Part shown: positions 1 through 64,000 of the stretch, piece by piece | How positions within the stretch are numbered: the stretch's first letter is position 1 | How the letters are laid out: each line of letters opens with the position of its first letter | Assembly: GCF_021728535.1 (NCBI RefSeq) | Contig: NZ_JAKKDU010000007.1 | Location: 1 to 64,000 of the forward strand | DNA: 64,000 nt | From: Wocania arenilitoris | GTDB taxonomy: Bacteria > Bacteroidota > Bacteroidia > Flavobacteriales > Flavobacteriaceae | Direction of reading: 5' to 3' | The notes under the pieces: generated by a model | What the model saw: the letters and a program-made list of their open reading frames with translations, nothing else | Told to the model about the DNA's origin: nothing | Database searches by the model: none | Translations under genes and position numbers: made by a program

Positions 1-252
1 GCAGATACCACCACATTAAAAGACCATGTTGCTAATCATATAGAGAATTATAATGAAACCCCAGAAACACTCACTGCAGATGCAGGTTATGGTAGCGAAG
101 AAAACTATACCGATTTAGAAGCCGTATTTGGAAATATAAAACATAATATGAATTTTAAACGATTTATGCTAAGAGGTATTGATAAAGTAAATGTAGAAAT
201 AGGTCTAGTTGCCATGGCACATAACCTTAAAAAGTATAGTTTAGCGCTATAA
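1..252 (+). CDS. IS1182-type transposase, C-terminal fragment cut by the window edge
   Basis: The first 83 codons are open and end at a TAA at 250-252. The peptide contains LTADAGYGSEENY followed by a conserved FGNIKHN...FKRFMLRG segment and ends in a MAHNLKK motif. That is the usual C-terminal end of DDE transposases of the IS1182/IS5 type, including the DAGY box and the region carrying the last catalytic acid. The start lies outside the window, so intactness cannot be judged. No terminal inverted repeat could be assigned after the stop, because the other end is not visible. Confidence 0.8.
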   Translation, partial: ADTTTLKDHVANHIENYNETPETLTADAGYGSEENYTDLEAVFGNIKHNMNFKRFMLRGIDKVNVEIGLVAMAHNLKKYSLAL

Positions 253-327
253 AATCGCTTTTGCTTTTTTAAATCAAGCTTTTTGAACCCTAATATTGAA
301 AACTAAAACAATAAGCTAAAAATAATC

Positions 328-369
328 AAAAAGAAAATCGCCTAAAAATTACTTTTTAGACGACTTCTT
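328..369. repeat. 42-bp direct repeat, left copy
   Basis: This segment is identical over 42 bases to 6848-6889, in the same orientation. The core is an inverted repeat (cgcctaaaaa, then tttttagacg) that reads as a hairpin followed by a T-rich tail only on the minus strand. The right copy sits directly downstream of the minus-strand tRNA-Met, where it makes sense as a terminator. The left copy has no minus-strand gene upstream that it could serve. Confidence 0.9.
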
Positions 370-645
370 ACAAACTAACTGTATGAAAAAACAGATAGTT
401 AATCTGATTTAATTATTGTGACTAATTCAAAATAAACCATGAAAAACAAAATTACTAATATATTTAGTTAAGTCTGCTATCAATCAGACTATAACTGATA
501 CTTTTTTTGCTTAATGGTTTAATTCTTAAATGAAATTTGTATTCTTGAGATACGTAATATAAATTAATATTATATTTGAATTTTATTTTTGAAAATTAAC
601 AAAACCTGAATTTGATACTCCTTAAAAGTTTATAGGTTAACAATA
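370..645. other. Leader region of the xylose operon
   Basis: This AT-rich spacer lies between the left direct repeat and xylB. I see no gene in it. The only promoter-like element is a TATATTTG box at 571-578, with a TTG at 545-547. The 23-base gap is longer than the usual 19-21 of Bacteroidetes promoters, so the assignment is weak. No clear sugar-regulator operator is recognisable. Confidence 0.4.
571..578 (+). promoter_or_regulatory. Possible -7 box (TAnnTTTG) of the xylose operon
   Basis: TATATTTG matches the Bacteroidetes -7 consensus and lies 67 bases ahead of the xylB start. A TTG triplet at 545-547 could be the -33 element, although the spacing is long. Confidence 0.35.
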
Positions 646-2133
646 ATGAATTACTACTTAGGATTAGATATAGGAAGTTCATCCATAAAAGCAGCTTTAG
701 TAGAGGTAGAGTCTGGTAAAAGTTTAGCTGTAGTGCAAGAGCCAAAAGAAGAAATGAGTATGTACGCCGCAAAAAATGGATGGGCAGAACAAGAACCATT
801 AAACTGGTGGTTACATATTTGCAATGCTATAACCGCTTTAAAAAGGCAGTATAATATTAACAAAAGCCAAATTAAGGGTATAGGTATATCGTATCAAATG
901 CACGGACTTGTTTTAGTTGATAAAAAAGGGAATACATTACGCAAAAGTATAATTTGGTGCGATAGTAGAGCAGTAGAAATAGGTGATAAAGCTTTTGCAG
1001 AATTAGGAGAAGATAAATGCGCAACACAATTATTAAATTCTCCAGCAAATTTTACAGCTTCAAAACTTAAATGGGTAAAAGAAAACGAGCCAGATATTTA
1101 CAACAATACTTATAAATTTATGTTGCCCGGAGATTTTATAGCATACAAATTCTCAAATAAAATAAACACAACCATTTCAGGACTATCAGAAGGTATATTC
1201 TGGAATTTTAGAAAAGATAACGTAGCCGATTTTCTTTTAGAACATTATGGAATAGATAAAGCTTTAGTTCCAGACATTGTTGAAACATTTGGAGTACAAT
1301 CTACAGTTGATGAAAAAGGCGAGGCAGAAAGCGGTATCGCCACAGGAACGCCTATTTTTTATAGAGCTGGAGATCAGCCAAATAACGCTTTATCATTAAA
1401 CGTTTTTAATCCCGGAGAAGTAGCAGCAACAGGTGGTACTTCGGGGGTAGTTTATGCGGTTACACAAAGCTTGTCAGTAAAAGAAAACTCCAGAGTAAAT
1501 AATTTTGCACATGTAAATTATCAAAAAGGTTCAAGCCCAAGAATTGGCAAGTTATTGTGTGTAAATGGCGCTGGTATTCAGTACCGCTGGTTACTCAATA
1601 ACTTAGCCGTAAGCTCGTACGAAGAAATGAATACCTTGGCTTCAGAAATTCCTGTCGGTTCAGATGGCGTGTGTTTAATTCCTTTCGGAAATGGTGCAGA
1701 GCGTATGCTAAATAACCAACAAATTGGGTCACGCATTGTAAACTTAAATTTAAACAACCACCATAAAGGGCATATATGTAGAGCAGCACTCGAAGGTATT
1801 GCATTTTCATTTGTATATGGTATGGAAATCATGACCTCCGATGGTATAAAACCAAGTGTAATCAGAGCTGGAAACGATAATTTATTCCGTTCAGAAATTT
1901 TTGCAAATACCGTAGCGACATTAATAGATCAAGAAATAGAAATTTACAACACAACAGGTGCCATAGGAGCAGCACGAGCCGCAAATTTACATAAAGGTGA
2001 TTTTGAAGCCTTTGGTAAAGTCATAATGGACAACGACCATGTTACAACATTCAAACCATTTAAAGAAAAGAAACTCTATCTAGGAGCATATAATAATTGG
2101 AAAAAAGAATTAGAGCTTATACTAAACAAATAA
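646..2133 (+). CDS. xylB: Xylulokinase
   Basis: The product is a 495-residue FGGY-family carbohydrate kinase, predicted to phosphorylate D-xylulose to xylulose 5-phosphate with ATP in the cytoplasm. The N-terminal phosphate motif GLDIGSSSIKA, the SYQMHGLV segment with the substrate-binding MH pair, IIWCDSRA, and the C-terminal RAGNDNLFRS / GAIGAARA region are all present. The length is normal for xylulokinases. The start at 646 places GLDIGSSS at residues 6-13, as expected. It is the first gene of xylB-xylA-symporter, and this neighbourhood is what separates xylulokinase from other FGGY kinases. No frameshift or missing domain is evident. Confidence 0.95.
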   Translation: MNYYLGLDIGSSSIKAALVEVESGKSLAVVQEPKEEMSMYAAKNGWAEQEPLNWWLHICNAITALKRQYNINKSQIKGIGISYQMHGLVLVDKKGNTLRKSIIWCDSRAVEIGDKAFAELGEDKCATQLLNSPANFTASKLKWVKENEPDIYNNTYKFMLPGDFIAYKFSNKINTTISGLSEGIFWNFRKDNVADFLLEHYGIDKALVPDIVETFGVQSTVDEKGEAESGIATGTPIFYRAGDQPNNALSLNVFNPGEVAATGGTSGVVYAVTQSLSVKENSRVNNFAHVNYQKGSSPRIGKLLCVNGAGIQYRWLLNNLAVSSYEEMNTLASEIPVGSDGVCLIPFGNGAERMLNNQQIGSRIVNLNLNNHHKGHICRAALEGIAFSFVYGMEIMTSDGIKPSVIRAGNDNLFRSEIFANTVATLIDQEIEIYNTTGAIGAARAANLHKGDFEAFGKVIMDNDHVTTFKPFKEKKLYLGAYNNWKKELELILNK

Positions 2134-2147
2134 CATTTGGGAAATAA

Positions 2148-2222
2148 CGCAAGGTTGGGCTTTACGTTCCAATCTTTTTGATTGTAACTGACAAAAATGA
2201 TTTCCACTGCATTCCCTAACGC
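2148..2222 (-). repeat. Dispersed two-hairpin repeat, copy A
   Basis: Read on the minus strand, it starts GCGTTAGGGAATGCAGTGG, continues through AAATC...AAAAAGATTGGAACGTAAAGCCCAACC and ends near a second GCGTTA. It shares start, middle and order with copies at 10517-10623, 26950-27026 and 44145-44281. It fills the xylB-xylA spacer, so it is probably transcribed inside the operon. Confidence 0.7.
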
Positions 2223-2279
2223 AATACAGAACAAAAAACAAACAAACAATTAAACAAATACACAAATAAACATTTTATC

Positions 2280-3596
2280 ATGGCAACTAAAGAATACTTT
2301 AAAGGCATAAACAAAATTAATTTTGAAGGTAAAGAATCAGATAACCCGTTAGCATTTAAATATTACAACCCAAACCAAGTAGTAGCAGGTAAAACCATGA
2401 AAGATTGGTTTAAATTCTCTGTTGCTTACTGGCATACGTTCTGCGGGCAAGGGTCTGATCCATTTGGTCCTGGAACTCAAAATTTCTTATGGGATCAATC
2501 TTCAGATCCCATTCAGGCTGCAAAAGATAAAGCAGATGCCGCTTTCGAGTTTATTGGTAAAATGGGCTTCGATTATTTCTGTTTCCACGATTTCGATTTA
2601 ATTCAAGAAGGAGCAACCTTTTCTGAATCAGAACAAAGATTAGCAATCATTACAGATTATATAAAAGATAAACAAGACTCTAGCGGTGTTAAATTATTAT
2701 GGGGTACAGCAAACTGTTTTTCAAACCCACGCTATATGAATGGTGCTTCAACAAATCCAGATTTTAATGTGGTAGCAAGAGCAGGTGGGCAAATTAAATT
2801 AGCCTTAGATGCTACTATAAAATTAGGTGGAGAAAACTACGTGTTTTGGGGAGGACGTGAAGGTTACATGTCTTTATTAAATACAGATATGGGGCGTGAG
2901 TTAGACCATATGGGGCAGTTTTTAGGTATGGCAAGAGACTATGCACGTAGCCAAGGTTTTAAAGGAAATTTCTTTATTGAGCCAAAACCTATGGAACCAT
3001 CAAAACACCAGTACGATTTTGATACCGCAACAGCTATCGGATTTTTAAAAGAATACGGATTAGATAAAGACTTCAAAATAAATATTGAAGTCAATCACGC
3101 TACTTTAGCTCAGCACACTTTTCAACACGAAATTGAAACAGCTGCAAAAGCAGGTATGTTGGGTAGTCTTGATGCCAATAGAGGGGATTACCAAAATGGA
3201 TGGGATACCGATCAGTTCCCTAATAACATTCAAGAAACAACCGAAGCTATGCTAGTATTTTTAAAAGCAGGTGGCTTACAAGGTGGTGGTGTTAATTTTG
3301 ATGCTAAAATCAGAAGAAATTCAACAGATTTAGATGACGTATTTCTCGCACATATTGGTGGCGCAGATACTTTTGCACGAGCATTGTTAATTGCCGATAG
3401 AATCATAACCTCTTCTCCTTATGAAAAATTAAGAAAAGAACGTTACAGCTCTTTTGATTCGGGTAAGGGAAAAGATTTTGAGAACGGAAAATTAACCTTA
3501 CAAGATTTATATAAAATTGCTCAAGAAAATGGCGAACTGCCATTAAAAAGTGGAAAACAAGAGTTGTTTGAGAATATTATAAATCAATATATATAA
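2280..3596 (+). CDS. xylA: Xylose isomerase
   Basis: This 438-residue enzyme interconverts D-xylose and D-xylulose. Key family residues are visible: [16 protein letters not shown] near the N-terminus, FHDFD with catalytic His103 and Asp106, VFWGGREGY near 188-196, the [15 protein letters not shown] stretch with metal ligand Glu234 and catalytic Lys236, [35 protein letters not shown], and [11 protein letters not shown]. The long form matches class II xylose isomerases. It lies 146 bases after xylB, with the dispersed repeat in the spacer, and 66 bases before the symporter. All active-site elements are intact, so it should be functional. Confidence 0.97.
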
Positions 3597-3662
3597 AAAC
3601 CATAAGAACTTTCAGGGTATAAAATCTAAAAATATCAAAATAAAAAAGAATTAACTATAAAT

Positions 3663-5315
3663 ATGGGAACAGTATTAGAAGGATTAGATTGGATTGTTTT
3701 AGGTATTTATTTTTTAGCTCTTGTAGCAGTAGCTGTTTGGGTTGTACTTCAAAAAAATAAGAATACTGAAGATTATTTTTTAGCAGGAAGAAATGTTGGG
3801 TGGTTTGTTATAGGAGCATCAATTTTTGCATCTAATATTGGGTCAGAGCATGTCGTTGGTTTAGCTGGAACAGGCTTTGAGTCTGGTACACCAATGGCGC
3901 ATTATGAGTTGCATGCTTGGATTGTACTCCTGCTAGGATGGTTATTTTTACCCTTCTACATTCGAAGCGGCGCTTTTACAATGCCTGAGTTTTTAGAAAA
4001 ACGTTTCGATTCTCGATCACGTTGGTTTTTATCGGTTTTTTCCTTGGTAGCTTATGTTCTAACAAAAGTATCGGTAACAATTTATGCTGGAGGTATTGTT
4101 GTATCTGAGTTGTTAGGTATTCCATTTTGGTATGGCGCTATTGGTATTGTGATTTTTACTGGAGTTTACACTGTAATTGGAGGTATGAAAGCGGTAATTT
4201 ATACTGAAACTCTTCAAACAGTTATTTTGATTCTCGGTTCAATAATTATTACATATTTGGGGTTACAAGAAGTAGGTGGATGGTCGCAATTGAGAGATAC
4301 AGTAACTGCTGTGAGTCCTGATCATTTTAATATGTGGAGACCGATGAATGATCCTAATTTTCCTTGGACAGGCTTATTAATAGGAGGCACAATTGTTGGG
4401 ATTTGGTATTGGTGTACAGACCAGTACATAGTACAACGTACTTTAGCTGCTAATAATATAAAAATTGGTAGAAGAGGTGCTATTTTTGGAGCGTATTTAA
4501 AATTATTACCCATTTTAATATTCTTGGTTCCAGGTATTATTGCATTTGCCTTATCTATTCAAAACCCAGAAGTATTTTCTATTGAAAAAGCAGATAGAGC
4601 ATTTCCAATGTTAGTAAAAACCCTATTACCTGTTGGTTTAAAAGGATTGGTTGCAGGTGGTTTAATGGCTGCATTAATGAGTTCTTTAGCGTCGGTATTT
4701 AATTCTTGTTCTACAATATTTACAATTGATATTTACAAAAAATTAAAACCAAACATGACCGAAGTTAAACTGGTTAGAGTAGGGCAAATTGCTACTGGAT
4801 TTATTGTAGTTTTAGGTATTATTTGGATTCCAATTATGGAAAAAATTGGAGGAGGCGTTATGTATCAATACCTTCAGAATGTACAATCTTATATAGCACC
4901 TCCAGTAACTGCAGTGTTTCTTTTAGGCATTATTTGGAAACGTGTTAACGCCAAAGCGGCAATCACTACATTACTTACAGGTCTATTGCTTTTAATATTA
5001 CGATTAGGCTCTGAGATATATTATCAACCTCAAATTGCAGCTGCTAAAACTTTAGATGGTATTATGTACGAATTTGCAACCATAAATTTCGCTCATATGG
5101 CAATATTTATGTTTATATTTTCAGTAATAGTTTGTGTTTCAGTAAGTCTGTTTACTACAGCTCCAAACTATAAAACTATTGTTGGTCTATCGTTTGGAAC
5201 TTTGACTCCTGAACAAAAACAGGAGAATAAAGGAAGTTACGATACTATTGACGTAGTGCTTTCTATAATTCTAGTAATATTAGTTATTGGAGTATTGAGT
5301 TATTTTACTGGTTAA
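3663..5315 (+). CDS. Sodium/solute symporter, probable xylose transporter
   Basis: This 550-residue integral membrane protein of the SSS (SLC5-like) family has roughly 13-14 hydrophobic segments. It contains NTEDYFLAGRNVGWFVIGAS near the N-terminus, FASNIGSEHVVGLAGTG after it, WYWCTDQYIVQRTL in the middle, and a GLMAALMSSLASVFNS helix. These are typical of SGLT-like sodium/sugar carriers. Its position as the third gene after xylB and xylA suggests xylose import; substrate is inferred from context only. A non-coding stretch follows, so it probably ends the operon. Confidence 0.88.
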   Translation: MGTVLEGLDWIVLGIYFLALVAVAVWVVLQKNKNTEDYFLAGRNVGWFVIGASIFASNIGSEHVVGLAGTGFESGTPMAHYELHAWIVLLLGWLFLPFYIRSGAFTMPEFLEKRFDSRSRWFLSVFSLVAYVLTKVSVTIYAGGIVVSELLGIPFWYGAIGIVIFTGVYTVIGGMKAVIYTETLQTVILILGSIIITYLGLQEVGGWSQLRDTVTAVSPDHFNMWRPMNDPNFPWTGLLIGGTIVGIWYWCTDQYIVQRTLAANNIKIGRRGAIFGAYLKLLPILIFLVPGIIAFALSIQNPEVFSIEKADRAFPMLVKTLLPVGLKGLVAGGLMAALMSSLASVFNSCSTIFTIDIYKKLKPNMTEVKLVRVGQIATGFIVVLGIIWIPIMEKIGGGVMYQYLQNVQSYIAPPVTAVFLLGIIWKRVNAKAAITTLLTGLLLLILRLGSEIYYQPQIAAAKTLDGIMYEFATINFAHMAIFMFIFSVIVCVSVSLFTTAPNYKTIVGLSFGTLTPEQKQENKGSYDTIDVVLSIILVILVIGVLSYFTG

Positions 5316-5647
5316 TTAATGAAGGTAGACGCATTAAGGAGGTTCTTTTAAATGGAAGTACTAGACTAAATTGAAATTTATCAAGTGAAAATTTCGTGAT
5401 AAAATATGTTCATTTTATTATTAACTTTAAATATTAAATTTGCTTCATATTTGTTTTGATTTAATATTCCAAATCATTTCAAATTTATAAAATCTTGAGA
5501 TTAATTGATTTATAGAAATTAGCTTACCAAAATAATTAGGTAGAATTTATAAAGCAGTAATAATAACTATTTCAAGCGCGAATAATTTAATGATTGATTA
5601 AAATTTGAAACATTTAAGAAAATATTTTTATCATAATATAAATATCT
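5316..5647. other. Gene-free spacer
   Basis: The 332-base AT-rich stretch contains no convincing open frame. An imperfect inverted repeat (tttatca...tgataaa, about 5376-5403) is present, but there is no supporting promoter box or second copy, so I assign no function. Confidence 0.5.
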
Positions 5648-6796
5648 ATGGCAATAAAGTTTGATACTCGATATCCATCAATTGAAGACTTGAGAAGAAA
5701 AGCTCAAAAAAAAATACCAAAGTTTGCATTTGAGTATTTAGATGGTGGTTGTAATGAAGATGTTAATTTAATTAGAAACACTGCTGAGATTAGAGATATT
5801 CAACTTAAACCAAATTATTTAAGAAAACACCACGGATCTTCATTAAAAACCAAATTATTTGGTATTGAATATGATGCCCCGTTTGGTATAGCTCCAGTAG
5901 GTCTTCAAGGTTTAATGTGGCCTAATTCTCCTGAAATTTTGGCTAAAGCAGCGTTTGAGCATAATATTCCATTTATTCTTAGTACAGTTACTACAACAAG
6001 TATTGAGCGTGCAAGCGAATTAACCGAAGGAAAAGCGTGGTTTCAATTATATCATCCAACAGAAAATAGATTGCGAGACGATATTATAAAACGAGCTGAA
6101 GCAGCAGAATGTCCAGTTTTAGTTATTCTTTGTGATGTGCCTACATTTGGTTTTAGACCAAGGGATATTAGAAATGGGTTGGCTATGCCTCCTAAAATGA
6201 ATTTAACTAATATTTTGCAAGCAATTGGACGACCTCATTGGAGTTTGCAAACTTTAAAACATGGTATACCAAATTTTGAGGTTTTAAAACCTTATATGCC
6301 AAAAGATTTGGATTTAAAGCAATTGGGTAAATTCATGGATCAAACCTTTAGTGGACGATTGAATGAAGAGAAAATAAAACCAATCCGCGATATGTGGAAA
6401 GGGAAATTGGTTTTAAAAGGTGTAGCTTCAGAGTATGATACAGAAGAAGCCATTCGTTTAGGTTTAGATGGTATTATTGTATCTAATCACGGTGGTCGTC
6501 AATTAGATGCTGGCCAATCAACAGTTAAACCGCTAGCAACAATTGCAGAAAAATATGGCGATAAAATCACTGTGATGATGGATAGTGGTATTCGTTCCGG
6601 TCCTGATGTTGCTAGATCTATGGCAAGTGGAGCAAAGTTTACCTTTATGGGGCGTTCGTTTATGTACGGCGTTTCTGCTTTAGGAAAAAAAGGAGGAAAC
6701 CATACTATTTCACTTTTAAAAACAGAATTACAACAAGTCATGGAACAGTTATGTTGTGAGAAAACAACAGATTTTCCTTACCATTTGATCAAATAA
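5648..6796 (+). CDS. FMN-dependent alpha-hydroxyacid dehydrogenase (L-lactate dehydrogenase type)
   Basis: The 382-residue protein belongs to the LldD/glycolate oxidase family, which oxidises 2-hydroxyacids to 2-oxoacids through FMN. Visible motifs are FEYLDGGCNEDVNL at the N-terminus, PVGLQGLMWP, the STVTTTSIE segment, LVLKGVAS, and the catalytic SNHGGRQLD with His281 and Arg284, followed by the phosphate-binding DSGIRSGPDVARSMASGA and FMGRSFMYG. Length is normal for the family. The exact substrate (L-lactate or another hydroxyacid) cannot be read from sequence. It lies inside the 42-bp direct repeats but is 332 bases from the xylose operon, so it is probably transcribed separately. Confidence 0.9.
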   Translation: MAIKFDTRYPSIEDLRRKAQKKIPKFAFEYLDGGCNEDVNLIRNTAEIRDIQLKPNYLRKHHGSSLKTKLFGIEYDAPFGIAPVGLQGLMWPNSPEILAKAAFEHNIPFILSTVTTTSIERASELTEGKAWFQLYHPTENRLRDDIIKRAEAAECPVLVILCDVPTFGFRPRDIRNGLAMPPKMNLTNILQAIGRPHWSLQTLKHGIPNFEVLKPYMPKDLDLKQLGKFMDQTFSGRLNEEKIKPIRDMWKGKLVLKGVASEYDTEEAIRLGLDGIIVSNHGGRQLDAGQSTVKPLATIAEKYGDKITVMMDSGIRSGPDVARSMASGAKFTFMGRSFMYGVSALGKKGGNHTISLLKTELQQVMEQLCCEKTTDFPYHLIK

Positions 6797-6844
6797 TTTT
6801 ACTTGTTTAATATTAGAGAATAATAAAGGAAAAAAGGTTTAATA

Positions 6845-6882
6845 AATAAAAAGAAAATCGCCTAAAAATTACTTTTTAGACG
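6845..6882 (-). terminator. Probable terminator of tRNA-Met
   Basis: On the minus strand a stem cgtctaaaaa/tttttaggcg, with one G-T wobble and a four-base loop, is followed by attttcttttt. It starts 12 bases after the tRNA end. Confidence 0.6.
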
Positions 6883-6889
6883 ACTTCTT
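6848..6889. repeat. 42-bp direct repeat, right copy beside tRNA-Met
   Basis: It is identical to 328-369. It begins five bases beyond the 3' end of the minus-strand tRNA-Met and contains that gene's probable terminator hairpin. Together the two copies bracket about 6.5 kb holding the xylose genes and the FMN dehydrogenase. Confidence 0.9.
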
Positions 6890-6894
6890 CTTTG

Positions 6895-6968
6895 TAGCGA
6901 GAGCGGGGCACGATCCCGCGACCTCCGGGTTATGAATCCGACGCTCTAACCAACTGAGCTACCTCGCC
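6895..6968 (-). tRNA. tRNA-Met (CAT anticodon)
   Basis: The minus strand folds into a complete 74-base cloverleaf. The acceptor is GGCGAGG against TCTCGCT, the D-arm is GCTC...GAGC, the anticodon loop is ATTCATAAC with CAT, and the T-stem is GCGGG/CCCGC. The discriminator is A and no CCA is encoded. The T-loop reads ATCGTGC rather than the usual TTCRANY, so positions 54 and 58 are A and T instead of T and A. The G1-T72 wobble and D-arm fit an elongator tRNA-Met, but a CAT anticodon could also be tRNA-Ile with lysidine-modified C34. Confidence 0.88.
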
Positions 6969-6982
6969 ATAATTTAAGGGTG

Positions 6983-7012
6983 CAAATATAAAAACAATAT
7001 TAATGGCAACAA
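6983..7012 (-). promoter_or_regulatory. Promoter of tRNA-Met
   Basis: On the minus strand TATATTTG (6983-6990) matches the -7 consensus. A TTG (7010-7012) lies 19 bases upstream, the expected -33 spacing. The -7 box is 14 bases ahead of the mature 5' end. Confidence 0.65.
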
Positions 7013-7101
7013 ACTTTTAATAGTGTAAAATATTATTAAAAATAATTGCAAAACTCATCAATTAATGTATATATTGAGCATCATTAAATCTCAAAGTACT
7101 A

Positions 7102-7494
7102 ATGGACGAAAAAATTAAATTTGAAATCGAATTCCCTATACATGCGTCTCCGCAATTATTATATCAATATATATCTACACCTTCAGGTTTATCAGAGTGG
7201 TTTTCAGATAATGTAAACTCAAGAGGCGAATTATTTACTTTTATTTGGGACGATAGTGAAGAACAAGCTAAATTGTTAAGTAAAAAAAGTGGAGAACGTG
7301 TTAAATTTAGGTGGATGGCAGATGAAGAAGAAGGATCTTTATGTTATTTTGAAGTTAGAATTCAGGTTGATGAAATTACTAAAGATGTATCATTAATGGT
7401 AACAGATTTTGCTGATGAAGATGAAGTAGAAGAAGCTAAAATGCTTTGGGAAAATCAAATCGCAGATTTAAAACAAGTATTAGGTTCAGCTTAA
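7102..7494 (+). CDS. START-like domain protein
   Basis: This 130-residue cytoplasmic protein has no signal peptide or membrane segment. It begins with KIKFEIEFPIHASPQLLYQYISTPSGLSEWF, the helix-grip pattern of the SRPBCC/AHSA1 superfamily, followed by alternating strands with KVKFRW-type turns and a C-terminal helix. Such small START-like proteins are widespread single-copy genes in Flavobacteria, and no function is assigned. It points away from tRNA-Met and lies 63 bases ahead of the aminotransferase gene. The hairpin at 7525-7551 may end its transcript. Confidence 0.75.
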   Translation: MDEKIKFEIEFPIHASPQLLYQYISTPSGLSEWFSDNVNSRGELFTFIWDDSEEQAKLLSKKSGERVKFRWMADEEEGSLCYFEVRIQVDEITKDVSLMVTDFADEDEVEEAKMLWENQIADLKQVLGSA

Positions 7495-7515
7495 TTAAAT
7501 AATATATAAATCGAT

Positions 7516-7523
7516 TATATTTG
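7516..7523 (+). promoter_or_regulatory. -7 box ahead of the class IV aminotransferase
   Basis: TATATTTG matches the Bacteroidetes -7 consensus. A start of transcription a few bases later would place the hairpin at 7525-7551 in the leader of the aminotransferase mRNA. Confidence 0.5.
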
Positions 7524-7524
7524 T

Positions 7525-7557
7525 CCCGCTTTCAATTTATATAAAAGTGGGTTTTTT
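7525..7557 (+). terminator. Hairpin plus T-run abutting the aminotransferase start codon
   Basis: An eight-pair stem (cccgcttt, aaagtggg, one G-T) is followed by six T residues, and the ATG at 7558 comes directly after them. It may terminate the START-like gene, or act as a leader hairpin if transcription begins at the TATATTTG box just upstream. Confidence 0.6.
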
Positions 7558-8400
7558 ATGATAAATTTTAACGAACAAATTTTAGATTCAGACTTTAAAT
7601 TATCGATACATAGTAGAGGTTTTAATTATGGCGATGCCCTTTTTGAAACCATTAAAACATCTTATGGTAAATTACTTTTTTGGGAAGACCATTATTTTAG
7701 ATTAATGGCTTCAATGCGTATTATGCGTATGGAAATACCCATGAATTTTACTATGGAGTTTCTTGAAGAACAAATTAAAAAAACATTAGAAGCAAACAAA
7801 TTACGGCAAGCATCAGCTCGTATAAAATTATTGGTACAGCGTAACGAAGGCGGTTTGTATTTGCCAGATAATAATGATGTTGATTTTATTATAATAGTAC
7901 AAGAAATTAAAGAAGATTTTTATCTGTTAAAAAATGAGTTTTACGAAATCGATTTGTTTAAAGATTATTATGTTTCGCCCACTTTACTTTCAACTTTAAA
8001 AACAAATAATAAAGCTATTAATGTGGTTGGAAGTATTTATGCTAAAGAAAACAACTTAAATAATTGTCTTTTATTAAATACTAATAAACATGTTATTGAA
8101 GCTCTAAATGGGAATGTTTTTGTTGTAAAAGGAAATGAAATAAAAACACCTCCAATTACAGATGGCTGTTTAAAAGGAATAATGCGAAAGCAACTTTTAG
8201 AAATAATAAAAACAATTCCAGAATACAAATTAATTGAAGCGTCTATTTCTCCATTTGAACTTCAAAAAGCAGATGAGATTTTTATAACAAATGCTGTTGT
8301 AGGTATTCAACCAGTTACAAAATATAGAAAAAAGACATATACTAATAAGGTCTCTAAAATACTATTGCAAAAAATAAATATTAAATTAAGATTGGACTAG
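7558..8400 (+). CDS. Class IV PLP-dependent aminotransferase (IlvE/PabC type)
   Basis: The 280-residue enzyme has the fold-type IV pattern: RGFNYGDALFETIKT near the N-terminus, a central LLSTLKTNNKA segment carrying the candidate PLP lysine, and EALNGNVFVVKGNEIKTPPITDGCLKGIMR, the phosphate-binding and substrate loop region. The TPP...GCLxGIxR motif is shared by branched-chain aminotransferases, D-amino acid aminotransferases and aminodeoxychorismate lyase. The 280-residue length and LFETIKT favour an aminodeoxychorismate lyase-like member, but I cannot decide. It ends convergently, overlapping the yqgE stop by four bases. Confidence 0.8.
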   Translation: MINFNEQILDSDFKLSIHSRGFNYGDALFETIKTSYGKLLFWEDHYFRLMASMRIMRMEIPMNFTMEFLEEQIKKTLEANKLRQASARIKLLVQRNEGGLYLPDNNDVDFIIIVQEIKEDFYLLKNEFYEIDLFKDYYVSPTLLSTLKTNNKAINVVGSIYAKENNLNNCLLLNTNKHVIEALNGNVFVVKGNEIKTPPITDGCLKGIMRKQLLEIIKTIPEYKLIEASISPFELQKADEIFITNAVVGIQPVTKYRKKTYTNKVSKILLQKINIKLRLD

Positions 8401-8957
8401 TTAAAACTTGGGTTTTCTGGTGCGTTAGACCAAATACTATATTCGCCACCAAACTCAAGCATTTTTTCTTTCCAAAACGTTTCATAGTTTTTCTCTATAA
8501 TTCGATCTTTGTAAATATTATTAGTAACAACCCACGAATTTGCCTTTAATTCGTTATCTAATTGATTGATTTCCCAACCAGAATATCCAAGAAAAAAACG
8601 AATATCATTTTCTTTTATAGAGTTATCTGTGATAAGTTGTGCCGCTTTGCTAAAATCGCCTCCCCAATAAATACCTAATGAAATCTCAATACTTCCAGGG
8701 ATTAACTCAGGTACTTTGTGAATAAAATACAGGTTGTCTTGTTCAACAGGGCCACCGTTATAAACTTTAAAATTGGCTTCAACTTCAGGAACTAAATCAC
8801 TAATAGTATATTCTAACGGTTTATTGAGTATAAAACCTATAGAACCGTTTTTAGAATGATCTGCCAATAAAACTATAGAGCGGTTAAACGAAACATCTCC
8901 AATTATAGCAGGTTCTGCTATTAATAAATTACCTTTTTTTGGTTTAATTGAAGTCAT
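8397..8957 (-). CDS. YqgE/AlgH family protein
   Basis: This 186-residue protein belongs to UPF0301. Diagnostic features are the N-terminal KKGNLLIAEPAIIGDVSFNRSIVLL, then GSIGFILNKPLEYTISDL, the YNGGPVEQDNLYFIHK segment, and FLGYSGWEINQLDNEL near residue 125. No signal peptide or membrane segment is seen. The molecular function of the family is not established, despite the AlgH name. It may be transcribed from its own promoter downstream of hup, from which it is separated by a terminator hairpin. Confidence 0.9.
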   Translation of the reverse strand: MTSIKPKKGNLLIAEPAIIGDVSFNRSIVLLADHSKNGSIGFILNKPLEYTISDLVPEVEANFKVYNGGPVEQDNLYFIHKVPELIPGSIEISLGIYWGGDFSKAAQLITDNSIKENDIRFFLGYSGWEINQLDNELKANSWVVTNNIYKDRIIEKNYETFWKEKMLEFGGEYSIWSNAPENPSFN

Positions 8958-9032
8958 TTTTTTTAGTAATTAACAACTAAATCTAGTATTTATTTATTAA
9001 AAAAGCAACTCTTTAGCTATATAATCAACAAA

Positions 9033-9059
9033 AAATGCCTTCAATTTATGAAGGCATTT
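9033..9059 (-). terminator. Terminator of the HU gene
   Basis: An 11-pair stem (aaatgccttca, tgaaggcattt) with a five-base loop lies 22 bases after the hup stop. It is followed on the minus strand by a T-rich run. Confidence 0.8.
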
Positions 9060-9081
9060 AAAGAATATATTTTATTAAATA

Positions 9082-9354
9082 CTAGTTTACTGCACTTGAT
9101 AAATCAGATCCAGCTTTAAACTTTACTACGTTTTTAGCTTTGATTTTGATAGTAGCTCCAGTTTGAGGGTTTCTTCCTTCTCTTGCAGCTCTTCTAGATA
9201 CTGACCAAGATCCAAACCCTACTAAAGAAACTCTGTTACCTTTTTGTAAAGCTCCTTCAATTTCAATAATTGCGCATTCTAAAGCTTTTTTTGCAGCTGC
9301 TTTAGTAATTCCTGCGTGTTCTGCCATTGCGTCGATTAAATCTGTTTTGTTCAT
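9082..9354 (-). CDS. hup: HU family DNA-binding protein
   Basis: The 90-residue protein is a canonical HU/IHF-type histone-like protein that binds and bends DNA as a dimer. It begins MNKTDLIDAMAEHAGITKAAAKKAL, continues GNRVSLVGFGSWSVSRRAAREGRNPQTG (the beta arm with the tip Pro), and ends IKIKAKNVVKFKAGSDL. Length and all conserved glycines match. It is monocistronic: a matched TTG-N19-TAAATTTG promoter lies upstream and a strong hairpin lies downstream. Confidence 0.97.
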   Translation of the reverse strand: MNKTDLIDAMAEHAGITKAAAKKALECAIIEIEGALQKGNRVSLVGFGSWSVSRRAAREGRNPQTGATIKIKAKNVVKFKAGSDLSSAVN

Positions 9355-9408
9355 AATATAAAATTTAATTATTAATAAATTGGTTAAACATTTTTGTTAA
9401 ATCCTCTA

Positions 9409-9438
9409 CAAATTTATACGGATTATGCTACCACACAA
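9409..9438 (-). promoter_or_regulatory. Promoter of the HU gene
   Basis: On the minus strand TAAATTTG (9409-9416) fits TAnnTTTG, with TTG (9436-9438) 19 bases upstream. The leader to the ATG at 9354 would be about 50 bases. It contains gttaaaca and tgttaaa segments (about 9383-9400), which could be a regulatory site. Confidence 0.6.
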
Positions 9439-9542
9439 GTAATAGCAAGGGAAATACCTTGTATTGTTGATAACTTAACACTTTTGTTAATAAAGATAAT
9501 GTGTTTTATCGACGTTTTTAAAATATGAGTGAGAATAGGGGG

Positions 9543-10490
9543 TTAGAGCATTTTAGCATGGACATCAAAAGTATAACCATTTAAAAGCGATTTTACATCC
9601 ATTGCTCGCTTTCCCGGAAGCTTAATTTCTTGTATAATTATGTAACCATTTGTAACTGCAACTTTTAATTCTTTTTTTGTTGAAATTATAGCCCCAATTT
9701 CTAAGTTATGTGATGTTTTTTCTTTATTAGCTTTATAAATTTTTATATCTAACTCGTCTTCATCATTTATTAAAGTACACCAAGCTGCTGGATACGGACT
9801 TAAACCTCTAATTAAATTGTAAATGTTGTTTATAGAGTCGTTCCAATTAATTTTACAATTGTCTTTGTTTAATTTGTGCGCTGTTTTAATATCATTTGTA
9901 TCTATCTGAGGTTTGGTTTCAGCTTCACCTTTTTCAATTAAAGCAACAGTTTTTAAAACCAACTTGCTGCCGATACTCATTAACTTATCATGAAGACTCC
10001 CCGCATTTTCTTTTGAATCAATATCAATTTCTTCTTGAAGAATCATTTCACCCGTATCAATTTTTTCATCAATAAAAAATGTTGAAACCCCAGTTTTGGT
10101 TTCACCATTTATGATAGCCCAATTAATTGGAGCTGCACCCCGGTAATTTGGTAATAAGGAAGCATGTAAGTTAAACGTCCCATATTTAGGCATTTGCCAA
10201 ACCACTTTTGGTAGCATTCTAAAAGCAACTACTATTTGAAGATTTGCCTTAAGAGCTTTTAATTCATCTATAAAATCTTCATTTTTTAAGTTAGTAGGTT
10301 GTAAAATATTTAATTCAACAGATTTGGCATATTGCTTTACCGCACTTTCATTTAATTTACGTCCTCGTCCTGCTGGTTTATCTGGAGCAGTTATAACACC
10401 AACAATATTATAGTCATTTTCAACTAAAGCCTTTAATGTAGCCACCGCAAAATCTGGTGTGCCCATAAAAACAATTCTTAATTTTTTCAT
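9543..10490 (-). CDS. fmt: Methionyl-tRNA formyltransferase
   Basis: The 315-residue enzyme formylates Met-tRNA(fMet) using 10-formyltetrahydrofolate. The N-terminal RIVFMGTPDFAVATLKAL, the NLHASLLPNYRGAAPINWAI motif with the catalytic Asn-His pair and SLLPxxRG, and GVSTFFIDEKIDTGEMI are all canonical. The C-terminal OB-fold region (LSPYPAAWCTL) is present. Length is typical. The next gene upstream on the same strand is recQ, but the 300-base spacer holds a dispersed repeat and a large inverted repeat, so fmt probably has its own promoter. Confidence 0.97.
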   Translation of the reverse strand: MKKLRIVFMGTPDFAVATLKALVENDYNIVGVITAPDKPAGRGRKLNESAVKQYAKSVELNILQPTNLKNEDFIDELKALKANLQIVVAFRMLPKVVWQMPKYGTFNLHASLLPNYRGAAPINWAIINGETKTGVSTFFIDEKIDTGEMILQEEIDIDSKENAGSLHDKLMSIGSKLVLKTVALIEKGEAETKPQIDTNDIKTAHKLNKDNCKINWNDSINNIYNLIRGLSPYPAAWCTLINDEDELDIKIYKANKEKTSHNLEIGAIISTKKELKVAVTNGYIIIQEIKLPGKRAMDVKSLLNGYTFDVHAKML

Positions 10491-10516
10491 TTATTTCTTT
10501 ATTATTTAAAATTTGG

Positions 10517-10623
10517 GCGTTCCCTTTGCTCTTCGACTACGCTCAGAGTGTCAGGGCGGGCTATCCATTGCAATCTTTTTGCTCGTGCCTCACAAAAAGG
10601 ATTTCCATTGCTATCCCTAACGC
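10517..10623 (-). repeat. Dispersed two-hairpin repeat, copy B
   Basis: On the minus strand it runs GCGTTAGGGATAGCAATGG, AAATCCTTTTTGTG, a short loop, AAAAAGATTGCAATGGATAGCCCGCCC, a CTGAGCGTAGTCGAAG palindrome, then GGGAACGC. This is the most complete copy besides D. It lies in the fmt-recQ spacer. Confidence 0.8.
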
Positions 10624-10676
10624 GTGTGTTTGCTAACTCCTGTTTTTAAATTAGAATATTTTTATTTTTGGAGAGG

Positions 10677-10739
10677 TTCGTTTAATGATTTTCGGATATA
10701 AACTGTCTGCAATATTGTTTATATCTGCCGTTAAACGAA
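10677..10739. repeat. Nested inverted repeat between recQ and fmt
   Basis: The outer arms ttcgtttaa (10677-10685) and ttaaacgaa (10731-10739) enclose inner arms gatataaac (10695-10703) and gtttatatc (10717-10725), all perfect. It could fold as a long stem-loop with an internal loop on either strand. It lies downstream of recQ and ahead of fmt. Role unknown; a terminator or structured leader are options, although no T-run follows. Confidence 0.6.
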
Positions 10740-10789
10740 GGTAGCCGAATTTTTTTAGAAAGTCAAGTAACATACTAAACAAACCCATT

Positions 10790-12694
10790 TTATATATGAC
10801 TTAATTTATAGGTGTTTGTTGGCGTAATTTTTATAATACCATGCTCTAGTAGTAATTTTAAAACTGTTTTTATGTCTTTTTCTGAAGCTTCAATGGTTGT
10901 ATTTATTTGACGTGATGACAACTCGCCAGTCTCTAATAATTCAATAATACTATTTTTTAAAGATTTTAAATTTTGTGGAGCTTTCTCTTTTTTAGTTTCA
11001 ACACAAACCGAACAAATACCACAAGGTTCTATTTCTTTTTCACCAAAATAAGCGAGGAGTTGCATGCTTTTACAAACTGAATCATTTTCAACATAATCTA
11101 GCATACTTTTAACCTGCTGTTGTTTTAGTTTGTTTTGCTGTTCTATAATTTTTGCGATGCGGTTAATAGTTTTATCATCTTCTCGTGGTTGAATAAACGT
11201 GATTTGTGCATCGGTTTTAGCCAAATTGAGTGTAATAACTTGGTTGTTTTCTAATTCATATAACGCTTGAATTAATTTTGATTCTGTAACCGAAGCTTTT
11301 TCTGCAATTCGAGGTAAATCAATTTTAGTAACGTGGTCAAAAATGCCACCATACATTCTAAGCATTGATTTTACTATAATGCTTAATTCTTGATGTGTTT
11401 CTAAATAATTAAATAAAGAAGGGCTAGAAATAATAAATTGAACCGTTACTTTATTTTTAAATTGTTTCGATAAAGAAATCACACTATTTCTATCTAAAAT
11501 AAGAAGTGTATTATACGCTAAAATCGAACTAAAATTATACGTTTTACAAAAGGTGTTAAAATCGAAATTGTGTATAGTATATTCGCCTTCGCCATAAGAA
11601 ATCTGAAAATAACTGCAGAGTTTTCTATACACTTGTTTTACAAAACCTACTTTTGGTAAAACGCTTAAAAACTGATTTTTAACTAAAACAGAATCACTAT
11701 TGTTTTTTAAAATAACGGCAAAAGCTTTGTCGCCATTTCTACCAGCACGACCTGCTTCTTGAAAATAACTTTCTATACTTTCGGGTAAATTTAAATGAAT
11801 AACCGTTTTTACATCTGGTTTATCAATACCCATACCAAACGCGTTTGTAGCAACCATAACTTGTTTTTGATTGTTTATCCAAGCAGTCATATTCTCATTC
11901 TTTTCATCGTTTGAGAGACCGCCATGGTAATGTGTTGCTGTAATATTTTTTGAGTACAAAAAGGAAGATAACTCTAAAGTTAGTTTTCTGTTTCTAACAT
12001 AAATGATTGATGATGCTTTATACTTTCTTAAAATATTTTCGATACGGTAGTATTTATCGTTTTCATGATAAACCATGTAGGCCAGATTAGGTCTAAAAAA
12101 GGACTGTTTAAATATTTTAGGTTTAATAAAATCGAGTTCTTTTGTAATATCTTCAATAACTTCTGGTTTTGCCGAAGCGGTTAAAGCTATTACATTTACA
12201 CTGGGTTGCAATTGCCTCAGCAGTGTAATGTTTTTATAAGCTGGTCTAAAATCGCTTCCCCATTGCGAAATACAATGTGCTTCATCAACCGCAATTAAAT
12301 TCACGTTCATTAATCGAATTCTGTCTTGCACTAATTCTTGTTGCAAACGTTCTGGAGATAGGTATAAAAACTTATAATTTCCGTAAATACAATTATCTAA
12401 AAGCGTGTCTAATTCGCTATACGAAATCCCACTCGTTAGCGCCATGGCTTTAATGCCTTTATTGTTAAGTTGTTGCACTTGGTCTTTCATAAGCGCAATT
12501 AACGGCGAAATAACAATGCAAATACCTTCTTTTACTAAAGCAGGGATTTGAAAACATAACGATTTTCCGCCACCTGTTGGTAATAACGCAAAAGTATCTT
12601 CGCCATCTAAAACCGAATGTATTATAGCTTCTTGATTGGGTTTAAACGAAGAGAACTTCCAGTAGCGTTCTAATATGTTAATAGGATGTTCCAT
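10790..12694 (-). CDS. recQ: RecQ-family ATP-dependent DNA helicase
   Basis: The 634-residue SF2 helicase unwinds DNA 3' to 5' in recombination and repair. The Walker A sequence LLPTGGGKSLCFQIP lies near residue 40, followed by VISPLIALMKDQV, VDEAHCISQWGSDFRP, LTASA, and the motif VI region EAGRAGRNGD. The RecQ zinc-binding cysteines appear as C...CGICSVC near residue 560. A short winged-helix-like C-terminus follows, without a recognisable HRDC domain, as in the shorter Bacteroidetes RecQ-like proteins. Its ATG directly follows the stop of the upstream NTPase gene with no gap, so the two are probably translationally coupled. Confidence 0.93.
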   Translation of the reverse strand: MEHPINILERYWKFSSFKPNQEAIIHSVLDGEDTFALLPTGGGKSLCFQIPALVKEGICIVISPLIALMKDQVQQLNNKGIKAMALTSGISYSELDTLLDNCIYGNYKFLYLSPERLQQELVQDRIRLMNVNLIAVDEAHCISQWGSDFRPAYKNITLLRQLQPSVNVIALTASAKPEVIEDITKELDFIKPKIFKQSFFRPNLAYMVYHENDKYYRIENILRKYKASSIIYVRNRKLTLELSSFLYSKNITATHYHGGLSNDEKNENMTAWINNQKQVMVATNAFGMGIDKPDVKTVIHLNLPESIESYFQEAGRAGRNGDKAFAVILKNNSDSVLVKNQFLSVLPKVGFVKQVYRKLCSYFQISYGEGEYTIHNFDFNTFCKTYNFSSILAYNTLLILDRNSVISLSKQFKNKVTVQFIISSPSLFNYLETHQELSIIVKSMLRMYGGIFDHVTKIDLPRIAEKASVTESKLIQALYELENNQVITLNLAKTDAQITFIQPREDDKTINRIAKIIEQQNKLKQQQVKSMLDYVENDSVCKSMQLLAYFGEKEIEPCGICSVCVETKKEKAPQNLKSLKNSIIELLETGELSSRQINTTIEASEKDIKTVLKLLLEHGIIKITPTNTYKLSHI

Positions 12695-13234
12695 TTAGAT
12701 TCCTACTACTTTTAAAATAAAATCGGTTCTGTTTTCTACGGTATCAAAAGGGACATCAATTAATGTGTAATTGTAATTTTTATACGTATTAACTAAGCTA
12801 TCATGAATTTGAAGTGCTTGTTCAAAACTTTCATAACGTTCATTATCACTTGTGTATATGGCCTTCCAAGGTTTTAAAATAAACACCATATCGTATTTCG
12901 AATCTTTACAGGCATCAATAAAATATTGTGGATAATTATCACCAATAAAATCCATATAAGCTAAAACATCAGGAACACCACGATCTAAAAAAACAATATC
13001 AGCATTTAGTTTAGCGGCATCAATATATTGTTTTTGGCGTCCTTTTAAAAGTAGTTCACTAAATAATAAAGGGTTTGTTAAAAATAATTGTTCGATACCT
13101 TCTTTTTTAGCATCTAGCGTTACTTGCCTCGAAATTTCTTCAAGGCAGGTATAACCTCTCTTAATCAATTCATTAATAATGCTAGATTTTCCTGTTCCTG
13201 GACCACCAGTAATAACAATTTTTTTAATATTCAA
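12695..13234 (-). CDS. AAA-type NTPase (NadR/Ttd14-like, AAA_28)
   Basis: The 179-residue P-loop protein begins KKIVITGGPGTGKSSIINEL, with Walker A at residues 9-16, and continues YTCLEEISRQVTLDAKKEG, the pattern of the AAA_28 family. VFLDRGVPDVLAYMDF matches the DRG/P-type kinase lid region, so it may be a small-molecule kinase-like ATPase. Function is unknown. It abuts recQ without a gap, which suggests an operon. Divergent to it is the DUF493 gene. Confidence 0.8.
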   Translation of the reverse strand: MNIKKIVITGGPGTGKSSIINELIKRGYTCLEEISRQVTLDAKKEGIEQLFLTNPLLFSELLLKGRQKQYIDAAKLNADIVFLDRGVPDVLAYMDFIGDNYPQYFIDACKDSKYDMVFILKPWKAIYTSDNERYESFEQALQIHDSLVNTYKNYNYTLIDVPFDTVENRTDFILKVVGI

Positions 13235-13326
13235 AAGGCTAAGGTTTATGCTGTAAAAATCGGAATTAAACTCGTATAAAAAAAATACAAATAAACAGTA
13301 TCTTTGCAGCTTATTAAATAATTATA

Positions 13327-13620
13327 ATGAGCACAACTCCAAACTCGGAAGAATTTTACCAAAAACTAAAAGAGCAATTACACGACACTACTAATTGGCC
13401 TGCAGAATATTTATATAAATTTATTGTAAAGTCAGATTTAGAAAAAATAGCAAAACTTGAAGTCATCTTTGATAATATGGGTGCTGTTATAAACACAACC
13501 GAATCTAAAAACGGTAAATACACCAGTGTATCGGTTAACTTACTTATGAGAAATCCTGATGCTGTTATTGAAAAATATAAAGAAGTAGCTAAAAAAGTAG
13601 AAGGCGTTATAAGTTTATAA
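13327..13620 (+). CDS. DUF493 family protein
   Basis: The 97-residue protein has the ferredoxin-like ACT-type pattern of DUF493 (YbeD-like): WPAEYLYKFIVKSD, then a strand and helix with SKNGKYTSVSVNLLMRNPDAVIEKYKEVAKKVEGVISL. E. coli YbeD is a structural relative, and function is unknown. A TATCTTTG box at 13299-13306 provides a likely promoter with a leader of about 15 bases. No -33 TTG is apparent. The gene is single and short, as is usual for the family. Confidence 0.88.
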   Translation: MSTTPNSEEFYQKLKEQLHDTTNWPAEYLYKFIVKSDLEKIAKLEVIFDNMGAVINTTESKNGKYTSVSVNLLMRNPDAVIEKYKEVAKKVEGVISL

Positions 13621-13636
13621 TCCAGAGATTACTAGA

Positions 13637-13768
13637 ATGTCTTTTAATACCGCTAAAGATAGTGTTCAAGTATCCTTTAGGTTAGGTTACCAGGGCGGTG
13701 AAGTTATTTTGGGAAGAGATAACGACGAATGGAAAATAAAAGATTGGAAAATGACTTGGATAGAATAG
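13637..13768 (+). pseudogene. Short open frame of 43 codons, possible gene remnant
   Basis: An ATG at 13637 opens 43 codons ending at TAG 13766-13768. The C-terminal half (GRDNDEWKIKDWKMTWIE) resembles the final strand of small SnoaL/DUF4440-like folds, and the rest does not match anything I know. It could be a remnant of such a gene or chance. It lies 16 bases after the DUF493 stop. Confidence 0.3.
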
Positions 13769-13945
13769 TTGCGCTTACAAAAGCTACTCATTTTATTAAC
13801 GCCTAAAAGATGAAATCCCCCATATTTAAAAACTAGAAATTTTAATACACAACAATTCTTATCTAAGATTGTCTAGTTCTTTTTTTTTTGTATTTTGCGC
13901 AAGCATAACAACTACGTGCACAAATATATAATCTACACATTTATT

Positions 13946-14593
13946 TTGATAGACGATTTAGAATACAACACAGAGCGTGAGCATTTAATTATACCGGAAT
14001 ATGGTCGCCATATGCAGAAAATGATTAATCATGCAAAAACAAGAGAAACAAAGGAAGAACGTAATAATTTAGCTAAAGCCATAATTTCTGTAATGGGAAA
14101 TATGCAACCGCATTTAAGAGACGTTCCAGATTTTCAGCATAAATTATGGGATCAGCTTTTTATCATGTCTAATTTTGAGTTAGATGCCGATTCACCTTTC
14201 CCAAAGCCAACAAAAGAACTTTTTGAAGAAGCACCAGAACCTTTAAAATATCCTCAAAATTTCCCTAAGTATCGTTTTTACGGGAACAATATTAAAACCA
14301 TGATAGACGTTGCTAATACATGGGAAGATGGTGAACTTAAAGAAGCTTTACTATATACAATAGCTAATCACATGAAAAAGTGTTTTTTAAATTGGAACAA
14401 AGACACAGTTGAAGATGCAGTTATTTTTAATCATTTATTCGAATTATCTGGCGGTAAAATAGATTTGCGTAATTCTGAAGAAGATTTATCAGCTTCATCG
14501 AGCTTAATGCGTACCAAGACTAAATATAGTAATAATAAGAAAGGCGGACACCAAAAAAAGAATTCAAATAACCGCCAAAGAAAACGCTACTAA
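13946..14593 (+). CDS. DUF4290 family protein
   Basis: The protein is about 215 residues if started at TTG 13946; an upstream TTG at 13895 is also in frame and adds 17 residues. I prefer 13946 because the conserved family sequence starts (M)IDDLEYNTEREHLIIPEYGRHMQKMI and the extra residues look non-conserved. The body is helical. The C-terminal 40 residues are Lys/Asn/Gln-rich (NNKKGGHQKKNSNNRQRKRY), probably disordered and nucleic-acid-attracting. DUF4290 is a Bacteroidetes family of unknown function. It stops nine bases before murA, and the pairing suggests a shared operon. Confidence 0.8.
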   Translation: MIDDLEYNTEREHLIIPEYGRHMQKMINHAKTRETKEERNNLAKAIISVMGNMQPHLRDVPDFQHKLWDQLFIMSNFELDADSPFPKPTKELFEEAPEPLKYPQNFPKYRFYGNNIKTMIDVANTWEDGELKEALLYTIANHMKKCFLNWNKDTVEDAVIFNHLFELSGGKIDLRNSEEDLSASSSLMRTKTKYSNNKKGGHQKKNSNNRQRKRY

Positions 14594-14601
14594 GAGTATT
14601 T

Positions 14602-15912
14602 ATGGGAACATTTAAAATTGAAGGTGGGCATCAATTAAAAGGAAGTATACAACCACAAGGGGCCAAAAATGAAGCGTTACAAATTTTATGTGCAGTATTA
14701 TTAACCCCAGAGCGTGTTACCATAAACAACATTCCAGATATTGTAGATGTAAACAAACTTATTAGTTTATTAAAAAAACTGGGTGTAAAAATTGAAAAAC
14801 TATCACCAAACTCGTATGCGTTTCAAGCTAATAATATTAATTTAGAATATTTAGAATCAGCAGAATTTAAAGAAGACGGTAAAGGACTTCGTGGTTCAAT
14901 AATGATTGTAGGTCCGTTATTAGCACGTTTTGGAAAAGGTTATATACCAAAACCAGGAGGTGATAAAATAGGTCGTCGTCGCTTAGACACCCATTTTGAA
15001 GGCTTTATAAAATTAGGTGCTAAATTTAGATACAGTAAAGAAGACCATTTTTATGGTGTAGAATCTGATAAACTAAAAGGCACTTATATGTTGCTTGAAG
15101 AAGCATCAGTTACCGGAACCGCAAATATTGTTATGGCTGCTGTTTTAGCTGAAGGACAAACCACCATTTATAATGCTGCTTGCGAACCTTATTTGCAACA
15201 ATTATGTAAAATGCTTAATCGCATGGGGGCAAAAATAGGTGGCGTTGGTTCTAATAAATTAATTATTGATGGCGTTGAAAGTTTAGGTGGAACAGACCAC
15301 ACTATGCTTCCAGATATGATTGAAATTGGGAGTTGGATTGGTTTAGCTGCAATGACTAAAAGTGAACTAACCATTACTAATGTGAGTTGGGACGATTTAG
15401 GCGTGATACCAAATGTATTTAGAAAATTAGGTATAACTGTTGAAAGACAAGGCGATAACATTCATATTCCTAAACATACTGATGGTTACGAAATACAAAA
15501 CTTTATTGATGGTTCTATTTTAACCATTTCTGATGCTCCTTGGCCTGGGTTTACACCAGATTTATTAAGTATAATATTGGTTGTAGCTACACAGGCTAGA
15601 GGTAGTGTTTTAGTACACCAAAAAATGTTTGAAAGTCGTTTGTTCTTTGTCGATAAATTGATTGATATGGGTGCAAAAATTATTCTTTGCGATCCGCATC
15701 GTGCTACAGTTATTGGACATGATTTTCAATCAACTTTAAAAGCAACAACCATGACATCGCCAGATATTCGTGCTGGAGTATCTTTATTAATTGCAGCCTT
15801 ATCTGCAAAAGGGACTTCAACTATTATGAATATAGAGCAAATAGATCGTGGTTACGAAAACATTGATGTACGTTTGCGTGCTATAGGTGCGCATATCGAA
15901 AGAGTAGATTAA
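14602..15912 (+). CDS. murA: UDP-N-acetylglucosamine 1-carboxyvinyltransferase (Asp-type MurA)
   Basis: The 436-residue EPSP synthase-fold enzyme makes the first committed step of peptidoglycan synthesis, moving enolpyruvate from PEP to UDP-GlcNAc. GAKNEALQILCAVLLTPE near residue 20 carries the catalytic Lys-Asn. RGSIMIVGPLLARFGKG precedes the active-site loop, and the C-terminal MFESRLFFVDKL and DIRAGVSLLIAAL segments are present. The loop reads PKPGGDKIGRRRLDTH, so the catalytic Cys (Cys115 in E. coli) is Asp121. That substitution is known to confer fosfomycin insensitivity in other MurA enzymes. Probably co-transcribed with the DUF4290 gene. Confidence 0.96.
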   Translation: MGTFKIEGGHQLKGSIQPQGAKNEALQILCAVLLTPERVTINNIPDIVDVNKLISLLKKLGVKIEKLSPNSYAFQANNINLEYLESAEFKEDGKGLRGSIMIVGPLLARFGKGYIPKPGGDKIGRRRLDTHFEGFIKLGAKFRYSKEDHFYGVESDKLKGTYMLLEEASVTGTANIVMAAVLAEGQTTIYNAACEPYLQQLCKMLNRMGAKIGGVGSNKLIIDGVESLGGTDHTMLPDMIEIGSWIGLAAMTKSELTITNVSWDDLGVIPNVFRKLGITVERQGDNIHIPKHTDGYEIQNFIDGSILTISDAPWPGFTPDLLSIILVVATQARGSVLVHQKMFESRLFFVDKLIDMGAKIILCDPHRATVIGHDFQSTLKATTMTSPDIRAGVSLLIAALSAKGTSTIMNIEQIDRGYENIDVRLRAIGAHIERVD

Positions 15913-16068
15913 TTTTAATAACATTTCGCTATTACTTACATTGTTGTTTGCAGTTCTCTTTTTATACTTTTAAAGGAGTTTTAATATCTTTTGAGTAATA
16001 ATTCACGAATAGGCATCGTTTTAAACGAATTTAGTCAGTTTTTATAATAAAGATACTGCGTTTAAAGT

Positions 16069-17373
16069 TTAATTTAAAGCATTTTTATAAACTTCTAGAC
16101 AGCGCTTTCGAGCCATTTTATGATCAACAATAGGAGTAGGATAGATGAGTTCTTGAAAATCTGGAACCCATGTTTTAATATATTCTAAGTTTTTATCAAA
16201 TTTTTGTATTTGTGTTGTTGGGTTAAATATTCTAAAATATGGTGCAGCATCAACACCGCAGCCAGCAACCCACTGCCAATTACCAATATTGCTCGCCATA
16301 TCATAATCGTGAAGTTTTTTAGAAAAATAAGCTTCGCCCCAACGCCAATCGATTAATAAATGTTTGCATAAAAAACTACCAACTAGCATACGTACGCGAT
16401 TGTGCATAAAGCCAGTTTGGTTTAATTGCCTCATGCCAGCATCAACCAATGGATATCCTGTTTTACCTTCGCACCAAGCTTTAAATTCAGTTTCGTTATT
16501 TCGCCAAAAAATACGATCGTATTTGGGTTTAAAGCTTTGGGTTTGTGTCTGCGGAAAATGCCAAAGTATCTGCATAAAAAACTCACGCCAAATAAGTTCT
16601 TGCCAGAAAATTTCGTTGGTTTCAGCAATGGCTTTTTTTACCATATTCCTGATGCTTACTGTACCAAATCGTAAATGAGGACCTAAACGCGACGTACTAT
16701 CTTTTGCAGGATAATTTCGTGTAGCTTCGTAGGTTTGTATTAATTGTGAACTAATTAGGTAAGGTTTTATTTGCTGTTGAGAGGTTTTAAAACCAATATC
16801 TGATAGACTTAAATTAGGAAAGGATTTATTTGAAATTAAATTATCCAATAACGTTTCAGATTTATAAGATTTAAAGTCAATATTCTTAAAGGTTTCTTTC
16901 CAACGCTTCATGTAAGGGGTATAAACCAAATAGGGTTTGCCGTCGTTTTTTACAACATCGTTTTTTTCAAAAACAACCTGATCTTTATAGGTTTTAAAAC
17001 TTATATTATTATCATTTAAAAAGTTTCTAATTTCCTTATCTCGCATTCTGGCATACGGTTCGTAATCATGGTTTGTATAAACTGTTTTTATGTTGTAATG
17101 AGTAATTAATTGTTTGTAAACATCTAGTGGTTTACCATAAAACATAGAGATACCACTTTTGTAGTTGTCTTTAAGCTTTGTATTTATAGATTGTAGTGTT
17201 TGATAAATAAAAGTAACACGCGCATCAGTTTTTGGTAGTTTATCTAATATTTCAGAATCGAAAATAAATATAAGGATAACATTAATTTTTTCTTTTAAAG
17301 CTTCAAATAAACCGTGATTGTCTTCAAGTCTTAAATCGCGACGAAGCCAGAATATGTTAATAGGTTGCCTCAT
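16069..17373 (-). CDS. phr: Deoxyribodipyrimidine photolyase / cryptochrome family protein
   Basis: The 434-residue flavoprotein is predicted to repair UV dimers with blue light. The N-terminal photolyase domain starts INIFWLRRDLRLEDNHGLFEAL, and the FAD-binding half contains TSRLGPHLRFGTVSIR, WQELIWREFFMQILWHFP, GYPLVDAGMRQLNQTGFMHNRVRM and ASNIGNWQWVAGCGVDAAPYFRIFNP. I chose the ATG at 17373, one base after the upstream stop; an ATG at 17388 is also possible. It is the last gene of the minus-strand stress cluster, whose folE gene could supply pterin for the antenna chromophore. Confidence 0.94.
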   Translation of the reverse strand: MRQPINIFWLRRDLRLEDNHGLFEALKEKINVILIFIFDSEILDKLPKTDARVTFIYQTLQSINTKLKDNYKSGISMFYGKPLDVYKQLITHYNIKTVYTNHDYEPYARMRDKEIRNFLNDNNISFKTYKDQVVFEKNDVVKNDGKPYLVYTPYMKRWKETFKNIDFKSYKSETLLDNLISNKSFPNLSLSDIGFKTSQQQIKPYLISSQLIQTYEATRNYPAKDSTSRLGPHLRFGTVSIRNMVKKAIAETNEIFWQELIWREFFMQILWHFPQTQTQSFKPKYDRIFWRNNETEFKAWCEGKTGYPLVDAGMRQLNQTGFMHNRVRMLVGSFLCKHLLIDWRWGEAYFSKKLHDYDMASNIGNWQWVAGCGVDAAPYFRIFNPTTQIQKFDKNLEYIKTWVPDFQELIYPTPIVDHKMARKRCLEVYKNALN

Positions 17374-17374
17374 T

Positions 17375-17860
17375 TTAGTATTTACCAAAAAGTTCCTCTA
17401 ATTTTTTAGTTCTGTAATTAAAAATCTCTTCCAGTTTTGGTTTTACCAAAATAGGATGTACAAGTTGCCCAAGCAAGCCAAAAGGTACTTTGTAATCAAT
17501 AATATCTTCCATTTCTACACCGCCATCAATAGCTTTAATAAAGTGTTTATGATGCCAAAGAGCATAAGGGCCAAAACGTTGTTCGTCTACAAAATAGTGC
17601 TTGTCTGCCATATGCGTAATTTCGGTTACCCATTTTGTTTTTATGCCTAATACAGGTGTTACTATGTATTGAATAATTTGACCCGCAAACATTGGTCTGT
17701 CAGCTCCAGATAAAATATTAAAGCCCATGTAATCTGGCGTTATAGTTTTTAAGTTTTTAGGATTTGAAAGAAAACCCCAAGCCTCATCTACGTTAATGGG
17801 TAAGTTCTGTTTTTTATGTAATCTATAAATTTTCATGTGTTTATATTTATTGTTATTCAA
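17375..17860 (-). CDS. SRPBCC family protein
   Basis: The 161-residue protein has the START/polyketide-cyclase fold: IYRLHKKQNLPINVDEAWGFLSNPKNLKTITPDYMGFNIL, a WVTEITHMADKHYFVDEQRFGPYALWHHKHFIK strand set, and a C-terminal helix FNYRTKKLEELFGKY. No signal peptide is seen. An ATG at 17842 would also allow a 155-residue form starting MKIYRLHKK. Close homologues commonly sit next to photolyases. Ligand and role are unknown. Its stop is one base before the photolyase start, so the pair is translationally linked. Confidence 0.85.
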   Translation of the reverse strand: MNNNKYKHMKIYRLHKKQNLPINVDEAWGFLSNPKNLKTITPDYMGFNILSGADRPMFAGQIIQYIVTPVLGIKTKWVTEITHMADKHYFVDEQRFGPYALWHHKHFIKAIDGGVEMEDIIDYKVPFGLLGQLVHPILVKPKLEEIFNYRTKKLEELFGKY

Positions 17861-17898
17861 CGGTCACATGTAACATCCTAAATAATCATTTGGTTGTG

Positions 17899-17915
17899 TG
17901 ATTAAATATTAATCA
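17899..17915. promoter_or_regulatory. Inverted repeat upstream of the SRPBCC-photolyase pair
   Basis: Perfect seven-base arms TGATTAA and TTAATCA around ATA lie 39 bases ahead of the SRPBCC start, in the spacer after tspO. It is a candidate operator; there is no second copy in the cluster. Confidence 0.35.
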
Positions 17916-17935
17916 TGGATGTTTCATTCAATGTT

Positions 17936-18397
17936 TTAATTGTTAAATAAAATGTACCCATTAAGCGATGTTGCTATACCTAACCAAATTAAATAAGGTA
18001 AAATAAGTATGGTTTTAACTTTCATTTCTTTTAGAAATAAAACGGTGAATATGGCAACAACTAAGGTTAAAAGTATAATTACTGTAAAGCCAAAACCAAC
18101 CATATGCTGATTAAAAAAAATGTAGTTCCAAATAACATTTAATACAAACTGAACACTAAATAAACTAATAACTAAGGCGTTAGCTTTTAATTTGTATAGA
18201 TACGCCATGTAAATGGAAAAACAAAACATTATGGTTGTCCAAGCTGCACCAAAAACCCATCCTGGAGGTGTCCAAGGTGCTAGATTTAGAGTTATATACC
18301 ATTTCGTTTGTGGACCATCATCCATAAGCCAATTACCAAAAGCTAAAGCACCAAAATTTATTATTAGAAATATTAAAACGTATTTAAGCAGCTTCAT
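17936..18397 (-). CDS. TspO/MBR family membrane protein
   Basis: The 153-residue protein has five predicted membrane segments. It carries the conserved aromatic signature of the TspO/peripheral benzodiazepine receptor family: LNLAPWTPPGWVFGAAWTTIMF after the first helix, and WNYIFF in the third. Bacterial TspO proteins bind tetrapyrroles and respond to light and oxygen. Such a gene fits a cluster with photolyase, glutathione peroxidase and FolE. Its start overlaps the end of the small upstream gene by 14 bases, so coupled translation is likely. Confidence 0.92.
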   Translation of the reverse strand: MKLLKYVLIFLIINFGALAFGNWLMDDGPQTKWYITLNLAPWTPPGWVFGAAWTTIMFCFSIYMAYLYKLKANALVISLFSVQFVLNVIWNYIFFNQHMVGFGFTVIILLTLVVAIFTVLFLKEMKVKTILILPYLIWLGIATSLNGYILFNN

Positions 18398-18560
18398 CTT
18401 TCATGTTATTTATTAAATCTGCTATTTCTTGCGCTTCAGCAAATTTTTTATCGCTGGCAGCTCTATTAATTGAGGATAGCTGATGCCACTCCTGCATTAA
18501 CTTTTTAAATTTTTTTTCTAATTTTTCTTTTTCTGATTTCTTCTTAAAAAAACTAAACAT
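18384..18560 (-). CDS. Lacal_2735-type small protein
   Basis: This 58-residue gene is too short for standard length cut-offs. It encodes MFSFFKKKSEKEKLEKKF then KLMQEWHQLSSINRAASDKK, a basic helical protein with a hydrophobic N-terminal FSFF. It matches a family of small flavobacterial proteins known as Lacal_2735/DUF6435, of unknown function. It lies six bases after the glutathione peroxidase stop and overlaps tspO by 14 bases, so it is part of the operon. I am confident it is real because sequence pattern and context both match. Confidence 0.85.
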   Translation of the reverse strand: MFSFFKKKSEKEKLEKKFKKLMQEWHQLSSINRAASDKKFAEAQEIADLINNMKDEAA

Positions 18561-18566
18561 AACAAT

Positions 18567-19103
18567 CTACTTTAAATGTTTTACAATTTTTGAACTTAAT
18601 GGCTTTGTAGTGGAAAGGAAATAATCTACCAGATTACCATTAGGATCAACTAAATATTTTTGAAAATTCCATTTTACCGAAGAATCTTTTACACCATTAT
18701 TTATTTTTTGAGATAACCAAGTGTATAATGGATGTTGGTGTTTCCCTTTTACATTAATTTTTTCTGTAATTTGAAACGTAACACCATAATTTACTTCACA
18801 AAAGGACTCTATATCGTCTGCATTACCAGGTTCTTGTCCGCCAAATTGATTACAAGGCACACCAATAACTTGCAACTTATCTTCATATTTTTCATGAAGC
18901 TTTTGTAATTCTTTATATTGTGGCGTAAAACCACATTTAGAAGCTACATTTACAAAGAGGATGAATTTACCTTTGTAATCAGTTAAATCAATAGGTTTGC
19001 CATTTAAGGCATTTATTTTAATATTATAAATAGAGCTTATTTCCATTTTTTTATTTGATGATTTTGAGCTAAATGTTGCTAGGAATGCTTTAAGAAGATT
19101 CAT
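18567..19103 (-). CDS. Glutathione peroxidase family thiol peroxidase
   Basis: The 178-residue protein has the glutathione peroxidase signature: FVNVASKCGFTPQYKEL with Cys57 at the place of selenocysteine, GVPCNQFGGQEPG with the catalytic Gln, and VKWNFQKYLVD with the catalytic Trp/Asn. A second Cys at ESFCEVNYGVTF may act as the resolving residue, as in thioredoxin-dependent homologues, so the physiological donor is probably thioredoxin. The first 20 residues are not a convincing signal peptide. It lies three bases downstream of the SDR gene, in the stress operon. Confidence 0.92.
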   Translation of the reverse strand: MNLLKAFLATFSSKSSNKKMEISSIYNIKINALNGKPIDLTDYKGKFILFVNVASKCGFTPQYKELQKLHEKYEDKLQVIGVPCNQFGGQEPGNADDIESFCEVNYGVTFQITEKINVKGKHQHPLYTWLSQKINNGVKDSSVKWNFQKYLVDPNGNLVDYFLSTTKPLSSKIVKHLK

Positions 19104-19106
19104 GGA

Positions 19107-19790
19107 CTAAATTTTAAAACTTACAATACCGCAATCCAATTCAAATACTTGCCCCGAAACAGAAGACGATTTCTCAGATAATAAGAATTCAGCCATATCT
19201 GCGACTTCTTCTGGTGACAAGAATTTTTTAAGCGGATGACGCTCAGTTATATTTTCAATCATTTTATCATTACGCAGTAACTTAGAGGCCAATGCTGTAT
19301 CAGTTACAGTAGGCGCAATAGCGTTTATGCGTAGAGTAGGAGCCAATTCTGCACCTAAAGATTTCACTAAACCTTCAATGCCCGATTTTGCAACAGCAAT
19401 ACTTGCATGGTATGGCATACCTAATTTAGCTGCTACTGTGCTAAATAATACAATAACGGGATTGCTTCCATTTTTTAAAATTGGAAGATATTTTTGAATT
19501 GCTTTTACAGCACCAATAACATTGATTTCAAAATCATTTTTAAAATCATCGATACTTAAACGCCCAATAGGTTTTAAGTTAATACTGCCCGCACAATAAA
19601 CAAGTCCGTCTGCATTTTCAATATTTGGTAATTCGTCTTGTGTTACATCGCATTGATGGTGAGTTAGGTTGTTGTGCGATGTTTCTGGAGTACTTCTGCT
19701 AATGTTTATAACATTACAGGTTGCTAATAGTTTTTCAACTAAAGCTTTTCCAATGCCCTTACTTCCACCAACAATTATTATCGTTTTCAT
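19107..19790 (-). CDS. SDR-family oxidoreductase with altered active site
   Basis: The 227-residue protein has the classical SDR Rossmann start KTIIIVGGSKGIGKALVEKL and the DGLVYCAG segment of the NAG motif. It also has LFSTVAAKLGMPYHASIAVAKSGIEGLVKSL. In the last segment the expected Tyr-x3-Lys is Tyr-His-Ala-Ser-Ile, with a Lys only four residues further on. This places it in an SDR subgroup whose catalytic lysine is displaced, and its dehydrogenase activity is uncertain. It precedes the peroxidase gene by three bases and follows a 71-residue small protein. Confidence 0.85.
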   Translation of the reverse strand: MKTIIIVGGSKGIGKALVEKLLATCNVINISRSTPETSHNNLTHHQCDVTQDELPNIENADGLVYCAGSINLKPIGRLSIDDFKNDFEINVIGAVKAIQKYLPILKNGSNPVIVLFSTVAAKLGMPYHASIAVAKSGIEGLVKSLGAELAPTLRINAIAPTVTDTALASKLLRNDKMIENITERHPLKKFLSPEEVADMAEFLLSEKSSSVSGQVFELDCGIVSFKI

Positions 19791-19811
19791 GGGTTTCAGG
19801 GCATTTAGTTT

Positions 19812-20027
19812 TTATGGCCTGCCCTTTAGCCGCTTTTCAATTTTCTGTTTTATTACTGTTAAACGCTTCATTAAATCCATAATCTCTGGATCTTTTTCTA
19901 CTTTGTAGATGTCGTTTAAACCTAATATTAAACTTTTTACTTCTCTAGACGATTCGATACGCTCACTTGTTGTTTTAAAAGTGTGTCTGCGTTTTTCGAA
20001 CTCTAAAGCTTTGTCAATAATCTCCAT
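19812..20027 (-). CDS. Small helical protein, tandem paralogue 1
   Basis: The 71-residue protein begins MEIIDKALEFEKRRHTFKT and ends LMKRLTVIKQKIEKRLKGRP. It is highly charged, predicted almost fully helical, and has no signal peptide. It is clearly homologous to the 72-residue product of 20185-20403, sharing a SREVK/SREAK core, ILxLNxIYK, and MKRLTxIKxKxEKRLKGR. I do not recognise a characterised family. It lies 21 bases before the SDR gene and so is likely in the operon. The pattern suggests a small dimeric or nucleic-acid-associated protein, which is inference. Confidence 0.8.
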   Translation of the reverse strand: MEIIDKALEFEKRRHTFKTTSERIESSREVKSLILGLNDIYKVEKDPEIMDLMKRLTVIKQKIEKRLKGRP

Positions 20028-20149
20028 AATACTAATCTTACTATAATTTTTGTGTAAAGTGCACTACTATATGCACATTTTCGCAATATAATAAAATATA
20101 GAAGATTACCTATTTTTATATGGATTTATTAAATAAAATTTAATATTTC

Positions 20150-20165
20150 AACAGGTTAACCTGTT
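20150..20165. promoter_or_regulatory. Perfect 16-bp palindrome between the two small paralogues
   Basis: AACAGGTTAACCTGTT is fully self-complementary. It lies in the 157-base spacer upstream of the 71-residue gene (start 20027) and downstream of its paralogue. It is a candidate operator; no second copy was seen in the window. Confidence 0.45.
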
Positions 20166-20184
20166 ATTTTTGAAAGTTATACTA

Positions 20185-20403
20185 TTATAAAAGGCGACCT
20201 TTTAATCGTTTTTCTACTTTTCTTTTTATAGCAGTTAAACGCTTCATGATATCCATAATGTTATCGTCCTTTTTCTGCTTATAGATTTGATTTAAATCTA
20301 GTATTAAGGCTTTAGCTTCTCTTGATATTTTTACACGATCGCTAGTTGAAAGGGATCTCATTTTTCTTTGTTCAAATTCTAATGCTCTGTTTATTAATTC
20401 CAT
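20185..20403 (-). CDS. Small helical protein, tandem paralogue 2
   Basis: The 72-residue protein, MELINRALEFEQRKMRSLST...MKRLTAIKRKVEKRLKGRLL, is the paralogue of the neighbouring 71-residue protein, with about 60% identity by eye over the full length and no gaps. It is charged, helical and cytoplasmic, and the family is unknown to me. It follows folE by four bases, so it is very likely in the folE operon. Tandem duplication followed by divergence is the simplest origin. Confidence 0.8.
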   Translation of the reverse strand: MELINRALEFEQRKMRSLSTSDRVKISREAKALILDLNQIYKQKKDDNIMDIMKRLTAIKRKVEKRLKGRLL

Positions 20404-20407
20404 TATA

Positions 20408-21097
20408 TTAACTGTTTAAGTAATTTTGTAGTTCTGTAATTTTTTCTGAAGTATTAAATCTTCCGCCATAAAAAGCGGTAACCGTCGAAGAGGTATCATC
20501 CTTTATGCCTCTAGAAGATACACATAGATGTTTAGCATCAATGATTACTGCAACATCTTCGGTATCTAAAATTGATTTTAATTCGTTTGCTATTTGGTTT
20601 GTTAAGCGTTCCTGAACTTGTGGGCGTTTAGCATAATATTGTACAATTCTATTAAGTTTTGATAAACCAATAACTTTTCCTGAGGAAATGTAAGCTACAT
20701 GTGCTTTACCAATTATTGGCACAAAATGGTGCTCGCAATTAGAATAGAACGTAATATTCTTTTCAACCAACATTTGGTTGTATTGATACTTATTATCAAA
20801 CAAGGCTACTTTTGGTTTATTAGCAGGGTTTAATCCTGAAAATATTTCATCTATGTACATTTTAGCAAGACGTTTAGGAGTGCCTCGTAGCGAATCATCA
20901 GTTAAATCTAAGCCCAGAACATCCATTATTTCTTCAAATAAAATGGCAATACGTTCTTTTTTTTCTTCGTCAGACAACTTAAAAGCATCAGGTTTCATTG
21001 GTGTTTCTAGACCTGTAAAGAGATGGTCGTCTCCAATATCATCTAAAGAAAATCCGTTTAACTTGTGTCCGTTTGTTCTTAATTTTTCTAATTGCAT
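20408..21097 (-). CDS. folE: GTP cyclohydrolase I
   Basis: The 229-residue enzyme converts GTP to 7,8-dihydroneopterin triphosphate, the entry to folate and pterin synthesis. The zinc ligands appear in YSNCEHHFVPIIGKAHVAY and in HLCVSSRGIKDDTSSTVTAFYGG, and GLSKLNRIVQYYAKRPQVQERLTNQIA is typical of FolE type I. The first 30 residues are an extension before the conserved core. In this setting (photolyase, TIGR03643 protein, DUF2867 SDR) folE is a known member of light-induced gene groups in other bacteria, where pterins serve as photolyase antenna. Confidence 0.96.
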   Translation of the reverse strand: MQLEKLRTNGHKLNGFSLDDIGDDHLFTGLETPMKPDAFKLSDEEKKERIAILFEEIMDVLGLDLTDDSLRGTPKRLAKMYIDEIFSGLNPANKPKVALFDNKYQYNQMLVEKNITFYSNCEHHFVPIIGKAHVAYISSGKVIGLSKLNRIVQYYAKRPQVQERLTNQIANELKSILDTEDVAVIIDAKHLCVSSRGIKDDTSSTVTAFYGGRFNTSEKITELQNYLNS

Positions 21098-21147
21098 AGT
21101 GTCTTTTTTATGTGCTGTCTTGATGTGTTACCACCAATCAAAGCACG

Positions 21148-21420
21148 TTAACGTTTTGATATATTATTGTTTGTTATCTGTTTCTGTCTGCTGCACTTAA
21201 AGCGTCCCTTTTCAAATACTCTTAGCTTTTCATGTTTTGTTGCACGACCTTGAACACGTTTTCTCCACATTTTGAAACTACTTGGTTTTATATGTTTTCG
21301 CATTAATGTTATAACATCTTGTTCTTTCAATCCAAATTGAAATTTTATAGACTCAAAAGTGGTTCGGTCTTCCCAAGCCATTTCAATAACTCGATCGGTA
21401 TCTTCAATGGATAGTATCAT
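21148..21420 (-). CDS. TIGR03643/DUF2805 family protein
   Basis: The 90-residue protein reads like a small sigma-factor-type helix-turn-helix: SIEDTDRVIEMAWEDRTTFESIKFQFGLKEQDVITLMRKHI, then KPSSFKMWRKRVQGRATKHEKLR. This matches TIGR03643, a family often found beside cryptochrome/photolyase genes and of unknown function. The basic C-terminus (RFKCSRQKQITNNNISKR) could contact nucleic acid. Its start overlaps the stop of the upstream 142-residue gene by four bases (ATGA), a coupling signature. Confidence 0.9.
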   Translation of the reverse strand: MILSIEDTDRVIEMAWEDRTTFESIKFQFGLKEQDVITLMRKHIKPSSFKMWRKRVQGRATKHEKLRVFEKGRFKCSRQKQITNNNISKR

Positions 21421-21845
21421 GCATTCTGAAAGTTATATTGTTCGTCGTATTTAATTTTTTCATCCAACATCTTATCAAAAAAATGTTTATTTTCTTTAAA
21501 GGTTATATTATTTTTAAAATGAATATATTTCCCTTGAGCATGAATACTTGCCCCATTTGTTTTGTAAATTACTAACTGGTAATAAGGAATTATCCATGTA
21601 AAATTTTGCAAGCCTTTATTGATAAAAATTAAAATACCATTAGTTCTTAATTCTATATTAGCATAATTGATGTCTGATACAACATTCATAAAAGATTGTA
21701 AATTTGGACTTACTTCTTCAATTATCATGCGTTTAGAACCTACTCCTTTCATTTGGAATGATTCTAATAAAGTGAATGATCTGCCAACTAAATCTCTTAT
21801 GATCTGTTTGTGTCCTTTAATTTTGTGAGTTGTATTAAGTATCAT
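21417..21845 (-). CDS. Hypothetical protein, first gene after the shared operator
   Basis: The 142-residue cytoplasmic protein has a beta-rich middle (ANIELRTNGILIFINKGLQNFTWIIPYYQLVIYK) and a charged C-terminal helix. I do not recognise the family. It is the first gene downstream of a TATATTTG promoter and the operator-like inverted repeat at 21876-21905, with a predicted leader of about 10 bases, and it overlaps the TIGR03643 gene by four bases. Its role is therefore probably linked to that protein. Confidence 0.8.
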   Translation of the reverse strand: MILNTTHKIKGHKQIIRDLVGRSFTLLESFQMKGVGSKRMIIEEVSPNLQSFMNVVSDINYANIELRTNGILIFINKGLQNFTWIIPYYQLVIYKTNGASIHAQGKYIHFKNNITFKENKHFFDKMLDEKIKYDEQYNFQNA

Positions 21846-21862
21846 ATTTTTAACTTACAACT

Positions 21863-21905
21863 CAAATATACAAAATGTTTAATAATTATATAAAAAAGTT
21901 AAACA
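21863..21905 (-). promoter_or_regulatory. Promoter with operator-like inverted repeat (site 2)
   Basis: On the minus strand the -7 box TATATTTG occupies 21863-21870. Five bases upstream lies TGTTTAATA-N12-AGTTAAACA (21876-21905), read on the plus strand. The same arms, 12-base spacer and 5-base distance to the -7 box occur at 26222-26264 ahead of the TetR gene. Confidence 0.65.
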
Positions 21906-22037
21906 AAAAATAAGATAGTAGTATTGATAAAACTTATAGTAGTGTACAATTATTAGTCTAATAGTTTATAATTTTATTACAAAAAATTTAGAGTAATTTG
22001 AGGTTTTCACCATTCAATTATTAATAGTTAGGAGTAG

Positions 22038-23507
22038 TTATATGCGAGGTGTGTTTTCTTTAATAATTATATTTTTTTGAGAATTAACTTTAACAAGTTT
22101 ATTAATCATTCCTGAAAAAATAAATGAATGAAAGGGTAGAACGCTGTACCAATAGAGTCTACCCCATAGTCCACGAGGTCTAAAAGTTGCTGTTTGTTTT
22201 AATTTGTTTTCTTCAATTTTAAATTCTAACCAAGCTTCTCCTGGTAGTCGCATTTCTGCATAAAGCAGTAATTTTTGTTGTGATTTGTCAGCAAAAATAA
22301 CGCGCCAAAAATCTAAGGCATCTCCTGCATTTAAATCAGTTGGACTAGTACGTCCGCGTCTTAAACCTATACCTCCAAAAAGTTTATCAATGTAGCCCCT
22401 AATACGCCACAAAATAGTACCGTAATACCAGCCATTAGTGCCGCCAATACTCCAAATTTTCTCAATAGTTTCATCAATGTCAATAACATAACGCTCTTTG
22501 TAATCTTTAAAACAACCAAACTTTGGTACATTTACATATTTGTGTAAACTATTTCTAAGTCTACCACTGCTTACCATTGAGTCTTTCCAACTTGACACAA
22601 TGCTATTTTGCTCTATCTTTTTAAAAGCTAAAGAAACTGATTCTTTGTATGTTATTGGATTAACTTTTAATAATTGATTGATTTCACTTTCTTTTCCTAT
22701 GATTTGAACGCCCATACTATCTACTAAAGTCGATGCTAGTTTGTATGAAGTTGAAGTAACAAAATACAGCCAATATGATGATAATTTGGGTGTCATTACT
22801 GGAACAGTAAAAATGCGACGTTTTAAACCGCGTACTTCTGCAAATTGTAAGAGCATCTGTTTGTAAGTAATAATTTCTGGACCAAATACATCATACGATT
22901 TATTATAAACAGTTTCATTTCCAGCTGCTTTATTTAAAAATGCCAAAACATCTCGAACTGCTAGTGGTTGTGTTTTTGTGTTTAGCCATTTTGGTGCTAT
23001 CATAAATGGTAGCTTTTCTACCAAATCTCTTATAATTTCAAATGAAGAACTTCCAGAACCTACTATAATTCCTGCTTTAAAAACGGTTAATGCATAATTA
23101 TTTGAAGCTAAATGGTTTTCTACATTTTTTCTTGATTGTAAATGCTTTGATAGTTTATCTTCATTTGTAATACCGCTTAAGTAAATAACTTGTTCTGTTT
23201 GAGTAGTTTCAATGTAACTTTTGAAATTGATAGCGCAACGTTCTTCTAGAGATTCAAAATCTTTTGAAGAGTTAGACATTGAATGAATTAAATAATACGC
23301 AATGTCTATTTTTTTTGGTATGTTTTTAAGCGTTTCTGGTTTTAAAAAATCTGCTTCAATTACATAAAAATTATCCTCTTCAGAATAACTTTTATCAGCC
23401 CTAGCTTTATCACGTACAACACAAATAATAGTATGCCCTTCATTTAATAAAACAGAAATTAACCGTTTACCAATATAACCTGTTGCTCCTGTTACAAGAA
23501 TTGTCAT
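22038..23507 (-). CDS. NAD(P)-binding SDR with C-terminal DUF2867 domain
   Basis: The 489-residue protein has an atypical-SDR Rossmann domain (TILVTGATGYIGKRLISVLLNEGH at the N-terminus, YLIHSM and a KAGIIVGSGSSSFEIIRDLV segment). A DUF2867/SRPBCC-like domain follows from about residue 330, with GTNGWYYGTILWRIRGYIDKLFGG, GDALDFWRV, and a C-terminal RPRGLWGRLYWYSVLPFH. This two-domain architecture is known from many bacteria and has no settled reaction; homologues recur in light-responsive clusters. The C-terminal motif could be membrane-associated. Confidence 0.9.
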   Translation of the reverse strand: MTILVTGATGYIGKRLISVLLNEGHTIICVVRDKARADKSYSEEDNFYVIEADFLKPETLKNIPKKIDIAYYLIHSMSNSSKDFESLEERCAINFKSYIETTQTEQVIYLSGITNEDKLSKHLQSRKNVENHLASNNYALTVFKAGIIVGSGSSSFEIIRDLVEKLPFMIAPKWLNTKTQPLAVRDVLAFLNKAAGNETVYNKSYDVFGPEIITYKQMLLQFAEVRGLKRRIFTVPVMTPKLSSYWLYFVTSTSYKLASTLVDSMGVQIIGKESEINQLLKVNPITYKESVSLAFKKIEQNSIVSSWKDSMVSSGRLRNSLHKYVNVPKFGCFKDYKERYVIDIDETIEKIWSIGGTNGWYYGTILWRIRGYIDKLFGGIGLRRGRTSPTDLNAGDALDFWRVIFADKSQQKLLLYAEMRLPGEAWLEFKIEENKLKQTATFRPRGLWGRLYWYSVLPFHSFIFSGMINKLVKVNSQKNIIIKENTPRI

Positions 23508-23595
23508 ACTTTATACTTTTGTGAGTCGAGCGTAGCCGAGACCTTAATTTATCTATTCTGTAAATCTCTCGACTGCAATCGAGGGATATGATATT

Positions 23596-24222
23596 TTATG
23601 TTACTAATTCCTTTGGTCTTTGATACCCATATCGGGTTTTTGATTCTGGAATGGTGTATCCATCCAATCCATTTATTGCAGCTATCTCCGCTTTAGTTAA
23701 ATTGATGAAACCATCGTCTTCAATAAGATTATTGTTAACATATAAGCCAACAACTTTACCAATAACCAATATAGTGTTATTTGCCTTAATATTATATTCT
23801 TCAACAAATTTCATCGCCAATTGAATTGGCGCATTTTTTACAAAAGGGGCTAAAAATTTATTCTTGTATTCTGCATTTAAATTGGTAGCGTCAAACTCTG
23901 ATATATTGCTTTGGTATTTAGCAGAAGTATGATGCGCATCACTTATGATATCTTTATGAATGTGATTTATAGTAAAAAAAGCTGTTGATTTTATATTATC
24001 ATATGTATTTCTAATTACTGTTGTTGGTCTTGAAAAGAAACCTAACATTGCAGGACTTTAACCTATGTGAGTTATTGAACTAAAAATGGCAACATTTTCG
24101 ACATGATTTTCTGAAATAGAACCTATTAGATTGGCTGACTTATAGCCTGAACAACTATTAATTAAATTAATTTTATAAATATGATTTAAATCTTGAATAT
24201 CACTTTCGCTAAAGTATCTCAT
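23596..24222 (-). pseudogene. Flavin reductase-family gene with in-frame stop
   Basis: Read from ATG 24220-24222, the frame runs MRYFSESDIQDLNHIYKINL ... SITHIG, hits TAA at 24058-24060 (codon 55), and then continues in the same frame as SPAMLGFFSRPTTVIRNTY to the normal end at 23596. Total length would be 208 codons, typical of FMN-binding split-barrel flavin reductases, and PAMLGFFSRPTTVIRNT is their flavin-binding motif. The downstream part alone is open from an ATG at 24046-24048, but it would lack the first third of the fold. The upstream ABC1 stop is one base from the start, so the original operon spacing is preserved. Confidence 0.85.
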
Positions 24223-24223
24223 T

Positions 24224-25536
24224 TTAAGACAATATTAAATAATTGTTGATTTTAATATCTTTAGCTTTCAGATCGAACATTAAATTATAAAGCCCAAAAA
24301 AAGTTCTGTTAATATAAATAAAATGCTTTGATCCACGGTTACCATTCATCTTTTTTAAATCGGTACTTTTAGAATAAAGTTCTCCTAATGTAGCAATTTT
24401 ATCGAAGAATTCCGCATCAGAAAAATCAAAACTTTCTTGTTGAAATGGTTCTATAAATAAACTCAACATTTCATAAAACATATTGGTGAAAAAAGCTAAT
24501 TCTTCTTCTGAATCATCTTCTCGCAATATTTCTAACTCATAGAGTTTTGTAACGAAATAATCTTGATTGTTGATGTGTTCTGGTTTTGCTAATTCGAAAT
24601 AAGGTGTATAAAATTCCATAGGAATGGTTTTCATACACCCAAAATCTAACGCTATTAATTCTCCTTTTTCAGAAACTAGAAAATTCCCAGGATGTGGATC
24701 TGCATGTACTTTTTTTAAATTATGAATTTGATACATGTAAAAATCCCAAAGGGCTTGTCCTAATTTATGTGCTTTTAGTTGGTCTGTATTTTGTGTAGCA
24801 AATTCCGAAAGGTGTTTACCAACCATATAATCCATGGTGATAATACGTTCAGAAGATAGTTCTTTGTAATACTTAGGAAACATTAAATTAGGAATATGTG
24901 AACACGCTTTAGTAATTTCTTTGCTTTGTGCTATTTCCAAAACATAATTGGTTTCCTCGACCAATTTATTTTCTACTTCTTTAAAATATTTATCAGAATC
25001 TTTACCTTTAATATTAAACATACTTATAGCAATAGGTTTAACCATGGCTAAATCTGAAGCGATACTCTCCGCAACTCCTGGATATTGGATTTTCACAGCA
25101 AGTTTTTTCCCATTCTTGGTTGCCATATGCACCTGACCGATGCTAGCAGCGTTTACAGAAGTTGCGTTGAAAGTATCAAACAAATTGTTAGGATGTTTTC
25201 CAAAATATTTTTTAAATGTTTTTATAACTAATGGTGGAGATAAAGGTGGTACAGAAAATTGTGCTAGCGAGAATTTCTCTACGTAAGCTTGTGGTAAAAT
25301 ACTTTTTCCATACTTAGCATTTGTGCTATTTTAAGCGCACTTCCTTTAAGTTGTTTTAAACCATCATATATATCATTAGCATTATTTTTATTTAACCGTT
25401 GTTTGGCTTCAACCTCAGAATTAACCATTTTATCGCCATAATATTTTAAATAGTTAACCCCAACTTTTGCACCAGTTGAAACCAATTTGGTAGCACGTTG
25501 TATTTTTGAGGTTGGTATTTTATCTATGGTTTTCAT
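24224..25536 (-). pseudogene. ABC1/AarF-family kinase-like gene, frameshifted
   Basis: Two frames together encode a normal ABC1 (UbiB/ADCK-like) protein of about 437 residues. The first starts MKTIDKIPTSKIQRATKLVS at 25536 and carries KLKGSALKIAQMLSMEK, the KxGQ-type motif region, then stops at 25279. The second continues with SILPQAYVEKFSLAQFSVPPLSPP, then VNAASIGQVHMAT, HADPHPGNF and LDFGCM down to 24224. The shift lies in a run of five T on the plus strand (25303-25307), where six would restore the frame. It lies between tetR and the broken flavin reductase. Confidence 0.88.
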
Positions 25537-25545
25537 AATTTTATA

Positions 25546-26202
25546 TTAATTCATTTGAAATTTTTCCTTGAACAAGAATTTGCCCAAGTCTAATACACTT
25601 TTTATTGGTACTATATCTAAAACATCAAAGGTTGTATTAACTGATTTTTCTATAAAAATATCTGTTTTTTCAAATGAAGCCGATGTGTCGTCTAACCAAA
25701 ATTTTATAGTAATTAACAGCTGTAACCACGCCGATTCTTTTAATGTTTTGTCTTGTATCTTCTCTAGTTTTTCGTGCTTTAAATCTAACATCTGAATTTC
25801 TAGGTTTGAGATGAATGTAGTAAAATGTTGTTTTAAACCAGCGAGTGTTTTTAAACCTTTTAAGTCGTTTTTGTACTTGTAGAGCACATGCGATACATAA
25901 CTTCTATTGGTCGTTAAGTTTTCAAAAAAAGTATAGTAAAAGCTTAGTAGTTTGTTTCTAGAATCAAATATTTTATAATCGACGCTTTTGTTTAAAGTGT
26001 TTATTGAATTGGTAAAGAAAGCTTCAAAAATACTTTTTTCAATGACCTCAAAAGATGCAAAATATTTGTAAAAAACAGCTTCTTCAAAATTATTAGCCTT
26101 AGAAAATGAGTACACAGACTTAGGGTTTTGGTCATGTTCTAAAACATAATCCATATACAGTGTTAGGATTTTTTCTTCTGAAATTGATTTATTCTTTGCC
26201 AT
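25546..26202 (-). CDS. TetR/AcrR-family transcriptional regulator
   Basis: The 218-residue regulator has an N-terminal helix-turn-helix, KNKSISEEKILTLYMDYVLEHDQNPKSVYSFSKANNFEEAVFYKYFASFEVIEKSIF. The YKYF of the recognition helix is typical of TetR proteins. A long helical ligand-binding domain follows. I use the ATG at 26202 rather than 26232, because MAKNKSISEE is the natural beginning and the promoter box at 26222-26229 leaves a short leader. It is the first gene of the stress cluster and has an inverted repeat right behind its -7 box, so self-regulation is likely. Its stop is nine bases before the ABC1 start. Confidence 0.87.
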   Translation of the reverse strand: MAKNKSISEEKILTLYMDYVLEHDQNPKSVYSFSKANNFEEAVFYKYFASFEVIEKSIFEAFFTNSINTLNKSVDYKIFDSRNKLLSFYYTFFENLTTNRSYVSHVLYKYKNDLKGLKTLAGLKQHFTTFISNLEIQMLDLKHEKLEKIQDKTLKESAWLQLLITIKFWLDDTSASFEKTDIFIEKSVNTTFDVLDIVPIKSVLDLGKFLFKEKFQMN

Positions 26203-26221
26203 AATCTGATATGATTTACAA

Positions 26222-26264
26222 CAAAGATACAAAATGTTTAACTATTTTTAATAAAAGTTAAACA
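26222..26264 (-). promoter_or_regulatory. Promoter with operator-like inverted repeat (site 1) of the TetR gene
   Basis: On the minus strand the -7 box TATCTTTG is at 26222-26229. Five bases upstream lies the perfect inverted repeat TGTTTAACT-N12-AGTTAAACA (26235-26264). The same arrangement occurs at 21863-21905. Confidence 0.7.
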
Positions 26265-26278
26265 AATTTAATAAATTA

Positions 26279-26935
26279 TTAGCAACAATTGTCATTTTTA
26301 ACAAGTTTACAACTAGAAACTGCTACAATAGCGCCTAATACAGGAGCAGTAATATAAAGCCATAAGTATTGAAAATTACCAGTAAAAATTGCTGGTGCAA
26401 TAGATCGAATGGGGTTCATAGATGCCTTGGTTAAGGGTCCTGCAAACATAGCTTCTAAAAGAATAACGCCTCCAACTGCTATTGCTGCCATAGTACCAAT
26501 TTCTTTACTACCTGTTGATACGTTGATAATAACTACCATTAGGAAGAATGTGAGTAGAAACTCTAAAATAGCGGCCTTATATGCAGGAAAATTTTCTGCA
26601 GGTGTGGTTTCGCCTAAAAACTGACTTTCGGGAAATAAAAACCATAAAATAAAAATAGCAAAAAACGCTCCAATGCCTTGTGCTAAAATATATTTAGGCA
26701 CTTGATTCCAAGCAAACTTTTTAGCGAATGCAAAACCAATAGTTACAGCTGGATTAAAATGCGCTCCAGATATTTCGCCAAAAGCATAAATCATGGCCAT
26801 GACTATGAGTCCCCAAGTTATAGCAACTCCAACGTGCGATATGCTTCCGTTTGTAATTTCATTAATGGTCATGGCGCCACAACCACAGAATACCATGGAG
26901 AACGTGCCTATTGTTTCGGAAATGTATTTTTTCAT
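26279..26935 (-). CDS. MIP-family channel (aquaporin/glycerol facilitator type)
   Basis: The 218-residue membrane protein has six hydrophobic segments and two half-helix loops: SGAHFNPAVTIG, and KASMNPIRSIAPAIF. The second NPA motif is NPI, with the conserved Arg in place two residues later. I start at ATG 26935 (MKKYISETIGTFSMVFCGCGAM); an upstream in-frame extension would lie inside the dispersed repeat C and is not conserved-looking. Water or small-solute transport is expected, but the exact permeant cannot be read. It stands alone on the minus strand. Confidence 0.88.
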   Translation of the reverse strand: MKKYISETIGTFSMVFCGCGAMTINEITNGSISHVGVAITWGLIVMAMIYAFGEISGAHFNPAVTIGFAFAKKFAWNQVPKYILAQGIGAFFAIFILWFLFPESQFLGETTPAENFPAYKAAILEFLLTFFLMVVIINVSTGSKEIGTMAAIAVGGVILLEAMFAGPLTKASMNPIRSIAPAIFTGNFQYLWLYITAPVLGAIVAVSSCKLVKNDNCC

Positions 26936-26949
26936 ATTAAACTTTTTTT

Positions 26950-27026
26950 GCGTTAGGGATTGATGCGGCATCCTTTTTCTTTTTTGCAAAAGATATAGCG
27001 TAAAGCCCTACCCTTTTGGGTAACGC
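26950..27026 (+). repeat. Dispersed two-hairpin repeat, copy C
   Basis: The plus strand reads GCGTTAGGGATTGATGCGG, CATCCTTTTT, a short loop, AAAAGATATAGCGTAAAGCCC, then TACCCTTTTGGGTAACGC. Start, centre and end match the other copies, and GGGTAACGC pairs with the GCGTTA start. It lies directly in front of the aquaporin gene. Confidence 0.8.
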
Positions 27027-27151
27027 ACAAATTATTTTGCTGCAAATATATAACTCCTTAATTTAAGCTTTTGTTAACACTTATAGATTTTTTGTTCCGT
27101 AATTTTATGCATTAATAATTAATTATTTGATTAACTAATATATATGTAAAA

Positions 27152-28000
27152 ATGAAGAAACTACTATTAATTTTAATGGCATTTACAATGGCTTATTCGG
27201 TAAATGCACAGGTTAAGACACCACAACCAAGTCCGTTTTCTAAAATAGAACAAAAGGTTGGTTTAACCGATGTAACTATAGAATATTCTAGACCAGGTGT
27301 AAAAGGGAGATCGGTTTTTGGAAACTTAGTGCCTTATGGTAAAATATGGCGTACTGGAGCTAATGCTAGAACTAAAATAACATTTAGTACAGACGCAATT
27401 GTTGATGGACAAACTTTAAAAGCAGGTTCTTACTCTGTTTTTACAATTCCTAACGCTGAATCTTGGGAAGTTATTTTTTATAATGATGGAAAGACGAATG
27501 GAACACCTAATGAATTAGATGAAAATCATGTTGCTGCTAAAACAACTGTAAGGTCTAACCCTATTACGTTTAGCGTAGAAACCTTTACTTTAGATATTAA
27601 TAATATTACAAATAAAGGAGCAACACTTGATTTAATTTGGGACAAAACATATATAGCTGTACCATTTGAAGTGCCAACAGATAATGCTGTATTAGCAAGT
27701 ATTAATAATGTTATGAGTGGTCCAGGTGTGAATGATTATTATGCTTCTGCTCAATATTATTTACAAGAAGGAAAAGATATTAAGAAAGCTAAGGTTTGGA
27801 TTGATAAAGCTGTAGAAATGACTAAAGATAATCCACGCTATTGGATTTTAAGACAACAAGCTTTAATTCATGCTAAAGCTGGAGATAAAGCTAGTGCTAT
27901 AGTAGCTGCTAAGGCCTCTATGAAGCTTGCTGAAAAAGCTGGAAATATTGGTTTTGTTAAAATGAACCAAGATTCTTTAAAAGAATGGGGAGCAATTTAA
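27152..28000 (+). CDS. Secreted DUF2911 protein
   Basis: The 282-residue protein starts with a signal peptide (MKKLLLILMAFTMAYSVNAQ). The DUF2911 domain follows: SPFSKIEQKVGLTDVTIEYSRPGVKGRSVFG, IWRTGANARTKITFSTD and AGSYSVFTIPN. A C-terminal helical region of about 80 residues looks like a TPR-type repeat (DNPRYWILRQQALIHAKAGDKASAIVAAKASMKLAEKAG). The family is common in Bacteroidetes and its function is unknown. A strong rho-independent terminator follows. Confidence 0.88.
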   Translation: MKKLLLILMAFTMAYSVNAQVKTPQPSPFSKIEQKVGLTDVTIEYSRPGVKGRSVFGNLVPYGKIWRTGANARTKITFSTDAIVDGQTLKAGSYSVFTIPNAESWEVIFYNDGKTNGTPNELDENHVAAKTTVRSNPITFSVETFTLDINNITNKGATLDLIWDKTYIAVPFEVPTDNAVLASINNVMSGPGVNDYYASAQYYLQEGKDIKKAKVWIDKAVEMTKDNPRYWILRQQALIHAKAGDKASAIVAAKASMKLAEKAGNIGFVKMNQDSLKEWGAI

Positions 28001-28037
28001 TTTAGACTTCTTAGATTTTTAGAAGATTAGATATTTA

Positions 28038-28069
28038 AAGCGCAACTGATTATGGTTGCGCTTTTTTTT
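28038..28069 (+). terminator. Rho-independent terminator after the DUF2911 gene
   Basis: The stem aagcgcaac/gttgcgctt with an eight-base loop is followed by six T. It may also serve the convergent HTH gene from the other side. Confidence 0.85.
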
Positions 28070-28073
28070 GTAC

Positions 28074-28274
28074 CTAATCTTCATCTTCAAGAAAGAAAAT
28101 GTCTTCAACGGGTTTTTTAAAAAGCTTTGCAATTTTTAATGATAGGACTGTGGAGGGGACGTATTTGTTTTTTTCCATAGCGTTAATGGTTTGTCTGCTA
28201 ACACCTATTTTTTTTGCCAAATCTGCCTGAGTTAAATCATGAATTGCGCGTTGCACTTTTATATTATTCTTCAT
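28074..28274 (-). CDS. Small XRE-family regulator
   Basis: The 66-residue helix-turn-helix protein reads NNIKVQRAIHDLTQADLAKKIGVSRQTINAMEKNKYVPSTVLSLKIAKLFKKPVEDIFFLEDED. This is a typical YozG/Cro-type regulator with no extra domain. It overlaps the end of the upstream 154-residue membrane protein by 11 bases. Such pairs are common in Firmicutes and Bacteroidetes, and the regulator probably controls the pair. Confidence 0.92.
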   Translation of the reverse strand: MKNNIKVQRAIHDLTQADLAKKIGVSRQTINAMEKNKYVPSTVLSLKIAKLFKKPVEDIFFLEDED

Positions 28275-28728
28275 GACTTCTATTTTTTAGTTTTAAAAAA
28301 TTAAAGCGGATTATAAAGAATAGTAATGGAGTAAACATGTTGTATATCATTATATCAAAAAAATCACCACCATAAATAAATATAATAGTAAATAACAATA
28401 TAGTATAATTACATATAATTGCCCATACTAAAGAGTCTTTGCGAAGTTTATAAATAAACTCATCTTCAATTTTTTCTTTTGTAAAACCAACTAGAAGACC
28501 TCCAACAATAATACAAATTGAAATTATTTCATCTAGTACATTGTTTTTTATAATGCAAAAAAAAGGTTCTTTATTGCCTTTAAAGTTAAACATTTGAAGG
28601 ACTTTGATTTTAAAAAAATCAAGTTCAAATTCATAAATAGTAATTAATAAACCTGATATAATACCTAATATAAATAGAACCCAGCCTACTATTTTGTATT
28701 TGTTTGGTAGTAAATAATTTGTTTTCAT
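28264..28728 (-). CDS. Four-helix membrane protein paired with the XRE regulator
   Basis: The 154-residue protein has about four hydrophobic segments (IVGWVLFILGIISGLLITIYEF; IISICIIVGGLLVGF; WAIICNYTILLFTIIFIYGG; IMYNMFTPLLFFIIRFNFL) and a short charged tail. I do not recognise a specific family. Its overlap with the regulator gene makes a two-gene operon. There is no toxin-like signature, so I do not call it a toxin-antitoxin pair. Confidence 0.75.
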   Translation of the reverse strand: MKTNYLLPNKYKIVGWVLFILGIISGLLITIYEFELDFFKIKVLQMFNFKGNKEPFFCIIKNNVLDEIISICIIVGGLLVGFTKEKIEDEFIYKLRKDSLVWAIICNYTILLFTIIFIYGGDFFDIMIYNMFTPLLFFIIRFNFLKLKNRSHEE

Positions 28729-28731
28729 CTG

Positions 28732-28815
28732 TTAGTTTTTAATGTTATTAATTTGGTCAGATGCGATGCCTTTTTTAATTCCTTTATTTTTTAAAATTAT
28801 TATTAGGCATTTCAT
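28732..28815 (-). CDS. Possible 27-residue peptide gene
   Basis: An open frame from ATG 28815 reads MKCLIIILKNKGIKKGIASD and ends three bases before the ATG of the membrane protein at 28728. Placement suggests a leader peptide, but sequence evidence is very thin and chance is quite possible. Confidence 0.2.
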   Translation of the reverse strand: MKCLIIILKNKGIKKGIASDQINNIKN

Positions 28816-28932
28816 AACTGTTCGTTTTAAGTTGATTTATATGATTGATAAAACAAAAGTAAAATAAACTTTACATTTAGACAAATAAGATTGTCATAAA
28901 GTAATAAAAACTAATCTTTAAAGTAAAAGGTT

Positions 28933-29922
28933 TTAGTAATGAAGGTTTATAATCTTCCTAACACCATCCAAAGTTTTAATAAGCTGTTTGCTAAACTGAA
29001 ATGTCATAATATCACTTTCAGTTTTTTGTGCTCTAAGTAAACTATTAAAATGTTCAATTTCGTAATTGTAGCCAATGGTTTTGTAGTTAAAATCGATAGT
29101 TTTTTCTTCACCATTAGCTTCTGTTATAGTAACTGTAGTTGGACAATGAAACTGTGTATTAATTTTAATAGTGGCTTTTTTGCAATAAAAAATGGCTTCA
29201 GTTGGCGTGTCTTCTATAAAAGAGCTTTCTAAAAAAGCCTTAATATTTGGGGTGTAATTAAACGTCATCTCACAAGTAGAATCTACACCAGTTTCTGTAA
29301 TTATTGCATTGGCTTTAATTGTATTTGGATTTCCTAGAGTAGATAATGCCGTAAAAACAGGATAGATTCCTATGTCTAACAAACTACCACCTCCTAACGA
29401 TTTCTCCCATACTCGAGAGGTTTTACTATGGTTAGATTTAAAACCAAAATCAGCTTCTAATTTTAAAATATTTCCGTAAGTTTTGTTTTCCAGTGTTCTT
29501 AAAACAAATCGATAATGTGGTAAAAAGTAAGTCCAAAGTGCTTCCATTAAAAGCACTTTTTTTTCTTTAGCTTTTGCTATCATAGTATCAACCTCTTTAG
29601 CATCCATTGCAAAAGGTTTTTCGCATAAAACGGCAATATTATTTTCTAAACATAAAAGCGTATTTTCTTTATGAAAAACATGAGGGGTAGCTATGTATAC
29701 GGCATCAATGTTAGGGTCTTCTGCTAAATCTTCATAGCATTCATAGGCTTTAGTAGCATTGTATTGTTGTGCAAATTCGTTTGCTTTTGCTGAAGAGCGT
29801 GATGCTACCGCATAAAGGTTAGCGTTTTCAATAGTCAATAAATCTTTTGCAAATTTATTGGCAATGTTACCCAAACCAATAATACCCCAATTAATGGTTT
29901 TATTAGGCACTGATTCTGTCAT
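28933..29922 (-). CDS. Gfo/Idh/MocA-family oxidoreductase
   Basis: The 329-residue NAD(P)-dependent oxidoreductase begins INWGIIGLGNIANKFAKDLL (Rossmann), with VYIATPHVFH, the characteristic LCEKPFAMDAKEVD motif (catalytic-region Lys), MEALWTYFLPHY and GGGSLLDIGIYPV. It is typical of sugar or inositol dehydrogenases and trans-dihydrobenzenediol-like members. The substrate cannot be read. Its start overlaps the end of the upstream symporter by 20 bases, and a PIG-L deacetylase lies further upstream, so it probably acts on a sugar imported by the symporter. Confidence 0.9.
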   Translation of the reverse strand: MTESVPNKTINWGIIGLGNIANKFAKDLLTIENANLYAVASRSSAKANEFAQQYNATKAYECYEDLAEDPNIDAVYIATPHVFHKENTLLCLENNIAVLCEKPFAMDAKEVDTMIAKAKEKKVLLMEALWTYFLPHYRFVLRTLENKTYGNILKLEADFGFKSNHSKTSRVWEKSLGGGSLLDIGIYPVFTALSTLGNPNTIKANAIITETGVDSTCEMTFNYTPNIKAFLESSFIEDTPTEAIFYCKKATIKINTQFHCPTTVTITEANGEEKTIDFNYKTIGYNYEIEHFNSLLRAQKTESDIMTFQFSKQLIKTLDGVRKIINLHY

Positions 29923-31717
29923 TATTTTTTTGTGAAAATTGAATTAATACTGCAATTAAAATAACTAAAATGCAACCAAAAAGATTAAGCCATAAGTAAG
30001 GCATCCAATCAAACCACCAGCCAATAATAACTATAATTTGAGTAATCAGTGCAGCTGCGAAAACAGCATTAGCTTTAATAAACTTAAAGAAAAATGCTAA
30101 AAGAAAAATACCTAATACATTACCATAAAATATAGAGCCAATAATGTTAACCAATTGTATTAAATTTTCAGCAAGATTAGCAAAACAAGCAATAATTATA
30201 GCCATGATTCCCCAGAGTAGAGTAAACATTTTTGTGGCTTTTACCATGTGTTTTTCGTCCTTATCTTCTTTTAAATTCCTTCCATATAAATCGATAGAGG
30301 TAATAGTTGCAAGTGCGTTTATCTCTGATGCTGTTGAGGACATAGCAGCCGAAAGTATAACCGCCAATAATAAACCAATTAAACCTTTTGGTAGATATTT
30401 GAGAATAAAAGTAATAAACATATAATCCCTATCGTTGGTTTGGGTGTCTTTTGCAGATTCTTTATACCAAGTGTTCAATTCTTCTTTTTTCTTTTTGTAA
30501 GCATCACTGTTTTTATTTTTTTTTAAAGCTAATAATTCCGTATTTAGTTTATCATATTTGCTAGCATAAGCGGTGTCAATAGCACGTTTTATTAAATATT
30601 TTGATTTTAATCGGTGTGTTTTTTCAATGCTATCTAAAACGAATAAATCTTGTCGTAATTTATCATCATCATTTTTGGAAACCTGAATACTTAAAGCTTT
30701 CTTTTCATTAAAAAGATTGTTTTGTTTTTCTTGAAGATTTTGATATTGTTGCGAGTACTCTGAAGCTAAAACTTTTTTAGTTGAAGCATCAATGAAATTA
30801 AGTGGAGCTGCATTAAATTGATAAAACACAAATACCATAACGCCAACTAATAAAATAAAGAATTGCATAGGTACTTTTAATAACCCATTAAAAATTAAAC
30901 CCATTTGCATTTCTTTCATCGATTTTGCAGAAAGGTAGCGTTGTACTTGACTTTGATCGGTTCCAAAATAGGCAAGAGCAAGAAATGTTCCGCCTATTAA
31001 TCCAGACCAAACGGTGTATCTGTTTTCTAAATCGAATGAAAAATCTAAAACTTCCATTCGCCCGCTTGCACCAGCAATATCTAAAGCTTTAGTAAACGAA
31101 ACGTTATCTGGAATTAAATTTAAAATAATAACCAATGCAGCAAGCATGCCTGCAAAAATGACAAACATTTGCTGCTTTTGTGTAACTGTTACGGCCTTTG
31201 TGCCACCAGAAACGGTATAAATAATAACTAAAACGCCGATTGCAATATTGAGGTAAGTAATATTCCAACCTAAGACTACTGATAAGATTATTGCAGGGGC
31301 AAAAATGGTAATTCCCGCTGCTAATCCACGTTGAATTAAAAACAGAATAGCCGTTAAACTTCTTGTTTTTAAATCGAATCTGTTTTCTAAAAATTCGTAG
31401 GCTGTATATACTTTTAGGCGATGATATAAAGGAATAAAAACCAAACAAATAATAACCATGGCAATGGGTAAACCAAAGTAAAATTGAACAAACCCCATAC
31501 CATCTGAAAACGCTTGCCCCGTTGTTGATAAAAAAGTTATGGCACTAGCCTGTGTTGCCATTACCGATAAGCCAATAGTCCACCACTTTGTTGTGTTGCC
31601 ACCTTTTATGTAGTCTTGTGCGCTTTTTCTACCTCGGGTTTTCCATGTGCCATAGCCAACTATAGTTACTAACGTAACGGTTAAAACAACCCAATCAATC
31701 CAATTTAATGTTTGCAT
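29903..31717 (-). CDS. Sodium/solute symporter with a long charged insertion
   Basis: The 604-residue SSS-family carrier starts with a membrane helix (WIDWVVLTVTLVTIVGYG), then SAQDYIKGGNTTKWWTIGLS and VMATQASAITFLSTTGQA. Between membrane segments, about residues 310-425 form a Lys/Gln/Glu-rich stretch predicted as coiled coil, followed by ILSAAMSSTASEINALATI. The insertion makes it longer than the 550-residue xylose-operon paralogue. It overlaps the oxidoreductase gene, and the 36-residue membrane peptide gene ends one base before its start. Confidence 0.88.
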   Translation of the reverse strand: MQTLNWIDWVVLTVTLVTIVGYGTWKTRGRKSAQDYIKGGNTTKWWTIGLSVMATQASAITFLSTTGQAFSDGMGFVQFYFGLPIAMVIICLVFIPLYHRLKVYTAYEFLENRFDLKTRSLTAILFLIQRGLAAGITIFAPAIILSVVLGWNITYLNIAIGVLVIIYTVSGGTKAVTVTQKQQMFVIFAGMLAALVIILNLIPDNVSFTKALDIAGASGRMEVLDFSFDLENRYTVWSGLIGGTFLALAYFGTDQSQVQRYLSAKSMKEMQMGLIFNGLLKVPMQFFILLVGVMVFVFYQFNAAPLNFIDASTKKVLASEYSQQYQNLQEKQNNLFNEKKALSIQVSKNDDDKLRQDLFVLDSIEKTHRLKSKYLIKRAIDTAYASKYDKLNTELLALKKNKNSDAYKKKKEELNTWYKESAKDTQTNDRDYMFITFILKYLPKGLIGLLLAVILSAAMSSTASEINALATITSIDLYGRNLKEDKDEKHMVKATKMFTLLWGIMAIIIACFANLAENLIQLVNIIGSIFYGNVLGIFLLAFFFKFIKANAVFAAALITQIIVIIGWWFDWMPYLWLNLFGCILVILIAVLIQFSQKNNDRISA

Positions 31718-31718
31718 A

Positions 31719-31829
31719 TTAAAAAGCTTTCATTATTAAATAAAAAGCAATAATATAAATGGTATTAGCAATTAAAACAATGGAATAAAGTTTTAGCCAA
31801 GGTTGTTTTTCGGGTTTGTCTTGGTTCAT
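31719..31829 (-). CDS. 36-residue single-helix membrane peptide ahead of the symporter
   Basis: A short frame from ATG 31829 encodes MNQDKPEKQPWLKLYSIVLI followed by ANTIYIIAFYLIMKAF, a polar N-terminus with one clear membrane helix. Its stop is one base before the symporter ATG, and it starts two bases before the end of the PIG-L gene (31832). That tight packing, with good codon structure, supports a real gene. Some SSS transporters have small membrane partners, which is the natural guess; it is not a recognised family to me. Confidence 0.65.
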   Translation of the reverse strand: MNQDKPEKQPWLKLYSIVLIANTIYIIAFYLIMKAF

Positions 31830-31831
31830 AT

Positions 31832-34357
31832 TTAGTCGTTTAGTTTAGGTTCTAGAGTTAAATCTTCTTTCCCTATAGAAAGCATATTTGCAAATAATCG
31901 ATAAGCGCCAGAAACACCAGCTGGGAATTCTCTAAAAAAGCTTAGCCCAGTATATATATAATAGCCTTTACCATATTTTGCCACTAGTAAACTTCCATCT
32001 TTTGGTGTTTCTCCTTTATCATTCATTGAAAGAATGGGTGTGAAGTCGTCTCCCCATTTACTAGGAAAATATAAACCGCGTTCTTGAGTCCAACCTTCAA
32101 AATCTTTTTTAGTTATTCTATTAGGATAGTTAAGTACAGGATGCTCGGGGCTTAAAAAACGAACTTCGGCATTTTCATTTGTAACCCGATCTCTCGATAA
32201 TTTTAAATCAAAGGGAGATATATTATCTGTCTTAAGCCCAAAGTTTTTACTATACTGAACAATTACATTGCCACCATTTTCAATAAAATCATACAATTGC
32301 TTATGCTTAAATTGCAAATCGTCAAGTACATTATAGGCTCTAATACCAACTACTACGGCATCAAACCTGGTAAGTATTTCAGCATTAATATCTTCTGGTT
32401 TTATAGTTAAAACATTATAGCCTATTTGCTTTAAACTTTCAGGAACTACATCGCCAACACCTTGAATGTAGGCAATATTTTCGCCTTTCTTTTTTATATC
32501 TAATCGTACTATTTTGCTCTCGCTTGGTAATAAAACGGTTTGAAACGGGATATGATTATAATCAATTTCTATAAGCTCTTTGGTGTATAAATTCTCATTA
32601 ATGGTAACTATTGGCCCAATAAAACCTTCACTTTCATTTTTAGGAGGAATAACAGTAAAAACAAGCGTTTGTTCTTCGCCTTTGTGTTTAATGTTAACTT
32701 TTTGGTTTTTAGGATAAATGCTCCAATCATTTGGGTGACAAACTTCAACAAAGCCTTCAAGATTATCTCGTCCTGCTTTAACAACTACCGTAATATCGCG
32801 TTGCTTATTATTATTTAGAATAATGACTTTTTCGGTAATTTTTGCAGAAGCTTCTGGAATTATTTCAAAAGGTTTATACAATTCACCTTTGTCTGGTTTA
32901 GAGTATCTGTGAATTACGGGTTTAGTTATAGTTATCGGAATATTGTTAATTAAAAGGTTAAAACTAATATTATAAACTCTTGGTGTTTCAGCTAAGCCTA
33001 TTAGTTTAGTATCATCAACCTTATACATGCCCAAAGTACCTTTTTCACTTAGCCAATATGGTGTTGTTGTTTTTTCATCTTTATTAATTTTAATAGTTTC
33101 TTTAAATATATATTTTACATTGTTTTTTAATGCGATGTTTTTTGAAACATTTAAATCATTTTTGTTGTTTAAACTAACCAAGTTTATCGAAAGATTACTT
33201 CGGTTTAAAATTTCAATATTTATATTTATGGTTTCATTTGGTGTTGCCCAATTTGTATCTGCCGAAGCCTCTAAATATAAACCAGAGCACATTTCTATAA
33301 TAGATTTTAATGCTTTTGATTTTTGAGTTTTCCAATGTTCGTTATCTATATTTTGAAGCAGTTTATAAGCTTCAAGCAATTGCCCAATATGTTGCGAAGG
33401 GTTTTTAAAATTGAAGTTGTTTTCAACTTTATATAAAATATCGCCAATAGCTTTTCCGCCTTTTACACGATTCCATGAGGTATCAATGCCTGAAAAAATA
33501 TTTTCGTTATCGGTTAATGGGTCGCCTTTTAAAAACTCGATATATTCTTGTTGAGAACCTCGTTGCGATAATCGCCCAAAACCTTGACATAAATGCTGGC
33601 TACTTGCCAAAGAAGCAATCTCATTATTACTCAATCCTTTTAACGGATAATAAGTGCCAATATCAAAACTAAGCATATTGCTTTTGTCAGTTTTATCAAA
33701 TTCTTCTCTACTACCATAGCGCCACCAACTTGTATTGTAAAACAAACGTTTTGGTTGCCATATGCTAGCGTCTTTAAGTAATTCGGGATACGAAGACTTC
33801 TTGCTAGCAAGATCGAATGCTTCCATACTTAAGAGGGCAGAAGAAGTATGATGCCCATGCGTTCTACCAGCTCTTCTGTGGTCGAACCTGTTAATAATGA
33901 TATCTGGTTTAAATTTCCGAATTGCTAAAACCACATCGCTTAAAACTTCATTTTTATCCCAGATTTCTAAAGTTTCATCTGGATGTTTTGAGTAACCAAA
34001 ATCGTTAGCTCTTGTAAAAAATTGTTCGCCACCATCAATACGTCTTGCAGCCAATAATTCTTGCGTTCTAATAACACCTAAAAGTTCTCTTAATTCTGGG
34101 CCAATTTCGTTTTGTCCGCCATCGCCTCTGGTTAAAGATAAATACCCTGTTCGTGCTTTTAAGTGGTTAGCCATGTAAGAAATAAGGCGTGTGTTTTCAT
34201 CGTCTGGATGAGCAGCTACATATAATACTGAACCTAAAAAATTAAGTTTTTGAATGGATTCGTATATCTGAGATGATGAGGGTGTTTTTGGTTTTTGTGC
34301 TTGTAAAACAGAACAAAAAAAGAGTGTTATAAATATAGAAAACAGGTTTTTTTGCAT
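31832..34357 (-). CDS. Secreted PIG-L family deacetylase with C-terminal amidotransferase-like domain
   Basis: The 841-residue protein has a signal peptide (MQKNLFSIFITLFFCSVLQAQ). The PIG-L/LmbE domain follows: LYVAAHPDDENTRLISYM with the zinc-binding AHPDDE, TRGDGGQNEIG, and GRTHGHHTSSALL with the third ligand His. The middle looks like beta-sandwich repeats, and the last 180 residues resemble a ThuA/glutamine amidotransferase-like fold (ILTRFDAVVVGIRAYN, FIENGGNVIVQY). It probably removes N-acetyl groups from an extracellular or periplasmic glycoconjugate before uptake. It heads the operon with the membrane peptide, symporter and oxidoreductase. Confidence 0.88.
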   Translation of the reverse strand: MQKNLFSIFITLFFCSVLQAQKPKTPSSSQIYESIQKLNFLGSVLYVAAHPDDENTRLISYMANHLKARTGYLSLTRGDGGQNEIGPELRELLGVIRTQELLAARRIDGGEQFFTRANDFGYSKHPDETLEIWDKNEVLSDVVLAIRKFKPDIIINRFDHRRAGRTHGHHTSSALLSMEAFDLASKKSSYPELLKDASIWQPKRLFYNTSWWRYGSREEFDKTDKSNMLSFDIGTYYPLKGLSNNEIASLASSQHLCQGFGRLSQRGSQQEYIEFLKGDPLTDNENIFSGIDTSWNRVKGGKAIGDILYKVENNFNFKNPSQHIGQLLEAYKLLQNIDNEHWKTQKSKALKSIIEMCSGLYLEASADTNWATPNETININIEILNRSNLSINLVSLNNKNDLNVSKNIALKNNVKYIFKETIKINKDEKTTTPYWLSEKGTLGMYKVDDTKLIGLAETPRVYNISFNLLINNIPITITKPVIHRYSKPDKGELYKPFEIIPEASAKITEKVIILNNNKQRDITVVVKAGRDNLEGFVEVCHPNDWSIYPKNQKVNIKHKGEEQTLVFTVIPPKNESEGFIGPIVTINENLYTKELIEIDYNHIPFQTVLLPSESKIVRLDIKKKGENIAYIQGVGDVVPESLKQIGYNVLTIKPEDINAEILTRFDAVVVGIRAYNVLDDLQFKHKQLYDFIENGGNVIVQYSKNFGLKTDNISPFDLKLSRDRVTNENAEVRFLSPEHPVLNYPNRITKKDFEGWTQERGLYFPSKWGDDFTPILSMNDKGETPKDGSLLVAKYGKGYYIYTGLSFFREFPAGVSGAYRLFANMLSIGKEDLTLEPKLND

Positions 34358-34440
34358 AATTATTTTTTTAGCTAAAAATCAAATATAGCAAAGTAAAATA
34401 GGCGAGGAGTAGCTTTTAATGTTTCTTTAACTTAAATTTA

Positions 34441-35508
34441 TTACAACCATTTTTTGCGTTTGAAGTAAAAAAGCATGACAATAAAAAGTAAAATCATAAC
34501 GCCCCATAAAATAAAATAAGAATATTTGTATTGAAGTTCTGGAATATAGTCAAAATTCATACCATAAATACCAGCAATAAAAGTAAGCGGAATAAAAATA
34601 GAAGCCATAATGGTGAGCACTTTCATAACCTCGTTCATTTTATTGCTAATGGTTGTCATGTACATATCCATTAAACTCCAAATCATTTCTCTATAAATAT
34701 CGATGTTTTCAGAGACTTGTATTAAATGGTCGTAAATATCACGGTAAAACGTTTTTGTTTTTTTTAGAATTAGAGTTCCTTCGTGTTTTTCAATACGGTT
34801 TATCACTTCGCGAAGCGGAAAAATAGCACGACGCACTCTTAGAATTTCTCGTTTTAAATCTTGAATATCTTTGCTTATAGAGTCATGAACATTTCCTGAG
34901 AATATTGCCGTTTCAAAATCTTCAATTTTTTCACCTAATACCTCAATAATATTAAAATAATGGTCTACAATAGCATCAATTAAAATATATAGTAAATAAT
35001 CTGCCTGCATGTTTCTAACACGACCTTTGGCATGCCTAATTCGGTTTCTAACTTCATCAAAAACATCGCCATCAGATTCTTGAAAAGTTAGCACATAATT
35101 TTTTCCTAAAATAAAACTTACCTGTTCTGAGACTATTTTGTTATTAGCATCATAATAAAGCATTTTTAGAACCACAAATAAATAGTTCTCGTATTCATCA
35201 ATTTTTGGGCGTTGTGTTATGTTTACAATATCTTCTAAAACTAGTGGATGTAAATCGTAGTGATTACCTAGTTTTTCAATTTCATTAACATGATTTAACC
35301 CGTTTAAATTAATCCATGTTATAGAGTCAGATAGTTTAAACTCAAAGCTTTCTTCTGCGGCAAGTAACTCTTTTTCTATGCAGTGTTCTTTACTATAATC
35401 GAACGCTTCAATAAAAAGTTTTTGAGATTCTTTTTCACCTGTATATATAATGCTTCCAGGTATTTGCCCTAGTTTTTTAGTATGAATTTTGCCTTTTGAT
35501 TTTAACAT
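34441..35508 (-). CDS. corA: CorA-type magnesium/cobalt transporter
   Basis: The 355-residue channel protein has a long cytoplasmic N-terminal domain (SITWINLNGLNHVNEIEKLG, LVLEDIVNITQRPKIDEYENYLFVVLKML). Two C-terminal membrane helices flank the signature YGMNFDY. The positively charged end KRKKWL is typical. It forms pentamers in the inner membrane. It stands after the MscS-like gene in the same direction, with 33 bases between, and may be co-transcribed. Confidence 0.93.
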   Translation of the reverse strand: MLKSKGKIHTKKLGQIPGSIIYTGEKESQKLFIEAFDYSKEHCIEKELLAAEESFEFKLSDSITWINLNGLNHVNEIEKLGNHYDLHPLVLEDIVNITQRPKIDEYENYLFVVLKMLYYDANNKIVSEQVSFILGKNYVLTFQESDGDVFDEVRNRIRHAKGRVRNMQADYLLYILIDAIVDHYFNIIEVLGEKIEDFETAIFSGNVHDSISKDIQDLKREILRVRRAIFPLREVINRIEKHEGTLILKKTKTFYRDIYDHLIQVSENIDIYREMIWSLMDMYMTTISNKMNEVMKVLTIMASIFIPLTFIAGIYGMNFDYIPELQYKYSYFILWGVMILLFIVMLFYFKRKKWL

Positions 35509-35541
35509 CTAAAAAATGTATATTATAAATATAGTGAATAA

Positions 35542-36072
35542 TTACACAGCTTCCCCATCATCTTCAATGGCATCTTTTTTAATAAGTGTAACGGCTTTTT
35601 GTAATATTAAATTATTTGGATATGTAACTAAATCGCCATCATCTAATCGTAAATGTAATTGAAAGGCTCTAATATCTTCAATAATAGCGGTAATGGGAAA
35701 GTCCTTGTCATGAATTTCTATTTTATCGCCAACTTTATAAGGGAAGTTAAAAAACATAATAATACCAGAAGTTACGTTGCTTAGTATAGACCAAATGGCA
35801 AATAAGCCAATGCCAATTATGGCAAATACCGATGAAAATATAAGTGCTAAATCTTCAAACTCTGCTCCAAAAACAAAGGCTTCAATAAGTATTACTATCG
35901 AAAACAGTGTTACGGTTATATACCTGCGCATCAATCTTATTCGCGCATCGTTTATACCATTTTTTCTAGCTACTTTGGTAATTGTAAAATGGGTGATTGC
36001 TCTAATAATCAATAAAGAAACAATAACTATTCCTGATATTATTAGCTGACTTTGAAGTGTTTCGGAAAACAT
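35542..36072 (-). CDS. Short MscS-family mechanosensitive channel
   Basis: The 176-residue protein has three membrane helices (QLIISGIVIVSLLIIRAI; YITVTLFSIVILIEAFVFG; IFSSVFAIIGIGLFAIWSILSNVTSGIIMF). A short MscS beta domain follows (FPYKVGDKIEIHDKDFPITAIIEDIRAFQLHL, DGDLVTYPNNLIL). The large C-terminal cytoplasmic cage of classical MscS is missing, so gating and conductance may differ. This short form is frequent in Bacteroidetes. Confidence 0.87.
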   Translation of the reverse strand: MFSETLQSQLIISGIVIVSLLIIRAITHFTITKVARKNGINDARIRLMRRYITVTLFSIVILIEAFVFGAEFEDLALIFSSVFAIIGIGLFAIWSILSNVTSGIIMFFNFPYKVGDKIEIHDKDFPITAIIEDIRAFQLHLRLDDGDLVTYPNNLILQKAVTLIKKDAIEDDGEAV

Positions 36073-36127
36073 TATTTTTTAATTAGGATATTAATGCTTG
36101 CAAAGATAACCACAATTTGATACAATA

Positions 36128-37063
36128 TTAATTTAGTTGAAGTGTATCTCTTAAAACTTCATCGCCATTGCTGTTTTTTCCCCAATAGGCAGATTTTATG
36201 GTTTTTAGTTTTGTAGCTTTTGTTGTTAAGGTTTTGGCGTTTTTGCCAAATCCACTTTTAAAAGTTTCTTCCCAACTTTCTATATCGTAAGGAAAGTTAG
36301 GATTGAATTTAATAGCTAATGTTCTATTTAACCCTGGGTAATCAATTGAAAATGTGTCATTTGATAAAGTAGCTTTAGCATTGTAAGCTTTAAGTTTTAC
36401 ATGTTTTAATCGACTATATTCTAGAGAAGGAATAATTTTGATATTCCCAGTTGGTAAGGATTTAGGATTAATGCGCAGTTGAGTCCATAACTCATTTTCT
36501 AAAATGGCTTTTTCGAGTTTAAAGTTTTGATCGCCTTCACTTTCAAAATATGAAAATGCTGAAACTTCAAATTTATCTCTATTGTTTAATTGTGCATAAA
36601 CATGTCCGCACCATTCTTGCATAGAGCTTGTTACCTTTATGGCATGTTGGTTATTAGAAACGGGATAAAATGTGCTTTGCATTACAGAATACGGATACAA
36701 TCCTGTATTAAATTTTTTTGTAGCGTTCAATTTTAAAACAGAAATATTATTTGGGTTTTGATTATCGGCTTTTACCTGTTTATTTGGTAAAAAATCTTCG
36801 GTAACATAAATTAAAACCGCTTTTCCGTTTCTTATTTCACCGTAACGTGCTTGCTCTAATTTATATGATGTGATTTCTGCTTTACCTGCATACCAATAGT
36901 CTTTAAATGCTTGCGGTGGTTCTTTTAAAGATAACTTTTTTGTGGGTGCTGTTTCCGTTGCGAAATTAACCGCCATATCTTTTTGTTGTTTTGATTCATT
37001 TTTACAAGAAGCAAGACAAATTAATAATACGATAACCAAGGATAATTTTATAAGTGTTCTCAT
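36128..37063 (-). CDS. Lipoprotein of unknown function
   Basis: The 311-residue protein has a lipoprotein signal (MRTLIKLSLVIVLLICLASC) with lipobox Cys at residue 20. The mature part is beta-rich: KDYWYAGKAEITSYKLEQARYGEIRNGKAVLIYVTEDFLPNKQVKAD, then SYFESEGDQNF and GKNAKTLTTKATKLKTIKSAYWG. Similar lipoproteins occur next to maf in Flavobacteria and are sometimes named septum formation inhibitor by transfer from that neighbour. I see no Maf motif here and keep it as unknown. Probably surface or periplasm facing. Confidence 0.8.
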   Translation of the reverse strand: MRTLIKLSLVIVLLICLASCKNESKQQKDMAVNFATETAPTKKLSLKEPPQAFKDYWYAGKAEITSYKLEQARYGEIRNGKAVLIYVTEDFLPNKQVKADNQNPNNISVLKLNATKKFNTGLYPYSVMQSTFYPVSNNQHAIKVTSSMQEWCGHVYAQLNNRDKFEVSAFSYFESEGDQNFKLEKAILENELWTQLRINPKSLPTGNIKIIPSLEYSRLKHVKLKAYNAKATLSNDTFSIDYPGLNRTLAIKFNPNFPYDIESWEETFKSGFGKNAKTLTTKATKLKTIKSAYWGKNSNGDEVLRDTLQLN

Positions 37064-37151
37064 AATTAAGCTTTTAAAGTAATCGACTTCGGATTAATCA
37101 AGATAGATATCTATGGTATTTAAATCTCGATTATCGAGTAAAGTTACAAAA

Positions 37152-37745
37152 TTAAGACGCTTTTACTAAGTCATTTAACGTTTTATAAACAGCATGAATT
37201 GGTAAGCCCATAACGTTAAAATAAGAGCCTTCAATTTTTGTAACACCAATTTGACCAATCCAATCTTGAATGCCATAGGCACCAGCTTTATCAAATGGTT
37301 TATAGTTTTTTATATAGAAATTAATCTCATCATCTGACAGCGATTTGAATGTGACTTTGGTAATATTATAAATGGTTTTTTCTGAAGTTGTAGTTGTAAA
37401 ACAAACCGAAGTAATTACCTCATGCGTTGTATTACTTAGTGTTTTTAAAATAGAAAAAGCATCGTCTTCGTTTCTGGGTTTACCTAAAGCTTTGTTATTG
37501 TGCCAAACAATGGTATCGCTAGTAATTAGGATGTCTTTTGGTTGTAACTCTGCTTTAAATGGTAATGCTTTTAATTGTGCTAAATAATTGCTTATTTCAA
37601 AATGTGTTAGTCGTGGTGGGTATTCTTCTTTTATGGGTTTTAGTCGAATTTCGAAATCTAAGTCCAAACCTTTAAAAAACTCTTGTCGCCTAGGTGAAGC
37701 GGATGCTAAAATGATATTGTAGTTTTTTAGTTTTTGGTTTAACAT
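37152..37745 (-). CDS. maf: Maf-type nucleoside triphosphate pyrophosphatase
   Basis: The 197-residue protein hydrolyses modified or canonical NTPs to monophosphates. Family motifs are IILASASPRRQEFF (phosphate-binding SxSPRR), DILITSDTIVWHNNKALGKP, LKTLSNTTHEVITSVC, FDKAGAYGIQD (the KAGAYGIQ signature), and KIEGSYFNVMGLPI. I start at ATG 37745, after which NQKLKNYNIILASASP begins; an ATG at 37790 would overlap ubiA and adds unconserved residues. It lies seven bases after the UbiA stop. Confidence 0.93.
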   Translation of the reverse strand: MLNQKLKNYNIILASASPRRQEFFKGLDLDFEIRLKPIKEEYPPRLTHFEISNYLAQLKALPFKAELQPKDILITSDTIVWHNNKALGKPRNEDDAFSILKTLSNTTHEVITSVCFTTTTSEKTIYNITKVTFKSLSDDEINFYIKNYKPFDKAGAYGIQDWIGQIGVTKIEGSYFNVMGLPIHAVYKTLNDLVKAS

Positions 37746-37752
37746 TTTATGG

Positions 37753-38658
37753 TTAATTATACTTATATAAAAGTAGTGAAAGCAGCCCAAAAAGCATCAC
37801 CAATTTTAAAATGTTACTAATATGATGATAGTCTTTTTTAGTTTTTGCACTAAACGATTTAATACTGATATAGAGCAAAGGAGCAATTATAAAAGCTAAA
37901 AAATAGATTACAGCAATTTGATTTCTGTATAACGAATTTATAACATAATAAGATACAGCAAATAGTGGAACAAGCGTTAAAACAAAAAGGATGTTGCCTG
38001 CGCGTTCTCTACCGATAATAATTGGTAGTGTTCGCATGCCAGCTTTATAATCACCATCAATATCTTCAATATCTTTTGCAATTTCTCTAATAAGATTTAT
38101 AATGAAAGCAAACAGCGCATAGTCTAAAATTATTTTAAAAAAGGTTAATAGGGTTTGTCTATTTTCTGTTGTAATTACAGGTAATAATTCAAAAATGCCA
38201 ACCACAATAATACTTAGTGCTACAAGCGCAGAAATAATAATATTGCCAATTAAAAGTGTTTGTTTTAAGTAAGAAGCATAAATATAAAGTAATGCCGAAA
38301 TAATAACAAATATTGAGAAAAAAGCACTTTTACCAGCAGATTGCGACAAGTAATAGCCTAGACCAACACCAATTACATTTAAAATAATAAAAAGATTATA
38401 TCCTGTTTTTTCTGATATGTTTTTACCAATAATGATTTTATCAGGTTTGTTTACAAAATCGATTTCAACATCATAAATGTCGTTGATAATATTGCCAGCT
38501 GCAGCAATACAAATAGTAGCTAAAATTAAAATTGAAATTTGTAGTGTTGTTAACCCGAAGCTAAAACCAAATGGTTCTAAAAGGGCATATTTAATTAATA
38601 GCTGCACAAGAGCAATCAGTAATAAATTTTTCCAACGAATGAGGTTTAGGAAGCTCAA
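37753..38658 (-). CDS. UbiA-family prenyltransferase
   Basis: The 301-residue integral membrane protein has about eight or nine helices and both aspartate motifs: NIINDIYDVEIDFVNKPDK (NDxxDxxxD) and AKDIEDIDGDYKAGMRTLPIIIG. Close flavobacterial relatives are called geranylgeranylglycerol-phosphate geranylgeranyltransferase-like, but the acceptor is not readable. It lies in an operon-like run with maf and the lipoprotein downstream. The VNTR at 38712-38760 is in its upstream region. Confidence 0.85.
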   Translation of the reverse strand: MSFLNLIRWKNLLLIALVQLLIKYALLEPFGFSFGLTTLQISILILATICIAAAGNIINDIYDVEIDFVNKPDKIIIGKNISEKTGYNLFIILNVIGVGLGYYLSQSAGKSAFFSIFVIISALLYIYASYLKQTLLIGNIIISALVALSIIVVGIFELLPVITTENRQTLLTFFKIILDYALFAFIINLIREIAKDIEDIDGDYKAGMRTLPIIIGRERAGNILFVLTLVPLFAVSYYVINSLYRNQIAVIYFLAFIIAPLLYISIKSFSAKTKKDYHHISNILKLVMLFGLLSLLLYKYN

Positions 38659-38709
38659 AGTTTAGGGTTTAAAATTCAAAGTTGTAGCTAAATTAACTTA
38701 TATTTATTT

Positions 38710-38761
<52 letters not shown>

Positions 38762-38763
38762 AG

Positions 38764-39294
38764 CTAATCATACTGTGCATCAAAATTACCATTCCATTTT
38801 CCTTGAACCTTCATAACTTGTTCAATAACATCGCGAACTGCACCCTTACCGCCTTTTTTATGCGAAATGTATTTTGAAATATTTTTTATTTCTGGCACTG
38901 CATCTTGCGGGCAACATGGTAAGCCAATAATTTTCATTACAGGGAAATCTGGAATATCATCACCCATATACAGCACGTTTTCTGGTTTTATGTTTTTTTT
39001 ATTGAAGTAATCATTAAGTTGTTCAATCTTATTGTGTGCGCCCAAATATATATCAGTAATACCTAAACCTTTTAAACGAATACGAACACCTTCATTAGAG
39101 CCTCCAGAAATGATGCAAACATTAAACCCAGCATCAACAGCGGTTTTAAGTGCATAACCATCTTTAATGTTCATTTTTCGTAACATCTCTCCAGTAGTTG
39201 TTATGGTTACAGATCCATTGGTTAAAACACCATCAACATCAAAAATGAACGTGGTAATATGCTCTAAATATTCTTTATAACTTTTTTCTTCCAT
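38764..39294 (-). CDS. KdsC-like HAD-family phosphatase
   Basis: The 176-residue protein is a short HAD phosphatase of the KDO-8-phosphate phosphatase (YrbI) type. [20 protein letters not shown] has the DxDG nucleophile motif. [41 protein letters not shown], then [27 protein letters not shown] (acid loop) and [16 protein letters not shown], follow the family closely. I prefer ATG 39294; 39327 is possible and lengthens the overlap with DUF2520. It may dephosphorylate KDO-8-P for lipopolysaccharide, though in Bacteroidetes a nonulosonate role is also possible. Confidence 0.85.
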
Positions 39295-40042
39295 GGGTTT
39301 GTTGAATTGATAGTGTAAGTAACTCATAAATTGCTCTATGATGATCGTTTTCTAAACTTTTTAAATGTTTTTTTATGGTTTTTTTATCATGTCGTTTAGC
39401 CGGACCAGTTTGCGCCATATAAGGCGATAATTCCTGAATTTTATTTGCCGTTTCAAGAATTAACGGTTTTAGCAAATCGAATTCTGCACCTTCGCTTTCG
39501 GTAATTTCATGTCCAATTCTATACAATTGATTGGTAAAATTATTTACAAAAACAGCAGCTAAATGTAATACACGGCGTTGATCGCTATTTACTTTTTTTG
39601 TTGGACTTCCTATAGAAATAGCCAATTCTTTTAAAATATGATAATCTTTTTTATCAATGGTTTCAATACAAATCGGGACGTTTTTAAAATCCATTTCGGC
39701 ATCTTTACTAAAGGTTTGTAATGGATAAAATACACCACGTTTTTGTTTCTTATCAATATCATAAATACCAACGCTGCCAGAAGTGTGTACAACAAGTTTG
39801 TTTTTAAAGGTTAGTTGTTTAGATAGTTCAGCAATAGCATCATCACTAACGGCTATAATATACACATCGGCATCTTTTAATAATGATAAGTCATCAGTAA
39901 TATCAACTTCATTTTTATATTGAAAAATAGAACTTATATTTCTGTTAAACCATTGATTTACGGAAACATTATTAGCTGTATTAAAAGCTTTAAATAAATG
40001 AGTTGCTACATTGCCAGCGCCAAGAATTACTACTGAAATCAT
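39275..40042 (-). CDS. Rossmann-fold DUF2520 protein
   Basis: The 255-residue protein begins ISVVILGAGNVATHLFKAFN, a nucleotide-binding fold related to ketopantoate/pyrroline-carboxylate reductases. It continues DVYIIAVSDDAIAELSKQL, VVHTSGSVG, and the C-terminal DUF2520 helices with HLAAVFVNNFTNQLYRIG and TGPAKRHDKKTIKKHLKSL. Function is not established. It overlaps the HAD gene by 20 bases, making the first pair of the operon. Confidence 0.88.
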   Translation of the reverse strand: MISVVILGAGNVATHLFKAFNTANNVSVNQWFNRNISSIFQYKNEVDITDDLSLLKDADVYIIAVSDDAIAELSKQLTFKNKLVVHTSGSVGIYDIDKKQKRGVFYPLQTFSKDAEMDFKNVPICIETIDKKDYHILKELAISIGSPTKKVNSDQRRVLHLAAVFVNNFTNQLYRIGHEITESEGAEFDLLKPLILETANKIQELSPYMAQTGPAKRHDKKTIKKHLKSLENDHHRAIYELLTLSIQQTHGRKKL

Positions 40043-40102
40043 AGAGCTAAAATAAGCAAGTAATGTATTATATGAAAGACTTATGGCTTATCTTTGTACT
40101 CT

Positions 40103-40507
40103 ATGATTAAAAAAGATATTAAAACTAGAGATGGCGTATTTTTATTAGTCACATCATTTTATGAAAAAGTAAGAAAAGATCCAGTTTTAGGACCTTTTTT
40201 TAATGATATAATTAAGGATTGGCCAGAGCATATAGATAGACTTACAACGTTTTGGGAATCGAGTTTGTTTATGACAAGAAAGCTAGAAAAACGATACAAT
40301 GGAGATCCTTTAGAAGCCCATGTAAAAGTTGATAGAGATAACAACAATACCATTACTGAATTGCATTTTGGACTTTGGTTAAACCTATGGTTTCAAACTA
40401 TCGATGAACTTTTTGAAGGCGATTATGCAGAAAACGCTAAACGGCGCGCCAGAAAAATGGGCACATTTTTATATTTAAAAATATTTGAAGCGAGAACGAA
40501 AAAGTAG
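40103..40507 (+). CDS. Group III truncated haemoglobin
   Basis: The 134-residue globin is of the truncated 2-on-2 group III type: MIKKDIKTRDGVFLLVTSFYEKVRKDPVLGPFF, TTFWESSLFMTRKLE and LHFGLWLNLWFQTIDELFEGDYA, with the proximal His in EAHVKVDRDN or ELHFGLW. I place the start at ATG 40103: the -7 box TATCTTTG is at 40089-40096, so a TTG-started longer frame would begin inside it. The mRNA may be almost leaderless. It opens divergently to DUF2520. Confidence 0.88.
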   Translation: MIKKDIKTRDGVFLLVTSFYEKVRKDPVLGPFFNDIIKDWPEHIDRLTTFWESSLFMTRKLEKRYNGDPLEAHVKVDRDNNNTITELHFGLWLNLWFQTIDELFEGDYAENAKRRARKMGTFLYLKIFEARTKK

Positions 40508-40671
40508 GCAGTTTACAGTCGCAGTATCAGTTTTCAAATGGTTAGATTAAGTTTTATGTATTAGTACCCTTTCGTAAAATATAGAAACATATAAAAGTAG
40601 AGTAAGCGAGTTCGGTCTTCGGTCTTCAAACTTTTTCAATACTTTAACACTTAAAAACAAACATAAATCCT

Positions 40672-40679
40672 TAAATTTG
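40672..40679 (+). promoter_or_regulatory. -7 box of the CcsBA gene
   Basis: TAAATTTG matches TAnnTTTG and lies 24 bases before the ATG at 40704. An in-frame upstream ATG at 40677 would fall inside the box and is therefore not used. Confidence 0.55.
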
Positions 40680-40703
40680 CTCGACCTAAAAAAGGTAGTT
40701 AAT

Positions 40704-43700
40704 ATGCAAAATAAACTCGCCAAAATTATCTTCTCAACTAGACTTACTGCTGTTTTATTTTTAACCTTTGCTGCGGCAATGGCAATTGGAACATTTTTAG
40801 ATGCCGGACAAGAAACATCGCCCACGCCATACACTAGAAATTTAATTTATAACACATGGTGGCTTGAAGCTATTATGGTGTTTTTTGTAATTAATTTTGC
40901 AGGAAATATTTTTCGTTTTCGGCTATATAGAAAAGAAAAATGGGCGACACTAATTTTACATTTATCATTCATTTTTATTTTACTTGGTGCGTTTATTACA
41001 CGCTATGTTAGTTTTGAGGGCATGATGGCGATAAGAGAAGGCGCAACCGAAAACACCTTTTTATCACAAAAAACATATGTAACAACTTATATTGATGGAG
41101 ATTATCAAATTGATGGTCAAAGCCAAAGACGTGTTTTAGAATCTGAAGTTGATTTTTCTAAACGTTTAGATAATGATTTTAAAGTTAAAACAGACTACAA
41201 CAATCAACCTGTAACTATTGAATTAGAAAAGTTTATAGCTCACGCTGAAGAAGATATTGTACCAGATAATAATGGAGAGTCTTACCTTAAAATTGTTGAA
41301 GGAAGTGGTGCTGGGTCTCATAATCATTTTTTAAAGGAAGGGACTCAAACCAGTATCCATAATGTTATTTTTACTTTAAACAATCCAGCCCAAGGTGCCA
41401 TAAATATTAGCTATTCTGAAAACGAATTGACCATACAATCTCCTTTTGAAGGCGAATACATGACTATGGCTACACAAACCCGTGGTAAGTTGGTTAAAGA
41501 CAGCTTGCAACCATTAGTTTTGCGCTCGCTTTATAGTATTGGTAATATGCAAATGGTGTTTCCGAAACCAGTTGTAAAAGGTGTTTTTGATGTAGTTGAA
41601 AAACCAAAAATGTTACAAAGTAAAAATGATAGTGATGGTTTGGTTCTTAAGGTTAGCACAAATAACGAAACTAAAACAGTTGGATTAATTGGCGGGAAGG
41701 GTACAAATGCTGCTTTTAAACAAATTAAAGTTGGAGGCTTAGACTTTGCTTTTAAATACGGATCGAAAGTATTAGAATTACCATTTCAAATTAAGTTAAA
41801 CGATTTTGAAGCCGAAAAGTATCCTGGTTCAACTATGAATGCAGCTTATTCAAGTGAAGTCACTGTTTTAGATGAACAAGAAGGTGATTTTGATTATAAA
41901 ATATTTATGAATAATATTTTAGATCATCGTGGATACCGATTTTTTCAATCTAGTTTTGATCCTGATGAGAAAGGTACTATATTATCTTTAAACCATGATT
42001 ATTGGGGAACATTACTAACGTATATTGGTTATTTTCTTCTTTATTTTGGCTTGATGGCTATTTTGTTTGTAAAAGGTTCTCGTTTTGGCGATTTAAAAAG
42101 ACAACTTACCAAAGTAAAAGCCAAAAAAGCAAAATTACTTTCAATTGTTTTGGTATGTTTTGGGATGAATGCATTTTCTCAACAACATTCTGAAGATGAT
42201 GGACATGATCACTCTAAACCATCAAAAACTCAAATAGATTCTGTATTAAAAGCCAATATAACACCAAAAGTACATGCTGATGAATTCGGGCATTTAGTTA
42301 TTCAAGATCTTAGCGGACGTATGATGCCTGTTAATACTTATGCCTCAGAAATGTTGCGTAAATTAAGTAAAAATGATACTTATGAGGGTTTTGATGCTAA
42401 CCAAGTACTTTTATCCATACAAGAGAGTCCATTATTATGGTATAATGTACCTGTTATTTATATAAAGCCTAAAAAAGGCGACTCTATAAGAAGTTTAATA
42501 GGTATAAATAAAGAAGAAAAATATGCTGCTTTAGCTGATTTTTTTACAATTAGAGGCGAATATAAGTTAGCGCCTTATTTAGAAGAAGCATATAGAGCAC
42601 AAGTTCCTAATGCATTTCAAAAAGAATTTAAAGAAGCCGACCAACGTGTTAGTTTACTGTATAATGCTGTTGAAGGTATGTCGTTAAAAATATTCCCTAT
42701 TCCTAATGATGAAAATAACAAATGGATTTCGGCTTATGATTATAGAGTTGACAAAGCGTTAAATAATAAAATTGAAGATTCGCTTTACGGTAATTTTATA
42801 AAAAACGGATTTAGAGCTTATTTATTTACGCTTAATAAAGCAAAACAATCAGGAGATTTCTCTGAAGCTTCAAAACTTTTATCGGCGTTTAAAAAAACGC
42901 AACATCAATATGGAGCTGAGGTAATGTTGAGCGATGAGAAAGTAAAAACAGAAGTGCGCTACAACAAATACGACATCTTTAAAAAACTGTTTAGTTGGTA
43001 TATGTATGCAGGAACACTGCTATTTATTATACTAATTATTCAAATATTTAAAGAAAAAAGCAAAGCCATGAATATTACTGTAAATGTGTTAAAGTTTGCG
43101 ATTTTCGGGTTGTTTATTTTACACACAGCAGGTTTAATTATGCGCTGGTATATTTCTGGACATGCCCCTTGGAGTGATGCTTACGAGTCTATGATTTATG
43201 TGGCTTGGTCTACAATGTTGTTTGGTTTAATTACTGGAATAAGTAAAAAGGAAAAGAGAGTCCAAAAGAAAAACATATCTGAGATTGTTATGGCTGTTCT
43301 TGGAAAGCGAAGTACTTCTAATTTAACCATTGCCGCAGGAGCTTTTGTAACTTCTATGATTTTAATGATTGCGCATTGGAATTGGATGGATCCTGCTATT
43401 GCAAACCTTCAGCCTGTTTTAAACAGTTATTGGCTCATGATTCATGTAGCTGTAATTGTTGCTAGTTACGGGCCATTTGCATTGGGTATGATTTTAGGTG
43501 TAGTATCGTTATTATTGATGATTTTTACAACAAACGAGAACAAGTTGAAAATGGATCTTAACATAAAAGAACTTACCATAATTACCGAAATGGCTTTAAC
43601 TGTAGGTTTGGTAATGCTAACCATTGGAAACTTTTTAGGAGGCATGTGGGCAAACGAAAGTTGGGGGCGCTATTGGGGTTGGGATCCTAAAGAAACTTGG

Positions 43701-43973
43701 GCACTTATTAGCATTATGATTTACGCTTTTGTAATACACATGCGATTAATTCCTGGGTTGCGTGGTCGATGGTTTTTTAACCTCATGTCTATTGTGGCGT
43801 TTGCGAGCATTTTAATGACTTACTTTGGAGTGAATTTCTACTTAGCTGGATTGCATAGTTATGCAAGTGGCGACCAAATAGTGAGTGTTAAGTTTATATT
43901 AATTGCTTGTGCTATCGTTGCTGTTTTAGGTTTTTTCGCTTACCGCGGATATGCTAAGCATTATAAGAAATAA
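40704..43973 (+). CDS. CcsBA fusion cytochrome c biogenesis protein
   Basis: The roughly 1,089-residue system II protein fuses ResB/CcsB and CcsA. The N-terminal part has membrane helices and ResB sequence (LAKIIFSTRLTAVLFLTFAAAMAIGTFLDAGQ, RGYRFFQSSFDPDEKGTILSLNHD). The middle is a large periplasmic region. The C-terminal half has the haem-handling WWD motif WANESWGRYWGWDPKETWAL and the following helix FVIHMRLIPGL. It exports haem and attaches it to CxxCH motifs of c-type cytochromes such as the TsdA-like protein at the right end of this window. The fused form is typical of Bacteroidetes. Confidence 0.94.
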   Translation: MQNKLAKIIFSTRLTAVLFLTFAAAMAIGTFLDAGQETSPTPYTRNLIYNTWWLEAIMVFFVINFAGNIFRFRLYRKEKWATLILHLSFIFILLGAFITRYVSFEGMMAIREGATENTFLSQKTYVTTYIDGDYQIDGQSQRRVLESEVDFSKRLDNDFKVKTDYNNQPVTIELEKFIAHAEEDIVPDNNGESYLKIVEGSGAGSHNHFLKEGTQTSIHNVIFTLNNPAQGAINISYSENELTIQSPFEGEYMTMATQTRGKLVKDSLQPLVLRSLYSIGNMQMVFPKPVVKGVFDVVEKPKMLQSKNDSDGLVLKVSTNNETKTVGLIGGKGTNAAFKQIKVGGLDFAFKYGSKVLELPFQIKLNDFEAEKYPGSTMNAAYSSEVTVLDEQEGDFDYKIFMNNILDHRGYRFFQSSFDPDEKGTILSLNHDYWGTLLTYIGYFLLYFGLMAILFVKGSRFGDLKRQLTKVKAKKAKLLSIVLVCFGMNAFSQQHSEDDGHDHSKPSKTQIDSVLKANITPKVHADEFGHLVIQDLSGRMMPVNTYASEMLRKLSKNDTYEGFDANQVLLSIQESPLLWYNVPVIYIKPKKGDSIRSLIGINKEEKYAALADFFTIRGEYKLAPYLEEAYRAQVPNAFQKEFKEADQRVSLLYNAVEGMSLKIFPIPNDENNKWISAYDYRVDKALNNKIEDSLYGNFIKNGFRAYLFTLNKAKQSGDFSEASKLLSAFKKTQHQYGAEVMLSDEKVKTEVRYNKYDIFKKLFSWYMYAGTLLFIILIIQIFKEKSKAMNITVNVLKFAIFGLFILHTAGLIMRWYISGHAPWSDAYESMIYVAWSTMLFGLITGISKKEKRVQKKNISEIVMAVLGKRSTSNLTIAAGAFVTSMILMIAHWNWMDPAIANLQPVLNSYWLMIHVAVIVASYGPFALGMILGVVSLLLMIFTTNENKLKMDLNIKELTIITEMALTVGLVMLTIGNFLGGMWANESWGRYWGWDPKETWALISIMIYAFVIHMRLIPGLRGRWFFNLMSIVAFASILMTYFGVNFYLAGLHSYASGDQIVSVKFILIACAIVAVLGFFAYRGYAKHYKK

Positions 43974-43986
43974 ATACCTGCGTGGT

Positions 43987-44006
43987 CACTGAGCGAAGTC
44001 GAAGTG
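43987..44006. repeat. CTGAGC-type palindromic unit
   Basis: CACTGAGCGAAGTCGAAGTG is a palindromic unit of the CTGAGCnnnGTCGAAG type. Related units are inside repeats B (10529-10550) and D (44252-44270). Confidence 0.7.
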
Positions 44007-44144
44007 AAGGTAGGAATTTGTTTGTTTTAATTTTTTTACTTTCTATATCTGAATATGTGATTTTAAGATTTATTTTTAAACTGTAAACTTAACGGATTTT
44101 GAAAGGTTATGACAGATAAATTACTGAATATAGCTGACTTGCCT

Positions 44145-44281
44145 GCGTTAGGGGGATTGCAGTAGAAATCCTTTTTAAAACGTCATTGCCACGTCCTTCG
44201 TCCTCGCAATGACGTTTTAAAAGATTGTAACGGAAAACCCGACCCCTACTGCCCTGAGCCTGTCGAAGGGTGGGGTAACGT
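44145..44281 (+). repeat. Dispersed two-hairpin repeat, copy D (longest)
   Basis: The plus strand reads GCGTTAGGGGGATTGCAG and AAATCCTTTTT, then a long hairpin with AAAACGTCATTGC and GCAATGACGTTTT. It continues with AAAGATTGTAACGGAAAACCCGACCCC, a CCCTGAGCCTGTCGAAGGG palindrome, then TGGGGTAACG. It fills the space between CcsBA and the DUF3307 gene, both of which point into it. Confidence 0.85.
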
Positions 44282-44291
44282 CATTATTATA

Positions 44292-45014
44292 TTATTTCTC
44301 TATCAATCCTAAAACATACTCGTAACCTAGTCCGAATAAAATAGCTAGTCCAAAACTTAATAAACTGCCTATAAGAATATATTCGGTAAGTTTTCGGTCT
44401 TTGGCTTTTGATAAATCGCCAAAGCGAAATACCGATTTTGCTGCTAATAAAAACCCAATACCTTCCCAATGCTGTGTTATTATAAAGGCGAATACAAATA
44501 GGCGTTCTAACATCCCAATGTAGGCTCCTGCGTTTTCTAAAGACTCATCATTACTATCTTCTTTTAGATACCATTTCGAGATTATGGTTCGCATAATTAT
44601 AGACGATACCACTGTAACACCCAATAAGCTTGTAATTAATAATAAAAAGGAAGGGTTGTAAAGTGTGTTTGTGCTAAACTGATAGGGTTGATAAATGCTA
44701 ACCACTAATGCAATTATTATTAAATGAGCTACTTGATCTAAGCCAAAAAGCAGCCTGTTATTAAGTATAGATTTTAAGTGAAGTTTAATAACATCAACAA
44801 TATAATGTGAGACAATAATTATTAATATACCCAACCAATAATTAAAATTGGCTTGTAATACTAGTATCAAAGCACCAAAATGCACTAAAATATGCCAGTA
44901 TAAAAATTTAGATTTGTGTTTATGTGTTTCTTTGTGAATCACCCACTTTTGTGGCTGTAATAAGAAATCGCCTATAAAATGCGCTAATACTAATTTGATA
45001 AATAAGGCTAACAT
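44292..45014 (-). CDS. DUF3307 membrane protein
   Basis: The 240-residue protein has six or seven membrane segments. It opens LFIKLVLAHFIGDFLLQPQKWVIHKETHK, the hallmark of DUF3307 (short acidic HFIGDF and QP motif), and continues FLYWHILVHFGALILVLQ. The family pairs with SatD-type proteins, as here. Its start overlaps the SatD-like gene by seven bases. Function unknown. Confidence 0.88.
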   Translation of the reverse strand: MLALFIKLVLAHFIGDFLLQPQKWVIHKETHKHKSKFLYWHILVHFGALILVLQANFNYWLGILIIIVSHYIVDVIKLHLKSILNNRLLFGLDQVAHLIIIALVVSIYQPYQFSTNTLYNPSFLLLITSLLGVTVVSSIIMRTIISKWYLKEDSNDESLENAGAYIGMLERLFVFAFIITQHWEGIGFLLAAKSVFRFGDLSKAKDRKLTEYILIGSLLSFGLAILFGLGYEYVLGLIEK

Positions 45015-45610
45015 AAGTTCTGTATTTGGGTTTTATAGTAGTGTAATAGTTTTGAAACCTCATCGAAACCAGCACGTTTAAGTCCTTGACTAATATTTCC
45101 TTGCGTTCTTTCTAAAATTTCAGCTAATTGACTTTGGTTTAAGTCTGGATTTTCTAAAGTGGTTTTAACAAGAAGTGACGATGTACTTGTCCAGTTATTT
45201 AAAACTAATTGCGCAAGTTCTAGCATGATATTTATTGAATTATCAAACTCATTAAAAGGAGATTTTACAGCGAGTGTTGTTTTTTTCAGATTTTCAAAAC
45301 ATTCGCCTGAGTTTACAAAAGCACTTCCGTTTGATTCTGTAATTTTAATAGATTGATAGGTTTTTTCTCCTATACCAATGGCTAGTCTTACATCAATATT
45401 TTCAAATTGCTTTATGGTGGCTTTTATTAAAAGACAAGCTTCTAATGCTTGTTTTGGAGCAACTTCTAATTGAAAACTATCACCTCTATATATTTCCCAT
45501 GTTAAAGGGGAATTGCCATAATTATTTAATATAGTTTTAAGCGCCTCTAACCATAGTTTTGGAGAGCTTTTTTGAGAATTTATAATATCACCTGTTATTA
45601 TACTTGTCAT
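45008..45610 (-). CDS. SatD-family protein
   Basis: The 200-residue protein begins SIITGDIINSQKSSPKLWLEALK, continues WEIYRGDSFQLEVAPKQALEACLLIKATI and VRLAIGIGEKTYQSIKITESNGSAF, and ends with a winged-helix-like segment NQSQLAEILERTQGNISQGLKRAGFDEVSKLL. The pattern matches SatD, described in a Streptococcus satABCDE operon as a stress gene of unknown function. The C-terminal HTH could bind DNA. It is divergent to mscL across a spacer with several TAGCAGAT sites, and overlaps the DUF3307 gene. Confidence 0.85.
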   Translation of the reverse strand: MTSIITGDIINSQKSSPKLWLEALKTILNNYGNSPLTWEIYRGDSFQLEVAPKQALEACLLIKATIKQFENIDVRLAIGIGEKTYQSIKITESNGSAFVNSGECFENLKKTTLAVKSPFNEFDNSINIMLELAQLVLNNWTSTSSLLVKTTLENPDLNQSQLAEILERTQGNISQGLKRAGFDEVSKLLHYYKTQIQNLC

Positions 45611-45732
45611 AGTTTGGTAAAAAAGGTATAATCAAATGTATAAAATTTTATTAAAAAAACGAAAATATTAACTAATTAACTAATAATTTAAAATATTAGC
45701 TTAAAAGATAATAATTAGTAATATCATTTTTT

Positions 45733-45796
45733 TAGTAGATAATCAATAATATCTGCTAAAAATGTAATGATTTTAATTATCTGCTATAAAGCAGAT
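45733..45796. promoter_or_regulatory. Two inverted repeats of ATCTGCTA between satD and mscL
   Basis: Site 1 is TAGTAGAT (45733-45740) and ATCTGCTA (45751-45758), with ten bases between. Site 2 is ATCTGC TATAAA GCAGAT (45779-45796). Four half-sites in 64 bases look like cooperative regulator binding. The SatD-like protein, with its C-terminal HTH, is a candidate binder, which is inference. Confidence 0.55.
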
Positions 45797-45895
45797 AGTG
45801 CATGTTCTTTTAATGATGCTAAATAGAATCGCATAAATGTTTTAAAAAAAACTAATATATAAAAGTTTGTTTTTTATAACCCGATTTAAAACAAA

Positions 45896-45903
45896 TACCT
45901 TTG
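45896..45903 (+). promoter_or_regulatory. -7 box of mscL
   Basis: TACCTTTG matches TAnnTTTG and lies 27 bases before the mscL ATG at 45930. No -33 TTG is at ideal spacing. Confidence 0.5.
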
Positions 45904-45929
45904 CGTAATAATTTTTAAAAGATAAAAAA

Positions 45930-46373
45930 ATGAAACTATTTCAGGAATTTAAAGAGTTTGCTGTAAAAGGAAATATGATGGATATGGCTGTGGGTATTAT
46001 TATTGGAGCCGCATTTAATAAAGTAATTGATGTATTAGTAAAAAAAGTATTTTTACCACCATTGTCGTTATTAACAAATGGAGTAAATTTTCAAGATAAG
46101 CGCATTATACTTAAAGATGCTGTTGAAAATACTGAAGGTACAATAATTACAGATGAAGTCGCTATAGGGTATGGCGCCTTGGGTGAAGCCTTTTTAGATT
46201 TTATTATTATAGGGTTTACAATATTTATTGTAGTTAAGTTTATGAATAGATTGCGTAAAAAAGCGCAAGACACTAAAGACACAACGGTAGCAACACCAAA
46301 AGATATAGAATTGCTATCAAAACTTACCGATTTAATGGAAGAACAGAATGCATTATTAAAGTCTAAAAAATGA
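45930..46373 (+). CDS. mscL: Large-conductance mechanosensitive channel
   Basis: The 147-residue membrane protein is canonical MscL: MKLFQEFKEFAVKGNMMDMAVGIIIGAAFNKVIDVLVK (amphipathic helix and TM1), FLPPLSLLTNGVNF, GALGEAFLDFIIIGFTIFIVVKFMNRLRKK (TM2), and a C-terminal cytoplasmic helix LLSKLTDLMEEQNALLK. It opens under turgor stress to release solutes. Eight bases after its stop begins the small basic gene at 46382. Confidence 0.96.
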   Translation: MKLFQEFKEFAVKGNMMDMAVGIIIGAAFNKVIDVLVKKVFLPPLSLLTNGVNFQDKRIILKDAVENTEGTIITDEVAIGYGALGEAFLDFIIIGFTIFIVVKFMNRLRKKAQDTKDTTVATPKDIELLSKLTDLMEEQNALLKSKK

Positions 46374-46381
46374 GTTTGATT

Positions 46382-46528
46382 ATGGCAAAAACAGGAAGAG
46401 AGAAAAATACCAAAAATAAGGCTAAGCATTCAAAATTAATGAATAGAAAAAAGAATAAAAAGAAAGCAGAGGAAGCTTTGCGTAAAGAACGCTTGAAAGC
46501 TATAATTAGAAAAGCTAAAGAAAAATAA
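46382..46528 (+). CDS. 48-residue Lys/Arg-rich protein
   Basis: A short frame from ATG 46382 encodes MAKTGREKNTKNKAKHSKLM, then basic residues, then KAEEALRKERLKAIIRKAKE. About half of the residues are Lys or Arg, so it would be strongly cationic and nucleic-acid-binding. It starts eight bases after mscL and ends before a hairpin, so it may be the second gene of the mscL transcript. I know no characterised family. Confidence 0.6.
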   Translation: MAKTGREKNTKNKAKHSKLMNRKKNKKKAEEALRKERLKAIIRKAKEK

Positions 46529-46537
46529 TTTTTCGTC

Positions 46538-46558
46538 AAACTGAACTAGTTTCAGTTT
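46538..46558. terminator. Hairpin between the basic-protein gene and the HAD gene
   Basis: Perfect eight-base arms aaactgaa and ttcagttt around ctagt lie between two convergent genes. There is no long T-run, so termination strength is uncertain. Confidence 0.5.
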
Positions 46559-46575
46559 CTCATCAATATTCATTT

Positions 46576-47235
46576 TTATTTCAAAACATTTTTAATTTTA
46601 TTATATCGAATCTCCATAAAATCAGTAATCACTTTATTGGCGGTTGAGTAATCTTGATTTTTAGAGTGTTTACTATCAAAAGCAATACTATAAATACCAG
46701 CTGCATTTGCAGCTTTTATGCCGTTGGTAGAATCTTCAATAACAACACATTCTTCACGTTTAAAACCAGAAGCTTTAGCAGCATTTATAAAAATTTCAGG
46801 ATGTGGTTTTGAGGCTTTTAAATCGGCTCCACTAAGCTTTGCAATAAAATATTGATTTAAGCTAAATCTATTAAAAATTCTATTAATATTAGGCATTGAA
46901 GCCGACGATGCCAAGACCAGTTTTAAGTCATTATTATGGTAATCTTGTATCAATTCTAAAACACCATCAATAAGTGTAAAGCTATTATCGTTATCAAATA
47001 AATATTTAAAATGCTTTCGCTTTATAGCCATTAAAGTTTCGGGCGATTCAGTAAGATTAAATGTTTTACATAAGTGCTGACAAATAGGTAGAGTTGCTTG
47101 TCCAGTGTAAGATTCGTAAAGCGCGTCAGACACCTTTATGCCTACATCTTTAAACATATTTTGATACGCTTTGTGGTGCAAAGGTTCGCTATCAACAATA
47201 ACACCATCCATATCAAAAATAACCGCTTTTATCAT
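46576..47235 (-). CDS. HAD-superfamily phosphatase/phosphomutase (beta-phosphoglucomutase-like)
   Basis: The 219-residue protein opens KAVIFDMDGVIVDSEPLHHKAYQNMF (motif I) and has LVLASSASMPNINRIF (motif II), KASKPHPEIFINAAKASG (motif III) and CVVIEDSTNGIKAANAAGI (motif IV). A helical cap lies between motifs I and II. The DMDGVIVDSEP start is shared by beta-phosphoglucomutases and sugar phosphatases, so the substrate is probably a hexose phosphate, undetermined. Confidence 0.9.
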   Translation of the reverse strand: MIKAVIFDMDGVIVDSEPLHHKAYQNMFKDVGIKVSDALYESYTGQATLPICQHLCKTFNLTESPETLMAIKRKHFKYLFDNDNSFTLIDGVLELIQDYHNNDLKLVLASSASMPNINRIFNRFSLNQYFIAKLSGADLKASKPHPEIFINAAKASGFKREECVVIEDSTNGIKAANAAGIYSIAFDSKHSKNQDYSTANKVITDFMEIRYNKIKNVLK

Positions 47236-47303
47236 CTTAAAAAATTTCAGCGAAGATATGTATTTATTTTAAGTTGGTTTATTAAAAAAATAGATACTAA
47301 TTG

Positions 47304-47348
47304 CACGAATTACACTGATTTATTTTGTGCAAATTAGCGTAATTCGTG
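47304..47348. repeat. Palindromic repeat CACGAATTAC ... GTAATTCGTG
   Basis: Ten-base perfect inverted arms lie at 47304-47313 and 47339-47348, with a 25-base AT-rich loop. It lies in the 209-base spacer upstream of the HAD gene and before the MATE remnant. It looks like a REP-type palindrome or a terminator without a T-run. Confidence 0.6.
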
Positions 47349-47549
47349 TCCAAAAAAGAATTAAAAGGGAGGGTGAATTATTTTGTCAATTTCTAAACGT
47401 ATTTTGTGGTTTTAAATTAATTTTCCATATTTGTGGTCTTATGATTGTATAATTTGACTTCCGTATTGTATCGAGATTCCTCTCGAACTAAAAAATTACT
47501 AAGTACTAATTTGTGTTTAGTTATGTCTATTACTTTATACTTTATAAAT

Positions 47550-47975
47550 ATGCAATCAAATAAAATTTCATTAAAACAATTCATTCAATATTTTAAAATA
47601 GCTGTTACTGGCAAAGACCAAGAATTTACATCTGGTAGTATACGTAAAGCAGTTTTTATGTTGTCTATTCCCATGATTTTAGAAATGCTCATGGAATCTA
47701 TTTTTGCAATAGTTGATATTATGTATGTTTCGCAAGTTAGCGTAAATGCTGTAGCAACCATTGGTTTAACAGAATCTGTAATTACTTTGGTGTATGCTGT
47801 GGCTATTGGTTTAAGTATGGCTGATACAGCTGTAGTAGCAAGACGTGTGGGTGAAACCGATATTAAAGGAGCATCGCAAGTAGCGGTGCAAGTTATTTTT
47901 TTAAGGGTTTTTGTAGCAGCCATTATTGCTATAATTTGGTTTAAAAGAGGGTATTGGAAGGCAATACAAGTATAA
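47550..47975 (+). pseudogene. MATE-type efflux transporter, internally deleted
   Basis: The frame starts MQSNKISLKQFIQYFKIAV and carries the MATE N-terminus, TSGSIRKAVFMLSIPMILEMLMESIFAIVDIMYVSQ and LTESVITLVYAVAIGLSMADTAVVARRVGE, with about three membrane helices. It then changes at AAIIAIIWFKRGYWKAIQV and stops. MATE proteins are about 450 residues long. The last dozen residues, FKRGYWKAIQV, resemble the usual C-terminal tail, so roughly 300 codons appear to have been lost in-frame. It is unlikely to work as a transporter. It ends three bases before rlmF. Confidence 0.8.
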
Positions 47976-47978
47976 AAA

Positions 47979-48857
47979 ATGTCTGAGAAAAACTTTCATC
48001 CAAAAAACAAGCATAAATCTGAATATGACTTTGATGAATTATGCAAAGTCTTTCCAGATTTGTTGCTTTATGTATTTATAAATAAATACAAAACCAAAAC
48101 CATAGATTTTGCAAATCCTAAAGCTGTAAAAGTCCTCAATAAGGCATTGTTATTTAAATATTATGATATTAAATTTTGGGAGTTTCCAGATATAAACTTA
48201 TGTCCGCCAATTCCCAGTAGAGTAGACTATATTCATCATATTTCTGATATATTAAAAGCTTCAAATATTAATAAAAATATTAGTGTTTTAGATATTGGCA
48301 CTGGAGCAACATGCATTTACCCTATTTTAGGTGTTGCTGAATATAACTGGAATTTTGTGGCAACTGATATTGATAAAACCTCATTACAAAACGCTCAAAA
48401 AATCATCGATAAAAATAAATTGAACGATAAAGTTGAGTTAAGATTTCAGGCAGATAGTTCGAAAATTCTTAAAGGTGTTTTTAATGAAGATAACAGGTTT
48501 TCAATTTCAATATGCAATCCTCCATTTTATAAATCAGAAGACGAGGCTTTAAAGGCAACAACCTCAAAATTAGAAGGTTTAAATAGGTTAGGAGATAAGA
48601 TACTTAGGAATTTCTCTGGCACGCATAATGAGTTGTGGTATAAAGGTGGCGAAAAAGCATTTATTCATAATTACTTATACGAAAGTTATTTATTTAAAGA
48701 GCAATGTGTTTGGTTTTCAACTTTAGTGTCTAAAAGAGAATTGGTTAAAGGGATTTATAAATCCTTAAAAAAATTAAATGCTACTAAAATTAAAACCATC
48801 GATATGAGACAAGGCAATAAAATATCGCGTATAGTAGCATGGACATTTGTAATGTAA
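47979..48857 (+). CDS. rlmF: 23S rRNA (adenine(1618)-N6)-methyltransferase
   Basis: The 292-residue enzyme methylates A1618 of 23S rRNA using SAM. RlmF features include the N-terminal FHPKNKHKSEYDFDELCKVFPDL, SVLDIGTGATCIYPILG (SAM-binding motif I), FVATDID, and the N6-methylase signature SICNPPFY. The C-terminal WFSTLVSKRELVKGIYKSLKKL also fits. Length and order are complete. It follows the MATE remnant directly, and the deletion there may have brought them together. Confidence 0.95.
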   Translation: MSEKNFHPKNKHKSEYDFDELCKVFPDLLLYVFINKYKTKTIDFANPKAVKVLNKALLFKYYDIKFWEFPDINLCPPIPSRVDYIHHISDILKASNINKNISVLDIGTGATCIYPILGVAEYNWNFVATDIDKTSLQNAQKIIDKNKLNDKVELRFQADSSKILKGVFNEDNRFSISICNPPFYKSEDEALKATTSKLEGLNRLGDKILRNFSGTHNELWYKGGEKAFIHNYLYESYLFKEQCVWFSTLVSKRELVKGIYKSLKKLNATKIKTIDMRQGNKISRIVAWTFVM

Positions 48858-48885
48858 GAAATGTAAAAATTGACTTGGAGATGTT

Positions 48886-49569
48886 TTAGATTAACTTTTT
48901 ATTTTTTCTAAAATCTGTTTTTATAAAAATCCCAGCTTGAATTCTGTGCAAGTTTGCTTTACTTGGTGTATTTCTGTTCATATAACCTAATTTTATGTTG
49001 CTAGATTTTGAAATGTTTATACCTAAGCCTGTATAAAATCTGTTCTCTAATGTATTAGTAAACTTGGGTGTTGATAAGATTTCGTTATGTAAACGAATAA
49101 ATAAAGTGTTATTTAAATTGAACTTGCTACCTAATCTATAGCGTAATCTAGCCGTTTTAGATTTAGTATCAAGCTTTTTGAAAAAACGATGTTCTATTCT
49201 AAATCTGTGGTCTAAAGGTATTTTGTTTATTTTATGCTTAAATACAATTTGTTCTGTAATTCGCCTTTCGTAAGTATGTGAAGAGCTCATATTTATGTTG
49301 ACGTCAATATCTGAATAGCCCAAATAAATTGTTGCAGTCAATTTAGGATTAAAATGGTAATTATAACCTAATTTAAATAAAAAGAAGTTAAAGTTATCAT
49401 TAACTTCATACAGCCAGAGTTGTGCATAAGTTTCAATACTTATTTTTTCTGCAATTCTGTGGTTTAAACCAATATCATACCAAGCACCTAGTTTATCTTC
49501 TGAATCAGTTTGAGCATAATTAGTATAAAAAACTAATAGTAAACTTAGTGGTAATATTATTTTTTTCAT
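48886..49569 (-). CDS. Outer-membrane-type DUF2490 protein
   Basis: The protein is about 227 residues and starts with a signal peptide (MKKIILPLSLLLVFYTNYAQ). An alternating strand pattern rich in aromatic ends follows (YAQLWLYEVNDNFNFFLFKLGYNYHFNPKLTATIYLGYS, RLRYRLGSKFNLN, FYTGLGINISKSSNIKLGYMNRN), ending in a charged tail. This is the DUF2490 beta-barrel pattern. I start at ATG 49569, since an ATG at 49611 puts the signal peptide inside. Function unknown. Confidence 0.82.
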   Translation of the reverse strand: MKKIILPLSLLLVFYTNYAQTDSEDKLGAWYDIGLNHRIAEKISIETYAQLWLYEVNDNFNFFLFKLGYNYHFNPKLTATIYLGYSDIDVNINMSSSHTYERRITEQIVFKHKINKIPLDHRFRIEHRFFKKLDTKSKTARLRYRLGSKFNLNNTLFIRLHNEILSTPKFTNTLENRFYTGLGINISKSSNIKLGYMNRNTPSKANLHRIQAGIFIKTDFRKNKKLI

Positions 49570-49630
49570 GAGTTCAAATAAATGAGAATGCACAATATTT
49601 TTCAGAAACACAATATAAATTTAGAAATAT

Positions 49631-49658
49631 AAAAGGAGCTCAAAAAAGAGCTCCTTTT
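49631..49658 (-). terminator. Terminator of pckA
   Basis: Eleven-base arms aaaaggagctc and gagctcctttt enclose six A. It lies 20 bases after the pckA stop, and on the minus strand the arm ends in TTTT. Confidence 0.8.
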
Positions 49659-49677
49659 ACGGTTTAATAAGAACCTA

Positions 49678-51309
49678 TTAAAAGTGTTCGTGTAAATGAT
49701 GATGCTCATCAATTAGTGGCCCACCTTCAATAATTTGTGTAGATGCTTGTGCTGCAAATTTCTCAAAGTTTAGGTGAAAAGAGTGTGCTAATTGAATAGC
49801 TTTTCCAACATAAGCTCCTTTTTGTAACCATGTATTCATTGGATCTAATAATTCTGATGGTACACCAGGACAGTATTTAGGCATGTGTAACCCGAAAATA
49901 AAGTTCTGATCGTAATCTACATCATCTAAATCGCCATTAAGTATTGCAGTAATCATAGCTCTTGTATATTTTAATTTTATACGAGAACCAACACCGTAAG
50001 GACCAGCACTCCACCCTGTATTAATTAACCAAACGTTTACACCTGCTTCTTGCATTTTTTTACTTAACATTTCTCCATAAACAGTTGGATGCAAAGGCAT
50101 AAATGGTTCTCCAAAACATGCTGAGAATGACGGTACTGGTTCTGTAATTCCAGCTTCTGTTCCAGCTACTTTAGCAGTGTATCCAGAAATGAAATGATAA
50201 GCCGCTTGTCCAGGAGTTAATTTAGATACTGGAGGCAATACCCCAAAGGCATCACATGTTAAAAAGAAGATGTTTTTAGGATTGTTAGCATAAAGTGTTT
50301 CTTGAATGTTATCAATATGATAAATTGGGTAGCTAACACGCGTATTTTGAGTAATACTGCTATCCTTATAATTAGGCTCGCCATTTTCCTTAAAGGTAAT
50401 ATTTTCAAGCATAGCCCCAGGTTTAATAGCTCTGAAAATATCTGGTTCTTTTTCTTCGGTTAGGTCAATTACTTTCGCATAACAACCTCCTTCAAAATTA
50501 AAAATAGTATTATCAGCTGTCCAACCATGTTCGTCATCTCCAATTAGTTTTCTGTCTGGATCTGCAGATAGGGTTGTTTTACCAGTACCTGATAATCCGA
50601 AGAAAATAGCTGTATCACCTTTTTTGCCTACGTTGGCAGAACAGTGCATAGGAAGTACGCTATGTTCTGTTGGTAAAATCATATTCAGTGCAGAAAAAAT
50701 GCCTTTTTTCATTTCTCCAGCATATGCTGATCCTCCTACCAACGCTATTTTTTTAGTGAAATTTAGTATTGAGAAATTTCCTTGACGAATGCCAAAAGAT
50801 TTAGGATCTGGACATTCATACCCAGGAGCGCAAAGTATTAACCAATCTTCTTTAAAATTTTCTAACTCTTTCTCACTTGGTCTTAAAAACATGTTGTATA
50901 CAAACAAATTTGACCAAGGTAACTCAGTTACTGTTCTTATATTTGTTCTAAACTCTTGGTCTGCACAAACATAACCATCACGAGCGTAAATCTCTTTTCC
51001 AGATAAATACTTAACAACTTCTTTTTCTAGTTTGTCAAAATTTTCGGGAGAAATACCTTTATTAGTTTTTCCCCACCAAACTTTATCTGCTGTATAATCA
51101 TCTTTTACTAAAAAACGGTCTTGAGGAGAACGTCCTGTAAATTTACCAGTATTTATAGCAAGTGTTCCATTTGCAGTTTCTTTTCCCATGCCTTTATCAA
51201 CTGTAATTTTTTGAAGTTCTTCGGGTGGCAAATTCCAATTAACTGTTACATTTTTTAGTCCATACTTTTCAAGGGTTTTGTCGTTTTGAACTGTTCCTGT
51301 TGTTTTCAT
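49678..51309 (-). CDS. pckA: ATP-dependent phosphoenolpyruvate carboxykinase
   Basis: The 543-residue enzyme converts oxaloacetate and ATP to PEP, ADP and CO2, the entry to gluconeogenesis. Motifs: FTGRSPQDRFLV near the N-terminus, FFGLSGTGKTTLSADPDRKLIGDDEHGW (kinase-1a P-loop and metal site), KVIDLTEEKEPDIF, LTCDAFGVLPPVSKLT, and YTAKVAGTEAG. Length is normal. It starts 35 bases after the SLC13 permease stop, so the two could be one operon linking C4-dicarboxylate uptake to PEP formation; the substrate of the permease is unproven. Confidence 0.97.
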   Translation of the reverse strand: MKTTGTVQNDKTLEKYGLKNVTVNWNLPPEELQKITVDKGMGKETANGTLAINTGKFTGRSPQDRFLVKDDYTADKVWWGKTNKGISPENFDKLEKEVVKYLSGKEIYARDGYVCADQEFRTNIRTVTELPWSNLFVYNMFLRPSEKELENFKEDWLILCAPGYECPDPKSFGIRQGNFSILNFTKKIALVGGSAYAGEMKKGIFSALNMILPTEHSVLPMHCSANVGKKGDTAIFFGLSGTGKTTLSADPDRKLIGDDEHGWTADNTIFNFEGGCYAKVIDLTEEKEPDIFRAIKPGAMLENITFKENGEPNYKDSSITQNTRVSYPIYHIDNIQETLYANNPKNIFFLTCDAFGVLPPVSKLTPGQAAYHFISGYTAKVAGTEAGITEPVPSFSACFGEPFMPLHPTVYGEMLSKKMQEAGVNVWLINTGWSAGPYGVGSRIKLKYTRAMITAILNGDLDDVDYDQNFIFGLHMPKYCPGVPSELLDPMNTWLQKGAYVGKAIQLAHSFHLNFEKFAAQASTQIIEGGPLIDEHHHLHEHF

Positions 51310-51344
51310 TTTTATTTAATTTAAAGGTTCCTATTATTAATTTA

Positions 51345-53186
51345 TTAAAATGGCCAAATAATGGGCACAAGTATCATTGATATTGTAAAGAATATTAAAA
51401 GTAATGGCGTACCAACTTTTAAGTAATTCATAAATTTATAACCACCAGCTGTCATTACCATAGCATTAGTTGTAGTGCCTATTGGTGTTAAAAAAGCTGT
51501 TGATGCACTTATAGCAACCGCTATCATAAATGGTGCTGGTGATAGGTTTAGCGAGTTTGCAGCAAGTATAGCTATTGGCGCCATTAATACTGCTGTTGCT
51601 GAATTGTTTATAACTTGACTAAAAGTTGTTGTTAGTAAAAACACGCCGCCAAGTAAGAGTATGGGGTGAATAGCCCCTAAATAATCTACTAAACCATTTG
51701 CAATAATTTGTGCAGTTCCTGTTTTTTGCAATGCAATGCCCATAGGTATCATGGCAGCAATCATAACTACGCTAGTCCAACTTATACCTTTGTAAGCTTT
51801 AGTTATTGGTACACATCCTGTTAGTAAAATAATTCCAGCAGAAATTAATGCTGCTATAGAACCAGGTACAATTTTAAATACCATAAGTATTATCATTAAG
51901 ACCAACGATGCTAGAGCGATATAAGATTTAATATTTAGGCTCTCTACATTTTTTGCCATGCCTTCTGGACTACCAATAATAACTAAGTTTTCGTGTTGCT
52001 TTTTTAAGTTGTCTATATGTTCCCAAGTGCCTCTAATTAAAAACGAATCACCAGCTCTTACTATAATTTCTTTTTCTTTTAGAGGTTTATTGTTTCGAGA
52101 TGCTGCTAACAGTTGAATACCATATCGCTTAAAATAATCGCCTAATTTATAACGTCTTCCAACAAGTATAGAATTTGTATTTACTATTACCTCAGTCATG
52201 CCTACCTCTTGATTAATCAGGTTGTTTTTTAACTCTTCGGTAATAGGTTCTAAAGGTAATAGCCCCAGTCTAAAAGTAATCATCAGCCTGTTAATAGCTT
52301 CAGTTTCACCTTTTACGGTAATAATATCATGAAAGCGTAATTCTGTATTAGGATCAGGAAACTCTTCAAATTGGTGTATTCCCTTTAAAACATTTACATG
52401 TCTTCTTTTTAATCGAATTATAGAAACATTATATTCCTTTTCTAAATGCCAATCTTGAAGTTTTGTATTAATTAATGGAGATAAATTTCTAATGCGTAAT
52501 CTATAGTAACCATCATCTACTTTATAAGCTTCAATCCAATTGTGTAAAGTGGATTCAATATTTACAGGTCTGTTATTTGTTTTGTTTTTTGGTAAAAGTT
52601 TGTAACCTATATACCTAAAATAGAGTAGTGCTATTAAAAGTAATGGCAATCCAATTAATGCAAATTCAAAGAATGAAAACCCTTCAAAACCAGCTTCAAT
52701 TAAAGCGTTGCTTGCTATAATATTTGGAGGTGTTCCTGTTAGTGTTAGTAATCCACCAGTATTCGACCCAAAAGCAACAGGCATTAACATTTTAGAAGGT
52801 AATGTACCAATACTCCAAGCTGATGAAATGGTTAAAGGCATTAATGTAGCAACAGTACCTGTATTACTAACAAATCCAGATAATACTCCTGCGCCAAGAG
52901 TTACAATTACTAATAATTTTGGAACGCTTTTTCCTGCCCACTCCACAAACTTTTTACCAGCCATAGCTGTCCAACCAGTTTGTGCAATACCTTCTCCTAT
53001 AATAAATAATGCAGCAATCATTATAACAGTAGGGTTACTAAAACCACTTAGAGTTTCGGTAGCATCTAGAATACCTGTTAAGAATAAACTTATCATAGAA
53101 ATTAGAGCTACAATATCTGGTGTAAACTTGCCCCAAACAAAAAGCCCAATTGTAATAACTAAAATGAGTAGCATTAAATAGATCAT
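51345..53186 (-). CDS. SLC13/DASS-type permease with RCK-C regulatory domains
   Basis: The 613-residue protein has two membrane halves (LMLLILVITIGLFVWGKFTPDIVALISMISLFLTG at the N-terminus; ITSFLTPIG-type loops, SNTGTVATLMPLTISSAW, SNTGGLLTLTGTPPNIIASNALIEAG; IGTTTNAMVMTAGGY near the C-terminus). Between them, about residues 215-400, lie two TrkA-C/RCK-C domains (LINTKLQDWHLEKEYNVSIIRLKR and ILVGRRYKLGDYFKRYGIQLLAASRNN). That arrangement occurs in SLC13-family permeases and YbiR-like transporters for anions such as sulfate or dicarboxylates. Located upstream of pckA. Confidence 0.87.
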   Translation of the reverse strand: MIYLMLLILVITIGLFVWGKFTPDIVALISMISLFLTGILDATETLSGFSNPTVIMIAALFIIGEGIAQTGWTAMAGKKFVEWAGKSVPKLLVIVTLGAGVLSGFVSNTGTVATLMPLTISSAWSIGTLPSKMLMPVAFGSNTGGLLTLTGTPPNIIASNALIEAGFEGFSFFEFALIGLPLLLIALLYFRYIGYKLLPKNKTNNRPVNIESTLHNWIEAYKVDDGYYRLRIRNLSPLINTKLQDWHLEKEYNVSIIRLKRRHVNVLKGIHQFEEFPDPNTELRFHDIITVKGETEAINRLMITFRLGLLPLEPITEELKNNLINQEVGMTEVIVNTNSILVGRRYKLGDYFKRYGIQLLAASRNNKPLKEKEIIVRAGDSFLIRGTWEHIDNLKKQHENLVIIGSPEGMAKNVESLNIKSYIALASLVLMIILMVFKIVPGSIAALISAGIILLTGCVPITKAYKGISWTSVVMIAAMIPMGIALQKTGTAQIIANGLVDYLGAIHPILLLGGVFLLTTTFSQVINNSATAVLMAPIAILAANSLNLSPAPFMIAVAISASTAFLTPIGTTTNAMVMTAGGYKFMNYLKVGTPLLLIFFTISMILVPIIWPF

Positions 53187-53447
53187 ACCTTATAATTAAA
53201 GGGTTTAATAATTATATTGTAAAATTACAGTAGAAGTTTCTGTATAATTATGATTAATGTCATGCTTTTGCAGTGACAGTTATTTTTTAACTATTGTTAT
53301 ATTTATCAAACAGAAACTGCAAATCTTATTTACGAATACGTTTTCGTAATTACGAGTTTTATGAATTTGCTAGTTTTTATTGAAGAATTACATGTGAATC
53401 TTTAATGAAATTGAATAAAAAACTAAAAAAAAATAGGATTAATAAGT

Positions 53448-53455
53448 TATTTTTG
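53448..53455 (+). promoter_or_regulatory. -7 box of bshB1
   Basis: TATTTTTG fits TAnnTTTG, 26 bases before the ATG at 53482. The rest of the 295-base divergent spacer towards the permease gene shows a cgtaattacg palindrome near 53346 but nothing else I can assign. Confidence 0.45.
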
Positions 53456-53481
53456 GTTTTTATGAATTATAAATAATTAAT

Positions 53482-54198
53482 ATGAAATTAGATATTCTTG
53501 CTTTTGGTGCACATCCTGATGATGTAGAATTAGGTTGCGGAGCCACCATAGCAAAAGAAATTGCCAAGGGCAAAAAAGTTGGTATTATAGATTTAACTAA
53601 AGGTGAATTAGGGACACGAGGCACTGCTAAAACAAGAGCCGTTGAATCTAGTAATGCCGCTGATATACTAGGTGTTTCTGTTAGAGAGAATCTAGGTTTT
53701 TCTGATGGTTTTTTTATAAATGATAAGCAACATCAATTAGACATTATTAAAGTAATTCGAAAATACAAACCAGAAATTGTGATTTGTAATGCAATTGATG
53801 ATAGGCATATAGACCACGGGAAAGGAAGTAAACTAGTAAGCGATGCTTGTTTTTTAAGCGGATTGATAAAAATAGAGACTGCCGTTGATGATGATGTACA
53901 AAGTCCTTGGCGACCAAAACAGGTATACCATTATATACAATGGAAAAATTTAGAACCTGATTTTGTTGTTGATGTTTCTGAATTTATAGACATAAAAATG
54001 AAAGCAGTTTTAGCCTATGAAACACAATTTTATGATGCTAAAAGTAAAGAGCCAGAAACTCCAATTTCTAGCAAAAACTTTACCGATAGCATAAAATATA
54101 GAGCAAGAGACTTAGGGCGTTTAGTTGGTGTTGAATATGCCGAAGGCTTTACTGTTGAGCGTTATCTAGCAGTTGATAGTTTATTTAATTTAAAGTAG
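53482..54198 (+). CDS. bshB1: Bacillithiol biosynthesis deacetylase BshB1
   Basis: The 238-residue PIG-L-type enzyme removes the acetyl group from N-acetylglucosaminyl malate to form GlcN-malate, the second step of bacillithiol synthesis. LDILAFGAHPDDVELGCGATIAKE has the AHPDD zinc motif. LTKGELGTRGTAKTRAVES, CNAIDDRHIDHGKGSKLVSDACFLSGL and the terminal region KSKEPETPISSKNF...RDLGRLVGVEYAEGF fit BshB1 rather than generic LmbE proteins. Bacillithiol is used by many Bacteroidetes. The bshA and bshC genes are not in the window. Confidence 0.93.
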   Translation: MKLDILAFGAHPDDVELGCGATIAKEIAKGKKVGIIDLTKGELGTRGTAKTRAVESSNAADILGVSVRENLGFSDGFFINDKQHQLDIIKVIRKYKPEIVICNAIDDRHIDHGKGSKLVSDACFLSGLIKIETAVDDDVQSPWRPKQVYHYIQWKNLEPDFVVDVSEFIDIKMKAVLAYETQFYDAKSKEPETPISSKNFTDSIKYRARDLGRLVGVEYAEGFTVERYLAVDSLFNLK

Positions 54199-54308
54199 TT
54201 AAGAATATTATAGATTTTATTTTTAGAAGGTACTTAAAATATTAAAAAAAGTCTTTGTAGAAAAGATTGAAATCAATTACATTTGCACACGCATTGCAAA
54301 ATGCTAGT
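54199..54308. promoter_or_regulatory. Promoter region of the tRNA-His transcript
   Basis: TTG at 54255-54257 and TACATTTG at 54278-54285 are separated by 20 bases, a good Bacteroidetes promoter. Transcription would begin near 54290, ahead of the two decayed tRNA-His copies, about 165 bases upstream of the mature tRNA. Confidence 0.6.
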
Positions 54309-54450
54309 TACATGGTTGCTTTTACTAGTTGGTTAGAGCATTCCTTTTATAAAACTTTTTTAAGGTTTTAAAACAAAATACATGGTGGTGTTCTTTCTGA
54401 TGGTTAGAGCGCTCCTTTTGTAAAAACTTTTTTAAAGTTTTAAATTAAAA
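54309..54450 (+). pseudogene. Two decayed tandem copies of the tRNA-His 5' half
   Basis: Two units of 70 and 72 bases (54309-54378, 54379-54450) each begin tacatgg and keep a D-arm-like GGTTAGAGC and a ctccttttnTAAAA... tail, in the same order as the true tRNA start at 54451. The D-stem and anticodon arm are no longer intact, so they cannot be functional tRNAs. Both carry the same AT-rich 35-base tail, so one probably arose from the other. Confidence 0.75.
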
Positions 54451-54456
54451 TACATG

Positions 54457-54530
54457 GTGGTTGTAGCTCAGTTGGTTAGAGCATTGGTTTGTGGTACCAA
54501 GGGTCGCCGGTTCGAATCCGGTCTTCCACC
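54457..54530 (+). tRNA. tRNA-His (GTG anticodon)
   Basis: The 74-base cloverleaf has D-arm GCTC...GAGC, anticodon stem TTGGT/ACCAA with loop TTGTGGT and anticodon GTG, and T-arm GCCGG TTCGAAT CCGGT. G54456 is available as the extra 5' G(-1) opposite the terminal C, a His identity element. The acceptor GTGGTTG pairs with CTTCCAC except for two T-T oppositions at positions 5/68 and 6/67. No CCA is encoded. The mature tRNA is preceded by the decayed copies. Confidence 0.9.
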
Positions 54531-54538
54531 CAAAAAGT

Positions 54539-54572
54539 AAAAGCCTTTCGAGTTATTTGGAAGGCTTTTTTT
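54539..54572 (+). terminator. Terminator of tRNA-His
   Basis: The stem aaaagcctt/aaggctttt, with a loop of about 14 bases, is followed by TTT. It lies nine bases after the tRNA. Confidence 0.75.
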
Positions 54573-54727
54573 GTTCAATTAAATTTACTCTTTTAATGTG
54601 AATTTGTTATTTGTCTCTATAATACATTCCTAACAATGCTTTACCAGCTTTTTTTTCAAAATTCTTTTTGAAAGAAAGAAAATCCCAAAACCAAATTCTT
54701 TTATTGGTCTCAAATTTAGTTAAAACT

Positions 54728-55277
54728 ATGCACTTTAGTGCATCTCGCTTTAGCTTCTAAAAATTTTTATCTTTGGTTTATGTCAGAGCAAAGAGTAAAT
54801 GGACATACTGTTTCTAGATTAACAGTACATATAGTTTGGAGTACAAAATACAGATATTCAGTTTTGGAAGGTGATATCCAAAAAAAGTGTAGGTCTATAT
54901 TGATACAGATTTGTGATGCGGAAGGGATAAATATCTTGAAAGGGGTTGTTAGTAAAGATCATGTTCATATGCATATAGAATATCGTCCATCACAAGATAT
55001 TAGCAGTATAGTAAAGAAAATGAAGGGGAGAAGTTCTCGTCGATTGCAGCAAGAGTTCCCGAAATTGCACAAAAAATATTGGGGGCGGCATTTTTGGGCT
55101 ATAGGATTTGGTTGTTGGAGTACTGGTAATATTACAGATGAAATGGTAAATGAATATTTAGAACATCATCGAAAATCAAACAATGATACAGATTCTTTTA
55201 TACTTGAGTAATCACGAATTGTTTGCGTACTGCTGACTTTAGTCAGATTTAAAAACCTATGGTACTTTAGTCCATAG
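54728..55277 (+). mobile_element. IS200-type element with terminal stem-loops
   Basis: The left end has ATGCAC-TTTA-GTGCAT at 54728-54743. The right side has CTGAC-TTTA-GTCAG (about 55231-55246) and a second hairpin CTATGG(T)AC-TTTA-GTCCATAG (55257-55277). All share the TTTA loop, as the subterminal palindromes recognised by Y1 transposases do. The exact outer cleavage sites cannot be fixed here. Confidence 0.65.
54780..55211 (+). CDS. tnpA: IS200-type Y1 transposase (TnpA)
   Basis: The 143-residue protein has the IS200/REP-type Y1 transposase fold. The His-hydrophobe-His motif is His63-Met-His65 in KDHVHMHIEYRP, and the catalytic Tyr is Tyr126 in DEMVNEYLEHH. WSTKYRYSVL and FWAIGFGCWSTGNIT are the usual surrounding motifs. 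I start at 54780; an ATG at 54738 lies inside the left palindrome region. No TnpB partner is adjacent. All catalytic residues are intact, so it could be active. Confidence 0.93.
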   Translation: MSEQRVNGHTVSRLTVHIVWSTKYRYSVLEGDIQKKCRSILIQICDAEGINILKGVVSKDHVHMHIEYRPSQDISSIVKKMKGRSSRRLQQEFPKLHKKYWGRHFWAIGFGCWSTGNITDEMVNEYLEHHRKSNNDTDSFILE

Positions 55278-55679
55278 TGGTTTAGTTATAAATAATTCAA
55301 TATTGTTTTTCTTTATGTTTTCTTTGTAAATCTCGTCAAATTTGAATTTATACGAAGATGAATTAAAACAAGGTAATTGCATAATTGTAAGAAATATAGT
55401 AATAGAACAAATAGTTCCGTCGCCACCTCGCCTGTATTTATTTATAGGGTAAAGCTTAATGTTTAAATCTGCATGCAAACTATCCTCAACAATTATAAAT
55501 AATTCAGATGATTTCAGAATTTCAACTTCCTTTTCCAATGTTCGATTAATTATATAAGCTTTTGGCTGAGTATTAGTGTTTTCTAATTTTCGAAATTCTT
55601 TTGGTTGAACTCTGTATGAATAGCAAGAGCTTAAAAGCATAGCTAAGATAGTATAGAGAGCAAAAGTTTTCTTATTCAT
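55257..55679 (-). CDS. Small lipoprotein, unknown
   Basis: The 140-residue protein has an N-terminal lipoprotein signal (MNKKTFALYTILAMLLSSC) with the lipobox Cys at residue 19. The mature part has RVQPKEFRKLENTNTQPKAYIINRTLEKEVEILKSSELFIIVEDS and a Cys/Pro/Tyr-containing centre, with no recognised family. Its last codons (LWTKVP and stop) are formed by the right-end palindrome of the IS200-type element, so the C-terminus may be altered. Confidence 0.65.
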   Translation of the reverse strand: MNKKTFALYTILAMLLSSCYSYRVQPKEFRKLENTNTQPKAYIINRTLEKEVEILKSSELFIIVEDSLHADLNIKLYPINKYRRGGDGTICSITIFLTIMQLPCFNSSSYKFKFDEIYKENIKKNNIELFITKPLWTKVP

Positions 55680-55729
55680 AAATTAGTTGCCATTTTTTTA
55701 CTTACAAGAATAACTATGTTGTATAAAAA

Positions 55730-56743
55730 TTATGATTCTTTTGGATCAACCTTAACCCGCTCATCTCTATTAGCCAATTCCCAAGCCGTATAAAAAATAA
55801 GTTGGGTACGTGTTTCTAAAAATTCGTAATTTATTTTGTCTGGAGTGTCAGATGGTCTGTGGTAATCAGCATGTGTACCATTAAAATAAAAAATTACTGG
55901 CACATTGTTTTTTGCAAAATTGTAATGATCAGATCGGTAGTAAAAACGATTAGGATCATCAATAGCATTAAAAGTATAATCCAATTCTAGATTTACATAT
56001 TTTTTATTTACAGCTTCAGAAACATCATGCAATTCTTTACTTAGTCTATCTGACCCAATGAGGTACAAATAATTTTTACCATTTTCGTGTTTAGGATCTA
56101 CACGACCAATCATATCTATATTTAAATTAGTCACGGTATTTTCTAATGGAAAAATAGGATCTACATCGGTATAATAACGCGAACCAAACAAACCAATTTC
56201 TTCGCCTGTTACATGTAAAAATACAATAGAGCGTTTAGGTCCATTACCTTCTTCTGATGCTGTTTTGAAGGCTTTAGCAATTTCTAAGATTGCTACTGTG
56301 CCAGAACCATCATCATCTGCTCCGTTATTTATTTCGCCATCAGATGATATTCCAATATGGTCTAAATGAGCAGATATTACAATAACTTCGTTTGGCTTTT
56401 CTGAGCCTTTTATAAATGCCACAACATTTTCTGAAGTTTTAGCTCTACCTTTAAAATACTTTTCTGGTATTTCTTGAAAATAATTGCCATTAGCAATTGG
56501 AGAAGGGATTTTAGCATCTTCATATTGTTTTTTTATAAATTCAATGGCTTTTTTTTGTCCAGGTTCACCAGTTTTTCTACCTTCAAAATCATCTGATGCA
56601 TAGGTGTAAAGCATGTCTTTTAACTCGCTTGCTGCAATGGTTTTAGCATAGTCTGTAACATCTTTCTTTGCATTTTTATTATTTGAACTGCTACATGACG
56701 CTATTAGAATAGCCATACAAAAAAGCAAACCTATTTTTTTCAT
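55730..56743 (-). CDS. M28-family peptidase, lipoprotein (paralogue 1)
   Basis: The 337-residue protein has a lipoprotein signal (MKKIGLLFCMAILIASC). The M28 zinc peptidase core follows: VIVISAHLDHIG (first ligand His), NNGADDDGSGTVAILEIAKAF (bridging Asp), FLHVTGEEIGLFGSRYY (catalytic Glu pair), NLNIDMIGR and FYYRSDHYNFAKNNVPVIFYFNG (last His). Such cell-envelope aminopeptidases trim peptides outside the cytoplasm. It is about 60% similar by eye to the neighbouring gene and is separated from it by 69 bases, so the two arose by tandem duplication. Confidence 0.9.
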   Translation of the reverse strand: MKKIGLLFCMAILIASCSSSNNKNAKKDVTDYAKTIAASELKDMLYTYASDDFEGRKTGEPGQKKAIEFIKKQYEDAKIPSPIANGNYFQEIPEKYFKGRAKTSENVVAFIKGSEKPNEVIVISAHLDHIGISSDGEINNGADDDGSGTVAILEIAKAFKTASEEGNGPKRSIVFLHVTGEEIGLFGSRYYTDVDPIFPLENTVTNLNIDMIGRVDPKHENGKNYLYLIGSDRLSKELHDVSEAVNKKYVNLELDYTFNAIDDPNRFYYRSDHYNFAKNNVPVIFYFNGTHADYHRPSDTPDKINYEFLETRTQLIFYTAWELANRDERVKVDPKES

Positions 56744-56812
56744 TATATATACGTGTTGTTTTTAAGTTACTATATTACAAAAAAGGGAAATAAATATAGT
56801 GATTATTTGCTC

Positions 56813-57868
56813 TTATTTTAAGAACTCGTTGTCTTCATCTTTTCTAATACGATGCTCTTGATTCGCTATTTGCCATGCTGTTGCAAATATAAGTTTAGTA
56901 CGTGTTTCTAATACGTTATAATCTATTTTATCTGGTGTATCGGTAATTTCATGATAATCATCATGCACACCATTAAAGTAGAAAATAACTGGAATATCGT
57001 GCTTTGCAAAATTATAATGGTCGGACCGTTTATAATAATGATTTTTTTCACCTACAACATTATATCTATAATCTATATTAATGTTAAAGTAAGAATTATT
57101 TACTTTTTCAGAGGTATAGTGTAATTCTTTACTTAACCTGTCTGAGCCTATTAAATAGATATAATTTTTGTTATTTAAATGTGCATCATCAACTCGTCCA
57201 ATCATATCAATATTAAGGTTTGTAACGGTATTTTTTAAAGCAAATACTGGGTATTTTGTGTAATATTCAGAACCTTGTTTATTCAATTCTTCAGCAGTAA
57301 AATGAATAAATAATACACTTCTTTTAGGGCCATTGCCATCTTTTTTTGCTTGATTAAAAGCTTGAGCAATTTCCATTATAGCTACAGTGCCCGATCCATC
57401 ATCGTCGGCACCGTTAAATATTTCTCCTTTTTCTGAAATACCCAAATGATCAAGATGTGCTGAAATAATAATGACTTCTTCAGGTTTTTCAGAACCTTTA
57501 ATATATGCTAAAACATTTTCTGTTTTTTTTGCTTTTCCATAAAAGAAACTCTCAGGTATTGTTTGATAGTAATTAGCATTATTGCCATAAGGAGATTCTA
57601 TTTGTTCTGTTTGATAATATGATTTAAGAAACTGAGCTGCTTTTTTTTGCCCAATTTCACCTACTTCTCGACCCAAAAATTCATCCGACGAAAATTTATA
57701 TAAATGTTTGCTTAATTCTTTTGCTGATATAGTATTAGCATATTTTAAGGCAAGTGTGCTATCTACTAGCTCAATGTTTTCCTTTAAATTTTTAATTTTA
57801 GTAGTGTATTTGGCTGTAGCACAGGTGCCAACAAGTGTAAATGCAAATAGTATAAAAAAAGTTTTCAT
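56813..57868 (-). CDS. M28-family peptidase (paralogue 2)
   Basis: The 351-residue protein has an N-terminal signal-type hydrophobic stretch (MKTFFILFAFTLVGTCAT) with a Cys at residue 16, and an extended spacer before the M28 core. All zinc and catalytic motifs remain: VIIISAHLDHLG, NGADDDGSGTVAIMEIAQAF, FIHFTAEELNKQGSEYY, NLNIDMIGR and YYKRSDHYNFAKHDIPVIFYFNG. It is homologous along its length to the 337-residue neighbour, and both should be active. Confidence 0.88.
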   Translation of the reverse strand: MKTFFILFAFTLVGTCATAKYTTKIKNLKENIELVDSTLALKYANTISAKELSKHLYKFSSDEFLGREVGEIGQKKAAQFLKSYYQTEQIESPYGNNANYYQTIPESFFYGKAKKTENVLAYIKGSEKPEEVIIISAHLDHLGISEKGEIFNGADDDGSGTVAIMEIAQAFNQAKKDGNGPKRSVLFIHFTAEELNKQGSEYYTKYPVFALKNTVTNLNIDMIGRVDDAHLNNKNYIYLIGSDRLSKELHYTSEKVNNSYFNINIDYRYNVVGEKNHYYKRSDHYNFAKHDIPVIFYFNGVHDDYHEITDTPDKIDYNVLETRTKLIFATAWQIANQEHRIRKDEDNEFLK

Positions 57869-57999
57869 GCGTGTTAGTAGCTGTTTTAAAAATCACATGT
57901 AACTTACAACTAATCTATTTTCTAATGACAGGAAATTTTTTAGAATGTTCGTTTTATTTTTAAAATTAGCTGCAAATATATAATAAAAGAAGAAAATGC

Positions 58000-58377
58000 T
58001 TACCCATCAATATGAATATCTTCAGCTTCAATTTCACCTTCAATCTCATCTTCATCAATATCTATATCATTTAGTTCTTCAATAGCTTCTTCTTTAGATG
58101 TAACTTCTTTTTTTTCTAAAGCCTCTATATTAGTTACCTCAGCAGTGTTGAATAACGATTTATATGTTGTTAAGGCTAATGCAATTATAGTTAGTAAAAA
58201 GGTGAATTGAATTATTTTTTTTACTTCGCCACTTTTCTTTGAAAGATAAAAAGCAATTAACCCACAAATAAGTGCAATTATAGATGGTATTATTGCTAGA
58301 TTAGAAAGTGGTAAAACAGAAAGCATAATTGCTAATACAGATGCTATTATTGCCAGAATTGTAAATATTTTTTTCAT
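58000..58377 (-). CDS. Small membrane protein with acidic tail
   Basis: The 125-residue protein has three hydrophobic stretches (IFTILAIIASVLAIMLSVLPLSNLAIIPSIIALICGLIAFYLS; IIQFTFLLTIIALALTTY). A 40-residue C-terminus is rich in Glu and Asp (EKKEVTSKEEAIEELNDIDIDEDEIEGEIEAEDIHIDG). I do not recognise the family. It starts four bases after the DUF3108 stop, so the two are likely in one operon. Confidence 0.75.
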   Translation of the reverse strand: MKKIFTILAIIASVLAIMLSVLPLSNLAIIPSIIALICGLIAFYLSKKSGEVKKIIQFTFLLTIIALALTTYKSLFNTAEVTNIEALEKKEVTSKEEAIEELNDIDIDEDEIEGEIEAEDIHIDG

Positions 58378-58381
58378 TTTA

Positions 58382-59149
58382 TTAATGTTTTAATCCAGAA
58401 GCAGATTTTATTTTTAATTCGCCATTACCCACTGGGATTTTAAATTTTCCGTAAACAGGAATTTTGTTTTCATCGGCTGTAAGCCATAAAAAATTATTGT
58501 TTTTACCTTTTAACACATCAGTTTGATTAGAGCCAATAGCCAACTTGTAGCATACTTTTTCTCCAATAGCAGTATTTATAGTTTCTTTGCTTAAATAGGT
58601 TAATTGACCTTTAATTTCTTTTCTGTCAAAAAGAATAGTGAACGATTTTTTGGTACCAATTGGCATACTTTTATAATCAAATAAACGTAATTTATAAAGT
58701 GTAGAAACTATATCTTTTGTTCCAGAATTTATACTAACGTTTTTGTTTTCTTCGTAATTGTTTTTCTTTTTTAATTGAGATTTTACTGTATTGGTTTTAT
58801 GGCTAAACGAATATTTCATAAACTTATAATAGTTGCCTTCGTTAATATCGCGTTTATACAAATAAGGTGTTAATGTTTTTGGACTTACATAACTTTCGTA
58901 TAAATCTCTAATCTTAAAAAAATTATCCCATTTGCTATAGGTTACCGCAGTACATTTTAATCTAAGTAAAGTAGCTTTTGATGTTTTTATGCTGCTGGTT
59001 TCCATAACTACTTCAGCAATATCTGTTAAAATTCCAGACATGCTATATGCTGCAGTATAAGTGAGCTTTTCACCTGGTGAAACAGCATTATTCTGTGCAT
59101 TTAGGTTTAAAGAAATGAAAAGTATAACAGCAAAAATTTTTTGAATCAT
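58382..59149 (-). CDS. Secreted DUF3108 protein
   Basis: The 255-residue protein has a signal peptide (MIQKIFAVILFISLNLNAQ). The beta-rich DUF3108 domain follows: SPGEKLTYTAAYSMSGILTDIAEVVMET, FFKIRDLYESYVSPKTLTPYLYKRDINEGNYYK, RKEIKGQLTYLSKETINTA and FLWLTADENKIPVYGKFKIPVGNGELKI. The family is periplasmic, of unknown function, and frequent in Bacteroidetes. It is the first gene of the pair with the acidic-tailed membrane protein. Confidence 0.88.
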   Translation of the reverse strand: MIQKIFAVILFISLNLNAQNNAVSPGEKLTYTAAYSMSGILTDIAEVVMETSSIKTSKATLLRLKCTAVTYSKWDNFFKIRDLYESYVSPKTLTPYLYKRDINEGNYYKFMKYSFSHKTNTVKSQLKKKNNYEENKNVSINSGTKDIVSTLYKLRLFDYKSMPIGTKKSFTILFDRKEIKGQLTYLSKETINTAIGEKVCYKLAIGSNQTDVLKGKNNNFLWLTADENKIPVYGKFKIPVGNGELKIKSASGLKH

Positions 59150-59331
59150 ATATTAGAAATATTTAGTACTTATAACTTTTTTGTCGCATTAATTATGCCG
59201 AAAATACAATGCTTTATACTTTTATGCTAATTTTTATTTGTTAAAAATAGATAGGCTTCTCAACTGATAATTGTCATAGTTTTATTTTAATTCTCATCAT
59301 ATATTTACTAAGTAATCCATTTTATACTTTT

Positions 59332-60186
59332 ATGCAAACCATATTACTACCTACAGATTTATCTAAAAACTCGATAAATGCCATTGATTATGCCGTAGAA
59401 TTGTTTAAAGATGTTGAGTGTTGTTTTTATGTACTTAACGTGCAAAAAGCATCCTCTTTTATATCAGATGATATGATGGTTGTATCATCATCTGCAACCA
59501 TTTATAAAACCCTAATTGATGCCGCCAAAATATCAATTTCAAACATTATATCTAACATTGAAAAAAAGCATCATAATAAGAAACACCAGTTTTATTCTGT
59601 AGTAGATTACGATAATTTTATAGATGCAATAAGTCAAGTATGTAAAAAACACAAAGTCAATTTAATAGTAATGGGTACAAAAGGAGCTTCTGGATTAGAT
59701 AAAGTGATTTTTGGAAGCAATACGGTAAGAGTTATTCAACGTTGTGAAACACCTGTTTTGGCAATTCCTGATGGATGTGAATTTGCACCAATTAATAGGA
59801 TTGCTTTTTCAACAAATCATGAAACGTTATTTGAAAAAGAAAAACTGTTATTACTAAAAGATTTGATGCGTTTATATAATTCGAATCTTACTATTATTCA
59901 TATTGCCGATGAACATCATTTATCACAAAAACAAGAAAGAAATAATGATTTTTTCAACACTAATTTTCCGGATGCCATACATGAGTATATTGATGTTAAT
60001 ACAAAGGAAATGTTTTCCGTTATTAAGCAGTATTTATCAAATAATAATATAGAAATGTTATCAATGATGAGTGAGAAACATTCATTTCTAGAGCGCTTGT
60101 TTACTAAGCATGCTGTTGAAACATTTGCCTTAGGTATTAATGTGCCGTTTTTGGTGATAGAACGTTCTCGACCACTATTGGACTAA
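59332..60186 (+). CDS. Tandem universal stress protein
   Basis: The 284-residue protein has two USP domains. The first begins QTILLPTDLSKNSINAIDYAVELFKD and carries the ATP-binding motif GTKGASGLDKVIFGSNTVRVIQRCETPVLAIP. The second, from about residue 160, begins RIAFSTNHETLFEKEKLLLLKDLMRLY and lacks the full GxxGxGxxGSxT loop (it has HSFLERLFTKHAVETFALGINVPFLVIE). Only the first domain therefore looks fit to bind ATP. It is divergent from the DUF3108 gene and convergent with the cyclase gene. Confidence 0.92.
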   Translation: MQTILLPTDLSKNSINAIDYAVELFKDVECCFYVLNVQKASSFISDDMMVVSSSATIYKTLIDAAKISISNIISNIEKKHHNKKHQFYSVVDYDNFIDAISQVCKKHKVNLIVMGTKGASGLDKVIFGSNTVRVIQRCETPVLAIPDGCEFAPINRIAFSTNHETLFEKEKLLLLKDLMRLYNSNLTIIHIADEHHLSQKQERNNDFFNTNFPDAIHEYIDVNTKEMFSVIKQYLSNNNIEMLSMMSEKHSFLERLFTKHAVETFALGINVPFLVIERSRPLLD

Positions 60187-60197
60187 ATTGAAAGGAT

Positions 60198-61535
60198 TTA
60201 GTGTTCATCTTTTGCATAGCGTTTCATTTCTGAAGTAACTTTTTCAAGAGCTTGTTCCCAAGCGCTTAGTAATTTATCGCTATACATTTCACCTAGCTCT
60301 TCTTGTATAGTTTCTAAAAGGCATTCTAAAACAACAGGATAGTGTTCTGTCTGAACACCATAACGCACATGACTTTTACCTAAAAGTTGAAGCCCCATGG
60401 TTAAGCTTTCTGGCCTACTCATAGAATATACAATACCACCAAGCATATGTGTTAGAAGTCTTCCTTGTGACGACATATTATTTTTAAATAATGATTGGGT
60501 ATCTGGAGCTTTATCGAATAATTTACCGTAAAATTTTTCAGCAAAAACATCTTCGTTTTTAAGTAAGAAATCAAGAGATTGCTGAAGTTCCAATTGAATA
60601 TCTACATTTTGAAAACCTAAGAGTTCATGGATTATAGTCTCATGATTATGACCGTCCATTTGGCTACTAAATGAGCGTCCAATGTCTAATGTATCTGCAG
60701 GAATTCCTTTTAGGATAGAATCTGAGATTAAAATACTGCTAAGAGCTTTTTTATTGTATGACTGGATTCTGCTAGCTGTATTTACTGGATCTCCCACAAC
60801 AGCAAATTGTTTATGCTTAGGATGACCTAAATGTCCGATATAGGCTTTTCCAAAATTAACGCCTATTCCCATTTTAATGTTCACATCAAAATCAACTAAT
60901 TCAATACGATTAAGCCGCTCTATAGCATATTGCATACCTAAAGCTGCTCTTACGGCATCTGTAGAATTTTTACTTTTTATGCCTCCAGAGACTCCAAATA
61001 AGCCAATGATTTCGTCTCCTACATATTGATAAATAATACCATTATTTATTAGTATGGGGTCTCCTAAAACCGTATAAAACCTATTTAAAATGTGAGCCAC
61101 ATCAAACGAACTGTTTTTTGAAGTCATTTTTGTGAACCCCCGAATATCACAAAATAGAATTGCAATGGCGCGTTCTTCGGCTACTCCTTCTGGAACGGTT
61201 TCTAATTGAAGCTTGTTAACTTCAGAATTTGTCCATACGAGTCGTTCAATGCTAACATTACCTTTAGCATAACATTGACAAGCTAATCGAATAGATGGAT
61301 CCCATTTTCTTAACCTTGCAATTTCTTGTTCTTTTTGCGTTCTAGTGTTTAGATTATGATGCCCTTCAATAACTCGTATTCTACAAGTAGTACATTGTCC
61401 ATTGCCTCCGCATTCATGTATATGTGGAATTTGATTTGTGATGGAGCACTCTAAAAGTGTTGCTTCCATATCATGATGTTCTATTTGTTGACTTATTCCT
61501 GTATAAGTTATTAGGGGAGTGTTAGTGGTTGGCAT
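60198..61535 (-). CDS. Ferredoxin - class III cyclase - globin fusion protein
   Basis: The 445-residue soluble protein has three parts. Residues 1-105: 2Fe-2S ferredoxin domain with Cys42-x5-Cys48-x2-Cys51 and Cys86 (HECGGNGQCTTC). Residues 118-290: class III adenylate/guanylate cyclase with metal-binding Asp130 (LFCDIRGFT) and Asp174 (YVGDEIIG), and transition-state Asn252 and Arg256 (VNTASR). Base-selecting positions read Gln170 and Ala245, neither the adenylate nor guanylate pair. Residues 325-445: globin with FAEKFYGKLFDKAPDTQSLF and probable proximal His389 (KSHVRYGVQTEHYPVV). It probably senses redox state and a haem ligand to control a cyclic nucleotide; substrate unknown. Confidence 0.85.
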   Translation of the reverse strand: MPTTNTPLITYTGISQQIEHHDMEATLLECSITNQIPHIHECGGNGQCTTCRIRVIEGHHNLNTRTQKEQEIARLRKWDPSIRLACQCYAKGNVSIERLVWTNSEVNKLQLETVPEGVAEERAIAILFCDIRGFTKMTSKNSSFDVAHILNRFYTVLGDPILINNGIIYQYVGDEIIGLFGVSGGIKSKNSTDAVRAALGMQYAIERLNRIELVDFDVNIKMGIGVNFGKAYIGHLGHPKHKQFAVVGDPVNTASRIQSYNKKALSSILISDSILKGIPADTLDIGRSFSSQMDGHNHETIIHELLGFQNVDIQLELQQSLDFLLKNEDVFAEKFYGKLFDKAPDTQSLFKNNMSSQGRLLTHMLGGIVYSMSRPESLTMGLQLLGKSHVRYGVQTEHYPVVLECLLETIQEELGEMYSDKLLSAWEQALEKVTSEMKRYAKDEH

Positions 61536-61652
61536 ACTATAGAGGGTTAATGAGGTTTAAAGCTACAAAAAAAATCATTGAATTGGCTTTTTGAAAGAAA
61601 CTTTTGAATATAGTTAAGTACGATTGGGTACACCAAATTTTAAAATAATGAT

Positions 61653-61694
61653 AACAGGCGCAATCTTAATTTTCAAGTTTAGATTGCGCCTGTT
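61653..61694 (-). terminator. Terminator of the TsdA-Tat-DsrE operon
   Basis: A 14-base perfect stem (61653-61666 with 61681-61694, AACAGGCGCAATCT and its complement) and a 14-base loop lie 21 bases after the DsrE gene stop. The T-run after it is weak. Confidence 0.7.
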
Positions 61695-61715
61695 AATTAA
61701 AATCTACTCTGAGTT

Positions 61716-62129
61716 TTACTGTCCTTCTTTAATATAACCCCAGCCTTCTTGTTGCTTTTCAATGATTTCTAAAATACCATCAGGGACACTTCTTACACCA
61801 TCAATAATTTGAGAATTTTCTATTTTATGACGTTTCATTGTGCCTTCGCAAATAACAAAATCGATATTACCCTTTTGGGCTAGCATTTCTAAATCTTCTG
61901 CAACAACAGATTTCTCTTTTAGTACCATTGCTATGGCGCCACTGTACATAACCACCTCAAAATTAGAGTCTGGGTAAGATTCCGACATCATTTTTACATG
62001 CCTAATTGTAGATTGATGTACTTTGGTATTGCTACTCGTTACATCGAATACAATTTTTACCGCATTTTCTTGAGCAAAAGACATTGTGGTAATTACCAAT
62101 GTCATTAGTAAATTTATAAATGTTTTCAT
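61716..62129 (-). CDS. Secreted DsrE-family protein
   Basis: The 137-residue protein has a signal peptide (MKTFINLLMTLVITTMSFAQ) and a DsrE/DsrF-like domain: AVKIVFDVTSSNTKVHQSTIRHVKMM, FEVVMYSGAIAMVLK, VAEDLEMLAQKGNIDFVICEGTMKRHKI and VRSVPDGILEIIEKQQEGWGYIKEG. A Cys in DFVICEGT corresponds to the sulfur-handling position in this family, and is a candidate sulfur carrier. I start at ATG 62129; longer frames run into the upstream gene. It is the last gene of the operon, 11 bases after the Tat-signal gene. Confidence 0.85.
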   Translation of the reverse strand: MKTFINLLMTLVITTMSFAQENAVKIVFDVTSSNTKVHQSTIRHVKMMSESYPDSNFEVVMYSGAIAMVLKEKSVVAEDLEMLAQKGNIDFVICEGTMKRHKIENSQIIDGVRSVPDGILEIIEKQQEGWGYIKEGQ

Positions 62130-62140
62130 ATTTATAAATT

Positions 62141-62818
62141 TTATTCTCCTGCAAAAATATAACCACAGCCTTTTGCTTGCGCTTTTCCAAGAGCCCATAC
62201 ACCAGATGGCACTAATTCTATATCGGAAATTAAACCTCCAATCCAATCTTTATATATTTCTTCAGGATTTCCTCCGTTTTTTTCGGCATATTTTCCGCTA
62301 TACACCTGTAGAGCTAAATTGCATACGCAAAATAATCCTCCTCTACTTTGCATTTCTTTTATACCGCCTGGGCCATTAATTGGGTAGTCACCATCTTGTG
62401 GTTCGTACCATGGATTTCTTAATGCAAAATCTTTTGTGTGATCTTTTACTCCAAAAAATTCACCTAATTTATATTTTGCCCACATGTCATCATTTAATGC
62501 AAGAGGAATAGCAGAATGACGCAAAACGGTCATCGCAGTTATGTCGCTATCTGGTGAATCTGTTGAATTGTGAGATAGATAAAATGCCCAATTCCATAGT
62601 ATTGGTAAACCTGCATGTGGCGTAGAACCGTCATACACTATACGATGTGTTCCTTTAATTTTGTCGAACCAATTTTCTGTAGCCTTCATTCCTTTTGTAT
62701 CAAAGGTTTTTGTGCTTGCATAAATTGGGTTTGTTAGTACAGATATTGTACTTGCAGTTGCACCAAGAGCTATTGCTCCTAGAAATTGTCGTCTTGAATT
62801 ACTGTCATTTGTTTTCAT
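62141..62818 (-). CDS. Tat-exported protein of unknown function
   Basis: The 225-residue protein has a twin-arginine signal: NSRRQFLGAIALGATASTIS, with Arg9-Arg10 before a hydrophobic stretch. The mature part includes THRIVYDGSTPHAGLPILWNWAFYLSHNST, TVLRHSAIPLALNDDMW and the Cys-containing GGLFCVCNLALQVYSGKYAEKNGG. I do not recognise a named family. Its position between TsdA and the DsrE gene suggests a periplasmic, folded-in-cytoplasm sulfur-cycle protein. Cofactor binding before export is implied by the Tat signal. Confidence 0.75.
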   Translation of the reverse strand: MKTNDSNSRRQFLGAIALGATASTISVLTNPIYASTKTFDTKGMKATENWFDKIKGTHRIVYDGSTPHAGLPILWNWAFYLSHNSTDSPDSDITAMTVLRHSAIPLALNDDMWAKYKLGEFFGVKDHTKDFALRNPWYEPQDGDYPINGPGGIKEMQSRGGLFCVCNLALQVYSGKYAEKNGGNPEEIYKDWIGGLISDIELVPSGVWALGKAQAKGCGYIFAGE

Positions 62819-62821
62819 AAT

Positions 62822-63862
62822 TTACTTGGTTTTAGTGATATTATATTTTTGTTTATAAAATGCCATTATTGGCTCAAATGGTCCTAATTTATGTTGTTCA
62901 GTAGGGAAGTTATCTGCATATGGTGGGTAAGGCGTAGATACAGGTTTTTTCTTTATATCTGGAAAGTCCTTTTCAGGATTCGATTTTTGAGGGCGATTGT
63001 GCATATTGATAAATCCTGCAACGTCATAGGCTTCTTCATCTGTCAATACCGGAGCATCATAAGTAGCTAGTTCAAAAGGCATATTCCCTTTAATAAATTT
63101 TGCAGCAGTAATAACTCGTGTCATTCCAGCACCATTATTAAATGAGTCGTCTCCCCAAAGTGGTGGGTATTCATAACTATAGCCGTCTGCATATAATGAA
63201 CCTTGTCCGTCTATTCCATGGCAAGTCACGCAATGCTGAGTAAATACTTTTTTGCCATTATCAAGGTTTACTGCTCTATTAGGTATTTCAAGGTTTAAAA
63301 ATCCTTTTCCTTTTATATTTCCATCTTCTGGCGCGTAACGACTTAACCATTCTAAATAAGCAACCATCCCTTTCATTTCTTTACTATCAAGAGGTAATAC
63401 TCTGCCATTCATGCTGCGTTCCATACAACCATTTATACGTTCTTCTATGGTGCCAATTTTATTTTCGCGTCCTCTAAATTGTGGAAACCTTTGTATGATA
63501 CCTATTAGTGGAGCTGAATATGGTTTTGTGCCTAGTCCTAAATGACAATTTTTACAGGATAACCTATTATTTTGATATACCATGTCTGGATTCCCATTAT
63601 CTGGACCAATATATTTTGGTGTTTTTTGAAATAGTTCGAACCCATATTTTAAAAGTTCATTGTTTTTAGAATCAGGTAATGTCGAAACATCATAATTCAT
63701 GTAATAAATATTTGGGAGATTATTTTTAGATTTAAATAAATCTAGAGGGATTGCATCAAAACAATAAAGTAGAGTTATGAAAGCTAATATTAATATTGAG
63801 CCAAAGTATAAAAACACAACTTTTCTGATTCTTTTATAAAAACTTGTAATTTCTGTATTCAT
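62822..63862 (-). CDS. tsdA: TsdA-like thiosulfate dehydrogenase, dihaem cytochrome c
   Basis: The 346-residue protein has an N-terminal membrane anchor (VVFLYFGSILILAFITLLYC), then two CxxCH haem motifs: Cys103-Cys106-His107 (SCKNCHLGLGTKPYSAP) and Cys211-Cys214-His215 (HCVTCHGIDGQG). Cys146 in RINGCMERSMNGR matches the rare Cys axial ligand of haem 1 in TsdA enzymes. FPQFRGRENKIGTIEERI and AGMTRVITAAKFIKGNMPF are also family-like. It should oxidise thiosulfate to tetrathionate in the periplasm, or run in reverse; direction cannot be told. It is the first of the three-gene operon. Confidence 0.87.
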   Translation of the reverse strand: MNTEITSFYKRIRKVVFLYFGSILILAFITLLYCFDAIPLDLFKSKNNLPNIYYMNYDVSTLPDSKNNELLKYGFELFQKTPKYIGPDNGNPDMVYQNNRLSCKNCHLGLGTKPYSAPLIGIIQRFPQFRGRENKIGTIEERINGCMERSMNGRVLPLDSKEMKGMVAYLEWLSRYAPEDGNIKGKGFLNLEIPNRAVNLDNGKKVFTQHCVTCHGIDGQGSLYADGYSYEYPPLWGDDSFNNGAGMTRVITAAKFIKGNMPFELATYDAPVLTDEEAYDVAGFINMHNRPQKSNPEKDFPDIKKKPVSTPYPPYADNFPTEQHKLGPFEPIMAFYKQKYNITKTK

Positions 63863-64000
63863 AGTTAAATTAAATAATATCGTTTAGGTACTATATTAAA
63901 TGGGTATGCTATTTATAAAGCTATACACATCTATTAATTTATTTTTTTTTGAGTTTTGGGGAGCTGTTTTTTTAATTCTTAGGGAAAAGAATAATTTAAA
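63863..64000. other. Upstream region of the tsdA operon, window end
   Basis: No open frame or palindrome is evident in this AT-rich end segment. It presumably holds the operon promoter, but no clear TAnnTTTG box was assigned. Confidence 0.4.

Follow-up and report, generated by a model that had tools for sequence, protein, structure and literature searches.

The gene at positions 60198 to 61535 of a contig of Wocania arenilitoris raises the question of what a single protein does that seems to combine a ferredoxin, a nucleotide cyclase and a globin, and how such a protein came about. The preliminary description of this DNA had placed one 445-residue chain at these positions of the window (the whole stretch of 64,000 nucleotides that was analysed), and indeed, an unbroken minus-strand open reading frame of 445 codons spans exactly this interval, whereas the plus strand across it is full of stops. 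The features discussed below are:

60198..61535, minus strand: ferredoxin-cyclase-globin gene (445 aa, ATG start, stop included; Pfam matches and at least 21 full-length relatives)
61242..61514, minus strand: [2Fe-2S] ferredoxin domain, residues 8-98 (Pfam Fer2, structural match, invariant Cys)
61185..61235, minus strand: linking helix, residues 101-117 (conserved residues, helix in models)
60609..61184, minus strand: predicted class III nucleotide cyclase domain, residues 118-309 (Pfam, Cya2 match, invariant catalytic residues)
60210..60602, minus strand: C-terminal M-family globin, residues 312-442 (Pfam, HGbI match, invariant pocket)
61652..61695, minus strand: terminator-like perfect 14-bp inverted repeat between the DsrE-like and ferredoxin-cyclase-globin genes

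All three modules named in that description are matched both by Pfam, above the curated cut-offs, and by structure, and every residue it had singled out (Cys42, Cys48, Cys51, Cys86, Asp130, Asp174, Gln170, Ala245 and His389) is correct. In an alignment of 22 sequences that spans the phylum, and in which the deepest member is highly divergent, all four cysteines, Asp130, Asp174, Asn252, Arg256 and Gln170 are invariant, as are Tyr336, Phe350, Gln357, Leu361, His389, Tyr392 and Tyr399. The full-length AlphaFold model, built from 15 sequences, reaches a mean pLDDT of 66, a moderate confidence. The three-domain architecture is real, conserved and rare, and it is apparently new to the literature; the failure to find a paper describing it among open-access publications is weak evidence of absence.

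Full-length relatives, at least 21 of them, are found in Flavobacteriaceae, Saprospiraceae, Echinicola, Marinigracilibium, Mangrovivirga and one deep-branching genome. Fourteen loci with 54-81% identity come from GTDB contigs of Seonamhaeicola, Mangrovimonas, Eudoraea, other Flavobacteriaceae or Flavobacteriales, Saprospiraceae, Echinicola, Marinigracilibium and Mangrovivirga, and were detected by a scan for exact peptides that reaches close relatives only; further relatives are encoded in genomes G042, G063, G077, G264, G479, G939 and G957. The two sets were drawn from different collections, so one species might be counted twice. When surveyed, the architecture was found in approximately 1% of the sampled genomes: 4 of about 150 relatives, 3 of 395 genomes in the phylum and 4 of 395 in the class (counts that include the genome studied here), and 1 of 245 in the class of G479 (a count that does not). 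Among plasmid records, ferredoxin-cyclases are present, none of them covering 80% of the query, and viral contigs yielded a single weak cyclase match. One metagenome-assembled genome carries two copies of the gene about 22 kb apart (L009 and L015, contig CAJXYJ010000002.1).

The three main domains are all under constraint: between close pairs, each has dN/dS values mostly of 0.015-0.15, so none is decaying. Phylogenetic trees, rooted arbitrarily at the midpoint and with G479 on a long branch, place the fused globins together (support 91/99) and likewise unite the ferredoxin-cyclase parts of the fused proteins (support 95/96). These groupings fit a single fusion event.

The N-terminal module has both the fold and the four cluster cysteines of a [2Fe-2S] ferredoxin. 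Pfam Fer2 covers residues 12-91 (E=5.9e-9), the spacing CX5CX2CX34C is of the adrenodoxin/ISC type, and residues 1-118, modelled on their own (pLDDT 81), match the [2Fe-2S] ferredoxins FdC (9i2a, Z 13.4) and Fdx (1i7h, Z 13.0). The helix that links this module to the cyclase is itself conserved, with W101, E105, L109, Q110 and P115 invariant among the 18 members of alignment A1, and residues 103-112 are helical in the full-length and 1-118 models alike.

The central module is assigned to the class III cyclases on the homology of its catalytic domain and on its catalytic residues. Pfam Guanylate_cyc (PF00211) matches residues 122-274 (E=1.4e-16), residues 116-315 of the model superimpose on the guanylyl cyclase Cya2 (2w01, Z 19.9 over 194 residues), and the metal-binding Asp130 and Asp174 and the transition-state Asn252 and Arg256 are invariant in the 22 sequences. 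Neither canonical base-recognition pair (Lys with Asp or Thr; Glu with Cys or Gly) is present, this pair being what sets the substrate rather than what defines the family. That these residues are unusual had been pointed out in the preliminary description, and the alignment bears this out: Gln170, which sits at the cyclase lysine position that reads the base, is invariant, and the position of Ala245 is occupied by A, S, T or C. With Gln in place of the usual Lys or Glu throughout, the substrate, and even the activity, is uncertain.

The C-terminal module is a globin of the M family, by its fold, its HisF8 and CD1 Phe, and its proximity to Hell's Gate globin I (HGbI) and flavohaemoglobin. Pfam Globin (PF00042) matches residues 334-437 (E=3.6e-13) and is the only globin family matched; Pfam has no protoglobin match at E 0.001. 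HGbI (3s1i) is found by sequence (1.3e-18), and the modelled residues 312-439 adopt a globin fold that aligns with it over 128 residues (Z 19.5, rmsd 1.6); among solved structures, the nearest relatives are HGbI, HGbRL, further single-domain globins and flavohaemoglobin. A globin is thus present in the region 325-445 where it had been proposed, with its true start at about residue 312, right after the last cyclase strand. His389 is the proximal histidine (F8) and is kept in every homologue, Tyr336 is B10, Gln357 is E7, Phe350 is CD1 and Leu361 is E11, with Tyr29(B10) and Gln50(E7) of HGbI aligning with Tyr336 and Gln357 at a fixed offset of 307. The earlier comparison with globin-coupled sensors holds with respect to the C-terminal position of the globin and fails with respect to its family: the globin belongs to the flavohaemoglobin/single-domain (M) family, so that by family the protein is no globin-coupled sensor, and the fusion is an independent one rather than a globin-coupled sensor with the order swapped. 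In HGbI, the ligand is faced by Tyr29(B10) and Gln50(E7), and the protein binds O2 with very high affinity and autoxidizes slowly (PMC4476040; PMC11203436). By analogy, the TyrB10/GlnE7/LeuE11 pocket suggests O2 as the preferred ligand, so that the haem most likely binds O2 in the first place and NO in the second.

Each chain carries a full set of [2Fe-2S] ligands, a full set of cyclase metal and transition-state residues, and a globin with a proximal His and TyrB10/GlnE7/LeuE11. We consider it fairly likely that the protein is a soluble one-component signal enzyme, that is, a dimeric cyclase gated by a haem ligand and by redox state. The active sites of class III cyclases are formed between two protomers, and because of this, the protein is expected to act as a homodimer. 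The haem ligand (most likely O2, then NO) and the redox state of the cluster would move the two cyclase protomers relative to each other, the former through the tightly joined globin A helix that starts a few residues past the cyclase, and the latter through the conserved linking helix 101-117 as a putative transducer; the shift would determine how fast the cyclic nucleotide is made. The cluster might also hold the haem in the ferrous state. In this manner, the protein probably reports electron supply and the presence of O2 or NO by way of a second messenger, and the combined redox and gas sensing proposed in the preliminary description is a plausible function. A more specific scheme, in which the globin haem receives its electrons from the ferredoxin, so that the cyclase responds only where electron supply coincides with O2 or NO, and in which the noncanonical Gln site yields a product other than plain cAMP, appears rather unlikely.

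Several other readings of the same domains have to be weighed. The product could be cGMP, cUMP, cCMP or a mixture, such that the protein does not belong to a cAMP pathway, which we view as possible although not as the expected outcome. An invariant Gln at the lysine position together with a small residue at 245 in 22 sequences points in this direction, as does the fact that the nearest solved cyclase is the guanylyl cyclase Cya2, and the ferredoxin-cyclases of Bacteroidota that have no globin likewise lack the Lys (Asp or Glu instead), whereas those of rhizobia retain Lys/Thr. However, the mycobacterial adenylyl cyclase Rv0386 has a Gln at the same position, so Gln170 leaves ATP possible as a substrate, and a non-cAMP product fits the sensor reading too, the difference being the product alone.

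It is also conceivable, albeit unlikely, that the globin is chiefly an enzyme, an NO dioxygenase or haem oxidoreductase for which the ferredoxin serves as the electron donor in place of the flavin reductase found in flavohaemoglobin, with the cyclase reporting turnover or being a passenger. The pocket resembles those of HGbI and flavohaemoglobins, the invariant Tyr399 lies 10 residues past the proximal His, at what is presumably position G5 of flavohaemoglobins, the top NCBIfam match is to NO-inducible flavohaemoglobin (far under its cut-off), and this is the only Pfam globin in the genome. Yet the cyclase retains all its catalytic residues and is constrained as much as the globin, the fused FAD/NAD reductase domain that characterizes flavohaemoglobins is not found by Pfam, and there is no invariant Glu near flavohaemoglobin H23, where position 436 varies. 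Haem-free sensor globins are known as well, for example, RsbR of B. subtilis (PMC4476040), and the domain could serve as a folded structural element that lacks any sensory haem chemistry; we regard this as highly improbable given that the proximal His, CD1 Phe, B10 Tyr and E7 Gln, all needless in a haem-free protein, are invariant in the 22 sequences.

Turning from the protein to its surroundings in the window, genes for a DsrE-like protein, a Tat-type thiosulfate-dehydrogenase-like protein and a SoxA/TsdA-type cytochrome c occupy positions 61716-63862. The inverted repeat at 61652..61695 folds with -24 kcal/mol (z -5.6), and this terminator-like hairpin suggests that the ferredoxin-cyclase-globin gene has its own promoter. 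The preliminary description had named sulfide among the possible ligands, which is not supported: the hairpin separates the sulfur genes from the gene, and they are missing at the matching place in the Seonamhaeicola relatives, so the neighbourhood was rejected as an argument for sulfide sensing. At 55730-57868, tandem genes encode related secreted M28-type-peptidase-like proteins of 337 and 351 aa, and L003-L005, the three Seonamhaeicola loci, retain them as a pair.

A candidate receiver for the product of the cyclase is encoded nearby. The genome encodes two class III cyclases, the one described here and a TPR-cyclase at C35:70506, and five cyclic-nucleotide-binding (CNB) proteins, among which only a sigma-54 activator (C35:68539-70371) has the canonical phosphate cassette, with the intact sequence FGEYALIDNETRS; both cyclases and this protein lie within about 12 kb, and a sigma-54 factor is present. 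The activator gene is divergent from that of the class III cyclase-TPR protein (C35:68539-72527, equivalent to L036:8539-12527, outside the window). Between the genes for the activator, of CNB-PAS-AAA architecture, and an OsmC protein there is a conserved sigma-54 -24/-12-like site (C35:68424, minus strand, or L036:8424, outside the window; L003:3521, L004:3636 and L005:3644). In the window genome as in L003-L005, it lies 61-73 bases upstream of the OsmC gene and is the sole such site at the threshold applied in each scanned stretch. The order activator, OsmC, PFOR, ferredoxin-cyclase-globin gene is kept in L003-L005, with a Usp gene following directly in L003 and one gene further in L004 and L005.

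The linkage to the other cyclase and the CNB activator is limited to Seonamhaeicola-type genomes; outside Seonamhaeicola, no fixed neighbourhood was found in L006-L016 except between near relatives with shared surroundings. The activator is kept in other Flavobacteriaceae, and several of its copies adjoin a cyclase frame of TPR-cyclase-like length. A fixed pairing of gene and activator as a general rule was rejected, most activator orthologues being in genomes without this gene and several adjoining the TPR-cyclase-like frame instead; accordingly, the activator is a possible receiver, not an exclusive one, and may read the output in the genome studied here. In G042, G063 and G077, no CNB protein with a canonical cassette was found by pattern among the matches listed. 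Four flavobacterial loci (L092, L097, L100 and L113) encode receiver-CNB-HTH response regulators of about 350 aa without the canonical cyclic-nucleotide cassette.

If the sensor reading is correct, two different redox/gas cofactors would serve one class III cyclase within a single soluble chain, in which an M-family globin was added to a pre-existing ferredoxin-cyclase unit and then retained across Bacteroidota. It makes the integration of electron supply with O2 or NO by one enzyme testable, in a phylum where cyclic-nucleotide signalling is little known and the receiver is not obvious in most of these genomes.

Among known systems, the ferredoxin-cyclases of rhizobia and Bacteroidota (for example, in Rhizobium tropici, L082, 583 aa, and in G285, L040, 308 aa) share the ferredoxin-cyclase unit, in the same order, without the globin. 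The rhizobial proteins are approximately 31-36% identical to the unit described here, have a hydrophobic N-terminal segment ahead of it that is absent in this protein, and (L082, L083) keep the canonical Lys/Thr base positions, in contrast to Gln170; the globin-less proteins of Bacteroidota (L020, L040, L041) have Asp or Glu at that position. On the globin side, HGbI of Methylacidiphilum, the closest solved globin, shares the M family and TyrB10/GlnE7 and is stand-alone, whereas in HGbRL from the same genus, also of the M family and a putative sensor fusion, the globin is N-terminal and the output of the Roadblock type. Globin-coupled sensors such as HemAT and DgcO likewise join a globin to a signalling output, with an S-family, N-terminal globin as opposed to the M-family, C-terminal one here; in HemAC-Lm of Leishmania major, the globin is N-terminal as well. 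HemAC-Lm is a soluble globin-coupled adenylate cyclase that responds to O2 with cAMP (PMC4534343), and as an O2-dependent globin cyclase, it is a working analogue, differing in being eukaryotic and in that no ferredoxin is described. The other working analogue, compared by description, is CyaC of Sinorhizobium meliloti, a class III cyclase that is redox-sensitive through membrane haems (PMC10463352). The six-helix membrane anchor with two b haems that defines the CyaC type is not found here, no membrane segment preceding the ferredoxin, which starts at about residue 8; where CyaC holds its di-haem b in the membrane, the protein described here would use the haem of a soluble globin.
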